From Oscillospiraceae bacterium (GTDB taxonomy: Bacteria > Bacillota > Clostridia > Oscillospirales > Acutalibacteraceae): a stretch of DNA of 64,000 nucleotides. Location: positions 1-64,000 of the forward strand of contig SVOS01000003.1 in the NCBI GenBank assembly GCA_015066245.1, given 5' to 3'. Within the stretch, counting starts at the first letter, position 1; each line of letters opens with the position of its first letter. Position numbers and translations under genes: made by a program. Below the pieces are notes generated by a model, which ran no database searches, was not told the DNA's origin, and worked only from the letters and a program-made list of their open reading frames with translations. This document shows positions 1 to 64,000 of this stretch, piece by piece.

Positions 1-273
1 TTGGCAGACTTTCACCCTGACGAGTATTACACAGTTTATACTTTAACTGATGAGGACTTTATCTCTAACAAGAACAGATTCCCCTTTACACTTGTCTTCA
101 ACAACACATCTGCAAATCGTGGCAGATTCTACAATGTTTATGGTTATATTGCTCTGACATATACACCTGAAGGTTCAACAACATCTGTTACTGATTATTA
201 CTTCAGCAATATGCAGACACTTAACTTCCACGAAGCAGGTACAAATACTTCCGCTGCTTACAATAATAACTAA
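1..273 (+). CDS. C-terminal fragment of a protein of unknown function, possibly surface exposed (truncated by window edge)
   Basis: ORF open at the left edge, ending TAA at 271-273; Thr/Ser/Asn/Tyr-rich sequence, no family recognised. Confidence 0.5.
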   Translation: MADFHPDEYYTVYTLTDEDFISNKNRFPFTLVFNNTSANRGRFYNVYGYIALTYTPEGSTTSVTDYYFSNMQTLNFHEAGTNTSAAYNNN

Positions 274-275
274 AC

Positions 276-304
276 TTGACAAAAGTGTTATTGTATAGTA
301 TATT
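276..304 (+). promoter_or_regulatory. sigma-A promoter for the 46-aa peptide gene
   Basis: TTGACA (276-281), 17-nt spacer, TATATT (299-304); short leader to an AAGGTG Shine-Dalgarno at about 314-319 and ATG at 326. Confidence 0.75.
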
Positions 305-325
305 ATAAGATGAAGGTGATATTAT

Positions 326-466
326 ATGAAGATTAAATATGAGTCTCCCTTGATGGAAGTATATAAGTTTTCGTTAAAAATAGAGACGGTGACCGCCAGC
401 AATACATTAGAGAATCCCGGCGGTGAAAATACACGTCCTGTTGAAGATGATGATCCATTTGCATAA
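326..466 (+). CDS. 46-aa candidate RiPP-like precursor peptide MKIKYESPLMEVYKFSLKIETVTASNTLENPGGENTRPVEDDDPFA
   Basis: ORF below the supplied track cutoff; good RBS, consensus promoter upstream, strong terminator immediately downstream; N-terminal YxxP motif; next to HprK-like/PqqD-like/ABC/NTP_transf_5 genes. Confidence 0.7.
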   Translation: MKIKYESPLMEVYKFSLKIETVTASNTLENPGGENTRPVEDDDPFA

Positions 467-478
467 TCAATAACTTTG

Positions 479-511
479 AATGGCGGATACATTGTATCCG
501 CCATTTTTGTA
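479..511 (+). terminator. Rho-independent terminator after the peptide gene
   Basis: AATGGCGGATAC-ATT-GTATCCGCCATT perfect 12-bp stem followed by TTTTG. Confidence 0.85.
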
Positions 512-544
512 TATTAAATTAGTGTATATATATTTAGTAATCGG

Positions 545-573
545 TTGATTTTTGTATTTAGATGTTGTATAAT
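545..573 (+). promoter_or_regulatory. promoter for the LRR-dockerin/HprK-like/PqqD-like operon
   Basis: TTGATT (545-550), 17-nt spacer, TATAAT (568-573), 32 nt before ATG at 606. Confidence 0.65.
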
Positions 574-605
574 TATATTGAGTAAATACCGTTTGGAGTG
601 GTGTT

Positions 606-1700
606 ATGAATAAGAAAATTATAATCTCTGTTTTATGCTTGATTCTAGCAGTATTTTCTGTTGTTTCATTAATATCTGCATCAGCCGGTTCTTTCGTTGA
701 ATATAACGATTGGAAACTTGAAATACCTTCTATGACCAATAAAACAGAGTATTATATTGGTGGATATAATGGCAGTGATTCTAATCTCGTTATTCCTGAC
801 AGAATCCTTGATAGAACCATTGTGAAAATCAACGAATATGCTTTTGCAAATAATGAAAAGCTTTTGTATTGTACTATCCCTGATACAATAATCGAAATTG
901 ACAATTACGCTTTTGATACTTGTACAGAATTAAGGAATATTACCATTCCATCTTCTGTTGAAAAGCTCGGCAAGGGTGTATTTTACGATTGTTCTTCAAT
1001 CGTTGAGCTTAAGATAGAATCAAAGTCACAACTTGATTCTATTCCTTATGTGTGTTTTGGTAACTGTACTTCTATGCTGACAGCTGATATTGGTCAGGGT
1101 GTTGAATCTATAGCTGACTATGCTTTTGGTAACTGTGCTAACTTAAGATATATAACCATCTATCCTTCTGTTACCGAGATTGGTCAGAATGCATTCTATA
1201 ATTGCAATAATCTTACCATCCGAGCTTACAGAGATTCTTATGCTCTGCAGTATGCAATAGAGAATAATATTCCATACAAAGATCTTGGTGTTTATGTTGA
1301 GCCTACTGAGCCTGCATCTACTGTTTCTACAGAGCCTTCTGAGACTGATACTACTGTAGTGACAACACCTTCGACTACTACTGTAACACCTTCAACTGTT
1401 GTTACAGAGCCTACTGAAACTTCCGTTTCCACAACGGTTTCTGAGCCTATCGAAACCACCACGGTGGATAAATTGCTTTACTTTATGGGTGATGCAGACT
1501 TAGACTACAGAATTACCATTAAGGATGCAACAAGAATTCAGAAGCACCTTGCAAATATTTCACTTCTTGGCGAAACACAGCTTATTATCGCTGATGTAGA
1601 TGAGAATGCTAATGTAACAATTAAAGATGCTACTTTGATTCAGAAATACCTGGCAGGGTTTGCGAACGTTTCTTTTGTCGGTACAGAGGTTTATCTCTGA
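606..1700 (+). CDS. Secreted LRR_5 (BspA-like) repeat protein with C-terminal type I dockerin
   Basis: Signal peptide; repeats such as EINEYAFANNEKLLYCTIPDTIIEIDNYAF; Thr/Pro linker; dockerin repeats GDADLDYRITIKDATRIQKHLA and ADVDENANVTIKDATLIQKYLAGF. Confidence 0.85.
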   Translation: MNKKIIISVLCLILAVFSVVSLISASAGSFVEYNDWKLEIPSMTNKTEYYIGGYNGSDSNLVIPDRILDRTIVKINEYAFANNEKLLYCTIPDTIIEIDNYAFDTCTELRNITIPSSVEKLGKGVFYDCSSIVELKIESKSQLDSIPYVCFGNCTSMLTADIGQGVESIADYAFGNCANLRYITIYPSVTEIGQNAFYNCNNLTIRAYRDSYALQYAIENNIPYKDLGVYVEPTEPASTVSTEPSETDTTVVTTPSTTTVTPSTVVTEPTETSVSTTVSEPIETTTVDKLLYFMGDADLDYRITIKDATRIQKHLANISLLGETQLIIADVDENANVTIKDATLIQKYLAGFANVSFVGTEVYL

Positions 1701-2401
1701 TGCCAAAGTATAAGATTGCTGATGTAGTCGTAGAGATGGTTCAGGACTACAAAGAGACTGCCCATTGGTATTCCGACTATATTTATAACGGTGATGAAGA
1801 AGCAGCTTTCGCGATAAAGGCACCGCAGACGGACATTGATTATTTTGTTGAGGTCGGCAAGGATATCACACCTGCCGTCGCTGAGAATATGGTGCTCTGC
1901 AATATATTTAACAGAAGATTGCTGAGATATGGCGGTAGTTATCTGCATTCCTCTGCACTTTTGTATGAACACAAAGTGTATCTATTTTCTGCAGGCAGCG
2001 GAGTAGGCAAGTCAACCCATACCAAAAAGTGGCTTGATAGATTTCCTCAAAAGGCATCAGTTATTAATGATGACAAGCCTTCCTTCAGGATAATTGATGG
2101 TAAGTGCATTGTGTACGGAACTCCTTTTTCGGGAGGAACCAATCTACAGATAAATACCTCTGCTGAACTTGGTGCTATTGTATTTATCGAAAGGGCAGAG
2201 GAAAACTCCCTCACAAAACTTAATGCTTCTCAGGCTATTAACCTGATGCTTTCTCAGGCACCAAAAATATTCACAGAAAAAGCAGGAGAAATCCAGCTTG
2301 ATTTATATTCTCAGATTCTCACTTCCTATCCCGTATATCTTCTTAAGTGCAATATGGATGACAGTGCACTGGATGTATCTATGGGAATTCTTACAAGTTG
2401 A
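1700..2401 (+). CDS. HPr kinase-like (HprK/PEPCK-type) P-loop protein
   Basis: Walker A SAGSGVGKSTHTKKW; length and context typical of HprK-like proteins of RiPP loci; ATG overlaps preceding TGA (TGATG). Confidence 0.75.
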   Translation: MPKYKIADVVVEMVQDYKETAHWYSDYIYNGDEEAAFAIKAPQTDIDYFVEVGKDITPAVAENMVLCNIFNRRLLRYGGSYLHSSALLYEHKVYLFSAGSGVGKSTHTKKWLDRFPQKASVINDDKPSFRIIDGKCIVYGTPFSGGTNLQINTSAELGAIVFIERAEENSLTKLNASQAINLMLSQAPKIFTEKAGEIQLDLYSQILTSYPVYLLKCNMDDSALDVSMGILTS

Positions 2402-2415
2402 AAGGACAATTTACC

Positions 2416-2679
2416 ATGAAAATCAAAGATAATTACATGTTAAGAAAAGTTGCTGATACCTTCGTTGTTGTGCCCGTTGGTGAAGCAGTTGCAGAATTCA
2501 ACGGAATGATTAACCTCAATGAGGTTGGTGCTTTCTTATGGCGTCAGCTCGAGTCCGAAACAACTTTTGAGTCTGTTTTGCAGGCTGTACTTGCTGAATA
2601 TGAAGTTGACGAATCTGTTGCAAAAGCTGATCTTGAGCGTTTTGTCAAAGAGCTTGAGGAAGCAAACCTTATAGTTTAA
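2416..2679 (+). CDS. PqqD-like protein (candidate RiPP recognition element)
   Basis: About 87 aa; pattern GEAVAEFNGMINLNEVGAFLWRQLESETTFESVLQAVLAEYEVDESVAKADLERFVKELEEANLI is typical of PqqD; ATG at 2416 with AAAGGA RBS preferred over the TTG at 2398. Confidence 0.85.
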   Translation: MKIKDNYMLRKVADTFVVVPVGEAVAEFNGMINLNEVGAFLWRQLESETTFESVLQAVLAEYEVDESVAKADLERFVKELEEANLIV

Positions 2680-2693
2680 CTATATAAATTTTA

Positions 2694-2728
2694 ACGGGGT
2701 GAAAATATTTTCGCCCCGATAGATTTTT
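2694..2728 (+). terminator. Intrinsic terminator/attenuator between the PqqD-like and ABC transporter genes
   Basis: CGGGGTGAAAA-TA-TTTTCGCCCCG hairpin followed by a T-rich tract (ATAGATTTTTTATT). Confidence 0.7.
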
Positions 2729-2755
2729 TATTACATAATGATTTGAGGAATTAAC

Positions 2756-4492
2756 TTGAAAAAAGGTTCTAAACTCAAAAATGCCTTTTCAAAGCTTGCG
2801 GATACAGCAGCTTTAAAATGGATACTTAACAATTCCAAAAGACAGTGGATTTTTATACTTATTCTTACGCTGATAAACGTACTTATAGCATGTTGCAGTA
2901 TTGCAATTTCATATATGCTCAGGTTTGTTATCAACTCTGCAACCGACTCAAGTATTACAGATCCCGGTGTTAAGATGGATAATATCTTTTTCTGGGGCAG
3001 TATTTTTATAGGGCTTACTCTCTCTCAGGTTGTATCAAGGATTCTCAGCAATCACCTGGTATTCAGAATATCCGCGAGACTTACAATTGATATCAAGTCC
3101 TCTCTTTATCATAAAATGCTCAAAAAGAGCTATGCTCAGATTTCAAAATATCATACCGGTGAGCTTTTAAACAGACTTAACGATGATATAAGCAGTATTG
3201 CTCATGCCATTACAACATTGGTGCCAAATATTGCCTTTATTGTAGTCAAGCTTGTGGGTATTTTTGTTGTGCTTTTCAGCATTGATGCTTTGTTCACATT
3301 GGTGTTTATCGGTGTTGGAGTGGGAGTGTTTGTTTTTTCGTCCCTTTTCAAAGGTGCTATGAAGTCGTATCACAAGCAGATTATGGAGACAGATGGAAAA
3401 ATCCGCTCTTTTATGCAGGAAACTCTGGCAAGCCTTATGGTGGTTAAGGTGTTTAAATCCGAAGACAAGGTTGAGAAAACTGCCTCTGACCTTCAGGAAG
3501 ATAACTTTAGACGTAAGGCGAAACGTAATATTATTTCTCTTACCACAACTTCTGCTTTTAACCTTGCTTTTAATGCAGCGTATCTCTTTGGACTGTTTTT
3601 CTGTGCGGTAAAAATTGCAAACAACGACCCTGTAATTACTTACGGTACACTTTCTCAGGTGCTTTCTCTTGTGTCACAGATAAGTGTTCCCATTAACTCT
3701 CTTACTACGATTATTCCTCTTTACTATACTGCACTGGCTTCTGCCGAGCGTATAATGGAGATAGAGGATATAGAGGATGAGCCTCTTGTCAACGATGATA
3801 CTCTGGATGTAAAAGAGATTTATTCCAACCTTACTTCCATTGAGTTTGATAACATCTCCTTTAAATATGACCGAGACGAAATTTTTGATTCTACAAGTCT
3901 TACTGTTAACAAGGGTGATTTGCTTGTTATGACGGGTATTTCGGGTATTGGTAAGAGTACGTTGACCAAGCTCTTACTGGGAGTATTTCCTTTGTCTCAG
4001 GGCGAGATTTACTTTAAGCTTTCTGACGGCAGCAAGATTTCGGTTGATGCCAACACACGCAGGTTCTTTTCTTATGTGCCTCAGGGCAATTTTCTGCTTT
4101 CGGGTACTCTCAGAGACAACATTTCTTTCATAAAATCCGATGCTACAGATAAGGAAATCTGGGATGCCATAAGATTTGCGTGTGCAGATTTTATCGAGGA
4201 GCTTCCCAATGGTCTTGACACTGTAATCGGTGAGAAGGGATTGGGTCTTTCTGAGGGACAGGTGCAGCGTGTGGCTATTGCTCGTGCAATTCTCTCTGAT
4301 GCACCTATTGTTTTGCTTGATGAAGCTACATCTGCTCTGGATGAAGCAACTGAGCTTAAGCTTCTTGAAAACATCAAAAATCTCTCCAATAAAACTTGTA
4401 TACTGATTTCTCACAAAAAGGCGGCTAATGAAGTCTGCAACAAAGAAGTGAGAATCATTGATAAAAAGATTACGGTAATTAACAATGATTGA
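2756..4492 (+). CDS. ABC exporter, fused permease and ATPase (MsbA/LmrA-like)
   Basis: Six-TM N-terminus; Walker A GISGIGKST; signature LSEGQVQRVAIARAIL; Walker B IVLLDEATSALD; no C39 peptidase domain; TTG start with GAGGAA RBS. Confidence 0.9.
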   Translation: MKKGSKLKNAFSKLADTAALKWILNNSKRQWIFILILTLINVLIACCSIAISYMLRFVINSATDSSITDPGVKMDNIFFWGSIFIGLTLSQVVSRILSNHLVFRISARLTIDIKSSLYHKMLKKSYAQISKYHTGELLNRLNDDISSIAHAITTLVPNIAFIVVKLVGIFVVLFSIDALFTLVFIGVGVGVFVFSSLFKGAMKSYHKQIMETDGKIRSFMQETLASLMVVKVFKSEDKVEKTASDLQEDNFRRKAKRNIISLTTTSAFNLAFNAAYLFGLFFCAVKIANNDPVITYGTLSQVLSLVSQISVPINSLTTIIPLYYTALASAERIMEIEDIEDEPLVNDDTLDVKEIYSNLTSIEFDNISFKYDRDEIFDSTSLTVNKGDLLVMTGISGIGKSTLTKLLLGVFPLSQGEIYFKLSDGSKISVDANTRRFFSYVPQGNFLLSGTLRDNISFIKSDATDKEIWDAIRFACADFIEELPNGLDTVIGEKGLGLSEGQVQRVAIARAILSDAPIVLLDEATSALDEATELKLLENIKNLSNKTCILISHKKAANEVCNKEVRIIDKKITVINND

Positions 4493-5690
4493 ATCCAACA
4501 CTAAGTCTGAAAATAACCTGAGATATTTTTTGATGCTGGTTGCATCTGTCCTTAACGAAACAGAGCCTCCTTTGCCCGATGAAAATATTAATTGGCAAGA
4601 GGTGTTTGAGCTTGCGTCTTCTCAGTCTATGGCAGCTGTAGTGTTCTATGGAGCAGATAAGCTCCCTGACTCACTAAAGCCCGATGGAAATGTGTATGCT
4701 TATCTTAAGCAGATGTACGCAGAGCAGCTTGTAGTTGATATGAATCTTAGTGTAGAGACTCAACGTATGTTGAATCTCCTTAGTGACAACGGCATCAGTT
4801 GTATGCCCCTAAAAGGAATTGTCACAAAAAACGATTACCCTCTTGTTAATCTCAGAAGTATGACGGATGTTGATATCCTTTGCGATGACAGAAAAAAAGC
4901 TGAGTCGGTTTTTCTATCCGAGGGCTATGTGCGTGAGAGTGTAGGGGAGAAGGATTCATCTTTCAGAAAAAATGAGATTCTCCATTTTGAAGTTCATTCA
5001 TACCTTGTCAACAATACTTCACCGGCATATAGATATTTTAATAATGTTTGGAAAAGGGCAATAACTGACGAAAAGACCAATATAGTAAAAATGAATCTTG
5101 ATGATACATATATTTATATGCTTGAGCATCTTGCTGGGCATCTTGAGTATGGTGGTGCAGGTGTCAGAATGTTTGCTGATGTATATATGTTTCTTAAGAA
5201 ACACAGCGACAAACTGAACCAAACTGAGATATCCGAGGTGCTGAGTTCTATAGGTCTGGATGAATTCGAAAGATTTATTCTCAAATTAGTCAACAACTGG
5301 TTTTCAGGTGATACTATCCCTGATGTAAGTTCTGATTATTCCCGTTTTATTTTGCTTTCAAGCACATTCGGTTTGTCCAGATATACTTTTTTGTCTGATT
5401 CTATCCGTAATAGTGGCGAAAATTCTACCCCTAAGAGCAATGGGTTACGCCGCATTCTCAGAAAGTTGTTTCCTTCTTTAAAATGGATGAAACTGAGATT
5501 CAAAGCAGTGGATAAGATTTCAGTTTTGTATCCTGTTTTTGTGGTCGTGCATTGGTTTGACCGACTTTTCATAAGACGCGATGTTAAAACCTACAATCTT
5601 AAGAATAACTACTTTGTGTCTGCTGATTCTGATGAAGCCAAAGAGCTTGAGAGAATATATGCTGAGATGGGCCTTAATAAACGATACTGA
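4485..5690 (+). CDS. Nucleotidyltransferase-fold family protein (NTP_transf_5 type)
   Basis: GISCMPLKGIVTKNDYPLVNLRSMTDVDILCDD matches the LKG...Y...R...DxDxL pattern; overlaps the ABC gene by 8 nt. Confidence 0.8.
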   Translation: MIESNTKSENNLRYFLMLVASVLNETEPPLPDENINWQEVFELASSQSMAAVVFYGADKLPDSLKPDGNVYAYLKQMYAEQLVVDMNLSVETQRMLNLLSDNGISCMPLKGIVTKNDYPLVNLRSMTDVDILCDDRKKAESVFLSEGYVRESVGEKDSSFRKNEILHFEVHSYLVNNTSPAYRYFNNVWKRAITDEKTNIVKMNLDDTYIYMLEHLAGHLEYGGAGVRMFADVYMFLKKHSDKLNQTEISEVLSSIGLDEFERFILKLVNNWFSGDTIPDVSSDYSRFILLSSTFGLSRYTFLSDSIRNSGENSTPKSNGLRRILRKLFPSLKWMKLRFKAVDKISVLYPVFVVVHWFDRLFIRRDVKTYNLKNNYFVSADSDEAKELERIYAEMGLNKRY

Positions 5691-5697
5691 GGTAAAA

Positions 5698-6339
5698 ATG
5701 AAAGAGTATAAGGTTATTATCTGGGACTTTAACGGTACCCTTATAGACGATATTGATGCAGCTCTTGCGTCGGTTAATGATATGCTAAAAAGGCGGGATT
5801 TGCCGCTGATTAATTTTGAGCAATATGCAAGTTACGTTGATACACCCATTATTAAATTCTACGAGCATATTTTTGATGACTTGTATTCCATGGACTTTGA
5901 TGTTATAGCCCGTGAATTTAACGCAGGATACGAGAATCATCTGAAGCCCAATGCGGTTATGGACAAAGCCCATGAAGTGTTGGAATATTTTAATTCCAAA
6001 GGCAAGCTTCAGACAGTTATTTCAGCTACCCATATTGATAAAGTATTAAATCGTTTGGGCGAGTTTGGACTTAAAGATTATTTTGACAGAATTCTTGCTC
6101 ACAATAATCTGATTGCTGAGGATAAAACCCATCTGGCTGTTGCGTATTTTAAAGAAAAAGGCATTTCGCCTTGTGACGCAGTTGTTATAGGCGATTGTGT
6201 TGCCGACTATAAAATGGCAGAGACCTTAGGCTGCGATTGTATACTCACAACTCAGGGCCACCAAAGCTGCAAGGAATTTGCAGAGACTGATGCTCTGGTT
6301 ATAGATTCTCTTGTTGAGCTTAAAAATTTAATAGCATAA
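5698..6339 (+). CDS. HAD-superfamily phosphatase (phosphoglycolate phosphatase-like)
   Basis: VIIWDFNGTLIDD motif I; VVIGDCVADYKMAETLGCDCI motif IV; ATG 5698 preceded by GAGGT; the listed 5581 start would overlap the upstream gene by more than 100 nt. Confidence 0.85.
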   Translation: MKEYKVIIWDFNGTLIDDIDAALASVNDMLKRRDLPLINFEQYASYVDTPIIKFYEHIFDDLYSMDFDVIAREFNAGYENHLKPNAVMDKAHEVLEYFNSKGKLQTVISATHIDKVLNRLGEFGLKDYFDRILAHNNLIAEDKTHLAVAYFKEKGISPCDAVVIGDCVADYKMAETLGCDCILTTQGHQSCKEFAETDALVIDSLVELKNLIA

Positions 6340-6344
6340 AAATA

Positions 6345-6382
6345 ATCCCACGACTATCAATAAGCCGTGGGATTTCTTTTTT
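6345..6382. terminator. Terminator between convergent HAD and rex genes
   Basis: ATCCCACG...CGTGGGAT stem with T tract. Confidence 0.7.
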
Positions 6383-7010
6383 AGTTGTCGATGAGATAGG
6401 AGAGAGTCAGCAAACTTTCGCTTAAGTGCACATTCTCTTCTACGACATCGCTGTATTTTGAGCTTACTTTGAAGTGGCTGAAATTCCAGAAACTTCTGAC
6501 GCCGCCATCATAAAGGAAATCTGCCACACTCTCGGCAAACTTGGTAGGAACACAGATAATTGCGGTTTCTACATTGTTTGCTTTGCAAAACTCAACAATA
6601 TTCTTTTCGCTCTGAATAATCAGATTCTCAACAGCCTGACCTTGTTTTGCCTTGTCAGAATCAAAAAGACCCACAAGCTCAAAGCCGTATTTGTTTGCAT
6701 CGAAGTGATGAAAAATTGCTTTGCCTAAGTTACCAAAACCGCAGATAACCGCATTCTTCGCTCTGTCGATACCAATGATTTTTGCGATTTCTTCTTTAAG
6801 ATCAGAAACAATATATCCGTAACCCTGCTGACCGAAACCGCCAAAGCAGTTAAGGTCCTGTCTTATCTGTGAGGCGTTGCTGTTCATAAGCTCAGCTAAT
6901 TTTCCTGAGCTTATGCGTTCAATGCCTTTTTCTTCCAGGACTTTAAGTATTCTGTAATATCCGGGAAGTCTTCTGATAACAGGCATGGATATGTTGGCAG
7001 ATTTACTCAT
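6381..7010 (-). CDS. rex: Redox-sensing transcriptional repressor Rex
   Basis: Winged helix GKLAELMNSNASQIRQDLNCFGGFGQQGYGY and Rossmann NAVICGFGNLGKAI, highly characteristic. Confidence 0.95.
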   Translation of the reverse strand: MSKSANISMPVIRRLPGYYRILKVLEEKGIERISSGKLAELMNSNASQIRQDLNCFGGFGQQGYGYIVSDLKEEIAKIIGIDRAKNAVICGFGNLGKAIFHHFDANKYGFELVGLFDSDKAKQGQAVENLIIQSEKNIVEFCKANNVETAIICVPTKFAESVADFLYDGGVRSFWNFSHFKVSSKYSDVVEENVHLSESLLTLSYLIDN

Positions 7011-7027
7011 AATAAAACCTCTGCGGA

Positions 7028-8239
7028 TTAGCCGCAATATTCTGTAAGAAGTTTTCCGATTGCCTCTAAAAATTCAGTAGTGTTAACCTTCTTCTTGTTC
7101 TCTAAAGTGGAGATAAGATAGAGGTCACCTGTCATGATACCGCTTTCGATAGTATCAATTGTAGCTTTCTCAAGCTTGTCAGCAAATGCCACAAGGTCAG
7201 TGTTGCCGTCAAGCTCACCGCGTTTTCTCAAAGCGCCGCTCCAAGCAAAGATTGTTGCAACAGAGTTTGTGGATGTTTCCTCACCCTTGAGGTGCTTGTA
7301 ATAATGACGCTGAACAGTACCATGTGCTGCCTCGTACTCGTATACGCCGTCAGGGGATACAAGCACACTTGTCATCATAGCAAGAGAACCAAAAGCAGTA
7401 GCAACCATGTCGCTCATAACGTCACCGTCGTAGTTTTTGCAGGCCCAGATGTAGCCGCCTTCGCTACGGATAACACGAGCAACTGCATCATCAATAAGTG
7501 TGTAGAAGTACTCAATGCCTGCGTTCTCAAATTTCTCTTTATATTCTGCCTCGAAGATCTCATTGAAGATATCCTTAAAGCGGTGATCGTAAATTTTGCT
7601 GATTGTATCCTTGGAGCTGAACCATACGTCCTGCTTTGTGTCAAGAGCGTAGTTAAAGCAAGAGCGTGCAAAAGAAGAAATGCTCTTGTCGGTGTTGTGC
7701 ATGCCCTGAATAATGCCGTCGCCCTTAAAGTCCATAATAAGGCTTCTCTGCTCAACGCCGTCTTTATCTGTGATGCACAGCTCTGCCTTAGAGCCCTCTA
7801 AAGCTCTCATCTCAGTGTTTTTGTATACATCGCCGTATGCATGTCTTGCAATTGTGATGGGCTTTTTCCAAGACTTAACGTAAGGCTCTACACCCTTAAC
7901 GATAATAGGAGCTCTGAAAACAGTACCATCTAAGATGGCACGGATTGTTCCGTTGGGAGATTTATACATCTCGCTTAAGTTGTACTCAACTACTCTCTGT
8001 GCGTTGGGAGTGATTGTAGCACACTTAACAGCTACACCGTATTTTTTAGTAGCGTTAGCACTGTCAATTGTAACCTGGTCTTTTGTTTCATTTCTGTGAA
8101 CAAGACCAAGGTCATAATATTCTGTATTAAGGTCAACAAAGGGGAGAATAAGAATATCTTTGATCTGTTTCCAGATAATTCTTGTCATTTCGTCGCCATC
8201 CATCTCAACGATGGGTGTGTTCATTCTGATTTTAGCCAT
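7028..8239 (-). CDS. icd: NADP-dependent isocitrate dehydrogenase
   Basis: [18 protein letters not shown] and [45 protein letters not shown]. Confidence 0.95.
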
Positions 8240-10169
8240 TGCTCTGCTCCTTTGTATAGTTTAAGAGACCGCCTGCAAGGATGATGTCCCTCATTCTCTC
8301 TGTAAGCTCACATTTTGCAATAATATCTTTGCCTGTTGTGATGTTTTTGATAACAATATCGCCGCCATTCTTTACGATTTCTGCGATATCGGGAATCTGA
8401 ATCTCGTTACCGAGAGCAAGGTTTTCGTAATCTGCCTCGTTCTTGAACTCAAGGGGAAGAATACCTGCGTTAATAAGGTTAGAGCGGTGGATTCTTGCAA
8501 AGCTCTTAACAAGCACTGCCTTAACACCAAGATAGAGAGGAGCAAGTGCAGCATGCTCGCGGGATGAGCCCTGACCGTAGTTTACACCACCGACAATGAT
8601 AGAAGAACCAAGAGCCTTAGCACGCTCAGGGAACTCTTTGTCACAAACGGTAAAGCAGTGCTGAGAAATAGCAGGAATGTTGGAACGTAAGGGGAGAATC
8701 TTAGCACCTGCGGGCATAATGTGGTCAGTTGTGATGTTGTCACCAACCTTAAGAGAAACGCTTGCGTTAATCTCAGCAGCTAAAGGAGTAGTTGTGGGGA
8801 AGGGCTTGATGTTGGGACCACGGAGAACCTCAACAGAGGGAGCTTCCTCAGGAGTTGCAGGAGCAATCACCATATTGTCGTTAATAAGGAACTTCTCGGG
8901 CATCTCAATCTTAGGAGCAACGCCTAAAGTTGTTGGGTCTGTAAAGTAACCTGTAAGTGCGGAAGCTGCAGCAGTCTGAACAGATACAAGATAAATCTGA
9001 CCGTCAGCAGTACCGCTTCTGCCTTCAAAGTTTCTGTTGAATGTTCTAAGGGAAATACCTGCAGAGTTGGGGGACTGACCCATACCGATGCAAGGACCGC
9101 AAGCAGACTCAAGAATTCTTGCACCTGCGGCAATCATATCAGCCAATGCACCATTCTGAGCAAGCATATTTAAAACCTGCTTGCTGCCGGGTGCAATTGA
9201 AAGAGAAACACCATCAGCAACAGTCTTGCCCTTAAGCATAGCAGCAACAGTCATCATATCAAGATAGCTTGAGTTTGTGCAGGAGCCGATGCAAACCTGG
9301 TCAACCTTAATGTCGGAAAGGGATGAAACAGGCTTAACATTGTCGGGGCTGTGAGGACAAGCAGCAAGAGGAGTAAGAGTAGAGAGGTCAATCTCAATTT
9401 CCTTATCGTAAACTGCATCTGCATCTGCACAGAGTTCTGTGTAATCTTCTTCTCTGTCCTGAGCCTTTAAGAATTCTCTTGTAATCTCGTCAGAGGGGAA
9501 TACGGATGTAGTAGCACCAAGCTCAGCACCCATATTTGTAATTGTAGCACGCTCAGGAACAGAAAGTGTCTTAACGCCTTCGCCTGAGTACTCGATAATT
9601 CTGCCAACGCCGCCCTTAACGGAAAGAACGCGGAGAACTTCAAGGATAATATCCTTAGCAGCAACATAGTCGTTTAACTTGCCCTTAAGGTTAACCTTAA
9701 CGATTTCGGGCATTGTAATGTGGTAGCCGCCACCACCCATAGCAACTGCAACGTCAAGACCGCCTGCACCCATAGCAAGCATGCCGATACCGCCGCCTGT
9801 GGGAGTATGGCTGTCAGAGCCGATTAAAGTTTTGCCGGGCTTGCCAAAACGCTCAAGGTGAACCTGATGGCAGATACCGTTACCGGGACGAGAAAAATAA
9901 ACGCCGTGTTTTTTACAAACTGACTGAATAAATCTGTGGTCATCTGCATTTTCAAAACCTGTCTGCAGAGTATTATGGTCTATGTAAGCCACGCTTTTTT
10001 CTGTTTTAACTCTGTCAACGCCCATGGCTTCAAACTCTAAATAAGCCATTGTACCTGTAGCGTCCTGAGTAAGAGTCTGGTCAATCTTAAGGCAGATGTC
10101 TGTGCCTTTTACCATTTCGCCTTCAAGAAGATGTGCTTTGATAATCTTCTCAGCTATTGTGTATCCCAT
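8232..10169 (-). CDS. acn: Aconitate hydratase
   Basis: [57 protein letters not shown] motifs. Confidence 0.93.
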
Positions 10170-10320
10170 CCTAAGATACCTCCTTCAAATATTCTAACTT
10201 ATATATTATATATTAAAACATCTATATTGTAAAGTGAAAAAAATCACATAGTAATATAATAAGTTTTGTTCTTTAGCTTTTAATTTCATATATAATTACC
10301 ATAGTAATTAAAGTTCTGGT

Positions 10321-12183
10321 GTGATAAAATATTTTAGTAATTTTAATGTAGAAAGAATGGTTTTTGTGTCAAGAAACGAAAATTTACGTAATGTAGCCAT
10401 TATTGCCCATGTAGACCACGGCAAAACTACCCTTGTTGACTCACTTTTAAGACAAAGCGGTATTTTCAGGGCTAACGAGGCAGTAGCCGAGCGAGTAATG
10501 GACTCAAACGATTTGGAAAGAGAGAGAGGTATCACTATCCTTTCCAAAAATACAGCGGTAATGTATAATGATATCAAGATAAATATAGTAGATACACCCG
10601 GACATGCCGACTTCGGCGGTGAGGTTGAGCGTATTCTGATGATGGTAGACGGTGTTCTGCTTTTAGTTGATGCTTTCGAGGGTTGTATGCCACAGACAAG
10701 ATTTGTTCTTAAGAAAGCTCTTGGACTCAAGAAAAAAGTACTTGTTGTGGTTAACAAGATTGACCGTGACGGTGCTCGTCCCGAAGAAGTTATAGACGAG
10801 GTTTTAGACCTCTTTATTGAGCTTGGTGCAGATGACGACCAGCTTGAATTTCCTGTGGTTTATGCATCCGGTAAGGACGGCTTTGCAATGCTTGACCCCT
10901 ATGAGGACGGCAAGGATATGGAGCCTCTCTTTAAGAAGATTATCGAGGAAATACCTGCTCCCGAGGGTGAAAAGGACGCTCCTTTACAGCTTCTTCTTTC
11001 CAATATTGACTATGATGATTATATCGGCAGAATCGGCATCGGCAGAGTTGAGCGTGGTTCTGTCAAAGCAGGTCAGCAGGCTCTTCTTTGCACAGAGAAT
11101 GGCGAAAATAAGCGTGTAAAAATAGCTAAGCTCTATCAGTACGAGGGCTTAAAGCGTGTTGAAACCGAAACTGCAACCCTTGGCGATATTGTATGCGTAA
11201 GCGGTATTGCTGATATTAATATCGGCAACACTATCTGTGACGTAGAAACCCCAGAGGCTTTGCCTTTTGTAAAGATTGACGAGCCAACCGTTTCTATGAA
11301 CTTTATAGTAAACAATTCTCCTTTTGCAGGTCGAGAGGGTAAGTTTGTTACTTCCAGAAACCTTCGCGACAGACTCTTTAAAGAAATCGAAACAAACGTA
11401 GCACTTCGCGTTGCTGAGACAGATTCTGCCGACACATTCAAAGTATCCGGCAGAGGTGAGCTTCACCTTTCAATCCTTATCGAAACAATGCGACGTCAGG
11501 GTTACGAATTCCAGGTTTCACGTCCTAAGGTAATTACCAAAACTATCGATGGTGTACTTTGTGAGCCTATCGAATATCTCATGATTGAAGTTCCCGATTC
11601 TTATGTTGGTCCTGTTATGGAAAAGCTGGGTTCTCGTAAAGGCGAGCTTATTAATATGGGCACCCGTGACTCGGGCATGACTCATATCGAGTTTCGTATT
11701 CCTGCCCGTGGCTTAATGGGTTACCGTCCCGAATTTTTAACAGATACCAACGGCAACGGTATTATGAACTCTGTTTTTGACGGCTACGAGCCATATAAGG
11801 GCGAAATCATCACCCGTCATCAGGGTTCCCTTATTGCTCACGAATCCGGTGAAAGTGTTACCTATGGTCTTTATCAGGCACAGGAAAGAGGCAGACTCTT
11901 TATCGGTGCAGGCGTTGAAGTTTACGAGGGAATGATTGTCGGCGAAAGCCCCAAGGCAGATGATCTTGTTGTAAATGTATGTAAGCGTAAGCACATGACC
12001 AACACCCGTTCATCGGGCTCTGATGATGCACTCCGACTTGTACCCCCCACAATTCTCTCTCTGGAGCAGTGTCTTGAATTTATCGCGGATGATGAGCTTG
12101 TAGAGGTTACTCCCGAATCTGTAAGAATGAGAAAGACAATTCTTTCAAAAGAATTAAGAATGAAAAAGGCGTTTAAGAAATGA
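10321..12183 (+). CDS. typA: Translational GTPase TypA/BipA
   Basis: NVAIIAHVDHGKTTLVDSLLRQSG, ERERGITILSKNTA, DTPGHADFGGEVER; translation may begin at 10357. Confidence 0.95.
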   Translation: MIKYFSNFNVERMVFVSRNENLRNVAIIAHVDHGKTTLVDSLLRQSGIFRANEAVAERVMDSNDLERERGITILSKNTAVMYNDIKINIVDTPGHADFGGEVERILMMVDGVLLLVDAFEGCMPQTRFVLKKALGLKKKVLVVVNKIDRDGARPEEVIDEVLDLFIELGADDDQLEFPVVYASGKDGFAMLDPYEDGKDMEPLFKKIIEEIPAPEGEKDAPLQLLLSNIDYDDYIGRIGIGRVERGSVKAGQQALLCTENGENKRVKIAKLYQYEGLKRVETETATLGDIVCVSGIADINIGNTICDVETPEALPFVKIDEPTVSMNFIVNNSPFAGREGKFVTSRNLRDRLFKEIETNVALRVAETDSADTFKVSGRGELHLSILIETMRRQGYEFQVSRPKVITKTIDGVLCEPIEYLMIEVPDSYVGPVMEKLGSRKGELINMGTRDSGMTHIEFRIPARGLMGYRPEFLTDTNGNGIMNSVFDGYEPYKGEIITRHQGSLIAHESGESVTYGLYQAQERGRLFIGAGVEVYEGMIVGESPKADDLVVNVCKRKHMTNTRSSGSDDALRLVPPTILSLEQCLEFIADDELVEVTPESVRMRKTILSKELRMKKAFKK

Positions 12184-13034
12184 GTTTTGTAATCCTGGAT
12201 TTAGAATGGAATACAGCATTCAGCAAAGAACTTAATAAATATGTCAATGAGGTAGTTGAATTTGGTGCTGTTAAGCTTGACTCAAAGCTCAGGGTTGTTG
12301 ATACCTTCTCAAGTCTGGTAAAGCCTACAGTAGCTAAGTCTGTGCATCCTCATGTCAAAAAACTTATAAATATCAGCTTTGAGGAAATTATTAATGCTGA
12401 TCATACATTTCCTTATGTTCTTGACAGCTTTGCTGAGTTTGTGGGGGATAGCGTCTTGCTTACATGGAGTAATACAGATCTTCACACACTTATTGATAAC
12501 TGTGCTCTCCACTTCATGGACGAAAATCTTCCGTTTATATCTAGTTTTTGTGATTTGCAGAAATATTGCGAGTATGAGCTTGGAGTTACTTCACATAGCC
12601 GAATGCTGGGGCTCTCCGCATGTGCACAGATTCTGGGTTTTGTAGAAGGTGAGAACCAGTCTCACAGAGCACTTGAAGACTCTATGCTCAGCCTCAAGTG
12701 TCTCAAAGCACTTTATAACAAGCGTCATTTTGAGGAATTTGTTGAGGTTTGCGATGAGGAGTTTTATAAAAAGCTCAGATTCAAAAGCAAGTATATCACC
12801 AATATCAACAATCCTAATCTTGATAGCACTCAGCTTCACTTTGATTGTCCTGAATGCAATGTGCGTTGCATCCGAAAATCTAAATGGAGCAAAGCCAATA
12901 ACTCTCTTGTTGCGTTCTTTGTTTGTCCCGAATGTAAGGAAAGTTACAAAGGCAGGGTGCAGGCTAAGCTTAAGTATGAAGGCGTAACCATTACAAAGCG
13001 GCTTGTTGCCAACAAAAGCGAAAAAACCGAATAA
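12180..13034 (+). CDS. 3'-5' exonuclease domain protein (DnaQ/KapD-like)
   Basis: FVILDLEWNTAFSK...EVVEFGAVKLD exonuclease motif I; C-terminal Cys-pair zinc-ribbon-like segment; overlaps typA stop. Confidence 0.8.
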   Translation: MSFVILDLEWNTAFSKELNKYVNEVVEFGAVKLDSKLRVVDTFSSLVKPTVAKSVHPHVKKLINISFEEIINADHTFPYVLDSFAEFVGDSVLLTWSNTDLHTLIDNCALHFMDENLPFISSFCDLQKYCEYELGVTSHSRMLGLSACAQILGFVEGENQSHRALEDSMLSLKCLKALYNKRHFEEFVEVCDEEFYKKLRFKSKYITNINNPNLDSTQLHFDCPECNVRCIRKSKWSKANNSLVAFFVCPECKESYKGRVQAKLKYEGVTITKRLVANKSEKTE

Positions 13035-13042
13035 TAGTATTG

Positions 13043-13071
13043 ACTCCGCCCGAAAAAGGCGGAGTTTTTTT
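13043..13071 (+). terminator. Rho-independent terminator
   Basis: ACTCCGCC-CGAAAAA-GGCGGAGT then T tract. Confidence 0.85.
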
Positions 13072-13101
13072 ATGAGCCAATAGTATAATTTTTCAAAAAT
13101 A

Positions 13102-13115
13102 CGAACAAATATTCG
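13102..13115. promoter_or_regulatory. LexA/DinR-box-like palindrome
   Basis: CGAACAAATATTCG, one mismatch from CGAACRNRYGTTYG; 8 nt upstream of a -35 candidate (TTGTAA 13124, N17, TAAAAT 13147). Confidence 0.4.
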
Positions 13116-13237
13116 AAAAACTATTGTAATTTCATAAAATAACTGCTAAAATAGAATTACAGGAAATAACTGTATTTAACGAATAAGCCCCGATTTGTTA
13201 AATGAGAATGACGTTTATCGAAAGGAAGGTATATGAA

Positions 13238-13453
13238 ATGGATTACAAGCTGTGGTCCCAAGAGTATTATGAAAAAGCACAACAGGTTAAGGAGGATATG
13301 GAAAAATTAAAACAGAAACTCAGAAAAACAAAAGGTGATGAAAAACGAAGTATCAACTCTGCCCTCATTACACTCAGAACCATGTATCTCGATTGTATGA
13401 AGGCATCAGAGCTATTATTAAGCCGTGCAGGAGGTAGTTATTATGCAGCATAA
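13238..13453 (+). CDS. Small coiled-coil-like protein of unknown function
   Basis: MDYKLWSQEYYEKAQQVKEDMEKLKQKLRKTKGDEKRSIN...; RBS AAAGGAAGG; overlaps next gene. Confidence 0.6.
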   Translation: MDYKLWSQEYYEKAQQVKEDMEKLKQKLRKTKGDEKRSINSALITLRTMYLDCMKASELLLSRAGGSYYAA

Positions 13454-13733
13454 AATTATCAGCAGCGACAGTTATGTGTTTGATGCTTTTGTATTTGATA
13501 AATATCAGAGTGGGTCTGATAACCATCTGGAACGTCGCAAAAAATTCAGCTTTGTATATAAAGCCCTCAAGAATGAGCTGACGGACGACCAGTTTCAATG
13601 TGTGAAAGAATACATAATTGACGGCAGAAAAATCAAGGATATCGCCAAAGACAGAGGAGTCCACCCCTCAAGCGTTTCCCGAAAGATAAAGCGAGCTACA
13701 GAAAAGATTAAAAGAATAGCATCATATTATTGA
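13443..13733 (+). CDS. Sigma-70 region 4-like / HTH DNA-binding protein
   Basis: YIIDGRKIKDIAKDRGVHPSSVSRKIKRATEKIKR helix-turn-helix resembling sigma region 4.2; RBS AGGAGG. Confidence 0.65.
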   Translation: MQHKIISSDSYVFDAFVFDKYQSGSDNHLERRKKFSFVYKALKNELTDDQFQCVKEYIIDGRKIKDIAKDRGVHPSSVSRKIKRATEKIKRIASYY

Positions 13734-13871
13734 TGAACACTGATTGGCCTTTCTTGTGTTGGGAAAGGTCAATTCTTATCTTCGGAGTTAAATCCACAGT
13801 GTAACATTATAGATAAGATAAAAAATGCATATAAAATCAACAAAACTTATGGAGATGTTTTATCAAATTTA

Positions 13872-13900
13872 TTGACAATGGTAAAAATTTGCTATATAAT
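13872..13900 (+). promoter_or_regulatory. Perfect-consensus sigma-A promoter of the fibro-slime surface protein gene
   Basis: TTGACA (13872-13877), exactly 17 nt, TATAAT (13895-13900). Confidence 0.8.
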
Positions 13901-13964
13901 TTTTATAATGATTTCTAATTTAGTACACTATAGCAAAAGCTTAATATAAATGAGGTGGATTAAT

Positions 13965-16646
13965 ATGAAAACAAAAACAATGTCTAAACGTGTTATTTCA
14001 GTAGTTTTGGCAGCTCTTGTAATTATTTCTGTATTTACTGTGCTTCTTACTACTACTGCAAATCACGCAGAGGCAAAATCAGGCGATGAGGTTGTAGGTA
14101 CAAAAACCTTTAACTCTACATTTTACGATTACTATTACGATTCAGAGTTAGCCGGTTCTTCTATTCTTCAGGGTGTATCTCAGTCTTACACCAATGAAGC
14201 ATACCACACACTTAATAATGCTGCTTCCGATTATTATGAAAATGCAGGGGTTAAGTATCCTGTTTATTTCGGTAATTTCTACAAGCAGGATGTAAACACT
14301 GTTTTTGACTATACTCAGAAGCCGACTGAGCTTTACAACTTTACTTGGTCTGCTAATCTTGCTAATCGTTCAAATCCTAATGCTGTTGTAGCCGGCATTT
14401 ATTCTCAGAATCTTTTGGATGGCACCCTTGCTCAGGATACTGCGTCAGGTTCTGTGAAGGTTCCTTATTTTGACAAAGAGTGGCTCACAAAGGACGTTGA
14501 GCTTCAGGCAATGGTTCTTAACTTCTCTTTCAGCTACGGCAACACCAACATGACTATGCCTTATACAGATGGCGATCCCACAGGTGCTGATACTTTCAGA
14601 CTTTTTGAAGTTATTGAACCCGGCACAAACTATTACTTTGCAGAACGCACATCTGCAAGCGGTTCTGACTGCAACGTGCTTTCAGACAATCTTTATTCCG
14701 GTGTTGAGGATACACAGATTGGTATCAACTTCAAGTTTGAAAGCTGGGGTATGCCCGACAAAATGTCAGTAAATATCCTTACACCAAACGGCGAGACAGT
14801 TTCTGTTCCTATGAATGCTGATGCTCCCAACAAGTCATTCTGGCTTATTATTGACAAGAACAACTCCGCAACATCTGCTCTTTACAACCAGCTTACCGCT
14901 AAAGGCAAGACAACCAAGCTCGGTGCAGTGTACGAGGAGCTTAATTTCCCCTTTGATGTAATTGACAACAACGGCATTACATACTATCAGTTCTCAACTC
15001 GTGAGTATAATTACGACATCAACAATACCCTCAAGGATGAGAATGATAAGTTATCGGGTGTTACAACAAAGCAGAACAATATCTATTTTGATGGCTCCGA
15101 TTGGGCAACCCGCTCTGAAGGTGTAAGAGACTGGAACTTTGAAGAACTCTCAGGTACCGGTGCAGAGTGGACTTATGACAACGATATGGGCGATGGTTTC
15201 TTCCCCAACAATGCCACAGACCCCGATTCCAGCGCTGTTGGCGATTATGATTACAAAGCTAAGCGCGACCTTAAGTACGGCTATGCAGTAAAATACGAAA
15301 TCCCCTTTACACTTTCCTCTAATGGTCTTGTTCTGGACAAAGAAGGCAACGAAGTTCCCATCAGCTTTGAGTTTATGGGTGACGATGACCTTGTTGTTTA
15401 CATTGATGATGAGCTGGTTCTTGATATGGGCGGTGCTCACAAGATGGCAAAGGGCAAAATCGACTTCTCTACAGGTAAAGCTACCGTAACAACAGGTACA
15501 GTAACAGATATTGACAGCAGAGAAGCAACAGGCGACCCCCTTAACACTCGTATGAGAGAATCTCTTAACCAAGAATACACTCAGAGCAACGGTATTCTGG
15601 CTGATTTTATTGCAAATAATAACACATATAATCCTGCAGTAACTCATAAGATGACAATCTACTATGTTGAGCGCGGTATGTTTAACGCAAACGCATATAT
15701 CCGTTTTAATCTTCCTGTAAGTTCTTCTGTATATGTTGAGAAAGAAGCTGATTATTCTGCACTTACCGAAGAGCAGAAGGCAGGTTTTGCAGACGATGAG
15801 TTTACATACAACTTCAAGCTCACAACAATCAATGGTGAGGATATTGCTGAGTATACAGACGCTCTTTGGAATACAATCACAAACATCGACAAAGCAAACG
15901 TAAATGGTGATACATATACATTTACTCTTAAAGCAGGCGAGAGCGTAGAGTTTGGCAACATTCCCGCAAATATAGGTTATATTATTTCTGAGAATGAATG
16001 TGCTGATTATAGCTTAGCTGCAATCTACAAGCAGGATATGAACAATCTGGATGCAGAACCTTCCAAGCTTGATTCTGCATTTGTAGGTGGAGTTACAGAC
16101 GGCAGAGGTAATGTTAAGTATAAGTTTGTAAATGCTGCTAATGAAATTCCTACAACTACAGTAGCTCCCACAACAGAGGCTCCTACCACAGAAGCTCCTA
16201 CAACAGAGGCTCCTACAACAGTAGCTCCCACCACTGAGCCTACAGAAGCCCCCACAACAGAGGCTCCCACAACAGAAGCTCCTACAACAGAGGCTCCCAC
16301 AACAGAAGCTCCTACCACAGAAGCTCCTACAACAGAAGCTCCCACAACAGAAGCTCCCACAACAGAGGCTCCTACAACGGAAGCTCCTACAACAGAGGCT
16401 CCCACAACAGAGGCACCAACAACAGAGGCTCCTACAACAGAAGCTCCTACAACAGAAGCTCCTACAACAGAAGCTCCCACAACTACTGCTGAGCCTGCAA
16501 CAATGGAGGTTACAGAGCCCACAACTCTGCCCAAGCCTGACGTTCCCAAAACAGGCGACAGCAACCTTCACGTTATTGCAATCATCGTAGCAGTAATGGG
16601 TATTTCAGCTTGTGTATGTCTTAAGAAAAAACTTACAAACAAATAA
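13965..16646 (+). CDS. Cell-wall-anchored fibro-slime domain surface protein with TEAP-repeat stalk and LPXTG-like sorting signal
   Basis: Signal peptide; SFEFMGDDDLVVYIDDELVLDMGGAHKMAKGKIDFSTG fibro-slime motif; about 20 APTTE repeats; C-terminal VPKTGDSNLHVIAIIVAVMGISACVCLKKKLTNK. Confidence 0.85.
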   Translation: MKTKTMSKRVISVVLAALVIISVFTVLLTTTANHAEAKSGDEVVGTKTFNSTFYDYYYDSELAGSSILQGVSQSYTNEAYHTLNNAASDYYENAGVKYPVYFGNFYKQDVNTVFDYTQKPTELYNFTWSANLANRSNPNAVVAGIYSQNLLDGTLAQDTASGSVKVPYFDKEWLTKDVELQAMVLNFSFSYGNTNMTMPYTDGDPTGADTFRLFEVIEPGTNYYFAERTSASGSDCNVLSDNLYSGVEDTQIGINFKFESWGMPDKMSVNILTPNGETVSVPMNADAPNKSFWLIIDKNNSATSALYNQLTAKGKTTKLGAVYEELNFPFDVIDNNGITYYQFSTREYNYDINNTLKDENDKLSGVTTKQNNIYFDGSDWATRSEGVRDWNFEELSGTGAEWTYDNDMGDGFFPNNATDPDSSAVGDYDYKAKRDLKYGYAVKYEIPFTLSSNGLVLDKEGNEVPISFEFMGDDDLVVYIDDELVLDMGGAHKMAKGKIDFSTGKATVTTGTVTDIDSREATGDPLNTRMRESLNQEYTQSNGILADFIANNNTYNPAVTHKMTIYYVERGMFNANAYIRFNLPVSSSVYVEKEADYSALTEEQKAGFADDEFTYNFKLTTINGEDIAEYTDALWNTITNIDKANVNGDTYTFTLKAGESVEFGNIPANIGYIISENECADYSLAAIYKQDMNNLDAEPSKLDSAFVGGVTDGRGNVKYKFVNAANEIPTTTVAPTTEAPTTEAPTTEAPTTVAPTTEPTEAPTTEAPTTEAPTTEAPTTEAPTTEAPTTEAPTTEAPTTEAPTTEAPTTEAPTTEAPTTEAPTTEAPTTEAPTTEAPTTTAEPATMEVTEPTTLPKPDVPKTGDSNLHVIAIIVAVMGISACVCLKKKLTNK
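16150..16494 (+). repeat. Tandem 15-nt coding repeat (PTTEA units)
   Basis: Iterated ACAACAGA(A/G)GCTCC(T/C) units encoding PTTEAPTTEA..., with interspersed variants TTVAP and TTEPTEAP. Confidence 0.95.
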
Positions 16647-16654
16647 TTAAAGCA

Positions 16655-16686
16655 AATCCCCTGACATAAACTGTCAGGGGATTTTT
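16655..16686 (+). terminator. Rho-independent terminator
   Basis: AATCCCCTGACA-TAAAC-TGTCAGGGGATT then TTTT. Confidence 0.9.
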
Positions 16687-16726
16687 ATGCAAAAAAAGCA
16701 GGCTCTTAAAGAACCTGCAAATAATA

Positions 16727-16939
16727 TTAAAGTGTAAAATCTTCCTTGTTATAGCTGTCTAAAACCTGAAGATTGATTTTTCGCATAGTTGGATTGTATT
16801 CAAATTTGCTGCATTTACCTTTTGCGTTAATGCTTTTTTTAGCTTTGCAAAACTGAGTGTTGCTTTCTGTGATACAGTGCTGGCAGTATTCGCATTTAGT
16901 GATGATATTTGCACCGAAAAGCCTTTTTGAATTAACCAT
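16727..16939 (-). CDS. Small Cys-rich (putative zinc-binding) protein
   Basis: CEYCQHC...FCKAKKSINAKGKCSKFEYNP cysteine pattern. Confidence 0.6.
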   Translation of the reverse strand: MVNSKRLFGANIITKCEYCQHCITESNTQFCKAKKSINAKGKCSKFEYNPTMRKINLQVLDSYNKEDFTL

Positions 16940-17039
16940 AATTCTTCATCCTCGATAATATTATATATTTATGATATCACATAAAACCTGCTCTTGCAAG
17001 TTATTTTATGCTGTAGTACAATAGAAAAGAGGTGAAATA

Positions 17040-17876
17040 ATGACTTATACGCTTAATTCTGAGAATATGACACTGAAAGGAGACAAAACTCCTTATCTTG
17101 TCTACAATAAATTAGACGAAATCCCCTTTATCCGTCATGCCTTTTCTACTCGTCTGGGCGGTGTATCAAAAGGTGTCTGTGAGAGTATGAATCTTGCTTT
17201 CGGCAGAGGAGACAGCCGCGAAACTGTCCTCGAAAATTATAAACTTTTTTGTTTGAGTGCAGGCTTTGAGTATGAGAGCCTTTGCGGTTCTGTCCAGATT
17301 CATGAGGCAGTGGTCAAGGTTGTAACCGAGAAAGACCGCGGACACGGAATACTAAGAGAGCGTCAGTGGACTTCTGCTGATGCACTAATTACAAATGATA
17401 AGAATGTAACATTGGTCACTTACTATGCAGACTGTACTCCCTTGTTTTTTATAGATACAAAAACCCATGCCATTGGTCTTGCCCATGGAGGCTGGCGCGG
17501 TACAGTTGGGAAAATAGCTGTTAATACAGTCTATGAAATGACCAAGAACTTCGGCACAAATCCCCAGGACCTTATATGTGCCATTGGTCCCGTAATCGGC
17601 AAATGTTGCTACGAAATTGACTCTGCCTGTGCCGATAATTTCAAGGCACTGACAGAGATTGACAGCAGTCTGGTGTTAACTTCCAAAGCTGACGGAAAGT
17701 ATATGGCAGACCTGGCACTTACCAACAAGCTGCTTTTGATGTCTGTCGGTGTCAAAGAAGAAAACATCGAAATCTCCGACCTTTGTACCAAGTGCAATTC
17801 TTCGCTTTTGTGGTCTCACAGAGCGACAAACGGCGAGAGAGGTACCATGGCGGCTTTTATGAAAATTCTATATTAA
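17040..17876 (+). CDS. pgeF: Peptidoglycan editing factor PgeF / YfiH-type laccase-domain protein
   Basis: RHAFSTRLGGVSKG, ADCTPLFFIDTKTHAIGLAHGGWRGTV, IGPVIGKCCYEI. Confidence 0.92.
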   Translation: MTYTLNSENMTLKGDKTPYLVYNKLDEIPFIRHAFSTRLGGVSKGVCESMNLAFGRGDSRETVLENYKLFCLSAGFEYESLCGSVQIHEAVVKVVTEKDRGHGILRERQWTSADALITNDKNVTLVTYYADCTPLFFIDTKTHAIGLAHGGWRGTVGKIAVNTVYEMTKNFGTNPQDLICAIGPVIGKCCYEIDSACADNFKALTEIDSSLVLTSKADGKYMADLALTNKLLLMSVGVKEENIEISDLCTKCNSSLLWSHRATNGERGTMAAFMKILY

Positions 17877-17881
17877 AACAC

Positions 17882-17918
17882 AAACGGACAAATCATATTG
17901 AGATTTGTCCGTTTTTTG
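17882..17918. terminator. Terminator between convergent genes
   Basis: AAACGGACAAAT-CATATTGAG-ATTTGTCCGTTT then TTT. Confidence 0.8.
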
Positions 17919-18846
17919 CAAACCATATATTCTTTACTTCAAATTCCTTGCCCTCAAGATACTCCATAATCGTATCCTTGCAACCTGTAAATCTAAGCTT
18001 GTAAGAATACAAAGCCTGACCCACATTTCCGTGTTTTCTGAATTCTTTACCACCGTATTTGGTATCGCCTGCAAGAGGATGTCTTAGGGATGACATATGA
18101 ACTCTTATCTGATGAGTACGGCCTGTTAAGAGCTGGCATTCAACCAATGATAAATTGTTCTTTTCGTCTATAACCTTGTATTTTGTGGCGGATTCTTTGC
18201 TGTCCTCAGCTCCTATTTTAACTTTAGTTACAGTGTTTGATTTTTCGTTTTTCTTAAGCCCGCTTTCTACAAGACCTTCTTTTTTCGTGAAAATTCCTTC
18301 ACAAAGGCAAAGATAATACTTTTCAATCTTTCTTTCTTTCATCAGCAGATTCAGTGTTTTTAGGGCGTCAGAGTTTTTTGCCGCAATAACAATACCGCCG
18401 GTGTTTCGGTCAATGCGATTAACAGTAGCAGGGGAGAAGGAATTTTCTTCTTCGGGGTTGTACTCTCCTTTATCATAAAGATAGTGCTTGACTCTTGCTA
18501 TAAGAGAGTCAAAATGATAGTCCTTATCCGGATGTACCAGCAAGCCCTGAGGTTTGTCAAGAAGCAAAATGTTTTCGTCCTCGTATACTATGCTGAGTTT
18601 TACGGGTGCCTTCATAAAGTCATAGCTTTTTGGCTTGATATCAAAAAACTCATCTTTAATATAAAATGTCAGTACATCGTTTTCTTTAAGAACATCATCA
18701 ATATTGCACTTTTTGCCGTTAAGCTTTATGCATTTGATACGGATGTATTTATACATAAGGGACTTTGGCATAGTCTTAAACTTCTTTGAAAGAAATTTGT
18801 CAAGACGCTGACCTGCATCGTTTTTGTTGATTGTTAATTCTCTCAT
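17893..18846 (-). CDS. RluA-family pseudouridine synthase
   Basis: S4-like N-terminus; VNRIDRNTGGIVIAAKN (HRLDxxTxG-like), LLTGRTHQIRVHM, HPLAGDTKYGG. Confidence 0.93.
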   Translation of the reverse strand: MRELTINKNDAGQRLDKFLSKKFKTMPKSLMYKYIRIKCIKLNGKKCNIDDVLKENDVLTFYIKDEFFDIKPKSYDFMKAPVKLSIVYEDENILLLDKPQGLLVHPDKDYHFDSLIARVKHYLYDKGEYNPEEENSFSPATVNRIDRNTGGIVIAAKNSDALKTLNLLMKERKIEKYYLCLCEGIFTKKEGLVESGLKKNEKSNTVTKVKIGAEDSKESATKYKVIDEKNNLSLVECQLLTGRTHQIRVHMSSLRHPLAGDTKYGGKEFRKHGNVGQALYSYKLRFTGCKDTIMEYLEGKEFEVKNIWFAKNGQISI

Positions 18847-19049
18847 AGAATAACCTCATCACATAAATGATTATGCCGTTATTATATCAGAAAAATTACA
18901 GACTTTCAATGTATTCGGCTTTTTGTCCTGATTTGTGACAAAATATCGTAAAAATACCCAAATATTATTTTATATGTGGAAAACCGTTGTTAAAATGTGG
19001 AAAGCGATGTATAATATTACCAACTTACAATCTCAAAGGAGGAGATTAA

Positions 19050-22028
19050 ATGAGAATAAGCAAAAAAGTTTTAAGTCTTGTATTGACACTTTGTATGATT
19101 CTGAGTGCACTCAGCGTCATGCTCACAGTAAATGCGGCTGCAGGGGATATTTTCTATTTCCAGAAGCCTGCTGACTGGAATGACGAGATTTATGTTTATT
19201 GGTGGTCGGGCTCAGGTGCACCAAGCTGGCCAGGTGTAAAAATGACTAAAGAAAGTCCGGATTTATACTCTTTCAAAGCCTTCACCGCTTTCACTGAATT
19301 CAACATCAATGATGGCGGTGCAGAGAATGTAGACAATCCTCACCAGACCGTAAACCTTAATTTCCCCAAAAACGGTCAGATGGGTGTTGTGGGTAAATCT
19401 GCAGGCAAAAATGACTATGGCAACGAGTGCTGGAATCTTTCTTGGCAGGATGCTGTTTCTGTAGGCGTCAATGTATATGCTTCTCTTGAATCCTGTGATT
19501 TTGTAGATTCTGTAACTGTTGAGCTTTCTGTAACCGAGGTGTCAAGCGGCACCTATTCTCTCAACGGCTCGAAGGATACCGAGTTTAAAGATGGTGATAA
19601 GATTACTATCGGCAAAGAGGGCAAAGCAGGGGACAAGTTTGTTCTTGTACTTAAAGCAGGTGATGGTGTCGATGCCGTTGAAAAGACCTATACATACACA
19701 AAGACCGATTCTCCCGTAGGTGACTCTATCGTGTATTTCGATAACTCCAAATACAACTGGGAGAATGTTTATTGTTATGCTTACGGCACAAAGGAAAACG
19801 GCAAATGGCCAGGTCAGGCTATGGTTTTTGATTCAAAGTCGGGTCTTTACTACCTTACCTTTGATAACAAATATAAGTCAGAGAGTATTATATTCAACGA
19901 CGGAATTGACGGCGATACCGAAGGCTCAGAGCAATATCCTGAGTCCGGCGGACTTGCTCTTAAATCTGGACAGTGCAAGCTTTTATCGGCAGACTTACAG
20001 TGGGTTGACTACGGCAAGCCCGATTCTAAGCCATATGGTTTTGCTTATATTGCATCAGGAAGCAAATTCAGCTCAGATGCTCTTAATATTGATATTGATC
20101 TTAAAAATGCAGTAAAAGGCAGCTATTCTGTTGATGACGGTGCAGAGTTTGAGTACACAGAGCGTACGACAATCGCAATCGGTCAGGGTAAAATCGGTAA
20201 CTCGGAAATAAAGCTTACTCTAAAAGCAGAGGGTAAAGACGGTACAGTCACCGAAACCGTATTTACTTACTATAAGACCTTCAAACCTACCGTGGTCAGC
20301 TTCTATTCTCCTACCGATGGCTCTACTACAAATGCGGTGGGCGGTAATTATGCCACAAACCCCGAAATGAATCTTGGTAAATATTCCGATTCAATTACGG
20401 TTGATGGTAATCCTTCCGATTGGGACAAATCCATGCTTATTGCTCAGGGTGTTGCAAATGATGACCCCAGAGTATATATGCCATCTGCGATTCATGAGCG
20501 TTCTGTTGATACATATGCTCTTTACGCATCATGGGATAACGATAATATTTACTTTATGTGGGAGATGACAAATGTCAGCGGCATTTTAGGCGGCGACAGC
20601 ATCTTCTCTGCTCAGAAGCCCAACGGTTCTATCTGGAATCCAGGACTTCCTATGTTTATGCTTCTTAGCGTTGACCCTGCAAAGCACGCCGAGGGCAAGG
20701 CAAGAGAGCTTGATATCAAGACTAATAATTGGGTTGAATCTTCCTCAGTTTGGGAGTCAGCAATTACCTTTGATACAAATGTAGATACCTTTATTGCCTT
20801 TGACTCTGCCAACACAAACGGCGGTGCCGCTATAATTTCTCTTGACGATGAGGGCTTCTTCAACTATACTGAATCTGTTAATATAGGCAGACCAAGAAAT
20901 GACCCTGGTGTAAAGAATAACAACGGTTTTGAAATTGCCTGGGATTACGGTACTTTTTCTGATGAGATAATCGGTATTGACGGCTATGGTTCGGGTCGAA
21001 AAATCGGCGATACATATTCAGATAATTCCGATTGGGTAGATTTCTTTGATGAAGGCTATGATAGAGACGACGGCTTTATTTATGAAATCAAGGTGCCCCT
21101 TGAGCATCTCGGAATTGACAGAAAGTATATTGAAGAAAATGGCATCGGTGCAATGCTCATAACCACTTTCGGCACATCTCCTATGAACACTCTGCCTCAT
21201 GACCCTTCTTGTCTTGATAATGCCGACAAAGAGTATTCATACGAGCCTTCAACCTCTCATGAAAAAGAAGACGCAGATAAAATCACTGTTCCTCTTGCCA
21301 GAGTTGGAGCATTCCTTAAAGATACAGTGATTGAAGAGGTACCGTTAGAGCTTAACTTTGGTGCTGACAAATCCAGCGCTCAGAGCATAGGTACAGAGCT
21401 TACACTTAAGGCAGAACTTTACGGCACGGATGAAAGCTACACTGTTACCTACAAAGTAGACGACGATACCCTTGAATCTGCGAATAATTCTGCCAAGTGG
21501 ACACCTTCAGCAGTGGGAACATATCTGATTTCTGCAACTGCAAAAACCCAGAGCGGAAAAGAGGTTACAAAGTCCTTTGAGTTTGCGGTAGGGGAAGCAG
21601 TAGAGGTTATTATTCCTCCCGAGACCGACCCCTCAGAGCCCCAAAAACCCACTGCTCCAGTTGATCCCGATGTATCATCTCCGTCGGAGGACAGCAGACC
21701 CTCAGAATCAACAGACCCTTCAGAAGGTACAAAGCCCTCTGACCCTGTTGAGCCTTCTGAAACTAATCCGGGCACATCTACGCCAATTATAGTACCGGAT
21801 AACAAGGTGATGATTGGTGATGCAGACCAAAACGGCAAAATTAATATCAAAGACGCAACAACTATTCAGAAACATATTGCAAAGATAATTGACTTTGATG
21901 AGACTGCTTTAAAGAGTGCAGACGTAAATGCCGACACAAAGGTTAATATCAAGGACGCAACCGCTATCCAGAAGTTTATTGCACAGATAGAAGATGTCTA
22001 TAATATAGGAAAATGGATGGCAATTTGA
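19050..22028 (+). CDS. Secreted starch-binding (CBM26-like) dockerin protein
   Basis: Signal peptide; two CBM26-like modules (IYVYWWSGSGAPSWPGVKMTKESPDLYSF...; VYCYAYGTKENGKWPGQAMVFDSKSGLYYLTF...); CBM9/DOMON-like segment SITVDGNPSDWDKSMLI...; Pro/Ser linker; dockerin GDADQNGKINIKDATTIQKHIA and ADVNADTKVNIKDATAIQKFIAQI. Confidence 0.82.
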   Translation: MRISKKVLSLVLTLCMILSALSVMLTVNAAAGDIFYFQKPADWNDEIYVYWWSGSGAPSWPGVKMTKESPDLYSFKAFTAFTEFNINDGGAENVDNPHQTVNLNFPKNGQMGVVGKSAGKNDYGNECWNLSWQDAVSVGVNVYASLESCDFVDSVTVELSVTEVSSGTYSLNGSKDTEFKDGDKITIGKEGKAGDKFVLVLKAGDGVDAVEKTYTYTKTDSPVGDSIVYFDNSKYNWENVYCYAYGTKENGKWPGQAMVFDSKSGLYYLTFDNKYKSESIIFNDGIDGDTEGSEQYPESGGLALKSGQCKLLSADLQWVDYGKPDSKPYGFAYIASGSKFSSDALNIDIDLKNAVKGSYSVDDGAEFEYTERTTIAIGQGKIGNSEIKLTLKAEGKDGTVTETVFTYYKTFKPTVVSFYSPTDGSTTNAVGGNYATNPEMNLGKYSDSITVDGNPSDWDKSMLIAQGVANDDPRVYMPSAIHERSVDTYALYASWDNDNIYFMWEMTNVSGILGGDSIFSAQKPNGSIWNPGLPMFMLLSVDPAKHAEGKARELDIKTNNWVESSSVWESAITFDTNVDTFIAFDSANTNGGAAIISLDDEGFFNYTESVNIGRPRNDPGVKNNNGFEIAWDYGTFSDEIIGIDGYGSGRKIGDTYSDNSDWVDFFDEGYDRDDGFIYEIKVPLEHLGIDRKYIEENGIGAMLITTFGTSPMNTLPHDPSCLDNADKEYSYEPSTSHEKEDADKITVPLARVGAFLKDTVIEEVPLELNFGADKSSAQSIGTELTLKAELYGTDESYTVTYKVDDDTLESANNSAKWTPSAVGTYLISATAKTQSGKEVTKSFEFAVGEAVEVIIPPETDPSEPQKPTAPVDPDVSSPSEDSRPSESTDPSEGTKPSDPVEPSETNPGTSTPIIVPDNKVMIGDADQNGKINIKDATTIQKHIAKIIDFDETALKSADVNADTKVNIKDATAIQKFIAQIEDVYNIGKWMAI

Positions 22029-22102
22029 AATTTTAATATTTTTTAAATTTATTTGTGACCTTTCAGGCTTTTGAAACGTATATATATCAGGAGGGCAAAA
22101 CA

Positions 22103-22579
22103 GTGGACAAGCCCAGTGCATCTAACCCCACAATTGAATCCGCGTATCTTACCTATTCTGATATGCTTTACCGAGTTGCAGTGGCTGAGCTTCGAAATGA
22201 AGCTGAAGCCCAGGACGCAGTGCAGGATGTTTTCATCAAGTATATGTCAACAATGCCTGTTTTCAGCAACGAAGAACACACCAAAGCCTGGTTTCTCAGA
22301 GTAACAGTCAACACCTGTCATGATTACCTGAGAAAAAGAAAAGTCAGAAATCTGTATGTTGAAAATACATCAGTAACGGAAGACTCTGTGGATTCTGAAG
22401 GCAGACAAGAATTATTTGAGACACTTGCATCAATACCCGAGAAATACAAATCTACGGTTATTTTACATTGTCTTGAAGGTCTTTCTCTGCAGGAGACCGC
22501 GAAAGTTTTAGGGATTTCTCTCTCAGCGGCTAAGATGCGACTGTCCCGAGCCCGCGAAGCCTTGAGAAAGGAGGAATAA
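22103..22579 (+). CDS. ECF-type RNA polymerase sigma factor
   Basis: Region 2 YSDMLYRVAVAELRNEAEAQDAVQDVFIKYM and region 4 IPEKYKSTVILHCLEGLSLQETAKVLGISLSAAKMRLSRAREALRKE; GTG start after AGGAGGG RBS. Confidence 0.9.
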   Translation: MDKPSASNPTIESAYLTYSDMLYRVAVAELRNEAEAQDAVQDVFIKYMSTMPVFSNEEHTKAWFLRVTVNTCHDYLRKRKVRNLYVENTSVTEDSVDSEGRQELFETLASIPEKYKSTVILHCLEGLSLQETAKVLGISLSAAKMRLSRAREALRKEE

Positions 22580-22580
22580 G

Positions 22581-23108
22581 GTGTTCAGCCAAAACCAACT
22601 TGACGCCTACAAGAATATCAAAGCACCTGACGAGCTTTTTGACAAAATCAAAAGCACAAAACCCCGCAAGAAGCCCTTGTATCTGATACCTGTTGCAGCG
22701 TCCCTTGCAGCTTGTTTTGTGATTTTGTTCTGTACAGTTTTCTTACAGAGCAAAGACTACAAGCCCAATGTACTTGTAAACGGACAGAAACTGGATTCTT
22801 CGGTGGTGTTCTATGACGTCAGCCCAGCTGACCTTATGGAATCTCGCACGATGCCAAAGCTCAGCGTGCCTGTGTTCATTGAGGCTCAGGAAAAGACAGA
22901 GATAACAGTGTCCGAGGGTGTAGTTAAGTCTGATGACTTGCAGAAAGAAACCGTCACAATACACAATGCATCTACTGTTTATTGGGAAATTGAACAAACC
23001 GTTCCTTTTCCTCAGTGCACAATGACTCTTAAGTCAGCTTCGGGAACAACAGTTATAACCCTTACGCAGAACGAAACAGACGGTAGCTATACCGCCAAAA
23101 TTAATTAA
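22581..23108 (+). CDS. Membrane protein, putative cognate anti-sigma factor
   Basis: Directly downstream of the sigma gene; about 45-aa cytoplasmic N-terminus, one TM (LYLIPVAASLAACFVILFCTVFL), extracellular C-terminus. Confidence 0.65.
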   Translation: MFSQNQLDAYKNIKAPDELFDKIKSTKPRKKPLYLIPVAASLAACFVILFCTVFLQSKDYKPNVLVNGQKLDSSVVFYDVSPADLMESRTMPKLSVPVFIEAQEKTEITVSEGVVKSDDLQKETVTIHNASTVYWEIEQTVPFPQCTMTLKSASGTTVITLTQNETDGSYTAKIN

Positions 23109-23129
23109 ATTTTAAAGGAGTTCACGAAA

Positions 23130-23714
23130 ATGAAAAAGACAATTGCTATTATCCTTGCTGCGCTCATGCTCTTATCTATGGCTGCTTGCGGCACAACATC
23201 CAACACAAACGATACTCAGCCTGCTACTACAGCTCCTGCTGCTAACACAGTTGGCACAAAGCTTCTCGCAGACTTCAAAACAATGGCAGACAAAACTCCC
23301 CAGGAAATCGCTGATACACTTCTCACAAATCCTGAGATTCAGTTTATGCCCATGGTAATGCCTGTAGAGGAAGGCTTCCTCAATGGCTTCAACGAGGAAA
23401 TCAAGGGCTTCAAAGAGGGCGTAATGTTCGGTCCTGCTATCGGTACAATTCCTTTCGTTGGTTACATCTTCACAGTTGAAGGCGACGTAGATGCTTTCAC
23501 AAAGACTCTCGAGGACAACGCTAACCTTCGCTGGAACATCTGCACAGAGGCAGAGGAGATGATTTGTGAGGCTGTTGGCAACACAGTATTCTTTGTAATG
23601 TGCCCCACAACATTTGAGGAAGCTCCCGTAGACGGCGGTGCTGATGTTGGCGGTATGGAGATTACACCTGATGACGGTGCAATCGCTGCAGAAGACGGTA
23701 TCACATTAGAGTAA
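23130..23714 (+). CDS. Putative lipoprotein
   Basis: Lipobox LLSMAACG; RBS AAAGGAG. Confidence 0.75.
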   Translation: MKKTIAIILAALMLLSMAACGTTSNTNDTQPATTAPAANTVGTKLLADFKTMADKTPQEIADTLLTNPEIQFMPMVMPVEEGFLNGFNEEIKGFKEGVMFGPAIGTIPFVGYIFTVEGDVDAFTKTLEDNANLRWNICTEAEEMICEAVGNTVFFVMCPTTFEEAPVDGGADVGGMEITPDDGAIAAEDGITLE

Positions 23715-23722
23715 TTCCCCAT

Positions 23723-23759
23723 AAAGGCTTTCTCATCTTATTGGTGAGAAAGCCTTTTT
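23723..23759 (+). terminator. Rho-independent terminator
   Basis: AAAGGCTTTCTCA-TCTTATTGG-TGAGAAAGCCTTTTT. Confidence 0.85.
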
Positions 23760-23858
23760 AAAAATATGGGAGCGGATTTATATGCTGCGAGCTTTCTGAA
23801 AATCCTCGGAGTATATAAATCCGTTTCCTGCAAATCCTTTTATCGGGAGGTTAGAGCA

Positions 23859-25232
23859 ATGCTTTTTTCGGGTATTCCTTTTTTATATTATTTTTTACCC
23901 TGTGTTTTGCTTTTGTATTTTATTACGCCCAAAAAGCTTAAAAACCTTACACTTCTTTTGACAAGCCTTGTGTTTTACGCTTGGGGCGAGCCCAGACTCG
24001 TTATACTTATGCTCATAACGGTGTCGATAGGTTACGGCTTTGGTTTGCTTACAGAGTTTGTGCCAAGGGTAAAACGTTTGTGGCTTATTCTTGCTTTGGT
24101 GTTTGAGTTAGGGTTCCTTGTTTACTTTAAATATGTGGATTTCTTTATCACAAACTTCAATGCGGTCACAGGCCTTTCGGTGCCGCTTTTGCAGGTAGCG
24201 CTTCCAATCGGTATCAGCTTCTACACATTCCAGATAGTAAGCTACAACATTGATGTTTACCGCGGTGATGTTCCTGCCCAGCGAAATCCTATTGACTTAG
24301 CAGCATATATTGCACTTTTTCCTCAGCTTATTGCAGGTCCCATTGTGCGTTACAGTGATGTTGTTGCACAGCTCAAGGAACGTACCCACAGTTTTGATAA
24401 AATAGCTCTCGGAATCCGCAGATTTATCTTGGGACTTTCCAAAAAAATCCTTATTGCGAATGTACTTGGTGAGCTTTGTGATACCTTCAAAGCAAGTGAT
24501 GACAAAAGCGTGCTTTTCTACTGGATTTACGCCATAGCATTCTGTCTGCATGTATATTTCGACTTCTCGGGTTACAGCGATATGGCGATAGGCCTGGGCA
24601 AAATCTTTGGCTTCGACTTTATGGAAAACTTTAATTATCCATTTATTTCCAAAAGTGCAACTGAGTTCTGGAGACGTTGGCACATGTCACTGGGCAGTTG
24701 GTTCAGGGATTACGTGTACATTCCCATGGGCGGCTCAAGAGTCAACAAAGGCAGAATGTTCCTTAATATCCTCGTAGTATGGCTTCTCACAGGATTCTGG
24801 CACGGAGCAGCCTGGAATTTCATTGTATGGGGACTTTATTTTGCAGTACTTCTTCTTATCGAAAAGGTGTTTATCCTTAAATTCCTCAACAAATCCAAGG
24901 TGCTAAGCCACATCTACCTGTTATTCTTTGTTATGATAAGCTTTGTGATTTTCAATGCTGCGTCTATGGGTGAGGCATTTGAATATATCGGAGCAATGTT
25001 CGGTGCAGGCGACAATCCTTTAATCAGCGCCGAGACTCTCTACTACTTAAGAAGTTATATTGTTGTTATTGTAATTGCTGCTATCGGTGCCACACCTCTG
25101 CCTAAAAAGCTTGTGTCTGCACCTAAGTTTTTGCAGTATGCAGAGCCCGTTGTGCTTTTAGGCTTATTGGCGGTTTGCACTGCATATCTTGTAGACGGCT
25201 CTTTCAATCCGTTCCTTTATTTCAGATTCTAA
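23859..25232 (+). CDS. MBOAT-family O-acyltransferase (AlgI/DltB-like)
   Basis: Multi-TM; FPQLIAGPIVRYSDV, EFWRRWHMSLGSWFRDYVYIPMGGSR, LTGFWHGAAWNFIVWG. Confidence 0.93.
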   Translation: MLFSGIPFLYYFLPCVLLLYFITPKKLKNLTLLLTSLVFYAWGEPRLVILMLITVSIGYGFGLLTEFVPRVKRLWLILALVFELGFLVYFKYVDFFITNFNAVTGLSVPLLQVALPIGISFYTFQIVSYNIDVYRGDVPAQRNPIDLAAYIALFPQLIAGPIVRYSDVVAQLKERTHSFDKIALGIRRFILGLSKKILIANVLGELCDTFKASDDKSVLFYWIYAIAFCLHVYFDFSGYSDMAIGLGKIFGFDFMENFNYPFISKSATEFWRRWHMSLGSWFRDYVYIPMGGSRVNKGRMFLNILVVWLLTGFWHGAAWNFIVWGLYFAVLLLIEKVFILKFLNKSKVLSHIYLLFFVMISFVIFNAASMGEAFEYIGAMFGAGDNPLISAETLYYLRSYIVVIVIAAIGATPLPKKLVSAPKFLQYAEPVVLLGLLAVCTAYLVDGSFNPFLYFRF

Positions 25233-25244
25233 GGGGGAGAGGTT

Positions 25245-26336
25245 ATGAAAATTAAAAATATAATTACTGTTCTCCTTTGTGCGGTTTTTCTTTTTGGAAT
25301 GTCAGCGTGGTGTTTTTCGGGACAAACTCCTGAATATTCCGAGAGCGAACGCCGTCTTCTTGAGGGATTTCCCGAGGTTAGTTGGGATAAAATTTCCAGC
25401 GGCAAATTTGCATCAGAATTTGAAAAGTACAGCACAGACCGCTTTCCTATGCGTGATACCTTCAGAACCATAAAGGCTTACGCAAGACTTTACGGCTTTA
25501 TGCAGAAGGACAACAACGACCTTTTTACTGCTGACGGACATCTTTCAAAAGTTATTTATCCGCATAATCCCGTTATGACAGACCATGCCACAGAGCTTTT
25601 TTCAACTGTAAGAGATAAATATTTCCCGAATCTTGACAAAGATACCGAAAACAAGATTTACCTTGCAGTTATTCCTGACAAAAACAGATATCTGGCGGCA
25701 GATAACGGTTATTTATCTCTTGATTATGATGAGATTAACACTATCATTCAGGAAAAAATGCCCTACGCAAACTATATTGAGGTCTCAGATTTGCTCTCAG
25801 CCGATGATTATTACTTCACAGACACTCATTGGCGTCAGGATAAAATCGTTGATGTAGCTGAGAGGTTAAAAGCCGAGATGAATCACAAGAGCAGCGTAGA
25901 GTATAAAGAAAACATCATGCCTTATGATTTTAACGGTGTTTATGTTGGTCAGTCTGCTCTTATTGTAGAGCCCGATACCATCACATACCTGACAAATGAT
26001 ATCATTGATAACCTTGTTGTTGAAGGTGCAAACGGTGTTTATGATATGACCAAGGTTCAGAGCAAAGACCCTTATGAAATGTTTCTTTCGGGTACTCAGC
26101 CCGTAATCAAGCTTACAAATCCCAAAAATACAACAGGGGACAGGCTTGTGATTTTCAGAGACTCCTTCGGCTCAAGTATCGCACCTCTTTTGGTTGATGC
26201 ATACAGCGAAGTAACACTTGTAGACCTGAGATATGTAAACAGCTCTATTCTTGATATGTTTGTTGATTTTTCTGATGCTGATGTACTCTTTATGTATAGC
26301 ACGGTTCTTCTCAACGACTCACTTTCAATGAAATAA
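25245..26336 (+). CDS. DHHW/AlgJ-like protein, probable O-acetylation partner
   Basis: FSGQTPEYSESERRLLEGFPE, YYFTDTHWRQDKI, VIFRDSFGSSIAPLL; adjacent to MBOAT gene. Confidence 0.8.
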   Translation: MKIKNIITVLLCAVFLFGMSAWCFSGQTPEYSESERRLLEGFPEVSWDKISSGKFASEFEKYSTDRFPMRDTFRTIKAYARLYGFMQKDNNDLFTADGHLSKVIYPHNPVMTDHATELFSTVRDKYFPNLDKDTENKIYLAVIPDKNRYLAADNGYLSLDYDEINTIIQEKMPYANYIEVSDLLSADDYYFTDTHWRQDKIVDVAERLKAEMNHKSSVEYKENIMPYDFNGVYVGQSALIVEPDTITYLTNDIIDNLVVEGANGVYDMTKVQSKDPYEMFLSGTQPVIKLTNPKNTTGDRLVIFRDSFGSSIAPLLVDAYSEVTLVDLRYVNSSILDMFVDFSDADVLFMYSTVLLNDSLSMK

Positions 26337-26341
26337 AAAAA

Positions 26342-26377
26342 CGGCACTTCGGAATCTTCCGAAGTGCCATATTTTTT
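26342..26377. terminator. Terminator between convergent genes
   Basis: CGGCACTTCGGA-ATC-TTCCGAAGTGCC then T-rich tract. Confidence 0.8.
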
Positions 26378-26385
26378 ATATTTGA

Positions 26386-28107
26386 TTATTCAACACCGAT
26401 AAGCTTCTTTGCTGATGCAGAGAGACTGTCCATAATCTCAAGAGTGTTGTCCTTGGAAGTGCCCACAGATGTAAGGTAAAGTTTAATCTTGGGCTCTGTG
26501 CCTGAAGGTCTTACGATAACTGCGTTGCCACCCTCAAGTGTGTAGGAGAGAACGTTGGATTTGGGAAGATTGATTTCCTCAGCTTCATTTGTCTCAAGGT
26601 TTGTAGCCTTGCTCTCAAGATAGTCAGCGATTGCAAGAACCTTCTTGCCGTCAATCTCAGCAGGAGCATTAACTCTTAAATCGTTCATAATCTCTGCCAT
26701 TTTATCCATACCGCTTGCACCCTCAAAGTAGAAGTCAAGTGTGCGGTTAAGATAGTAGCCGTATTTATCATAAAGTCCGTCAATAACTTCAGTAAGAGTC
26801 TTGCCCTGCTTCTTGTAGTATGCAGCCATCTCGGCGATAAGCATAGAAGCTACAACAGCGTCCTTGTCTCTTACATAAGTGCCCGAAAGGTAGCCGTAGC
26901 TTTCCTCAAAACCTAAAAGGAAGCGGCTTTCTTCACATTTCTGCTCAAGGCCTAAGATAACCTCGCCGATATATTTGAAACCTGTGAGAACATCAACCAT
27001 CTCGCAGCCGTAGTCTTTGCAGATACGCTTAACAAGCTGAGTTGATACAATTGTCTTAACAATAATAGGATTCTCGGGGAGAGTACCCTGCTCACTCTTA
27101 ACTCTTAAGAGGTAATCTGTAAGCATAATACCTGTTTCGTTACCTGTGATAAGTCTGTAAGAACCGTCCTTTTCGGGTACTGCAATACCAACTCTGTCAG
27201 CATCGGGGTCAGTAGCCAGAAGAAGGTCAGGCTTAACCTCGTCGCACATCTTAAGACCAAGCTCCAGAGCTTCTCTGATTTCAGGGTTGGGGAAAGGACA
27301 TGTGGGGAAGTTGCCATCGGGTAACTCCTGCTCTTTTACAATGCTTACATTTTCAACACCGATTTCAGAAAGCACTCGTCTTACGAGCTTGTTACCTGTG
27401 CCGTTAAGGGGAGTATAAACAACCTTAAGGTCAGCACCCTTGCAAATACCTGCGTTTGCCTGCTGAGCTTTTACGTTCTTTAAATACTCATCGTAAACTT
27501 CGTCCTTAACATACTCAACAAGACCTTTATCGAGAGCTTCCTGAAGGTCCATAAGCTTAACGCCCTGGAACATATCAATACTGCAGATTTCATCATAAAC
27601 AATGCCTGCAGAAACGTCTGTCATCTGACAGCCGTCCTCGCCGTATGCCTTGTAGCCGTTGTATTTTGCGGGGTTGTGGCTTGCAGTAACCATAATGCCT
27701 GCCTTACAACCGAAGTGTCTTACCAAAAAGCTTAAAACAGGTGTGGGCTGAAGCTCACTTGTGATATATGTTTTTATGCCGTTAGCTGCAAGAACCTTTG
27801 CAGCCTCGATCATAAATACGTCAGCGTTGTTTCTGGAATCGTGAGAAATAGCAACCGCACCGCCGCCGAAAGTCTTGTTGACATAGTTTGCAAGACCCTG
27901 AGTAGCCTGACGTACAATGTAGATGTTCATTCTGTTTGTGCCGGCACCCAGAACACCTCTTAAGCCTGCTGTGCCGAATTTGAGCTGTGTGTAAAAACGC
28001 TCGTAGATTTCTTCGTTATTTCCGTTAATTTCCTTAAGCTCAGAAACGAGAGCTTCGTCCTCCGTAGCTTTTTCAAGCCAGGTTTTGTAAAGTTCGTTGT
28101 GACTCAT
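26386..28107 (-). CDS. Phospho-sugar mutase (phosphoglucomutase/phosphomannomutase)
   Basis: GTAGLRGVLGAGTNRMN, VTASHNPAKYNGYK, ATDPDADRVGIAVP, GFEESYGYL, RPSGTEPKIKLY. Confidence 0.94.
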   Translation of the reverse strand: MSHNELYKTWLEKATEDEALVSELKEINGNNEEIYERFYTQLKFGTAGLRGVLGAGTNRMNIYIVRQATQGLANYVNKTFGGGAVAISHDSRNNADVFMIEAAKVLAANGIKTYITSELQPTPVLSFLVRHFGCKAGIMVTASHNPAKYNGYKAYGEDGCQMTDVSAGIVYDEICSIDMFQGVKLMDLQEALDKGLVEYVKDEVYDEYLKNVKAQQANAGICKGADLKVVYTPLNGTGNKLVRRVLSEIGVENVSIVKEQELPDGNFPTCPFPNPEIREALELGLKMCDEVKPDLLLATDPDADRVGIAVPEKDGSYRLITGNETGIMLTDYLLRVKSEQGTLPENPIIVKTIVSTQLVKRICKDYGCEMVDVLTGFKYIGEVILGLEQKCEESRFLLGFEESYGYLSGTYVRDKDAVVASMLIAEMAAYYKKQGKTLTEVIDGLYDKYGYYLNRTLDFYFEGASGMDKMAEIMNDLRVNAPAEIDGKKVLAIADYLESKATNLETNEAEEINLPKSNVLSYTLEGGNAVIVRPSGTEPKIKLYLTSVGTSKDNTLEIMDSLSASAKKLIGVE

Positions 28108-28375
28108 AAATATAACTCCATATTGAAAAATAAAATAAAAATATACATTTACTTTACCACATTTCGGAAAATTGTTCAATGTAATTTTTGGCGAAAAAAA
28201 TGTTGTCTACTCAACTTAAATTGTAATTTATTACATAAAAAATACCCAAAAACTAAATTTTGTTACAGTTTATGGCAACTTTTGTTTCTTTCACAAAATA
28301 GTCATAATAAAAATATTGATTTATTTCTTATTACATAGTAAACTATTAGATAAGATTTATTTGGAGGAATACAAA

Positions 28376-29338
28376 GTGATTAATGATAATGAAAAAGAAA
28401 TAATGTCTGCTGATGTGCAGACTGAAAATTCTGAGTGCGGTGGTTGTTGTGATTGCTGTGGCGGCGAATGCAGCTTAGAGTCAAAACCTGCACCTAAGAA
28501 AAAATGTCCCGTTGTTACTCCTGTGATCATTGCTTTTGTAGCTTTTGTTCTTGTGGCAGCTATTGTGTTTGGCACTATTGCAATTTATAACGCTGGTTTT
28601 AAGGTAGACAACAGTATTGCCGGTGTTTGGATTGAAGAAGGCACCGAAGACGCAGGCATCTATTTTGTATTTGACAATGACGGCAATGTATCTATGGATG
28701 GCGGCGGTATCAGTTATTATGGTACTTATGCTACCGATGTATGCGACCTTTCATCAAGTGATGTCCCCGAAGTTGTTAAGACTATTGCCGACTCCCAAAA
28801 GATGGAAGGTACTGTAAATGTACTGACTTCTGAGTTTTATATTTTCGGCATGTGCGGCTCTAAGCTTGTATATGAATTTGATAGAACTGATGAAAAAGAA
28901 GTTATCAATTTCTATTATACCGATAATACCGGTGCAGTTTCAAATCTTAACTTTATCAAGTCCGAGTTGCCTGAGTTCAGCATCGATCCTCAGAATATTA
29001 CAAACGCATCTGCTGATGAAGCAGGCATAACCGCCCTTAATACCGACAAAAACATTATCGGTACATGGAGCGAAAAGGATTACGGCACATATACCTTTAA
29101 TGCCGATGGTACAGGAAAGTACAGAACAGATTATCAGATAAACCAGATTTATCAGCTTTACTATGGCATAACTTTAGGCTATGGCGTAGACATAGACTTT
29201 AAATACACAACATCTGACGGCAAGATTTACATGACTATTGATTATTTCACAGGTCAGGGTCAGGACGATGTAATGACATATATGCGTGACGGCAACAACC
29301 TTGTTATCAACGGTGTTGGATACGCAAAATCAAAATAA
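28376..29338 (+). CDS. Membrane protein with Cys-rich N-terminus and extracytoplasmic C-terminal domain
   Basis: GTG start with GGAGG RBS; N-terminal ECGGCCDCCGGEC; one TM; lipocalin-like repeated pattern (GVWIEEGTEDAGIYFVFDNDGNVSMDG and GTWSEKDYGTYTFNADGTGKY). Confidence 0.7.
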   Translation: MINDNEKEIMSADVQTENSECGGCCDCCGGECSLESKPAPKKKCPVVTPVIIAFVAFVLVAAIVFGTIAIYNAGFKVDNSIAGVWIEEGTEDAGIYFVFDNDGNVSMDGGGISYYGTYATDVCDLSSSDVPEVVKTIADSQKMEGTVNVLTSEFYIFGMCGSKLVYEFDRTDEKEVINFYYTDNTGAVSNLNFIKSELPEFSIDPQNITNASADEAGITALNTDKNIIGTWSEKDYGTYTFNADGTGKYRTDYQINQIYQLYYGITLGYGVDIDFKYTTSDGKIYMTIDYFTGQGQDDVMTYMRDGNNLVINGVGYAKSK

Positions 29339-29348
29339 GATAAAAAAT

Positions 29349-29386
29349 TATGCACGGCTTAACCTAATAAGCCGTGCATTTTTTAT
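29349..29386. terminator. Terminator between convergent genes
   Basis: ATGCACGGCTT-AACCTAAT-AAGCCGTGCAT then TTTTT. Confidence 0.8.
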
Positions 29387-30540
29387 TTCAGTGAAAGATA
29401 TACTCCGCTTGTATCAATTTTTTCTACCTTCATTTCCATAAGGTCAGCCCAATCTTCTACATTTATGAAAACAAAGTAGTTAGCACCTGGTGTATGTCCG
29501 TCGATATTTCTCAGAGTTTCAATGTTAAGCGGTTGGTTGTTTTTATAAAACTCAGGAATTTTAGATTCGTCTGTGCTTGTCATTCTGTATTTGTTGCCGT
29601 TGATTTCGTAGGTTGTAATTTCCGTTTTTGCGTTAATGTTATATCTGCTGTCAGGATAGTAATGAGATATTATTTCTCTGTGCAGGTGGTCTTCTACGCC
29701 AAAATTATGGCTGAACTTCTGGCCATATCCTGTGATAGCGTAGTATTTGCCGTCCTTAATTCTGTAGATGAACTTAACATCATATTTTTCGGATGTAAAT
29801 TCTTTTCCGTCTATATAAAGATTCCTGATGTATCTGTGAGGGATAGAGTCATAATCAACGTTGGTAAAATAATCGGGAGAATATGAGTACTTTATTTCAT
29901 CCCCAGTAGCGTTTACGTCAAGTTTTGCCTTTAAATCTGTAAGTGTGCTGTAGTATTTATAATCCCAATCTGTTTTTCGACGGGTACTTATACTTTCCAG
30001 AGCAATGGTTATGTGGTAGGAGGCGTCATCAGGTTTATATTGATACTGCGGGTCTATTTTGAATTCTGCATCAAAAAACTTTTCTTCAGGCAGATATTCG
30101 TAAACACATTCGTTTAATTCTTCAATAAAGTCGTAGATTCTGCGAAGCTCTGCAGAATTTTGTGCACAGGGATGAAATGTAGGGGATGAATCTCTGTAAA
30201 GATATTCTACAGACATATCGTATTCTTCAAGCAAAGCTTTAATGTTATCTGTCTCAAGAATCTGAGAAAAATAGTCAGTTGAAAACTGAGGTGATTCAGT
30301 CAGAGCGTCAATGCTGGCTTTTTTGATTTCGTTGTAAACGTGGAACTCAATATCCTTGTACTTTACAGTATAGGTGTTGCATTTTTTGCTTTCTTCAACA
30401 TTTATAACTTCGCTTCCGGGAAGTTTATTTTCTATGTCTTTTATCATGGATGAAGGGTTTGTGAGAGAGCAACCTGCAAACGCTGAAAGAAAAATGATGA
30501 CCGTCAGCAATAATGCCGAAACGTATTTATAATTTTTCAT
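29383..30540 (-). CDS. Putative lipoprotein of unknown function
   Basis: Signal peptide MKNYKYVSALLLTVIIFLSAFAGCSLT with lipobox. Confidence 0.7.
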   Translation of the reverse strand: MKNYKYVSALLLTVIIFLSAFAGCSLTNPSSMIKDIENKLPGSEVINVEESKKCNTYTVKYKDIEFHVYNEIKKASIDALTESPQFSTDYFSQILETDNIKALLEEYDMSVEYLYRDSSPTFHPCAQNSAELRRIYDFIEELNECVYEYLPEEKFFDAEFKIDPQYQYKPDDASYHITIALESISTRRKTDWDYKYYSTLTDLKAKLDVNATGDEIKYSYSPDYFTNVDYDSIPHRYIRNLYIDGKEFTSEKYDVKFIYRIKDGKYYAITGYGQKFSHNFGVEDHLHREIISHYYPDSRYNINAKTEITTYEINGNKYRMTSTDESKIPEFYKNNQPLNIETLRNIDGHTPGANYFVFINVEDWADLMEMKVEKIDTSGVYLSLK

Positions 30541-30541
30541 A

Positions 30542-31558
30542 TCAGTATACCGCCAAAAGAGGATTAACTGAGCTTTGATTGTTGCTTTCGGCATCTGCGA
30601 TGAATTCTATAGCTTTGCCGCAACCCTTTACTACACAGTCGGCAGGAGTATCGGCAACATTGATTTTAAGCTTTGTCTGATGAGAGATAAGCTCTGCAAA
30701 ACCGCCAAGCTGAGCAAGTCCGCCTGTAAGCGTAACACCGTCTGAGTAAATATCACCGATAAGCTCAGGAGGAGTTTTCTCAAGAACTTCTCTGATGCCT
30801 TTTACAATATTCATTGCAGGCTCAATGAGAGCTTCCATTATCTCAGAGGACTTCATATCAACAAAACGGGGTAGACCTCTCATGGTGTCTCTGCCTTTAA
30901 CTCTGAAAATCTTTTCTTCCAAAGGAGGCATAACACAGCCGATTGCATTTTTACATTCTTCAGCAGTTGTGTCGCCGATAATCAGAGAGTATTTGCGGCG
31001 GATATACTTGATGATTTCGCCGTCCATATACTTACCTGCGTTTTTGATGGTCTTGCTAACGGCAACGCCGCCCAAAGACATAACTGCGATATCGGTTGTA
31101 CCACCACCGATATCAATAATCATGCTTCCGTGAGGGCTCATAATGTCAAGGTCTGCACCCATGGCAGCAGCCTTTGCAGACTCAATAAGATAAACCCTTC
31201 TTACACCGAAGCTTGAGATAGCGTTAACAACGGCACGTTTTTCTACCTCGGTGATTTCACCGGGAATACAAGCCACAACCCTCGGCATAACCACCTTGCT
31301 TGTGCTTACCTGAGACAGAAAAATTCCGATTAATTCTTCCACGAGGTCAAGCTCCGCGATAACACCGCCCTCAAGAGGGTACACGGTCTTAAGTCGTGTG
31401 GGTGTTTTGCCTATGGTTTTGTAGGCTTCTTTGCCTGCTGCAACGATGTCTTTGTCAAAAATATCATATGTAATAACCGAAGGCTCGTCCAACACTTTGC
31501 CTTTTTCGGGTACAAATACTCGGGTATTGCAACTTCCAAGGTCTAAAGCAATATCCAT
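30542..31558 (-). CDS. mreB: MreB/Mbl-family actin-like protein
   Basis: ALDLGSCNTRVFVPEKGKVLDEPSVI, MIDIGGGTTDIAVMSLGG, GVTLTGGLAQLGGF. Confidence 0.92.
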   Translation of the reverse strand: MDIALDLGSCNTRVFVPEKGKVLDEPSVITYDIFDKDIVAAGKEAYKTIGKTPTRLKTVYPLEGGVIAELDLVEELIGIFLSQVSTSKVVMPRVVACIPGEITEVEKRAVVNAISSFGVRRVYLIESAKAAAMGADLDIMSPHGSMIIDIGGGTTDIAVMSLGGVAVSKTIKNAGKYMDGEIIKYIRRKYSLIIGDTTAEECKNAIGCVMPPLEEKIFRVKGRDTMRGLPRFVDMKSSEIMEALIEPAMNIVKGIREVLEKTPPELIGDIYSDGVTLTGGLAQLGGFAELISHQTKLKINVADTPADCVVKGCGKAIEFIADAESNNQSSVNPLLAVY

Positions 31559-31622
31559 ATTATCCTTCCTTTCAATAAAAAGTCGTAAACTTTGTATATT
31601 ATATTATAGCTTTCATAGGTTT

Positions 31623-32282
31623 TCAAGTCGTTTTTGGCAGAGTAATCGCAAAAGTAAGGCACATAATTTCTTTTGCACCTGCTTTTTCGAGAATGGATGC
31701 ACATTCGGTCAATGTAAATCCCGTTGTTATGATATCATCCACAAGTAGTATCCTTTTGCCCTCTACAAGATTTTTGTCAATACACCTGTATACACCTTTT
31801 ACATTTTTCTCACGTTTATCGCCTGTCAGGGAGTGTTGGGGCTTGTTCTTTCTGCTTTTGTTAAGAAGCTCCGTGTAACTGACGTTGATAAACCTCGATA
31901 AATCTCTTGCCAAAAGCTCGCTCTGATTAAATCCACGTTCCTTCAGGTTGTCTTTGTGAAGAGGAACGCTGGAAATCAAATCATAATCTTCAAAAATGAC
32001 TTCACCGAAAAACTTAAGATACATATATTTTGCAAGCTGATACGAAAACTGCTTTCTTTTGCCAAACTTCAGCCGCAAAATTGCATCTTTATATTGGTCT
32101 TTGTAGGGCAGAGCAGAAGCAACAGAGAAGATTCCTCCTATCTGCTTGTGAAAAATCTCTTTTGGCATATCTTTTATGCATTCGTCGCAAGCAATTTCGC
32201 AGGGCAAGACTAATTCTGAGCAATAGGGACATCTCTCAGGAAAGAAAACACTGGCGATTTTTCTTTTTGTTTCAACTTTCAT
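31623..32282 (-). CDS. comF: ComF-family phosphoribosyltransferase-like protein
   Basis: CPYCSELVLPCEIACDEC zinc finger; RGFNQSELLARDLSRF; RILLVDDIITTGFTLTECA PRPP motif. Confidence 0.9.
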   Translation of the reverse strand: MKVETKRKIASVFFPERCPYCSELVLPCEIACDECIKDMPKEIFHKQIGGIFSVASALPYKDQYKDAILRLKFGKRKQFSYQLAKYMYLKFFGEVIFEDYDLISSVPLHKDNLKERGFNQSELLARDLSRFINVSYTELLNKSRKNKPQHSLTGDKREKNVKGVYRCIDKNLVEGKRILLVDDIITTGFTLTECASILEKAGAKEIMCLTFAITLPKTT

Positions 32283-32283
32283 A

Positions 32284-34485
32284 TCAGTCTCTCTTTAAAA
32301 ATTCTGACAGTCCGCTATATCTCAGTGTGCGGATGTTGTTGTTTACCATGTGGTGCACAGTTTCTTTGTTGCCTACGATGATAAGCATTTTTTTAGCTCT
32401 TGTTACTGCGGTATAAAGCAGATTGCGGTAAAAAAGATACTGTGAGTTTTTAATAAGAGGTATTATTACAAAGTCAAACTCGTTACCCTGACTTTTGTGA
32501 ACAGTGCAGGCATAGCTCAGCTCAAGATCAATTGCACAGTCAGCATCGTAATTTGCGTATCTGTCATCAAACTTGATTCGCATCATACGCTGAGCTTTGT
32601 TGACAGATTCGATGATTCCTATATCTCCGTTAAATATTCCCTCACCGCATTCGCCTGAGTATTTAGTCCACAGAATGTCATAGTTGTTTTTTACCTGCAT
32701 AACCTTGTCGCCAACTCTGTAGACAGTGTTGTTAAAGGTGATTTCGTCTTTTTCTTCGTTCTTGGGGTTGAGGACTTCCTGCAAAGCACGGTTAAGCTCG
32801 TTGGTGCCAAGGATTCCTTTTTTGCCGGGAGTAAGAATCTGAATATCGTTAATAGGGGAGATACCGTAAGTTTTTGGGAGACGCGTTTCGCAAAGTCCGA
32901 GGATAGTGTCTCTTGCAGCACTCATATTGTTATTCTCCAGAAAGAAAAAGTCAGAATCTCTGCGCGTCAGCTCAGGCATTTCGCCCTTTACAATGTGATG
33001 TGCGTTGGTAACTATGAGACTTTGCTCGGATTGTCTGAAAATACGGTCAAGCCCCACAACGGGTATAGCTCCCGATGCAATAAGCTCAGCCAGCACATTG
33101 CCTGCTCCCACAGACGGCAGCTGGTCGCTGTCGCCAACAAGAATAAGCCTGCATGCCATTGGCAAAGCCCTGAGTACCGACTCAAACAACTCATCATCTA
33201 CCATAGAAAGCTCGTCAAGTACAAGAGCATCGCAGTCCAGTGTGTGTTGCTCGTTTTTCTTGAACTCAGGTTTGTCATTTTTGTCCCACTGAACTTCCAG
33301 AAGTCTGTGAATTGTTTTTGCTTCACTTCCTGTAAGCTCGCTCATTCTCTGAGCGGCTCTGCCTGTTGGAGCTGCCAGAAGCACCTTCTGTCCGTTGCTT
33401 TTTAAAACATCAATAATGGCGTTTAGGGTGGTTGTTTTGCCTGTGCCCGGGCCACCCGTCAACACAAGAAGTCCTTTTTGCAAAGCACTTTCAATAGCTT
33501 CTTTCTGTTTGTCTGCATATTTGATGTTATGCCTTGATTCTATTATTTCTATCTGTTCTTTTGCATCTCTGAAAGCAGGTGCAGGAAATCTCAGCATCAT
33601 TTTAAGCCTTGCCGATATATATTGCTCGCTTTCGTAATACTGTGGCAAAAAGATAAAGCTTCTGTCACGAAGTACATCCTTAATCAGATTCTGCTCATCC
33701 AAAAGCTCGTTGAGCACAGCCTGTGCTTTCTCCTCGTCAACTGAGAGAAAGTCTGCCGCGGTTTTGACCAGCTTATCCTCCGGCAGACAGGTATGACCGT
33801 TTAAGGTGTTGTGCCTAAGTATATGGGTAAGTCCTGCGCGGATTCGGATGGAGCTATCCTGCAAAATATCCTTTTTCTGAGCGATAAGGTCTGCAGTCTC
33901 AAAGGAAATTCCCGTATCGCTCATGCAAAGGGTAAAGGGGTTTTCTTCGATAATATTCATGGCTTCGTTGCCAAATTCTCTGTATACCGCAACTGCTTCT
34001 ATAGGATTAACTCCGAAAGAGCCCAGATACGCCATCAGATCGCGGATGTTAACAGCACGATTCAGCTGGTCAGCAAATGTCTTGGCCTTTTCAAGTGAAA
34101 TTCCTCTGATGGATGCAATGCGTTCAGGTTCATTCTTCATAACCTCAAGGGTGTTTTCACCGAAAGCTTTGATTAGCCTTGCGGCAGTAGCGGCACCAAT
34201 GCCTTTAACTGCACCTGCGGACAGATATTTAAGTATACCGAGGGACGTTGTCGGCATTATGCTTTCAAAAGCAGAAACAGAAAACTGTTCGCCATAACTT
34301 GAGTGAGAGGTAAACCTTCCGATAAGGTGCAATTGCTCTCCTTCGCATACCATCGGCATAGTACCAACTGCGGTGATTTCGCCGCTTTCGGTTTCAGCCT
34401 CGATAACCGTATATCCGTTTTCTTCGTTTCTGTAAATAATGTGCTCAACCGTACAGTCAAGCTCATATAATTTGTCGTCTATCAT
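32284..34485 (-). CDS. recD2: RecD2-type ATP-dependent DNA helicase
   Basis: VLTGGPGTGKTTTLNAII, LDELSMVDDELFESVL, VGDSDQLPSVGAGNVL, AYACTVHKSQGNEFDFVIIP-like motif, NLLYTAVTRAKKMLIIVG. Confidence 0.93.
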   Translation of the reverse strand: MIDDKLYELDCTVEHIIYRNEENGYTVIEAETESGEITAVGTMPMVCEGEQLHLIGRFTSHSSYGEQFSVSAFESIMPTTSLGILKYLSAGAVKGIGAATAARLIKAFGENTLEVMKNEPERIASIRGISLEKAKTFADQLNRAVNIRDLMAYLGSFGVNPIEAVAVYREFGNEAMNIIEENPFTLCMSDTGISFETADLIAQKKDILQDSSIRIRAGLTHILRHNTLNGHTCLPEDKLVKTAADFLSVDEEKAQAVLNELLDEQNLIKDVLRDRSFIFLPQYYESEQYISARLKMMLRFPAPAFRDAKEQIEIIESRHNIKYADKQKEAIESALQKGLLVLTGGPGTGKTTTLNAIIDVLKSNGQKVLLAAPTGRAAQRMSELTGSEAKTIHRLLEVQWDKNDKPEFKKNEQHTLDCDALVLDELSMVDDELFESVLRALPMACRLILVGDSDQLPSVGAGNVLAELIASGAIPVVGLDRIFRQSEQSLIVTNAHHIVKGEMPELTRRDSDFFFLENNNMSAARDTILGLCETRLPKTYGISPINDIQILTPGKKGILGTNELNRALQEVLNPKNEEKDEITFNNTVYRVGDKVMQVKNNYDILWTKYSGECGEGIFNGDIGIIESVNKAQRMMRIKFDDRYANYDADCAIDLELSYACTVHKSQGNEFDFVIIPLIKNSQYLFYRNLLYTAVTRAKKMLIIVGNKETVHHMVNNNIRTLRYSGLSEFLKRD

Positions 34486-34571
34486 TATAATTCCTCATAA
34501 GAAAATTCTGGATGTATATAATATTATTATACTATGTTTTGGATTTTATCTCAATATAAAAGAAGATTAAT

Positions 34572-34910
34572 TTACACTAAATTCCATAATTTGTCATCCG
34601 TTCGAAGGTTAAGTGTTTCTACGATTTCATAATCATTCTGAAGTCTTCTGCAAATATCAACCGTCTCTTTTTCGCTGTTACTCTTTAAGAGAATGTATAT
34701 TTTCTTATACTTTAAATTTTTCTTCCATACTGAATCCGAAACCCTGGATTTTACAGTGTATTCTATATCCTTGATGTCATCAGCTTTTATTAGTAATACA
34801 GAATCCGTGGCTTTGTTTTTCATAAATAAGCTGACTATTATTCTTATTAATTCAACAAATCCCAGAATGCTTAATACAGTAATTATTAGTCCTGAAATAA
34901 AGTTAAGCAT
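34572..34910 (-). CDS. Small membrane protein of unknown function
   Basis: N-terminal TM MLNFISGLIITVLSILGFVELIRIIVSLF; isolated ORF. Confidence 0.55.
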   Translation of the reverse strand: MLNFISGLIITVLSILGFVELIRIIVSLFMKNKATDSVLLIKADDIKDIEYTVKSRVSDSVWKKNLKYKKIYILLKSNSEKETVDICRRLQNDYEIVETLNLRTDDKLWNLV

Positions 34911-35021
34911 AATTTCACCTCAATATATAATATCTGAGAAAAAATATGTTGTGAGAATAATCAGCACTGTGTTGTCAATAATAATCTCAGGCGAAAGCCA
35001 AATATAAACGAGGTGACAAAA

Positions 35022-35207
35022 ATGGATAACTCAAAAACACCTAACAGATGTATTCAGTGCTCAGTTTTTTCTTGCAAGAATAACAACAACGAGCAGGGCT
35101 ACTGTGTACTTGATAAGATCGTAGTAGGTACCCACGAACCCAATCCTACTGACAAACAGTGTGCAGACTGCAGAAGTTTTGTAAAGAAAAACTGCTGCAA
35201 CGGCTAA
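35022..35207 (+). CDS. DUF1540-like Cys-rich small protein
   Basis: CIQCSVFSCKNNNNEQGYCVLDKIVVG...KQCADCRSF; RBS GAGGTGA. Confidence 0.7.
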   Translation: MDNSKTPNRCIQCSVFSCKNNNNEQGYCVLDKIVVGTHEPNPTDKQCADCRSFVKKNCCNG

Positions 35208-35220
35208 TCTTTTTCTCAAG

Positions 35221-35262
35221 AGACAACCTTCCTTTATTCGTAAAGGGAGGTTGTTTTCTTTT
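35221..35262 (+). terminator. Rho-independent terminator
   Basis: AGACAACCTTCCTTTA-TTCG-TAAAGGGAGGTTGT then T-rich tract. Confidence 0.8.
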
Positions 35263-35340
35263 TGCTCTTAATATGGTGTCAAATATAAAAGCAAGGCATA
35301 AAATACCAGTGACAAGACAATAGGTTAAGTGGTGGATTAT

Positions 35341-36210
35341 ATGAGTTTTGATTGTAAAACATTTGCAATAATAGGCGGAGACAAACGCCAGCTTTACTGT
35401 GCCCGACAAATTGCTGATGACGGATATGAGGTTATCCTCGGAGGCTTTGACAAGGTGCTTTCTATGAGAGGAGTTTCCGTTTTGTCCGAAATTGAAGCCA
35501 TAGAGAAATCAGATGCAGTAATCCTGCCTTTGCCGTGCGTAGACAAAGACGGATATATTCCATCGGCTTTTTCCGACAAAAAAATAAGTATAAAAGAGCT
35601 TGAACCCTATTTATGTACAAAACGGATTTTCTGTGGTATGAAGGATAAGCTCTTAAGCTTTACAAAATTGCTTAATCCCTTGATGATAAACGACTATTAT
35701 GAGCGTGAGGATTTTGTGCTTGCAAATGCCTACGTTACCGCAGAAGGTGCCATCAGCATAGCTATGGAAAAATTTGAAGGAACTCTCAATGGCGCAAAAA
35801 TACTTGTCTGCGGATTTGGCAGAATAGGCAAAGCCCTGGTAACTTTGCTTAAAGGGTTTAACCCTGACCTTACAGTAAGTGCCAGAAAGCCTCAGGACCT
35901 GACCGCTATCCGTATTGCAGGTGCAAAAGCTGTTCACACCCGAGAGCTGCTGACTCTTGATAAATTTGATATAATTTTCAGCACAGTGCCGTCAATGATT
36001 TTTGAGTGTGATCTTATGGCAAAAATCGCCACTGATGCCTTGCTTATTGATCTTGCCTCTGCAAAAGGAAGTGTGGATTATGAAGCTGCAAAAAGACTTG
36101 GCATAGATGCAATCCACGCTTTGTCTCTGCCGGGCAAGTCAGCTCCAAAGACTGCAGGAAAAATTATAAAAGATACTGTATATACAATTCTTGAGGAGGA
36201 ACACAGGTGA
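35341..36210 (+). CDS. dpaA: Dipicolinate synthase subunit A
   Basis: FAIIGGDKRQLYCARQIADDGYEV; KILVCGFGRIGKALVTLLKGF; LPGKSAPKTAGKIIKDTVYTIL. Confidence 0.93.
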   Translation: MSFDCKTFAIIGGDKRQLYCARQIADDGYEVILGGFDKVLSMRGVSVLSEIEAIEKSDAVILPLPCVDKDGYIPSAFSDKKISIKELEPYLCTKRIFCGMKDKLLSFTKLLNPLMINDYYEREDFVLANAYVTAEGAISIAMEKFEGTLNGAKILVCGFGRIGKALVTLLKGFNPDLTVSARKPQDLTAIRIAGAKAVHTRELLTLDKFDIIFSTVPSMIFECDLMAKIATDALLIDLASAKGSVDYEAAKRLGIDAIHALSLPGKSAPKTAGKIIKDTVYTILEEEHR

Positions 36211-36779
36211 AAGGTAAAACCGTCGGTTTTGCAATGTGCGGTTCGTTCTGTACCTTCAAAAAGGCAATAGAGCAAATGGAGATACTGAGAGATACAGGCT
36301 TTGACATCCTTCCCATAATGTCCTTTAACGCATACAATACCGACACTCGATTCGGAAAATCCGCCGAGATTATCTCGAGGATAGAAGTAATATCACAAAA
36401 TCACGTTATCCACACCATAGAGGACGCTGAGCCCATAGGCCCCAAAAAGCTTTGTGATGTACTGCTTGTGGCACCTTGCACCGGCAATACACTTGGAAAG
36501 CTTTCGCTGGGAATTACAGACACACCTGTAACAATGGCAGTGAAATCTCATCTGAGAATCAATCGTCCCGTGGTGCTCAGCATAGCCACCAACGACGGCT
36601 TGGGTGCATCAGCAGCTAACATCGGCAATCTTATGAACACCAAGAATATTTATTTTGTTCCTTTTTCTCAGGATGACCCCGAGAAAAAACCTAAATCCCT
36701 GGTGTCTCATTTTGAGCTTGTTTATGAAGCTGTACTCAACGCCCTTGAAGGCCGCCAGCTTCAGCCCGTATTACGCTGA
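36207..36779 (+). CDS. dpaB: Dipicolinate synthase subunit B (flavoprotein family)
   Basis: KGKTVGFAMCGSFCTFKKAI, LLVAPCTGNTLGKLSLGITDTPVTMAVKSHLRINRPVVLSIATNDGLG. Confidence 0.93.
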   Translation: MKGKTVGFAMCGSFCTFKKAIEQMEILRDTGFDILPIMSFNAYNTDTRFGKSAEIISRIEVISQNHVIHTIEDAEPIGPKKLCDVLLVAPCTGNTLGKLSLGITDTPVTMAVKSHLRINRPVVLSIATNDGLGASAANIGNLMNTKNIYFVPFSQDDPEKKPKSLVSHFELVYEAVLNALEGRQLQPVLR

Positions 36780-36782
36780 ACA

Positions 36783-36808
36783 AAAGCCGACATAACTGTC
36801 GGCTTTTT
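36783..36808 (+). terminator. Rho-independent terminator
   Basis: AAAGCCGACA-TAAC-TGTCGGCTTT then TT. Confidence 0.8.
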
Positions 36809-36870
36809 CCTTGCACAAAATCATTTGTTGTGGTATAATATTTTTATATTTGATATATGAGAGGTTTACT

Positions 36871-37407
36871 ATGAAATATTGTACCCATTGTTATACACTG
36901 ACTAACGAAAGCGATACCTGTGCCTGCGGTGGCAAGGCTGAAGAATGTAAAGCCCAGACCGGTGTGAAGATTGCATCGGTTAAGGGTAGCCTTAAGCCTA
37001 TTGTGGAGCCTGCCCTCAAGGACAAGGGTATTCCTTGCGAATTCTATAATCCCGAAAAAGACGTATACACCCAGCTTAATGCCAAAATCAGCAGCGAAAC
37101 CGAGTTCTTTCTTCTGGTGCCTTTTGAGTTTTACAGCGAAGCCTTTGATATCTGTGTTGGTTTGGGCATTGTAGAGCCTGATGAAAAGATTGAGGTAGAA
37201 GAATCTACCCAGACCACAGACGATAAGGACTATGACCAGCGTTTCGAGGAAGCAACCGGCACAAAGCGTAAATCCTTTACGGTGCTTTGGATAATTCTCT
37301 TTATCGTTGTGGGTTGTCTGGTTATCTGGGGCATTGATTTGATTGCTGCACTTATCAAAACCTCAATGGGAGTACCTGTTATATCTAAATTTATAAACTT
37401 TTTATAA
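36871..37407 (+). CDS. Membrane protein with N-terminal zinc-ribbon-like motif, unknown function
   Basis: MKYCTHCYTLTNESDTCACGG; C-terminal TM; RBS GAGG. Confidence 0.65.
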   Translation: MKYCTHCYTLTNESDTCACGGKAEECKAQTGVKIASVKGSLKPIVEPALKDKGIPCEFYNPEKDVYTQLNAKISSETEFFLLVPFEFYSEAFDICVGLGIVEPDEKIEVEESTQTTDDKDYDQRFEEATGTKRKSFTVLWIILFIVVGCLVIWGIDLIAALIKTSMGVPVISKFINFL

Positions 37408-37422
37408 TTTCGGGGGATTAGT

Positions 37423-38127
37423 ATGAGTGAAAAGCCTTTTGTAACTGCGGTGATTGTTGCTGCAGGTAATTCTACCAGGATGTCCTGCTATGTCAGCAAA
37501 CAACTTATTCCTCTCTTGGGAAAGCCTGCTATATATTATACCCTCAAGGCTTTTGAAGAGGCTTCCATTGTAGATGAAGTTATAATCGTCTGCCGAAAAG
37601 TTGACACAGATGAGCTCAAAGAAATTGTATCCGAATATAAATTTGAAAAGGTGAAAGCTTTTACACCAGGCGGCAGCGAGCGTAGCGACAGTGTACGCAA
37701 CGGAATTGCCTGTGCAGATGAAAAAGCTACTCATTTTGCAATTCATGACGGAGCACGGGTTCTTATTACTGCTCACGACATAAATAAAGTTATTTCTGAG
37801 GCACTTGTGTCAGGTGCGGCTACTTTAGGCTCTCCTGTTACCGATACTGTCAAAATCGTGGACAAGAGCGGCACTATTGTGTCAACTCCTGACAGAGCTT
37901 CTCTTATGGCTGTTCAGACTCCTCAGGTCTTTGAACGCAATATATACCTTAAAGCACTTGAAAATTCTCAGGGTAAAGGCTTTACCGATGATTGTGCAAT
38001 GGTTGAAGAAATCGGTGTTTACCCAAAGATTATTATGGGAGACCACCCAAATCTGAAGCTTACTACTCAGACAGATATTCCTATGGCAGAGACTATCCTT
38101 AAGAAAAGACAGGAGCATGAAATATGA
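37423..38127 (+). CDS. ispD: 2-C-methyl-D-erythritol 4-phosphate cytidylyltransferase
   Basis: VIVAAGNSTRM, GGSERSDSVRNGI, HDGARVLI, KLTTQTDIPMAE; overlaps ispF. Confidence 0.94.
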   Translation: MSEKPFVTAVIVAAGNSTRMSCYVSKQLIPLLGKPAIYYTLKAFEEASIVDEVIIVCRKVDTDELKEIVSEYKFEKVKAFTPGGSERSDSVRNGIACADEKATHFAIHDGARVLITAHDINKVISEALVSGAATLGSPVTDTVKIVDKSGTIVSTPDRASLMAVQTPQVFERNIYLKALENSQGKGFTDDCAMVEEIGVYPKIIMGDHPNLKLTTQTDIPMAETILKKRQEHEI

Positions 38128-38597
38128 GAATCGGACACGGATATGATGTTCACCGCCTCAAAGAAGGCAGACGTCTGATTTTAGGCGGAGTTGAAATTGA
38201 ATATGTTATGGGGCTTGATGGCCATTCCGATGCTGATGTTTTGTGCCATGCCATAACAGATGCCATTTTAGGTGCGGCAAAAATGGGGGACATAGGACTT
38301 CTTTTTCCTGACACGGATATGTCATTTAAAGACGCAGATAGTGTTGAGCTTCTCCGCACTGCCGTCAGAGCAGTGGCAGATAAAGGCTACAAAGTCGGCA
38401 ATATCGATGCCACAATTATCGCACAGAAACCTAAGCTCAGACCATATATCGACAAAATGTGTGAGAATATTGCAGGTGCCTGCGATACGTCAGTTGACAA
38501 TGTCAACATAAAAGCCACCACCGAAGAAGGACTCGGCTTTTCGGGCGAGGGTCTGGGTATGGCGGCTCATGCGGTTTGTCTTTTAGAAAATAAATAA
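38124..38597 (+). CDS. ispF: 2-C-methyl-D-erythritol 2,4-cyclodiphosphate synthase
   Basis: [61 protein letters not shown]. Confidence 0.96.
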   Translation: [157 protein letters not shown]

Positions 38598-38652
38598 TAG
38601 AATAACCCAAGCACCTTTTTCATATTCATAGATATATGAAAGAGGTGTTTTT

Positions 38653-39798
38653 ATGTTTAAAAAGCGTATACTTAGTATTCTGGTTGCGATGCTGATGATT
38701 GTGCCTTTTGGAGCATTTCACACTTTTGCTCTGAGCGAAGAAGAAATCTCCGCACCTTCGGCAATTCTTATGGAGCCCGAAACAAAGAAAGTTCTTTTCG
38801 AGAAAAATGCTCACGAAATCCGTGCCTGTGCATCTATTACAAAAGTTATGACTCTGGTATTGGTATTTGAGGCTATTGAGGACGGCAAGCTTGACTATAC
38901 CGACATTATCACATCCTCAGAGCACGCCGCGTCTATGGGGGGGTCTGATATATGGCTTGAAAAAGGTGAGCAAATGACAGCAGATGATATGATAAAGGCT
39001 GTTGTCGTTGCTTCGGCAAATGATGCAGCCGTTGCTCTTGCAGAGGCAATTTGTGGTACAGAGGAAGAGTTTGTAGCAAAAATGAACGAAAAAGCCAAAG
39101 CTCTTGGCATGAATGATACCACATTCAAAAATTGTAATGGCCTGGACGAAGAAGGCCACCTGACATCAGCCTATGACGTTGCCATTATGTCATCAGAGCT
39201 GATTAGACATGAGAAAATCTTTGATTACAGTACCATCTGGATTGATTACCTCAGAGGTGGCGAAACCCAGATTGTAAATACCAATAAACTTCTTAAGTCT
39301 TATAAAGGAATAAAGGGCCTTAAAACAGGCACAACATCTCAGGCAGGAAGCTGTATGTCTGCAGTTGCAGAGCGGGATAATATGACTCTTGTGGCGGTTG
39401 TGTTGGGATGCGACACAGGCACCGGCCGTTTTTCTGACTCTGCAAAGCTTCTGGATTATGGTTTTGCCAATTACATGATAAAGGAGCTGACTCTGCCCGG
39501 CGGCAGCCTTGCTCCTCTGAAAGTCAAATCGGGAATGGAGACAACAGTTACCCTCAAAAGTAAGACATCAAGCAAAATCCTGCTCCCAAAAAGCGGTAAA
39601 ACTGAGATTGACTATAAAATAGAAATCCCCGAAGAAATAGAGGCTCCCGTCAAAGAAGGCGAGAAAATCGGCAGGGTACAGTTTTATTCGGATTCTGCCA
39701 CGTTGGATGAATTTGAAGTTTTTACGGGAGAAAATGTTGAAAAAATCACTTTCTTCTCAGCATTTAAGTTTTTGATAAGCAAACTATTTTCTTTTTAA
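38653..39798 (+). CDS. D-alanyl-D-alanine carboxypeptidase (DacF-like, S11)
   Basis: Signal peptide; ASITKVMT (SxxK), SAND (SxN), LKTGTTSQAG (KTG). Confidence 0.94.
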   Translation: MFKKRILSILVAMLMIVPFGAFHTFALSEEEISAPSAILMEPETKKVLFEKNAHEIRACASITKVMTLVLVFEAIEDGKLDYTDIITSSEHAASMGGSDIWLEKGEQMTADDMIKAVVVASANDAAVALAEAICGTEEEFVAKMNEKAKALGMNDTTFKNCNGLDEEGHLTSAYDVAIMSSELIRHEKIFDYSTIWIDYLRGGETQIVNTNKLLKSYKGIKGLKTGTTSQAGSCMSAVAERDNMTLVAVVLGCDTGTGRFSDSAKLLDYGFANYMIKELTLPGGSLAPLKVKSGMETTVTLKSKTSSKILLPKSGKTEIDYKIEIPEEIEAPVKEGEKIGRVQFYSDSATLDEFEVFTGENVEKITFFSAFKFLISKLFSF

Positions 39799-39839
39799 GA
39801 AAAATGAGCTAAAAATTTTACAAAATAACCAAATACACC

Positions 39840-39868
39840 TTGCATTACTCCACAAAATATAGTATAAT
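39840..39868 (+). promoter_or_regulatory. pgi promoter
   Basis: TTGCAT, 17-nt spacer, TATAAT. Confidence 0.6.
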
Positions 39869-39925
39869 ACCCTCAATAGACTATGGGTGATTGCACCCGA
39901 TACTTTTTCCAAGGGGGAGTTTACT

Positions 39926-41263
39926 ATGCCAACGCAGGTTAATGACAAGCACATTCAGGCTTTCATCGGTGAGGACGAATACCAGGGTATTGCTGCTCAG
40001 GTTAAATCCGCACACGAAGCACTGCACAGCGGCACAGGACTCGGCAACGATTTCATCGGCTGGCTTACATTGCCTACCGACTATGACAAAGACGAGTTTG
40101 ACCGTATCAAAAAAGCCGCTGAGAAAATTCAGAAAGACACCGACATCTTTATCGTTATCGGTATCGGCGGCTCATACTTAGGAGCAAGAGCAGCTATTGA
40201 GTTCCTCAAATCTCCTAACTATAACGCACTTTGCAAGGATACACCTCAGATTTATTATGCAGGTAATTCCATCAGTTCTACAGCTTTAGCAGAGCTTTTA
40301 GAGCTTTGTGAGGGCAAGGACATTTCTATAAATATGATCTCTAAGTCAGGCACAACTACCGAGCCTGCTATCGCTTTCAGAGTATTCAGAGAGCTTCTTG
40401 AGAAAAAATACGGCAAAGAAGGCGCAAAAGAGCGTATCTACTGCACAACCGACAAGGCAAGAGGCACATTAAAGCAGCTTGCAGACCGTGAAGGCTATGA
40501 GACATTCGTAGTTCCCGACAATGTTGGCGGCAGATATTCTGTGCTTACTGCTGTTGGTCTTCTTCCCATTGCTGTTGCAGGTTGCGACATTGACGCACTT
40601 ATGCAGGGCGCAAAGAAGGCTCAGGATGAGTTTGACAATCCTGATATGTTCACCAACGATTGCTACAAGTATGCCGCTATCAGAAACCTTCTCTACCGCA
40701 AGGGTATGACAACAGAGGTTCTGGTTGCTTATGAGCCCGGCTTCACAATGATGAACGAGTGGTTCAAGCAGCTTTACGGCGAGAGCGAGGGCAAGGACCA
40801 GAAGGGTATCTTCCCTGCAAGCGTTGTTTTCTCCACAGACCTTCACTCTATGGGTCAGTACATTCAGGACGGCAGACGTAATCTTTTCGAGACTGTTGTT
40901 CAGTTCAACAAATGCAAAAAGGAAATTACCATCGGTTTTGACGAGGATAATGTTGACGGCCTCAACTTCCTCTCGGGCAAGACCATGGATTATGTAAACA
41001 AGCGTGCTTTTGAAGGCACAGTGCTTGCTCACAACGACGGCGGAGTTCCCAACATTATTCTCAATGTTGACTCTATGACAGAGGCTGAGCTGGGTTATCT
41101 TATTTACTTCTTTGAGAAGGCTTGTGCTATTTCAGGCTATATTCTCGGTGTAAATCCCTTCAACCAGCCCGGTGTAGAGAGCTACAAGAAGAATATGTTT
41201 GCACTTTTAGGCAAACCCGGCTATGAGGAACAGAAGGCAGAGTTAGAGGCAAGACTCAGATAA
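39926..41263 (+). CDS. pgi: Glucose-6-phosphate isomerase
   Basis: [59 protein letters not shown] 39926 with AAGGGGGAG RBS. Confidence 0.96.
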
Positions 41264-41280
41264 AAATTGGAGGAATTACT

Positions 41281-41697
41281 ATGGTAACACTTATTATCGG
41301 CAAAAAAGGTACAGGCAAAACAAAGAAGCTCATCACACTTGCAAACGAGACAGCTGCTGCATCCACAGGTAATGTTGTAGTTATCGAAAAGGGCGCAAAG
41401 CTTACATACGATATTACTCACAAGGCTCGTCTTATTGATACCGATGCTTATGCAATCTCCGGTTATGATATGATGTTCGGCTTCCTTAGCGGTATCTGTG
41501 CAGGTAACTTTGATGTATCCGACATTCTTGTTGATTCTACTTTCAAAATCTGCCCCGAGGCAGTTGACGGTCTTGAGGAGTTCGTAGTTAAGCTCAATAA
41601 GCTTGCAGAGACAAGTGAGACTAAGTTCACACTTCTCATTTCTGCTGCAGAGTCTGACCTTCCCGAAGGTCTTAAGGCAGTTTGCCACGAAATTTAA
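41281..41697 (+). CDS. Small P-loop protein of unknown function
   Basis: MVTLIIGKKGTGKTKKLITLANE Walker A; starts 18 nt after pgi. Confidence 0.7.
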   Translation: MVTLIIGKKGTGKTKKLITLANETAAASTGNVVVIEKGAKLTYDITHKARLIDTDAYAISGYDMMFGFLSGICAGNFDVSDILVDSTFKICPEAVDGLEEFVVKLNKLAETSETKFTLLISAAESDLPEGLKAVCHEI

Positions 41698-41714
41698 TCG
41701 ACTCTTATAAAAAT

Positions 41715-41757
41715 TAAAGTCTGAGCAACTTATCTTAGTCGCTCAGACTTTTCTTTT
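41715..41757 (+). terminator. Rho-independent terminator
   Basis: AAAGTCTGAGC-...-GCTCAGACTTTT. Confidence 0.8.
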
Positions 41758-41848
41758 GTGTGACAATTTATTGAAAAACGATAAAAATATATTGACAAAC
41801 AGAAATATGTATTGTATTTTATAAGTATAAACGAAAGGAGAATAGCTT

Positions 41849-42322
41849 ATGTTCAGAATTTCTAAAAAACTATCAACTAATATCTCGATTACGGTAGCTT
41901 ATATTTTTATGGCGGCTTGTTTGTTTGCGGCTTTTATAATGCCGCCATTAGTAGAGATGCTTATTAATCTTCCGGACAATATAGGTATGAGAAGTGAAAT
42001 TACCAATGGTGGCAGAGTGCTTGTTCTTGTGATGGCGTACCTTATGCTTCTTACACTTGTGTTTGCAGATGTGCTTATGATTATACTGCTTATGCGTGTT
42101 CGCAAGGGGCTTGTTTTTACACCCAAAAGCATTTCCTGTATACGAGGAATTTCATGGTGTTGCTTCTTTATTTGTCTTGTGTTTGCAGTGTTGGGTATTT
42201 ATTTTCAGCTTTCCTTTATTCTTGCGTTTTTCGCTCTGTTTCTTGGCATAAGCCTGAGAGTTGTAAAGAACGTTATCGAAGAAGCATCAGAAATCAAGTC
42301 AGAAAATGACCTTACTGTATAA
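41849..42322 (+). CDS. DUF2975-like membrane protein
   Basis: Four predicted TMs, RVRKGLVFTPKSISCIRGISWCCFF; followed by YozG-like regulator. Confidence 0.75.
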   Translation: MFRISKKLSTNISITVAYIFMAACLFAAFIMPPLVEMLINLPDNIGMRSEITNGGRVLVLVMAYLMLLTLVFADVLMIILLMRVRKGLVFTPKSISCIRGISWCCFFICLVFAVLGIYFQLSFILAFFALFLGISLRVVKNVIEEASEIKSENDLTV

Positions 42323-42333
42323 GGGGGAGTTTT

Positions 42334-42537
42334 ATGATAGTAATTAACCTCGATGTTATGATGGCAAAAAGAAAAATGACTCTCAACGAGCTATCCGAAA
42401 AAGTAGGAATTACCCTGGCTAACCTGTCGATACTTAAAAACAATAAAGCAAAGGCTATCCGATTTTCTACACTCGATGCTATCTGCAAAGCTTTGGATTG
42501 CAAGGTAGGGGATATTATAGAATTTGTTGAGGATTAA
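42334..42537 (+). CDS. YozG/Cro-CI-type HTH regulator
   Basis: VINLDVMMAKRKMTLNELSEKVGITLANLSILKNNKAKAIRFSTLDAICKALDCKVGDIIEFVED. Confidence 0.88.
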   Translation: MIVINLDVMMAKRKMTLNELSEKVGITLANLSILKNNKAKAIRFSTLDAICKALDCKVGDIIEFVED

Positions 42538-42551
42538 GAAAGGAGTACATT

Positions 42552-44159
42552 ATGAATAATCAGAATAACGTTTACTATAATTACGCACCATCTGTAGCCG
42601 CAGATCCGGCACGTTCAGAAACTGCCGCAAAACCCGCACCACCCCGAAGACCTGCTCGTGAGTACAGCAAAGCCGAAAGCGTTTTTGCCTGGCTCAGTGT
42701 TTTGTTCGGATATCTTTTCTGCAGGGTAAATCCTGTTGCAGAAAATCCCTTTGGCGGATTGATTTTTGTAGCGGTGATTTTTACCGTTACTTTGGTTGTG
42801 CTGAAAATAATGAGAAAACCTCTTACGGTTTTATCTGTTGCGGTTGCTTTGTCTGCTATAATTGTTTCGCTGACATTCCTCTTTACTGCCAATGAATTTT
42901 TATATTTTATTGCGTATTCTTATTGTATTGCGGCGTACCTGTATTTTATTTACGCTGCAACCGGAAACACAGTCAAAAAAGGCTTTAATGATTATATTGT
43001 AGCAGATTTTTTCAAGGCAATGTTTGTTATGCCTTTTGCATCTATGGGATGTATGTTTAAAGCAATGTTTTCGGGCAAATCCAGAGGAAAAGGTAAGATA
43101 ATGCTCAAGGTGCTGATTGGAATAGGTGTTGCGGTTATCCCCACACTGATGGTTTTCTGTCTGCTTTCTTATGATTCGGATTTTATGAATCTGCTGGGCG
43201 ATATTTTTGATTTTAATTTTGAAAACATCTTTTCTCATATTTTAAGTCTTACTTTTGGCGTAGGACTCGGACTTTATCTGTACGGATTGTTTATTTCGTC
43301 ACTGGATAAAAAGTGCGAAAATGCTTTGTGTGAAAAGAATTGCAAGGCTGTATTTTCAAAAATGCGTATCGCTCCTGCTATAACAGTGGTTGCTTCGGTA
43401 ATTCCCTTGATGTTTCTTTACATAGTTTTCTTCATTTCACAGTGGAAGTATTATGTATCAGCCTTTACAAATGTTCTCCCCGAAAATTTCAGCTATGCCG
43501 ATTACGCCCGCAAAGGATTCTTTGAGCTTTGCATTGTTTCGGTTATTAATCTGTTTGTAATCGTCAACATAGTTCTTTTGCTTAAGAGAAACAAGAAATC
43601 TTCATACGTAATTCTAAGGATTACTGCAGTAGCGGTTTCTCTTGCTACTTTGGTGCTTATTTCGACTGCTATATCAAAAATGTTTATGTATATCAGCAGA
43701 TACGGACTTACACAAAAGAGAGTTTTTGCGACATGGTTTATGTTGTTTATTGCCTTTGTTTTTATATTTATCTGTATCCGCTTATTTGTCCGTTCTTTTA
43801 AACCTATTGCAGTTGCGTTTGTGGTGGGACTTCTTATGTTTTCTACCCTTGCATTACCTGATGCTGATGCGTTTATAGCAGAGTATAATGTTAATGCATA
43901 TTTGGACGGTACTCTTTCTAATGTGGATGTTGATGCTCTTGAGGAGCTTGAGCATTCGGCGATACCTTCTCTTGTAAAGCTTTACAGAGAAATTGACAGA
44001 AGTGCAGATACCGATGCCAAAAGAATATACTTCAGAGTAGAAAAAGTGCTATTAAATTACGCTGACGAATTCAGCGCAGAAGACAAAAATATCTTCGCCT
44101 TTACCATAGTAGATGCTAAAGCCCAAAACGCATTGAAAGAAATTGAATTTATAGGATAA
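42552..44159 (+). CDS. DUF4153/DUF4173-like polytopic membrane protein
   Basis: About 11 hydrophobic segments; VLKIMRKPLTVLSVA...; typical neighbour of DUF2975/YozG. Confidence 0.65.
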   Translation: MNNQNNVYYNYAPSVAADPARSETAAKPAPPRRPAREYSKAESVFAWLSVLFGYLFCRVNPVAENPFGGLIFVAVIFTVTLVVLKIMRKPLTVLSVAVALSAIIVSLTFLFTANEFLYFIAYSYCIAAYLYFIYAATGNTVKKGFNDYIVADFFKAMFVMPFASMGCMFKAMFSGKSRGKGKIMLKVLIGIGVAVIPTLMVFCLLSYDSDFMNLLGDIFDFNFENIFSHILSLTFGVGLGLYLYGLFISSLDKKCENALCEKNCKAVFSKMRIAPAITVVASVIPLMFLYIVFFISQWKYYVSAFTNVLPENFSYADYARKGFFELCIVSVINLFVIVNIVLLLKRNKKSSYVILRITAVAVSLATLVLISTAISKMFMYISRYGLTQKRVFATWFMLFIAFVFIFICIRLFVRSFKPIAVAFVVGLLMFSTLALPDADAFIAEYNVNAYLDGTLSNVDVDALEELEHSAIPSLVKLYREIDRSADTDAKRIYFRVEKVLLNYADEFSAEDKNIFAFTIVDAKAQNALKEIEFIG

Positions 44160-44205
44160 ATTAAAGCCTTCCTTAGTCGGATAACCGATTGAGGAAGGCT
44201 TTGTG

Positions 44206-45150
44206 TTATTTATTAATATTTATCATAAACTGATCGGATTCGGTGATTTTTTCAAAATCAGTGCCATCAAAAACACCGAAGCTCATAATGATTTCTTCAA
44301 TGTTATCTATTTTGTTTTCCTTGAGTGTGGGCTTGTAGAAAGATAATTCATAATAAGCGTTGCTGCTTGCAGGGGCATTTATGATGCAGTCAGGGTCGAT
44401 TTCGGTACCGTTTACTGTAACATCTTCGGCGCGTACAATCACATCCTTGTCGTTGGTGTTGGCAACAAATATACCTGCAACATAATCATAAGAATCACTG
44501 TCATATTTTTTAATGTTTTCAATGTAAATTGTAACACCGTTGTGGCTGATAATTTCTTCGCCATAAGACATATCAGATGGCACAGAAACCTTTTCGTCAA
44601 AATAAATCTCTGTTAATTCACTTGCACCGATGTTTTCGAAGGTATCAGGATTTGAGATGCTGAGTTTTACTTTGATTTTGCGGATTTCTGCTATTTTAAG
44701 AGTGTTAAGCTCGCTTTCGTACAAGTAGAGCACACCCTCAGCACTTTCGTAGGCAGGTACCTCTGCGTAGAAAGTGGCAGGGAATACGCAACCGTTAACA
44801 ATAACCATCAAAGACTCAACCGAGATATTACTTTCGGAGAAGTTGTCAATCTCAAAACCAACTACAGGACCATAAAAATCCTCGTATCCTAAGCTTTTTG
44901 CTCTGACAGTAATATATCCGTCATCGTAAATTTCTTCGTCTAGTTCTGTTTCTTGAACATTCACCTTGGTAATTTCTTCGTTGAACATCTGCTCGCTATT
45001 GTCTTTAAGGGTGAACGCACGTCCCCAGAATCCTTCGCCCTCAGTTGTTTCTCCGGTGGTTGCTACGGGTTTGTCATCGCCGGTTTCTGCACAAGCGCAA
45101 ACCGAAACAGAGAGCAAAAGTACAAGAATCAATGCAAATATTTTTTTCAT
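44206..45150 (-). CDS. Putative lipoprotein of unknown function
   Basis: MKKIFALILVLLLSVSVCACAETG lipobox. Confidence 0.7.
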   Translation of the reverse strand: MKKIFALILVLLLSVSVCACAETGDDKPVATTGETTEGEGFWGRAFTLKDNSEQMFNEEITKVNVQETELDEEIYDDGYITVRAKSLGYEDFYGPVVGFEIDNFSESNISVESLMVIVNGCVFPATFYAEVPAYESAEGVLYLYESELNTLKIAEIRKIKVKLSISNPDTFENIGASELTEIYFDEKVSVPSDMSYGEEIISHNGVTIYIENIKKYDSDSYDYVAGIFVANTNDKDVIVRAEDVTVNGTEIDPDCIINAPASSNAYYELSFYKPTLKENKIDNIEEIIMSFGVFDGTDFEKITESDQFMININK

Positions 45151-45269
45151 ATTAATTACCTCACTTTTAAATAATTATATCAAATAAAATATTTACCGTC
45201 AACACGAATTCAATTTCGTTGACTGTAGGCGATTTCGGGTGTATAATTTAAAGAATAGAGGTGATACAA

Positions 45270-45740
45270 ATGCTCATAAGAAAAGCACAAAAAGAAGACA
45301 TAAACGGTTTGATGAATCTGCTCAGACAGGTGCTTACAGTACATGCTGACAAACGCCCCGATATCTTCAAACCCGGAACTACCAAATATACCGAAGAAGA
45401 ACTTTTTTATATAATCACAAACCCTCTCACACCTGTATTTGTAGCGGTTGATGAGAATGGCAATGTTCTCGGCCACAGCTTTTGTAAATTCATTCAGTTT
45501 TCAAACAACAACTCATTAACAGATATAAAGACACTGTATATCGATGATTTGTGCATTGATGAAAATATGAGAGGTCAGCATATCGGCAAAGCTTTGTATG
45601 AATATACCATTGACTTTGCAAGACAGGAGAATTGCTACAACGTAACTCTCAATGTCTGGGCGACAAATGATAGTGCAATGAAGTTTTACGAATCTATGGG
45701 ACTTTCCGTGCAGAAAATCGGCATGGAAAAAATACTCTGA
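45270..45740 (+). CDS. GNAT-family N-acetyltransferase
   Basis: LYIDDLCIDENMRGQHIGKALYEYTIDFARQENCYNVTLNVWATNDSAMKFYESMGL. Confidence 0.92.
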   Translation: MLIRKAQKEDINGLMNLLRQVLTVHADKRPDIFKPGTTKYTEEELFYIITNPLTPVFVAVDENGNVLGHSFCKFIQFSNNNSLTDIKTLYIDDLCIDENMRGQHIGKALYEYTIDFARQENCYNVTLNVWATNDSAMKFYESMGLSVQKIGMEKIL

Positions 45741-45784
45741 TATTTTTATTAATTTATAAAAAGTTATAAAAAGGGGGTGGTAAG

Positions 45785-47821
45785 ATGCCGTCATTATTTG
45801 AAATGCCCGTAACAAATGTCAGAGGAGTAGGTGCAGCCGCAGCCGAGCTTCTGAGAAAACTCTCGATATATTCGGTAGGTCAGCTTTTGTGCTATTATCC
45901 TCGTACCTATGAGGATTGGAGCAATCCCGTACCCCTGACACCGTTTTTAGAAGGACAGGCACTTATCAAGGCACGTCTTACCACAGCTTTTGCAACAAGT
46001 CGGCTTTCAGGAGGGCGTCTTCTTTCTAACGCTGAAATTTCAGACGATACAGGTTCTCTCAGCCTTGTATATTTTAATAATAAATACATATCCTCAATGC
46101 TCAAAGTCGGTGAGGAATACTATTTTTACGGTAAAATTGAAAAAACTCTTTACGGTCAGCGTATGATAGCACCTACTTTTTCTCCCGTTGGCTCAGGAAT
46201 AGGTCTTCATCCTGTTTATAATCTTACTCAGGGACTTTCCAATAAAATGATGCAAAGATTCCTCAAAGAAGCTCTAAAGCTTCTGCCTGCCGAGGTAAAA
46301 GACCCTTTACCACAGTGGATTCGCGATAAATATAATCTTTGCGACCTGCGAACTGCTATGACAGACGTGCATTTTCCAAAAACAAAAGAAGCCATGGAAA
46401 AAGCCCGCTACAGACTTGTTTTTGAGGAGCTTCTTATTTTAAATCTTGGACTGCGTTCAATTAAAAGCAACAAGACATCTAAAGCTCCTCTGCATATCGA
46501 AACAGATTACTCTCAGGAGTTTATCTCAAAACTTCCTTTTGAGCTTACAAACGCACAGAAACGAACTGTTTCTGAGTGTATGCAGGATATTACAAAGGGT
46601 AAGTACCCTATGAACAGACTTGTTCAGGGAGATGTAGGCTCAGGTAAAACTGCGGTTGCGGCTGCGGTTTGTTACTCTGTGGCAAAATGCGGCTATCAGG
46701 CAGCATTCATGGCACCTACCGAGATTTTAGCCGAGCAGCACTATAAAACACTCAGCAGATTTTATGAGGGCACAGATATAAATGTTGTTCTTCTGACAGG
46801 CTCAATGAAGGATTCTCAGAAGAAAAATGCCAGAAAATATATAGAAGACGGTACTGCACATATTGTAGTGGGTACCCACACTCTTATTACTGAAAAAACT
46901 ATATTTAACAACTTGATTTTAGCAGTTACAGATGAGCAGCACCGATTCGGTGTTGCTCAGCGAACAAAGCTTCTGTCGAAGGGCAACTCTGTTCACCTTC
47001 TTGTAATGAGTGCTACTCCCATACCTCGTACAATGGGCCTTGTGATGTATGGCGACTTGGATGTTTCTGTAATTGATGAGCTGCCAAAGGGCAGACAAAA
47101 AATCCGTACGATGCTTATCGACAGCTCAAAGAGAAATCGTGCATATAATTTTATCAGAGACCAGATATCCAAAGGCAGACAAGCATACATTGTGTGCCCC
47201 TTGGTAGAAGAAGGCGAGCTTCCTGTGGCGTCTGCCGAGGAATATGCCGCAGAGCTGATGTTAAGCGAGTTTTCTGACTTGCCTGTGGGTATAATCCACG
47301 GCAAAATGAAGTCTGTAGATAAAGAGAATACCATGTCACAGTTTGCAAAAGGCGAGATTAAACTTTTGGTTGCAACTACCGTAATTGAAGTTGGTGTTGA
47401 TGTACCTAATGCAACTGTTATGATGATAGAAAATGCCGAACGGTTCGGACTTTCTCAGCTTCATCAGCTTAGAGGCAGAGTAGGCAGGGGAGAGCACAGC
47501 TCTTACTGTATCCTTGTATCTGACAACAAAGGCGAGGATTCAACTCGCAGGCTTTCTGTGCTCTGTACCACAGACAACGGCTTTGTAATAGCAGACGAAG
47601 ACCTTAAACTCCGCGGCCCCGGTGACTTTTTCGGCAGTCGTCAGCACGGACTTCCTCAGCTAAGTATTGCAGATTTGTCTGACTATGTTTCTCTTTCCGA
47701 AAGCTCAGCGGCTGCATTGGATATTCTGGATTTTTCCCCCGATTTAAGCCACGATTCTCTGAAAGGAATTCGTTCATCTATAAAACGCCTTTTCAAAACC
47801 GCAGGAACCCAAATGAATTAA
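45785..47821 (+). CDS. recG: ATP-dependent DNA helicase RecG
   Basis: VQGDVGSGKTAVAA, MAPTEILAEQHYKTL, VTDEQHRFGVAQR, MSATPIPRTMGLV, GRVGRGEHSSYCILV. Confidence 0.96.
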   Translation: MPSLFEMPVTNVRGVGAAAAELLRKLSIYSVGQLLCYYPRTYEDWSNPVPLTPFLEGQALIKARLTTAFATSRLSGGRLLSNAEISDDTGSLSLVYFNNKYISSMLKVGEEYYFYGKIEKTLYGQRMIAPTFSPVGSGIGLHPVYNLTQGLSNKMMQRFLKEALKLLPAEVKDPLPQWIRDKYNLCDLRTAMTDVHFPKTKEAMEKARYRLVFEELLILNLGLRSIKSNKTSKAPLHIETDYSQEFISKLPFELTNAQKRTVSECMQDITKGKYPMNRLVQGDVGSGKTAVAAAVCYSVAKCGYQAAFMAPTEILAEQHYKTLSRFYEGTDINVVLLTGSMKDSQKKNARKYIEDGTAHIVVGTHTLITEKTIFNNLILAVTDEQHRFGVAQRTKLLSKGNSVHLLVMSATPIPRTMGLVMYGDLDVSVIDELPKGRQKIRTMLIDSSKRNRAYNFIRDQISKGRQAYIVCPLVEEGELPVASAEEYAAELMLSEFSDLPVGIIHGKMKSVDKENTMSQFAKGEIKLLVATTVIEVGVDVPNATVMMIENAERFGLSQLHQLRGRVGRGEHSSYCILVSDNKGEDSTRRLSVLCTTDNGFVIADEDLKLRGPGDFFGSRQHGLPQLSIADLSDYVSLSESSAAALDILDFSPDLSHDSLKGIRSSIKRLFKTAGTQMN

Positions 47822-47980
47822 GAATATTTGTGAGCCTTCTGTTTCTCAATGCTTATTCAGATGTAATTTATACGGAAACAAATATCCTTTAATGATATTA
47901 GCAGATTGACAATGTATTTAATTAATATAATTAATTAATGATTTATCCCATTGATAAAAGTGATTTTTGGAGTGGTTATC

Positions 47981-50900
47981 ATGAGTAAACCAATAATTAA
48001 ATTTACCAACAAGTGTCTGTCGTTGGTTTTATGCTTTATTATGATTTTTTCCTTGACTATTCCTGCCATAAATTCAGTCTCGGCTCAGGAAACTGAGCAG
48101 ACCTCAGACAGTATAGTACACTCGGTTACAAGTATTAATTATTATAACGCAGACGAAAATATCTTCAGACAAAATACTGTCAGTGTAATTTTCGGCAAAT
48201 CAGCAGAGGAAAGAGTCGCTGACGGACAATTTCCTATCGGTGCTGACTACAAATGGCACACTGCTTTTGTTCTCGAGTGTATAGGTGCTCAGAATAACTC
48301 ACGCTATGAGTTTATTGTTGACTCTGTTGTAGCCGGTGAAAATATAAAAAAAGATCATCTGCTTCCTAAAACCGATCAAGGATTTGTTCTTTATATTCTG
48401 GATGATATCCTCAATGAGAGCAACACCCCAAAACGCGGTGATCTTGTAATGTCAGATTCATGGATTGCACAAGATAAATTTATTGAATCACCGGGAGAAT
48501 ATAACGGCAACAACTACGGCCATCTTACTTTTATCGATAATCCCAGCACAGACGAAACAATTTCAACCGCAGCAGCTGACGAAAACCACTCTCGTGTAAA
48601 AATATTCAACTATGACTCATCTATTATCGGTCAGGGCTCGGATATCGGTTTCTGGCAAGGTGACTGGGGTTTGGGCGGTAGTTATGAGTCTGTTGACGGA
48701 GAGGGTCAGGAATATAATTTTGACCTCAAAAATCAACACTATAAAATGTCTGACACTCTGGATTCTCAGGGCTATCCCATTACCGAAAGCGGCAAGTCTT
48801 TTGCATATCTTTTTGATGGCAGCTCTACCCGCAGTGACGGAAGCTCAACATTAAGGGGTTCAATGAATAATGGCGGAGGTCTTTTCAGAGAGCGTAACGG
48901 CTATTATTATTATGACTCTCTTTATAATGCCGCTTATTACAACGAGACACTCAATAAGTTTGAGATTTATGACAATCTGATTGTTCGTCCATGGTATGAT
49001 ACCTCAGATCTTTCAAAGGAAGCTTACGGTAATTTCCTGCCTTTTAACAAGATTTCTTCTGATAATATTCTTATAGACAACAAGCTTACATATACCGACG
49101 AAGCACTAAGTTCTAATGTTGTCGGCAGCCAACAGCCGGCAGAGCATACTTTCAAAGATATAGGAAACGAAAAGAATGTAACAACTGCAAGACATGAAGA
49201 TAAAGTTGATTTGTGGTTTGGTATGACTGTAGAGGATGAGTTTATTCAGCCTGTAAGCGGTCTGGTAAACGATAAAGAAATGAGCTTCGAATTTTTGGGT
49301 GACGATGATGTTTTGGTATACATCGGACTCTGGAATGAAGCTGAAAATGCCTACGACTATAGACTTACTTTAGACATCGGCGGAGTTCACGGAGCAAGAC
49401 ACGGCAAAATCAACTTTGCAACCGGAGAGGTTGAGGATTTTCCCGATACCTTAGATGGTGTTACAAAAAATGAAGCTCCCCGTACAAGAACGCTAAAAGA
49501 AATTTTCGACCTTGAAGGTAATACCTTTGAGGATTACTCCAAGCTTAGCCTGAAGTTCTTCTATCTTGAGCGCGGTGGCAATATTTCTTACTGTGGTTTA
49601 GGATTCAACATTCCATCTTTGCCTCAGAATTCCCTTACTGTCACAAAAGAGATTGAAAGTGACGTGAAGGTATTTGAAAATGCTGCTCCTGCAAAATTCC
49701 GTATTGTAAAGGCAGACTCAGAGGGTAACGCAACTGACGAACCTCTAGTTACAAGCGGCACTTATGATATTATCGAAAACGATACTGTTGTGGGTGTTGG
49801 TAACCTGAGCGGTAAGGGTATATTTACTCTGCTCCCGGGTCAGAGTGCAAGATTTTCGGATATGCTAACCAAAACGGACTTCGGTTACAAAAATTATGTG
49901 GTGCAGGAAATCATCGGCACTGATATTGCTGCTCAGTATACCGGTGTTACTTGTATTGTGGGCGGCTCCAAACCCGTTGAGCTTTCTTCATCAGCATCAG
50001 AGGATGGTGTCCTTTACAACAGCACAGCTCTGTCCGGCGAAGAGACAGAGTCAGTTACCTTTATCAATGAAATCGATTCTTCTGTAGCAGGTGTACTCAG
50101 CGTAAGTAAAAACGCAGTATCTGGTACGGATATCCCTGCTGATAGAATTTTTGACATCAATGTTACAATCGGCGGAAAGCCCCTGCCTGCAGGCACCGAG
50201 TATTATCTTAATTATGACACTTCAAAAGTTTATACAGTAAATAATGCAGGTATTATTCCTCTTAAGGTCGGCGAGACCGCAACCTTAGTAAACAAGCTAC
50301 TTGCAGGCACTGCTTTTGAGGTGAAAGAAGCAAAAACTGTCGGCTATGCTCCCGAATACAGCGGAAGTATTACAACCGTCCTCGGTACTGAAAATCTTAA
50401 TATCACTCTCAGCGGTGCCAATGGTGTTATGCCTGTTGGTGGTGCTGCAAGCGTTGTTGTTTCAAATTCCATCGATACTTCGGGTATCACTACAGACAAG
50501 TATGTTGACGAAGCCGATACCGATGACAAGTTTGTGCTGACTCTTGAGTCCTTCTCTCAGGGCGAAACCCTTATATTGCCCAAGGATGAGCCTATGGATA
50601 TTGTTTTGGTTCTTGACCAGTCAGGTTCTATGCATGCACCTGCAGGTGTTACCGAGAATTTATACAATACCAAGCTTTATACCGATATTCCTAATCCCAT
50701 GCAGATTTCTGAAATTGACACAGAAAAAGCCAAGTATCAGGGATATTATATTGCTCAGAGCCGCAGCGGCAGACCTATAAGAGATGCCGCAGGTAATATT
50801 ATCAAACACGAGTACGACTGGTTTATTGTTTGGTACAAAGACGGATATTGGTACTATGTCCGTAACGCTAACCATTACACTCCTGTTGTGTTTGATTTAA

Positions 50901-53900
50901 ACGGCAGTGCCGATACACTACAGATTGGTGCTACTCTCAAGAGAACCGTACCTTATGACACCTTTAATTACTACAAAACCCAGTTTGGTGCACTTCATGA
51001 TGCAATGCTTGACTTTATTGATGATGTTAAGGCAACAGGAGTTAACCACAAAATCGCTATTACTGGTTTTTCGAGCCCCTTCTATGACGGCTATCAGAAC
51101 TACAACGGCTCAGGCTTATATCTTGATGGCGACTATTATCTTTTTGATACCCAGTTTCTGAATTCCGATGGCAGTATTACAGACAGCGGTCTGCCTGATG
51201 CAGAGGATGTTTATGACAGAGCTTTGGTTGATATCTCAACAGAAGAAGGATATCAGAGCATAGTAAGCTCTGCAAAGGCTGTTATCTCCAACTACTGGCA
51301 TACATGTCCCGCAGCAGGTCTGCACATGGCCAACGAGATTTTCAGACGTACCTATAATCAGACAGATTCTCTGAATGGTGCCAAGCCCGAAAGAGAGCGA
51401 ATGATTATTCTCTTTACTGACGGTTACCCGACAACGGCCACAGGTGCTGACCAGTTCAACAGATATAATAGCGACAGAAATTTATACTGGGAGGACGAAG
51501 CAAACGGTATTTATCCCGGTCGAAACGATGCGATTGCTTATTCTTATCAGTCTCAACACTATTTTGGTGCAGATGTTTTCACCGTTGGTACATCCCAGAT
51601 GAACACTGAGAAATTCCTCGAGTTGGTTTCCTCCAACTATCCCGATGCTCAGTCTCTCACCAATATTGGTACTGTTGCTTCCAATCCAAAATATCACGCT
51701 CTTTATTCAACTCCCGAGGATTTGAATAACGTATTTAATTCAATTCTTCAGACTTCAACAAATACCGAGATCAATCTTGGTCCCGATTCTTATACCAAAG
51801 ATTTTCTCACCGATTATTTTGAGCTTTACGGTGATGCAGCAGACAAATACGGCATCAAAGCATATACTGCTGATTATCTTGGAAACGGTAAGTTTGCCGA
51901 TAGGGTAGAGTTTACCGATGCGATTATCAACGTAAAGAGCTCTCAGGGCAATTCCCGACTTGATACTGTTGAGGTTTCGGGTTTTGACTATTCTGCAAAC
52001 TTTATAGCCGAGGCGGCTCTGGATTCATCTGCACAAGGCAAAAAACTTATTATCGAGATTCCCGTAAAAGTCCGTGATGGATTCTGGGGCGGTAACAACG
52101 TACCAACCAATAAATCGGAATCCGCGATTTACGGAATCGAATCAGATGTTCCTGTTATTCGTTATCCTGAGCCTCAGGTCAATGTTACACGAACCCCTGA
52201 GGTAGTCACAAATGATAATGTTATCTATTATGATAGCGAGATTGATTACGAGGACGTCCTTGAAAGCATCGTAATCGATGGTGTGAATGTAATTATAGGT
52301 AACGACGGAAGTCTTACTCCTGCCGAAACCTGGATGGATGACTTTGCTGATCTTACATGGGCAGATAACTCCTGCACTTCAGCCGACTCTATAGATAACA
52401 AGAACAACAAGGATTATTTATATTCAGTTAACCTCACACCAGATTCAAAGGGTACATCCAACAACTCTTCCAATCCTTCCAATATAGCAGGCAGTGTTAT
52501 GCCTTCAGAAGGTATAAATGGCAGCGATGTCGGAAATGTAGAGGTGCTGATTCCTCAGATTACATTCAAGGATTCAACCATTACCGTTGGCACAATACCT
52601 GACAATGATTATTTTAACAGTGAAAATCTGGTTGATATCAAGTGGGTAAGTTCTCTCAATGGCGAAGAAAAAAACGCCACAATGCCCGAATCTGAGCCTG
52701 AGCTTCAGCTTGAGTATACAATCTCAGGTACTCTGGGTGATATTGATACACTATATTATCACTTCAAATTTGACACAAAGCTGGATGTTACCATTGATGC
52801 TTTGTATCCGGATGGTAGCAAGAGCTCTATAACCGATGTTACAAAGTTCAAGTGGCAGTGCGACGAAAGCGAGCATAAAGCAGAGCAGGATATCCCTGAA
52901 CACTTAGGCAGCGAAGATAGCATCGAGTTCTGGATTCATGTGCTTTCAGGCTATGCAATGCCCGACTCCGTAGTTATCGATTATGGCCTGCCTGTGGATA
53001 TATATCTTATGGCAAATGACCTTGTGATTTCGGACGGTAACCCCATACTTATGGGCATCAGCAACGAGAATACCCTGGAGTCCTATCAGACGGATATCAC
53101 CTGTAAATATGGCAAAGCAGAGGTCTTGGAGACTTCAAGTGCCTTTACCGCTAAGGTAAGATACACTCCTGATACTATGACCATTGATGATGTCGACACC
53201 TTCTGGTATGTTATTGAGTATACAACCGATGATGGCCTGAGAATGAAATATTCCTCAACGGTTACGGTGATTCCTGCTACAAGTATTTATTTTGAGGACA
53301 ATTTTGTTGACTTTAAGATTTTTGACCAGAGCAACGTATCCGAGATAACTTCCGACAATCCTCACTACGATGACCTTAAATGGACAGACGAGGGTGAGAC
53401 AGTTTCAGGTGTTCAGGCAGAAGACCGTCCCGGAGATTATCTTCTCGAGACTGTGGATGCCGACAATATTTACGGCAGTGATGGTGCTTATGAGAATATG
53501 AGTATGTTCTCCATGGGTTCATCAAAGCTTGTTAATGTTGGCAGCCATATCTTTGACGACGGCGAAATCAAAACCTTTGCTACGGCTTCCTTTGCTTTCA
53601 AGGGCACCGGTTTTGATATCATAAGTGTTACAAGCCATAACACAGGCACAATCGTTGTGCAGATAAGCGGCAAGACTATTGACGGCAAATCAGTCAACAA
53701 AGCTGTGATGGTAGATACCTATTACGGATATCAGTGGAGCGGCGACAGTTGGGTGGTTGATCCCGATGCAAGCGACGCACTTTATCAGATACCTGTTATG
53801 AAGGTAGATGACCTGCCTTACGGCAGCTACAATGTCAAGATTACTGTAACTTATGCCGAATTGTTTGACCATGGCCAGTATGACGGCTCAGGTAGTTTTG

Positions 53901-55150
53901 ACTTCTATCTTGATGCTATCCGAATTTACAGCCCTGCATCAAACGGCGAATATAATGACGTAATCGAAGATGCTTATATTGCTGACAAAGAAGGTTGGCC
54001 TCTTTATGAGGAGCTCCGAAATATTCTGCTCAAGGCAGAGTCTTTCGGTAATCTTGAGGATAACGAAGTGATCAGCGGTGCAGTATTTATCGATAATACT
54101 GCACGGGATACCGAAACGGGTGCTTTGACTCCTACTATCAAAGATTACCTCAATTACGGACCTAACAACGAGGTTTACCTTGCACCCGGTCAGGCAATAG
54201 CCTTTGAACTTAACAGAGAAAATGCCGCAAGCATTCATCTTGCAATGAAGTCTGTAGGTCTTGGCACTGCTAAGGTCAAGGTCTTTGATGCAACTGTCAA
54301 TAATGAGGACGCGGCTCTCCGCGAGATTTCCACTGCAACAGACCTTTACTGTGATATTACTGCTTTAAACGGCAAAACTGTTGTTATTTACAACGCAGGT
54401 AGCGAAATCGACGGTGTCCTTTCTGTTACAAACATAAAGACAGCCTACACCTCAGACCCCTCTGAGGCTGAGCCTCAGGCTATGCCTTACAGAATGAGCC
54501 GCCAGCTTGCAGCTCTTGCTCTCAATGCTTTGATGGCAAAGCCTGAGCCTACGCCCACAACTGAAGCAACAGAAACAGAAACAACAGAAACAGAAGCAAC
54601 AACTGAAGCCTCTACTGAAGAAACAGTTACCGACTCACCAGAGATTTTCACAGAGCCTTCTGAGGAAATTTCCTCATCTGCTGTTGCTACTGAAGCTGAG
54701 CCTGCAACTTCTCAGGAAACTACTACCGTAACTTCAGAAACAGCAACTTCAATTGTTACAGAGCCTTCAGAAAGCACCTCGTCAGTTGCTGTTGAGCCGA
54801 CCCAGACTATATCAGAAATAACCGAGTCAACAGAAGCACCTGTCAAAACAGTTCCTTTTGAATCTTTGACTACTGACACAACAGAGCCTGAATGTACCGA
54901 AACTCATACAGAGAGCAATACTACCGAGCCCACAGAACCTTCGGATGATATTCTTGTTGGTGATGTAAATCTTGACGGCAAGGTCAGCATCAAGGATGTT
55001 ACTGTTATCCAGAAGTATAAGGCTAAAATGATTGAGCTTGATGAGGTTTCTATAAAAGCTGCTGATGTTGATTTCAATAATAATGTCAATATCAAAGACG
55101 CTACTGCAATCCAGAAGTTCCTTGCAGGAATAATCAAAAAGTTCACATAA
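47981..55150 (+). CDS. Giant secreted adhesin-like protein: fibro-slime domain, pilin/SpaA-like modules, vWA domain, C-terminal type I dockerin
   Basis: Signal peptide; SFEFLGDDDVLVYIG...LDIGGVHGARHGKINFATG; vWA MIDAS DIVLVLDQSGSMHAP and IILFTDGYPTT; Thr/Glu linker; dockerin GDVNLDGKVSIKDVTVIQKYKA and ADVDFNNNVNIKDATAIQKFLAGI. Confidence 0.87.
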   Translation: MSKPIIKFTNKCLSLVLCFIMIFSLTIPAINSVSAQETEQTSDSIVHSVTSINYYNADENIFRQNTVSVIFGKSAEERVADGQFPIGADYKWHTAFVLECIGAQNNSRYEFIVDSVVAGENIKKDHLLPKTDQGFVLYILDDILNESNTPKRGDLVMSDSWIAQDKFIESPGEYNGNNYGHLTFIDNPSTDETISTAAADENHSRVKIFNYDSSIIGQGSDIGFWQGDWGLGGSYESVDGEGQEYNFDLKNQHYKMSDTLDSQGYPITESGKSFAYLFDGSSTRSDGSSTLRGSMNNGGGLFRERNGYYYYDSLYNAAYYNETLNKFEIYDNLIVRPWYDTSDLSKEAYGNFLPFNKISSDNILIDNKLTYTDEALSSNVVGSQQPAEHTFKDIGNEKNVTTARHEDKVDLWFGMTVEDEFIQPVSGLVNDKEMSFEFLGDDDVLVYIGLWNEAENAYDYRLTLDIGGVHGARHGKINFATGEVEDFPDTLDGVTKNEAPRTRTLKEIFDLEGNTFEDYSKLSLKFFYLERGGNISYCGLGFNIPSLPQNSLTVTKEIESDVKVFENAAPAKFRIVKADSEGNATDEPLVTSGTYDIIENDTVVGVGNLSGKGIFTLLPGQSARFSDMLTKTDFGYKNYVVQEIIGTDIAAQYTGVTCIVGGSKPVELSSSASEDGVLYNSTALSGEETESVTFINEIDSSVAGVLSVSKNAVSGTDIPADRIFDINVTIGGKPLPAGTEYYLNYDTSKVYTVNNAGIIPLKVGETATLVNKLLAGTAFEVKEAKTVGYAPEYSGSITTVLGTENLNITLSGANGVMPVGGAASVVVSNSIDTSGITTDKYVDEADTDDKFVLTLESFSQGETLILPKDEPMDIVLVLDQSGSMHAPAGVTENLYNTKLYTDIPNPMQISEIDTEKAKYQGYYIAQSRSGRPIRDAAGNIIKHEYDWFIVWYKDGYWYYVRNANHYTPVVFDLNGSADTLQIGATLKRTVPYDTFNYYKTQFGALHDAMLDFIDDVKATGVNHKIAITGFSSPFYDGYQNYNGSGLYLDGDYYLFDTQFLNSDGSITDSGLPDAEDVYDRALVDISTEEGYQSIVSSAKAVISNYWHTCPAAGLHMANEIFRRTYNQTDSLNGAKPERERMIILFTDGYPTTATGADQFNRYNSDRNLYWEDEANGIYPGRNDAIAYSYQSQHYFGADVFTVGTSQMNTEKFLELVSSNYPDAQSLTNIGTVASNPKYHALYSTPEDLNNVFNSILQTSTNTEINLGPDSYTKDFLTDYFELYGDAADKYGIKAYTADYLGNGKFADRVEFTDAIINVKSSQGNSRLDTVEVSGFDYSANFIAEAALDSSAQGKKLIIEIPVKVRDGFWGGNNVPTNKSESAIYGIESDVPVIRYPEPQVNVTRTPEVVTNDNVIYYDSEIDYEDVLESIVIDGVNVIIGNDGSLTPAETWMDDFADLTWADNSCTSADSIDNKNNKDYLYSVNLTPDSKGTSNNSSNPSNIAGSVMPSEGINGSDVGNVEVLIPQITFKDSTITVGTIPDNDYFNSENLVDIKWVSSLNGEEKNATMPESEPELQLEYTISGTLGDIDTLYYHFKFDTKLDVTIDALYPDGSKSSITDVTKFKWQCDESEHKAEQDIPEHLGSEDSIEFWIHVLSGYAMPDSVVIDYGLPVDIYLMANDLVISDGNPILMGISNENTLESYQTDITCKYGKAEVLETSSAFTAKVRYTPDTMTIDDVDTFWYVIEYTTDDGLRMKYSSTVTVIPATSIYFEDNFVDFKIFDQSNVSEITSDNPHYDDLKWTDEGETVSGVQAEDRPGDYLLETVDADNIYGSDGAYENMSMFSMGSSKLVNVGSHIFDDGEIKTFATASFAFKGTGFDIISVTSHNTGTIVVQISGKTIDGKSVNKAVMVDTYYGYQWSGDSWVVDPDASDALYQIPVMKVDDLPYGSYNVKITVTYAELFDHGQYDGSGSFDFYLDAIRIYSPASNGEYNDVIEDAYIADKEGWPLYEELRNILLKAESFGNLEDNEVISGAVFIDNTARDTETGALTPTIKDYLNYGPNNEVYLAPGQAIAFELNRENAASIHLAMKSVGLGTAKVKVFDATVNNEDAALREISTATDLYCDITALNGKTVVIYNAGSEIDGVLSVTNIKTAYTSDPSEAEPQAMPYRMSRQLAALALNALMAKPEPTPTTEATETETTETEATTEASTEETVTDSPEIFTEPSEEISSSAVATEAEPATSQETTTVTSETATSIVTEPSESTSSVAVEPTQTISEITESTEAPVKTVPFESLTTDTTEPECTETHTESNTTEPTEPSDDILVGDVNLDGKVSIKDVTVIQKYKAKMIELDEVSIKAADVDFNNNVNIKDATAIQKFLAGIIKKFT

Positions 55151-55152
55151 AG

Positions 55153-55185
55153 AAAAGAGGTTGTCATAACGACAACCTCTTTTAA
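55153..55185. terminator. Terminator between convergent genes
   Basis: AAAAGAGGTTGTC-ATAAC-GACAACCTCTTTT. Confidence 0.85.
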
Positions 55186-55191
55186 ATTACA

Positions 55192-55884
55192 TTAGAAATT
55201 TCTGCTTTTTCTGATTTCGTCGATAGGAACAATCTCCTCAAATACCGAGAAAACCGAGTCGCTCAACGCGAAATCTGCGTGAAGATTTCCAAAAAACCAC
55301 TTTTTGTATCTTACCTCGGCACATAATTGCTCCAAGAAAAGATTAACTGGATTTGTTTTGCAGTTTCTCCAGATTTTATGCTTATGAGTAGCATTTGCTT
55401 CATGAGTGACGATATAGTCAACTTCGCAGTTAACTTTTTTAAGATTTTCTACAGCATACCGCATTTCGTCTTCTGTGGGCATTTCACGCTCGCTCCATGT
55501 GCCTCTGTCAAGAAGCTGCTCCAGATCTGGGCTTACACCACCGCCGAAGGCAAAAAGGAATTTTCCGTCTATATTATAGATTTCACCTCTTATAAGATGA
55601 TAGATGTTTCTTGTGATTCTGTGGGCTTTGGCAGAGTAAAGGTCAACCACAGGCTGACTCTCGATTTTTTGGAAATTCTCGTGAGTGCCGTCTACAAAGA
55701 GTATCTGATACTTCTGCTGGTTGAGAAAATCGATTTTTTTCTGTTCTTCCTCAGATTCATCCCACATAAAGCCGAAATCACCGCATACAATCAGAATATC
55801 ATCTTTTGTGAGCTTCTTTGCGGCTCTTGTTTTAAATCTTTTGATATCTCCGTGAGTATCTCCTGTAATATATATCAAAGTCAA
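55192..55884 (-). CDS. Metallophosphoesterase
   Basis: LIYITGDTHGDIKRF, ILIVCGDFGFMWD, FVDGTHENF, FGNLHAD. Confidence 0.9.
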   Translation of the reverse strand: MTLIYITGDTHGDIKRFKTRAAKKLTKDDILIVCGDFGFMWDESEEEQKKIDFLNQQKYQILFVDGTHENFQKIESQPVVDLYSAKAHRITRNIYHLIRGEIYNIDGKFLFAFGGGVSPDLEQLLDRGTWSEREMPTEDEMRYAVENLKKVNCEVDYIVTHEANATHKHKIWRNCKTNPVNLFLEQLCAEVRYKKWFFGNLHADFALSDSVFSVFEEIVPIDEIRKSRNF

Positions 55885-55971
55885 AAACCCTTTCCAAATT
55901 AAAATTTACGTTGAAATGAACTTTGTAATGTTGTATAATCTATATAATACCACAAGAAAGGCATTTTTTCT

Positions 55972-57312
55972 ATGAAAAAAAGAATAATTCGAATAATTTC
56001 TTATATTTGTATATTTGTTTTGCTTTTAGGCGTAACTTTCTCTGCTTCTGCAGTGTCTTATGACTATGAGAGTTGGGAGGATGCCGAGGCAAAGCTTTAT
56101 TCTGATACAATTTTACTTGTAAATATGGACACAGGCGTAGTTGTATATGAAAAAGATATCCACGAACGCAGATATCCCGCATCTCTTACAAAGATTATGA
56201 CATATATCGTTGCTATTGAAAACATCGAGGATGTTGAACACACAAGGGTTGAAATTAAGCAGGATGTAATTGATTTGCTAAGCGGTACAGGCAGCTCTAT
56301 GTCAGGACTTGATTACAAAATCGGCGAAAAAGTTACTGTTATTGACCTGCTTTACTGTCTTATGGTTTCTTCGGGTAATGATGCTGCGTTGGTGCTTGCT
56401 GACTATATCGGTGGGGGAGACATAAGCATTTTTGTTGATGCTATGAACAAAAAGGCTCAGGAGCTTGGTCTTGAGGACACCCATTTTATGAACCCTCACG
56501 GACTTCATGACCCCGAGCACTACTCCACGGCTTATGATATTTACACAATGGCTTCTTATGCACTGACATTGCCGTATTTTTCAGAGATTACCGACACTGC
56601 TACTTATTATTGCGAAGGCGACGACTATCCTCTTGTAACCACAAACTATCTTATAGATGCTAACCGCGGCGGTGAGTATTACTATACTTACGCCAAGGGT
56701 ATCAAAACAGGTACTACCGAAGAGGCAGGCAGATGTATCGCAACTACCGCAGTAGGTGACGGATATGCATATATGTGTATCTGCATGGGTGCTCCTTATG
56801 ATGATTCTGACATAAACGGTGCCATGAAAGATGCCCGAAGCCTTATGCGCTGGGCTTTGCTTGAGCTGGAGTTTACACGTCTTCTTGGTATCGATACTCC
56901 TGTGTGCGAGGTGGATGTTAACTTCTCTAATGGTGACGAGTCAATCCATCTCTATCCCGACAAGAACGTAAACAGTATTTTGCCTAAGAATTATAAGGTT
57001 GAAGATGTTGAGATAACTCCTGATGCTCCTCTTGAGATTGATGCTCCTGTCAAAAAGGGCGATGTCATCGGTACTGCGGCGGTTTACTACAAAGACGAGC
57101 TTGTCCAGGAGGTTAACCTTATTGCAAGCGAGGATGTTGGCAAAAGCGACTTGTCCTACACCATGTATATCCTTAAAAATATACTTCTTTCATGGCAGTT
57201 CTGGATTGCCGTTATTATTGCGGTTATACTTCTTGTAGTGTATTTTGTTCTTCTTAACAACGTACGCCAGAAGAAAAAGCAGCGTAGAGTAAAGCGTCAC
57301 AGACGCATGTGA
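55972..57312 (+). CDS. D-alanyl-D-alanine carboxypeptidase (DacF-like, S11) with C-terminal TM
   Basis: YPASLTKIMTY, SSGNDAALVLADYIGGG, AKGIKTGTTEEAGRC; C-terminal hydrophobic segment and basic tail. Confidence 0.93.
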   Translation: MKKRIIRIISYICIFVLLLGVTFSASAVSYDYESWEDAEAKLYSDTILLVNMDTGVVVYEKDIHERRYPASLTKIMTYIVAIENIEDVEHTRVEIKQDVIDLLSGTGSSMSGLDYKIGEKVTVIDLLYCLMVSSGNDAALVLADYIGGGDISIFVDAMNKKAQELGLEDTHFMNPHGLHDPEHYSTAYDIYTMASYALTLPYFSEITDTATYYCEGDDYPLVTTNYLIDANRGGEYYYTYAKGIKTGTTEEAGRCIATTAVGDGYAYMCICMGAPYDDSDINGAMKDARSLMRWALLELEFTRLLGIDTPVCEVDVNFSNGDESIHLYPDKNVNSILPKNYKVEDVEITPDAPLEIDAPVKKGDVIGTAAVYYKDELVQEVNLIASEDVGKSDLSYTMYILKNILLSWQFWIAVIIAVILLVVYFVLLNNVRQKKKQRRVKRHRRM

Positions 57313-57317
57313 TTTTA

Positions 57318-57360
57318 AAAAAAGCTTCTCCTGTTTCTCGGGAGAAGCTTTCTTTATTTT
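57318..57360. terminator. Terminator between convergent genes
   Basis: AAAGCTTCTCC-TGTTTCTC-GGGAGAAGCTTT. Confidence 0.85.
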
Positions 57361-57958
57361 AAGACACAGAAAATCCCGGCAAATACCACTTAAGAGCGTC
57401 GCTTGCACTGCCTGAATTTTCGCAAAGGTAGTTTATACCATAAGCGCTGATACCCTCAGCATATTCTTTTCCATAAATATAATCATTGCTGTTCATATCC
57501 CATGGGGATGCTACTGTTTCCATATAAGGATATTCATTGGTTGTCTTTGTACATCCTTCCGAGAGCTTTGTGATTGGTATGTATACTGATTTATTGTTGT
57601 ATTTGAGAGTAATTAATTTTGACTTACAGATTGTTTTTATTCTGTCATAAAATTCGTCAGATATTTCTGTGTTATCCGTATTATAATCATATCCTGCTTC
57701 TAAATTGTTTCTGATAACCGCCGAAACACCTAGTATGCCTTCGTCACAGAAGCTTTCGTTACAATACTGTGATGTTACGAGGATTAATGTATCATCTGAA
57801 TATTCAGACGTTGTGTTGACAGGCGGTGATTCTATGGAATTAGCAGCTTGTGCTTTTTGGGGCAGTTGTGTATATTCACCTTTGGCTAAAACACAGATTA
57901 AGGGGATAAAAATGATAATTAAAAACCAGATTAGTATTAAGATGACTGTCTTCTTCAT
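57359..57958 (-). CDS. Membrane-anchored extracytoplasmic protein of unknown function
   Basis: N-terminal TM MKKTVILILIWFLIIIFIPLICVL; the start at 57958 is preferred. Confidence 0.6.
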   Translation of the reverse strand: MKKTVILILIWFLIIIFIPLICVLAKGEYTQLPQKAQAANSIESPPVNTTSEYSDDTLILVTSQYCNESFCDEGILGVSAVIRNNLEAGYDYNTDNTEISDEFYDRIKTICKSKLITLKYNNKSVYIPITKLSEGCTKTTNEYPYMETVASPWDMNSNDYIYGKEYAEGISAYGINYLCENSGSASDALKWYLPGFSVS

Positions 57959-58112
57959 AAATTCTCCGAAATTTTGCTGAATTTTAGGTGACCAATCCTT
58001 ACTGAATCTTGACAAGCTTTTGTGTTTGTTCTACAATAGTATCTGTAAAAGAATTGCTCTTAAGAATATTTATTTATTCCTAATGTGTTTTATTACAGAA
58101 AAGGAGCCATAA

Positions 58113-59531
58113 ATGAAAGCTATAATAAATTGGATTATTTTAATCCCTGTACTTATTCTTGCAGTAGGCGTTGAGCTTTTTGCTGCAATTAATCCTGATG
58201 GAGCCCAGAAATTCTTCGGTCTGGATGCAGACGGCATATCAGAGATTATTATAATTGCTCTGGTTGTGTTGTTTGCACTGTTCTTTGTACTTTCACTTTT
58301 CGACCGCAAGACTTCTCCGGTACACCTCATAAGACGTAACTATGTTGCAGGTGCATCCGGTGTCATTGCTGCTTTCTCCCTTGCAGGTGATACAGCTACA
58401 ACCGTAGCTGAGGCTATCCGCGGCACAGGTATGGAGTTTATGGAAGTTCTGGTGGCAGTTGTTTCTGCATTTGCAGCGGTTACAATGCTTTTGGTAGGTA
58501 TCAATCACTTTACCGGCTCGGGAACCAAGAACAAAACATCACTTTTGTTCCTTTCTATGCCTTTGTGGAGTGCAATGCACCTTATGTCAAGATTTATGAC
58601 TCATACCGCAACACCTGTTGCAATGGCAGAAACTCTTGACCTGGTAATGTATGTATTCCTTGCAATTTACTTTATGTATTCCATGATGGTTATTTCCCTT
58701 ATTAACGGCAAAAATCCCGTTAAAGCAACCATTTATTGGGGTGCTCCTGCTGCAGTAGCTTCTCTTGTTTATGCAGCATCAGTAATTGGCAAGGTCATCA
58801 ATACAGAAGGCTCAAATGCATTTGATTTCCTTGAAGCAGTAACCTGCGGATTTATGGGCATCTATATTCTCGCATTTGTTGCCGAGCTTAGCTTTAAGTC
58901 AAAAACAAAATCAGAGCAGAAGATTATCGACGGCTCTGTGCCTGCAGAGGACGAGGAAGTTGATGAGGTTGCAATTGAAAATGCTCCCATAGCTCTGAAT
59001 GAAACCGAAGATACCGAGCTCCTTATTGACGATGAAGAGCTTGATAATAGCGTAGAGCTTGAAATTAACGAAACTACCCGCAAGTATTTTGACGATATCT
59101 CCAGCGTTGAGTCCGAAATTGAAATTGAGGATGATGGTGTTGCTGAGAATAGCGAGAACACCGAAGAAAGCGTTGAGACTCGTGATTACGGTAGTTATTT
59201 TGATGTCGAGGAAGATGATGACATGTATATAGAAAGCGAAAATGTTGCAGTTGATACAACCAAAAAACGCTTTGCTGATAAGGCAAAATATCCCGTAACA
59301 GGTGAGCCTGTATCCCGTCAGCACGCAGTTCGTGATGAATATGTTGTTGGACTTGATGAAGTAGGTGCTGATGAGTTGTCTTTTGAGGTTGAAGACAAAT
59401 CTGAAACAGTGGTTAACGAAACTAAAGCCGAAACATCAAAAAGCAGTCTTGATTCTGAAGACGGCTACGAAGCCCGACTTGACGAGATAGACCGTCTTAT
59501 CATTAGTCTTCAGGGCGGAGATTCCGAATAA
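58113..59531 (+). CDS. Polytopic membrane protein with long acidic cytoplasmic tail, unknown function
   Basis: About 7 TMs then Asp/Glu-rich C-terminal ~190 aa. Confidence 0.7.
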   Translation: MKAIINWIILIPVLILAVGVELFAAINPDGAQKFFGLDADGISEIIIIALVVLFALFFVLSLFDRKTSPVHLIRRNYVAGASGVIAAFSLAGDTATTVAEAIRGTGMEFMEVLVAVVSAFAAVTMLLVGINHFTGSGTKNKTSLLFLSMPLWSAMHLMSRFMTHTATPVAMAETLDLVMYVFLAIYFMYSMMVISLINGKNPVKATIYWGAPAAVASLVYAASVIGKVINTEGSNAFDFLEAVTCGFMGIYILAFVAELSFKSKTKSEQKIIDGSVPAEDEEVDEVAIENAPIALNETEDTELLIDDEELDNSVELEINETTRKYFDDISSVESEIEIEDDGVAENSENTEESVETRDYGSYFDVEEDDDMYIESENVAVDTTKKRFADKAKYPVTGEPVSRQHAVRDEYVVGLDEVGADELSFEVEDKSETVVNETKAETSKSSLDSEDGYEARLDEIDRLIISLQGGDSE

Positions 59532-59537
59532 TTTCTA

Positions 59538-59563
59538 AGGGGCGGTCTGACCGCCCTTTTTTC
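59538..59563 (+). terminator. Rho-independent terminator
   Basis: AAGGGGCGGTC-TG-ACCGCCCTTTTTT. Confidence 0.85.
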
Positions 59564-59577
59564 ATAAGGTGATTGTT

Positions 59578-60978
59578 ATGAAAAAAATATCGGTATTTAT
59601 CTTGATTTTTGCAGTTGCACTTTGCTCTTTATTTGTGTTGACACCTTCTGCAAGCGATGAGTTTGTTGTTGAGGACGGTGTGTTGCTTACTTATACAGGC
59701 AGCGAAAGTGTTGTTGATATTCCTGCGGATGTGTACTATATTGCTGACGGTGCCTTTAAGGGCAATTCTCATATACGCACAGTAAACCTTCACAGTGGTG
59801 TTTATCTTATCGGCAATGAAGCATTCAGCGGTTGCACCACACTTAAGAATGTAAACAACCCCTACTCGGTTTCTTTTGTCGGAGCCTATGCATTTGAAAA
59901 TACACCTTTCTACAATAATAATGAAGCGGAATTTATTTGCCTTAACAATGTACTTATCGGCTCCAATGCAAAAGGTGATGTTACTATTCCCGATAATGTA
60001 GGCTCTGTTGCAGCTTATGCTTTTGTCGGCAATACCTCTGTTACTTCCGTTTATATTCCCGACAGTGTGTCCGAGGTGGGCGAGGGTGCCTTTCTTAACT
60101 GTACTGCTCTTAAAGCCGTAACAGGCGGTAAAAACCTCTCATATATAGGAAGCCTTGCTTTCTACAGCACTGAGTTTATTAAGACTAACAGCGACGAGTT
60201 TCTTATAATGGGCGAAGATATACTTGTAAGCTATAATGGAAATAGTGAGCAGGTATCTGTACCCGAAAGTGTGCGTAGTATTGCCGGTGGTGCTTTTTAC
60301 GGCAACCGTAGCATTAAGTCTGTTACCTTGAGCGAGAATGTCAAATCTATTGGAGTACGCAGTTTTATGAACTGTACTTCTCTTGAAAGCGTTAATCTTT
60401 CAGAGGAGCTTATGATGATTGAGAAAGAGGCTTTTGCTAAATGCAAAAATCTCAAAGAAATCACAGTCCCGTCTTCCGTCAAGCTTTTGGGAGAGAGCGT
60501 GTTCTTCGGTTGTTCGTCTTTAAAGTTTGCAGACCTTAACTCTGCTGCTTCTGTTTCTGACGGTCTTTTTGCCGAGTGTACCTCTCTGGAGTATGTTCTT
60601 CTTAATCACGAAATCAAATCAATCGGTAAAAATGCCTTTAAGGATTGCTCTGCACTTGAGAATCTGGCGATTTCTGACTCTGTTACTTCTGTAGCTGATG
60701 ATGCTTTTGAGGGTGTGGACAAACTCACTGTTTCTGCTAAAAAAGACAGCTATCCCTATAAGGCAATTTCAGATTTGGGGATAAATGTAATTCAGAGCGG
60801 TGACGCAAACTTTGACGGCAAGGTCAACATCAAGGATGCATCCTATGTGCAGAAGTATGTAGCAAGTATTGTGGAACTTAGTCCTCTTGAAGCTCTGCGT
60901 GGTGAGGCAAATTTTGACGGAAAGCTCAATATCCGTGATGCAACACATATCCAGAAGGTTCTTGCAGGACTTATCTAA
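59578..60978 (+). CDS. Secreted LRR_5 (BspA-like) protein with C-terminal type I dockerin
   Basis: Signal peptide; repeats such as IPDSVSEVGEGAFLNCTALKAV; dockerin GDANFDGKVNIKDASYVQKYVA and GEANFDGKLNIRDATHIQKVLAGL. Confidence 0.87.
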   Translation: MKKISVFILIFAVALCSLFVLTPSASDEFVVEDGVLLTYTGSESVVDIPADVYYIADGAFKGNSHIRTVNLHSGVYLIGNEAFSGCTTLKNVNNPYSVSFVGAYAFENTPFYNNNEAEFICLNNVLIGSNAKGDVTIPDNVGSVAAYAFVGNTSVTSVYIPDSVSEVGEGAFLNCTALKAVTGGKNLSYIGSLAFYSTEFIKTNSDEFLIMGEDILVSYNGNSEQVSVPESVRSIAGGAFYGNRSIKSVTLSENVKSIGVRSFMNCTSLESVNLSEELMMIEKEAFAKCKNLKEITVPSSVKLLGESVFFGCSSLKFADLNSAASVSDGLFAECTSLEYVLLNHEIKSIGKNAFKDCSALENLAISDSVTSVADDAFEGVDKLTVSAKKDSYPYKAISDLGINVIQSGDANFDGKVNIKDASYVQKYVASIVELSPLEALRGEANFDGKLNIRDATHIQKVLAGLI

Positions 60979-61039
60979 AATATCCGAAAAATCTGTTGAC
61001 TTTTAAATTCTAAGTGATATAATATTTTTAATTTCACAA

Positions 61040-61270
61040 AACGTTGATGGGGACAATACCTTTGTTGACTGCTCAAAAGAGAGTCTGCCTCTTAGCTGAA
61101 ATGGCAGATGGAGTAAAAATTTTGGTTACCACCCCTGAGTCTGTGCAGGAAATGGCACGGCGGTCAAGCACCGTTATCGCTTTCGAGGGCAGTTTGTCTG
61201 CCAAAGTTGGGTGGAACCACGTTGTATTTACATCGTCCCGATATTCCTTACGGAGTATCGGGATTTTTTA
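61040..61270 (+). ncRNA. T-box leader (threonine) upstream of thrS with terminator
   Basis: T-box core TTGGGTGGAACCACG (61207-61221); candidate ACC specifier in TTTTGGTTACCACCCC; terminator CCCGATATTCCTTACGGAGTATCGGGATTTTTTA (61237-61270). Confidence 0.9.
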
Positions 61271-61290
61271 TTTCAGAAAGGATGATTAAG

Positions 61291-63234
61291 ATGATTAAAG
61301 TTGAACTTAAAGGCGGCGTTATCAACGAGTACGAAGCAGGCACTTCTGCTGCTGAAATCGCAAAAAGTCTCGGCGCAGGTCTTTACAAGGCATGTTGTGC
61401 CTGCAAAATTGATGGTGTAGTGTGCGACCTTCGCACAACTTTAAATAACGACGCAAAGCTTGAGCTTCTTACATTTGATGACGAAGAAGGCAAGGCTGCA
61501 TTCTGGCATACATGTTCTCATGTTCTTGCTCAGGCAGTAAAGCGTCTTTATCCCAAGGCAAAGCTTGGTGTCGGTCCTTCCATCGAAAACGGTTTCTTCT
61601 ACGATTTTGAGGTGGAAAAGGCATTCTCTCCCGAAGATTTGGAGAAAATCAAGGCTGAGATGAAGAAAATCGTAAAAGAGGGTATCGAGCTTGAAAGATT
61701 CGAGCTTGACGCAGAAGAAGCAGTCAAGATGCTCTCCGATATGGGCGAGGAGTACAAGGTAGAGCTTGCAAAAGAGCATATTGAAAAGGGCGACAAGCTT
61801 ACATTCTATAAGCAGGGCGATTTCACAGACCTTTGTGCAGGTCCTCACCTTATGTCTGTTGCTGCTTTAAAGGCTATTGAGCTCACAAACTGCACAGGTG
61901 CATACTGGAGAGGTAACGCAGAAAATGCTCAGATGTGCCGTGTTTACGGTATAGCTTTTCCCAAGGCTTCTCAGCTTGAAGAATATCTCCAGATGGTAGA
62001 GCAGGCTCGTCTCAGAGACCACAACAAACTCGGACGTGAGCTTGAGCTTTTCACAACCTCCGAGGTTATCGGCCAGGGACTTCCCATTCTTCTTCCCAAG
62101 GGCGCAAGAATTATCCAGCTTCTCCAGCGTTTCGTAGAGGATGAAGAGCAGAAGCGTGGTTGGCTCTTGACAAAGACACCCTATATGGCTAAGTCTGACC
62201 TTTACAAAATCAGCGGTCACTGGGACCACTACAAAGACGGTATGTTCGTTTTAGGTGACGAAGAAAAGGATAAGGAAGTTTTTGCACTCCGTCCTATGAC
62301 ATGTCCCTTCCAGTATCAGGCATACCTCAACCGCGGTCGTTCCTATCGTGACCTTCCCTTAAGATACAACGAAACATCCACACTTTTCAGAAACGAAGCA
62401 AGCGGTGAGATGCACGGCCTTATCCGTGTTCGTCAGTTTACAATTTCCGAGGGCCACCTTATGTGCACACCCGAGCAGTTAGAGGACGAGTTCAAGGGTT
62501 GTCTTGAGCTTGCAGTATATATGCTCAAAACTCTCGGTCTTTATGAGGACGTTTCTTTCAGATTCTCTCAGTGGGATCCCGAAGACAATGAGAAGTACAT
62601 CGGCACACCCGAGCAGTGGGATGAGGCTCAGGGTATTATGGGCAAAATCCTTGATAACCTTGGTCTTAACTACAAAATCGGTATCGGCGAAGCTGCTTTC
62701 TATGGTCCCAAGCTTGATATCCAGATCAAGAACGTATGGGGCAAAGAGGATACTCTCATTACAATTCAGGTTGACCAGCTTCTTGCTGAGCAGTTCGGTA
62801 TGGTTTATGTTGACAAAGACGGCTCCAAGAAGAACCCCTATATTATCCACAGAACATCCATCGGCTGCTATGAGCGTACATTAGCACTTCTTATCGAGAA
62901 GTACGCAGGTGCATTCCCAATGTGGCTTGCTCCCACACAGGTTAAGCTCCTTCCCATTGCTGACAGACATCTTGACTACATTTATGATGTCAAGAAAGCT
63001 CTTGAGGCAAAGGGCATGCGTGTAGAGGTAGACGACAGAAGCGAGAAAATCGGCTATAAAATCCGCGAGGCTCAGCTTGAGAAAGTGCCCTATATGCTTA
63101 TTATCGGCGACAAGGATATCGAGGCAGGCACAGTTTCTGTCCGTTCAAGAAAGCAGGGTGACCTTGGTGCAATGAGTGTTGAGGACTTTATTGCTCGTGC
63201 TGTTGAGGAAATCGAAACAAAGGTTATTAACTGA
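61291..63234 (+). CDS. thrS: Threonyl-tRNA synthetase
   Basis: TGS domain; HTCSHVLAQAVKRLYP, GPSIENGFFYDF, RPMTCPFQYQAYLNRGRSYRDLPLRY; ATG 61291 fits the RBS better. Confidence 0.97.
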   Translation: MIKVELKGGVINEYEAGTSAAEIAKSLGAGLYKACCACKIDGVVCDLRTTLNNDAKLELLTFDDEEGKAAFWHTCSHVLAQAVKRLYPKAKLGVGPSIENGFFYDFEVEKAFSPEDLEKIKAEMKKIVKEGIELERFELDAEEAVKMLSDMGEEYKVELAKEHIEKGDKLTFYKQGDFTDLCAGPHLMSVAALKAIELTNCTGAYWRGNAENAQMCRVYGIAFPKASQLEEYLQMVEQARLRDHNKLGRELELFTTSEVIGQGLPILLPKGARIIQLLQRFVEDEEQKRGWLLTKTPYMAKSDLYKISGHWDHYKDGMFVLGDEEKDKEVFALRPMTCPFQYQAYLNRGRSYRDLPLRYNETSTLFRNEASGEMHGLIRVRQFTISEGHLMCTPEQLEDEFKGCLELAVYMLKTLGLYEDVSFRFSQWDPEDNEKYIGTPEQWDEAQGIMGKILDNLGLNYKIGIGEAAFYGPKLDIQIKNVWGKEDTLITIQVDQLLAEQFGMVYVDKDGSKKNPYIIHRTSIGCYERTLALLIEKYAGAFPMWLAPTQVKLLPIADRHLDYIYDVKKALEAKGMRVEVDDRSEKIGYKIREAQLEKVPYMLIIGDKDIEAGTVSVRSRKQGDLGAMSVEDFIARAVEEIETKVIN

Positions 63235-63246
63235 TAGGAGACCTTA

Positions 63247-64000
63247 ATGCCATATAAACGATACGATATTACAAACACATATTCATATCGGGGCAGACGA
63301 AAAAACGAGAATGTGGTTTTAAAAACCATAATGCTTATCGTTATTCCACTTGTGATTATTGCGGTGCTTTTGGGCGGAGCATATATTTCATATCTTGTTA
63401 TTATCGGTGACGAGAAAGAAACAACCGTAAAACCTGTGGCAACCTCTGACGAGGCTTTTCTTCACGAAGATGAGCTTTTAAGGATTGTCAACGAGTCAGA
63501 ACCTCTTGATGCGGATTATGTGCCTGAGCTTGCTGATTTCAATGGTGTAAAGGTAAATGTTCTTTTGATTGAAGACCTGAAGGATATGATAGAGGATGCA
63601 AAAAAAGCAGGAGTAACACTTGATGTCAAAGCAGGCTATGTTTCTTATGATGAGCAGGCTAAGCTTCATAAGACTGCCTTCGAAAAAATCAAGAAAAGCG
63701 GAAACTATTCTCAGATCAAAGCTGAGGCAGAAACTAAGAAAATCTGTCCTCTTGAAGGAGCCAGCGAAAGTCAGACAGGTCTTCTTATTGAGTTCGACTC
63801 TCCCGACGGCAGCGATACCTACAAGTGGCTTGTAAAGCATAGTATAAGCTATGGTTTTATCCTCAGATACCCCGAAGCAAAAGAAGACGACACAGGTATG
63901 ACCTTCAATCCCAATCTTTTCCGCTATATCGGCAAGCCTTCGGCTGCAAATATTCGTCGATATGATATGTCTTTAGAGGAATATGCCACTCATATTTCAA
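63247..64000 (+). CDS. Membrane-anchored VanY-like (M15) D-Ala-D-Ala carboxypeptidase, truncated by window edge
   Basis: N-terminal TM; AGVTLDVKAGYVSYDEQAKLH, ASESQTGLLIEF, KWLVKHSISYGFILRYPEAK resemble the VanY pattern. Confidence 0.7.
   Translation, partial: MPYKRYDITNTYSYRGRRKNENVVLKTIMLIVIPLVIIAVLLGGAYISYLVIIGDEKETTVKPVATSDEAFLHEDELLRIVNESEPLDADYVPELADFNGVKVNVLLIEDLKDMIEDAKKAGVTLDVKAGYVSYDEQAKLHKTAFEKIKKSGNYSQIKAEAETKKICPLEGASESQTGLLIEFDSPDGSDTYKWLVKHSISYGFILRYPEAKEDDTGMTFNPNLFRYIGKPSAANIRRYDMSLEEYATHIS

Follow-up and report, generated by a model that had tools for sequence, protein, structure and literature searches.

Linear Polyphosphorylated Peptides (LPPs) are the described system closest to the locus analyzed here. 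They were first described in 2026, and for none of them is a final product, function, or role known (PMC13381572). In the lppAKBSDN cluster of Paenibacillus alginolyticus, the leader carries the motif YxxPxVLxHQxIxFETxxS, phosphorylation occurs at core S3, and cleavage is by LppS (PMC13381572). Similar components are found in clusters for lasso peptides of the paeninodin and pseudomycoidin type: an H-K-D-D catalytic motif has been described for lasso-peptide kinases (PMC9266682), and hexose addition on phospho-Ser has been linked to PsmN, a protein of the pseudomycoidin cluster with a nucleotidyltransferase annotation. Lasso leaders of Ruminococcus albus and R. flavefaciens carry YNKPSxEK, and the ruminal lasso cores listed start with Gly (PMC7533575). 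A YxxP-type motif has also been reported for the leaders of PQQ precursors (PMC13381572).

The subject of this analysis is a short ORF near the start of a 64,000-nucleotide stretch of DNA (hereafter the window; positions 1–64,000 of the forward strand of contig SVOS01000003.1, assembly GCA_015066245.1, Oscillospiraceae bacterium, a Ruminococcus-like gut organism). An earlier note had read it as a precursor peptide gene with its own promoter and terminator. Comparison with relatives leads us to the view that the gene very probably codes for an LPP-like precursor that gives rise to a linear, phosphate-modified RiPP. The material consists of draft assemblies, largely derived from metagenomes; L-numbers label the loci compared and C-numbers the contigs of the window's own genome, and genome-wide statements on the latter come from sequence and profile searches of an assembly that is 94% complete.

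Gene signals around the short ORF

The ORF (positions 326–466, forward strand, 46 aa, sequence as quoted in the earlier note) is unannotated and starts 53 nt past the stop of a large gene. The promoter, RBS, 46 codons, and 12-bp terminator that the earlier note had listed can all be read in the sequence where it placed them (Table 1), and the promoter is the best-scoring promoter-like site within the first 6.5 kb. The same layout of promoter, RBS, ORF, and terminator is repeated at the syntenic place in L002, L034, and L035, where the promoters score 11, 11, and 10 of 12. All four loci share TTGACA-N17, with TATATT, TATAGT, or TAAAGT at −10, and a terminator, and they are the four clusters that have an intact kinase and no SpI leader peptidase. 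In most loci examined elsewhere, the peptide gene lies 10–35 nt 3′ of a giant gene, lacks a convincing promoter of its own, and in most cases has a hairpin on its 3′ side; such terminator hairpins stand 3′ of nearly all relatives examined, with differing sequences. Because most other peptide genes trail the giant gene without a recognizable promoter, a stand-alone transcript is mainly a trait of the window subclade: the separate transcript proposed earlier is predicted for the four closest clusters, where both signals are kept, but not for most other loci. A second terminator-like hairpin lies between the RRE and ABC genes of the window (2695–2718), and because of it the two halves of the cluster may be expressed at different levels.

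Table 1. Features of the short gene and the cluster downstream (window coordinates)
Feature	Position	Strand	Basis or remark
3′ end of large protein gene	1..273	+	5′ part cut off by contig start; stop 271–273
Sigma-70-type promoter TTGACA-N17-TATATT	276..304	+	11/12 consensus; TTGACA 276–281, TATATT 299–304
RBS AAGGTG	313..318	+	7 nt 5′ of ATG 326; gaaggtgatattat identical in L002
Predicted leader, residues 1–24, MKIKYESPLMEVYKFSLKIETVTA	326..397	+	Putative RRE-binding motif Y5xxP8 and E11; family alignment
Ser25 codon, candidate phospho-acceptor at leader/core border	398..400	+	Ser at Y+18..20 in 64/69 relatives
Predicted core, residues 25–46, SNTLENPGGENTRPVEDDDPFA	398..463	+	Low conservation, acidic
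Intrinsic terminator	478..506	+	Stem AATGGCGGATAC/GTATCCGCCATT, 12–13 pairs, 3-nt loop, T-rich tail
Secreted BspA-type LRR + dockerin protein	606..1700	+	Pfam PF13306, PF00404
HprK-like peptide kinase (LppK-like)	1700..2401	+	H83, K104, D124, D125; fold match
Discrete RRE (PqqD family, LppB-like)	2416..2679	+	PF05402 E=5e-19; N35, D72
MsbA-like ABC exporter (LppD-like)	2756..4492	+	PF00664, PF00005; no C39 peptidase domain match
NTP_transf_5 protein (LppN/PsmN-like)	4485..5690	+	PF14907 E=4e-47
HAD-family phosphatase	5698..6339	+	PF13419; cluster membership uncertain

A peptide family under selection

A BLAST search with the 46-aa peptide against 300 genomes of the family recovered only the query itself. 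Plain BLAST failed because the peptide is too short and too divergent, and synteny and a profile were used instead. Relatives were reached through the neighboring ABC transporter, with 27 stretches taken, most of them from those 300 genomes; scanning genome contigs with the NTP transferase added a single useful relative. The locus order that recurs is giant ORF, short peptide, LRR protein, HprK-like protein, PqqD, ABC, and NTP_transf_5, often beside Rex and isocitrate dehydrogenase, and the gap that precedes the cluster holds short ORFs for related peptides, with starts such as YESP, YISP, YEAP, and YVSP and with acidic tails. Relatives of the kind for which the earlier note had suggested a tblastn search thus exist, but that search would have looked negative, as plain BLAST over the 300 family genomes did.

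A profile built from the peptides found by synteny has at least one match (E≤0.1) in 131 of the 161 genomes of the genus. When a broader profile was run on 396 genomes of the order, 58 had a match at E≤0.001, representing 34 of 168 sampled genera, the E-values outside the genus being modest for peptides of about 45 residues. As a negative control, 399 genomes sampled across the phylum were searched at E≤1e-4, and the own genome alone matched; the family profile had no match in 144 kb of shuffled sequence, and tblastn against plasmids had none either. The distribution of these profile matches suggests that the family is concentrated in the order Oscillospirales. For 27 family members, neither Pfam nor NCBIfam returned a match, and comparing the profile with solved structures, the LppA leader complex included, gave none either.

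Within the family, dN/dS is 0.04–0.25 in 9 of 10 peptide pairs, with synonymous sites saturated in the remaining one, so the peptide is under purifying selection. The syntenic relatives, the low dN/dS, and a profile family that extends across the order together establish the ORF as a real gene, as the earlier note had held, and a chance ORF was rejected on dN/dS and the existence of the family. When RRE-containing loci were fetched via the ABC gene rather than the peptide, 11 of 24 had a peptide gene at most 7 kb upstream, several of these loci being incomplete; many family peptides lie far from any RRE gene.

Leader, core, and border serine

Alignment of 69 relatives gives the leader pattern YxSPEΦEΦ…, with Tyr in 68, Pro in 68, and Glu at Y+6 in 58 of them, a hydrophobic residue at +5, and a drop in conservation beyond Y+20. 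A near-invariant Ser stands 18–20 residues past the Tyr (S25 in the window peptide), compared with Ser in 0–33% of the peptides for three-residue segments that do not overlap Y+18..20, a frequency that is partly circular in that the Ser belongs to the profile by which most members were found. Eleven peptides were first found through synteny, and most of these have the Ser as well. The cores of the family contain 24% D+E and 2.3% K+R and are rich in G, P, and S, and Cys occurs in none of the 69 predicted cores.

The conserved N-terminus and variable C-terminus of the 69 relatives, together with RRE, kinase, exporter, and NTP-transferase genes downstream, support the earlier reading of the product as a putative precursor peptide. 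The split into leader and core that had been proposed fits this pattern as well, but its border is moved from residue 20/21 to about residue 24/25.

Comparison of the cluster with LPPs

Sequence searches of the kinase against the PDB returned nothing useful, and fold comparison was needed: its AF2 model (pLDDT 90) matches PEPCK and HprK structures in Foldseek at E of about 1e-6, and its four invariant catalytic residues are the H-K-D-D set of lasso-peptide kinases. In the alignment of the RRE to LppB (9x8z), N33 and D70 of LppB, which are Tyr-type recognition residues, correspond to N35 and D72, with the offset of 18 for the LppB construct taken from the N33–D70 spacing. Among RREs of the genus, D is found in 26/26 and N in 18/26; the RRE of paeninodin, PbaB1, has G and Q at these positions. 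The HAD phosphatase is present in L002/L059, L034, and L035 and absent from other clusters of the genus. A C39-type bacteriocin was ruled out, there being no C39 domain and no double-Gly leader.

The window resembles the P. alginolyticus cluster in its order A-K-B-D-N, with the LRR-dockerin gene inserted between precursor and kinase. L145 (from another family of the order; peptide, a 339-aa protein, HprK, RRE, SpI, ABC, NTP_transf_5) reproduces A-K-B-S-D-N, and L152 is the same minus the last gene. Further likenesses are the Tyr-type YxxPx(hydrophobic) leader with a variable C-terminus; the shared RRE residues; the HprK-like kinase with intact catalytic residues, the NTP_transf_5 protein, and the MsbA-like exporter; and the border Ser, 18–20 residues past the Tyr here and 18 in the LPP motif. 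There are also clear differences. The signature VLxHQxIxFETxxS is missing: the window peptide reads LMEVYKFSLKIETVTAS, the family consensus has no HQ or FET, and only the distance to the Ser is similar. The cluster lacks a SpI peptidase gene, the precursor has no match among Pfam or NCBIfam models, and the family is linked to giant secreted proteins, whereas LPPs are linked to capsule loci. Because the FET signature is missing, we call the locus LPP-like rather than an LPP locus proper.

Candidate peptidase and kinase homologs in sister clusters

Although no SpI (SipW-like) leader peptidase is encoded in the window cluster, sister clusters encode, between RRE and ABC, a protein of 150 aa in which S-M, H-R, and G-D motifs are invariant. 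Pfam gives this protein no name above cutoff; by its motifs and position it is a candidate SpI-like Ser/His/Asp peptidase such as LppS. Two homologs (118 and 101 bits) are encoded elsewhere in the own genome, on contigs C32 and C30, each adjoining the gene of a large secreted protein; for the two SpI-like peptidase genes of the own genome at L165:7582–8052 and L166:476–922, these neighbors measure 1065 and 1923 aa.

Many sister clusters (L036–L049 except L042 and L046) have no intact kinase, and in L050–L057 the P-loop and the DD pair are gone from the HprK homolog. A kinase encoded in the cluster therefore cannot account for phosphorylation throughout the family. Pseudo-kinase-like homologs at L050:924–1595, L051:7905–8576, L056:7332–8003, and L057:6892–7569 lie between SpI and ABC.

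Pairing with giant secreted proteins

The C-terminal 90 aa encoded at the very start of the window share 43–53% identity with the corresponding ends of large proteins, of up to about 2500 aa, whose genes occupy this site in L002/L059, L034, and L035. Among the 62 family genes with enough upstream sequence, 45 lie directly 3′, within 80 nt, of an ORF on the same strand with 450 codons or more, compared with a background of 49/354 other genes in the same loci (14%). Those giant proteins that can be seen whole reach about 2600 aa and mostly have an N-terminal signal-like segment, secretion being judged by eye from the N-termini; some contain Listeria-Bacteroides repeats or laminin-G-like domains. 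The unit of giant gene, peptide, and LRR protein also occurs away from RRE genes (L107, L108, and L109). This pairing suggests, as a hypothesis, a surface-protein-linked role for the family peptides.

The own genome contains at least four further, weaker family peptides, at L106:611–727, L156:7291–7422, and L105:7066–7412; the last of these intervals holds two peptides, immediately 3′ of the gene for a secreted protein of 700 aa. It also has a second PqqD/RRE gene (L102:7212–7475, contig C26), 72% identical to the window RRE, near two LRR proteins and without kinase or exporter, as well as another set of kinase, ABC exporter, and NTP_transf_5 genes that lacks an RRE gene and adjoins a large secreted protein of LRR-like type (L060:4799–8869, contig C33).

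The excess of family genes directly after large genes, and modules such as L107 and L109 that have no RRE gene nearby, would fit an unmodified intracellular companion of the giant protein (a chaperone, assembly, or immunity factor) whose nearness to RRE clusters is secondary. We consider this improbable: the conserved YxxP leader, the RRE residues that match it, and a Ser at a fixed position are traits of an RRE substrate, and in the window subclade a promoter and terminator of its own separate the peptide gene from the giant gene.

Lasso peptide, PQQ, and small RNA readings

A paeninodin-type lasso precursor, with cyclase and B2 protease encoded elsewhere, would account for the kinase with H-K-D-D, the discrete RRE, the NTP_transf_5 protein, and the ABC exporter, all common to such clusters. 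The best NCBIfam match of the RRE is lasso_PqqD_Bac, although far under cutoff (38 vs. 80 bits), and the YNKPSxEK leaders of R. albus and R. flavefaciens (PMC7533575) point the same way. However, no B2 leader peptidase (Transglut_core3) scores above cutoff in the own genome, with its assembly 94% complete, and no macrolactam cyclase (Asn-synthase-like C protein) is among the genes of the cluster. Nor does recognition agree, since the window combines a YxxP leader with N/D in the RRE instead of a WxxP leader with the G/Q of paeninodin. The predicted core starts with Ser, not with the Gly of ruminal lasso cores, and the modified Ser is expected at the core start rather than at the C-terminus. 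A lasso peptide was rejected for want of a B2 match above cutoff in the own genome and of a cyclase in the cluster and for the wrong RRE residues, and the version with distant enzymes is very unlikely. PQQ biosynthesis shares the YxxP-type motif of PqqA and the PqqD fold of the RRE, but the radical SAM protein PqqE and all other pqq genes are missing from the window cluster.

That the ORF is fortuitous and only the short transcript predicted between promoter and terminator matters, as a small RNA, is scarcely credible and already contradicted at the protein level, given the dN/dS values, a protein conserved while terminators diverge, a properly spaced RBS, and a family found by protein profile.

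Proposed pathway and implications

The reading as a phosphate-modified, LPP-like precursor thus draws on gene order, the YxxP leader with matching N/D in the RRE, the H-K-D-D residues and HprK/PEPCK fold of the kinase, the spacing of the Ser, and the co-occurrence of peptide and RRE. Counted against it are the lack of HQ/FET, the lack of SpI in the cluster, the loss of the kinase in sisters, the peptides far from an RRE, and the fact that no LPP has a known product or function. In the pathway that we propose, Y5xxP8 of the leader would dock on the discrete RRE, and the HprK-like kinase would phosphorylate the border Ser, most likely Ser25. The NTP_transf_5 protein would extend this phosphate with a sugar or nucleotide. 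The MsbA-like ABC protein would export the acidic peptide, and the leader would be cut off in trans by an SpI-like peptidase whose gene lies outside the cluster.

A broader and distinctly tentative picture, which we think rather unlikely to hold as a whole, is that RRE-read, Ser-modified acidic peptides, forming a large family with multiple copies per genome, serve bacteria of the order as partners dedicated to giant secreted proteins. Each peptide would be co-encoded with its own surface protein, one shared cluster of RRE, kinase, and exporter would serve several of them in trans, and the modified peptide would decorate the surface protein or help to assemble it.

LPP-like machinery is now linked to an undescribed precursor family in a gut-associated order. 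The comparison suggests which LPP parts may be dispensable, namely SpI in cis and the kinase, with the pseudo-kinase clusters as a natural comparison set, and from the frequent pairing with giant secreted proteins comes a concrete hypothesis on the role of such peptides that can be tested.
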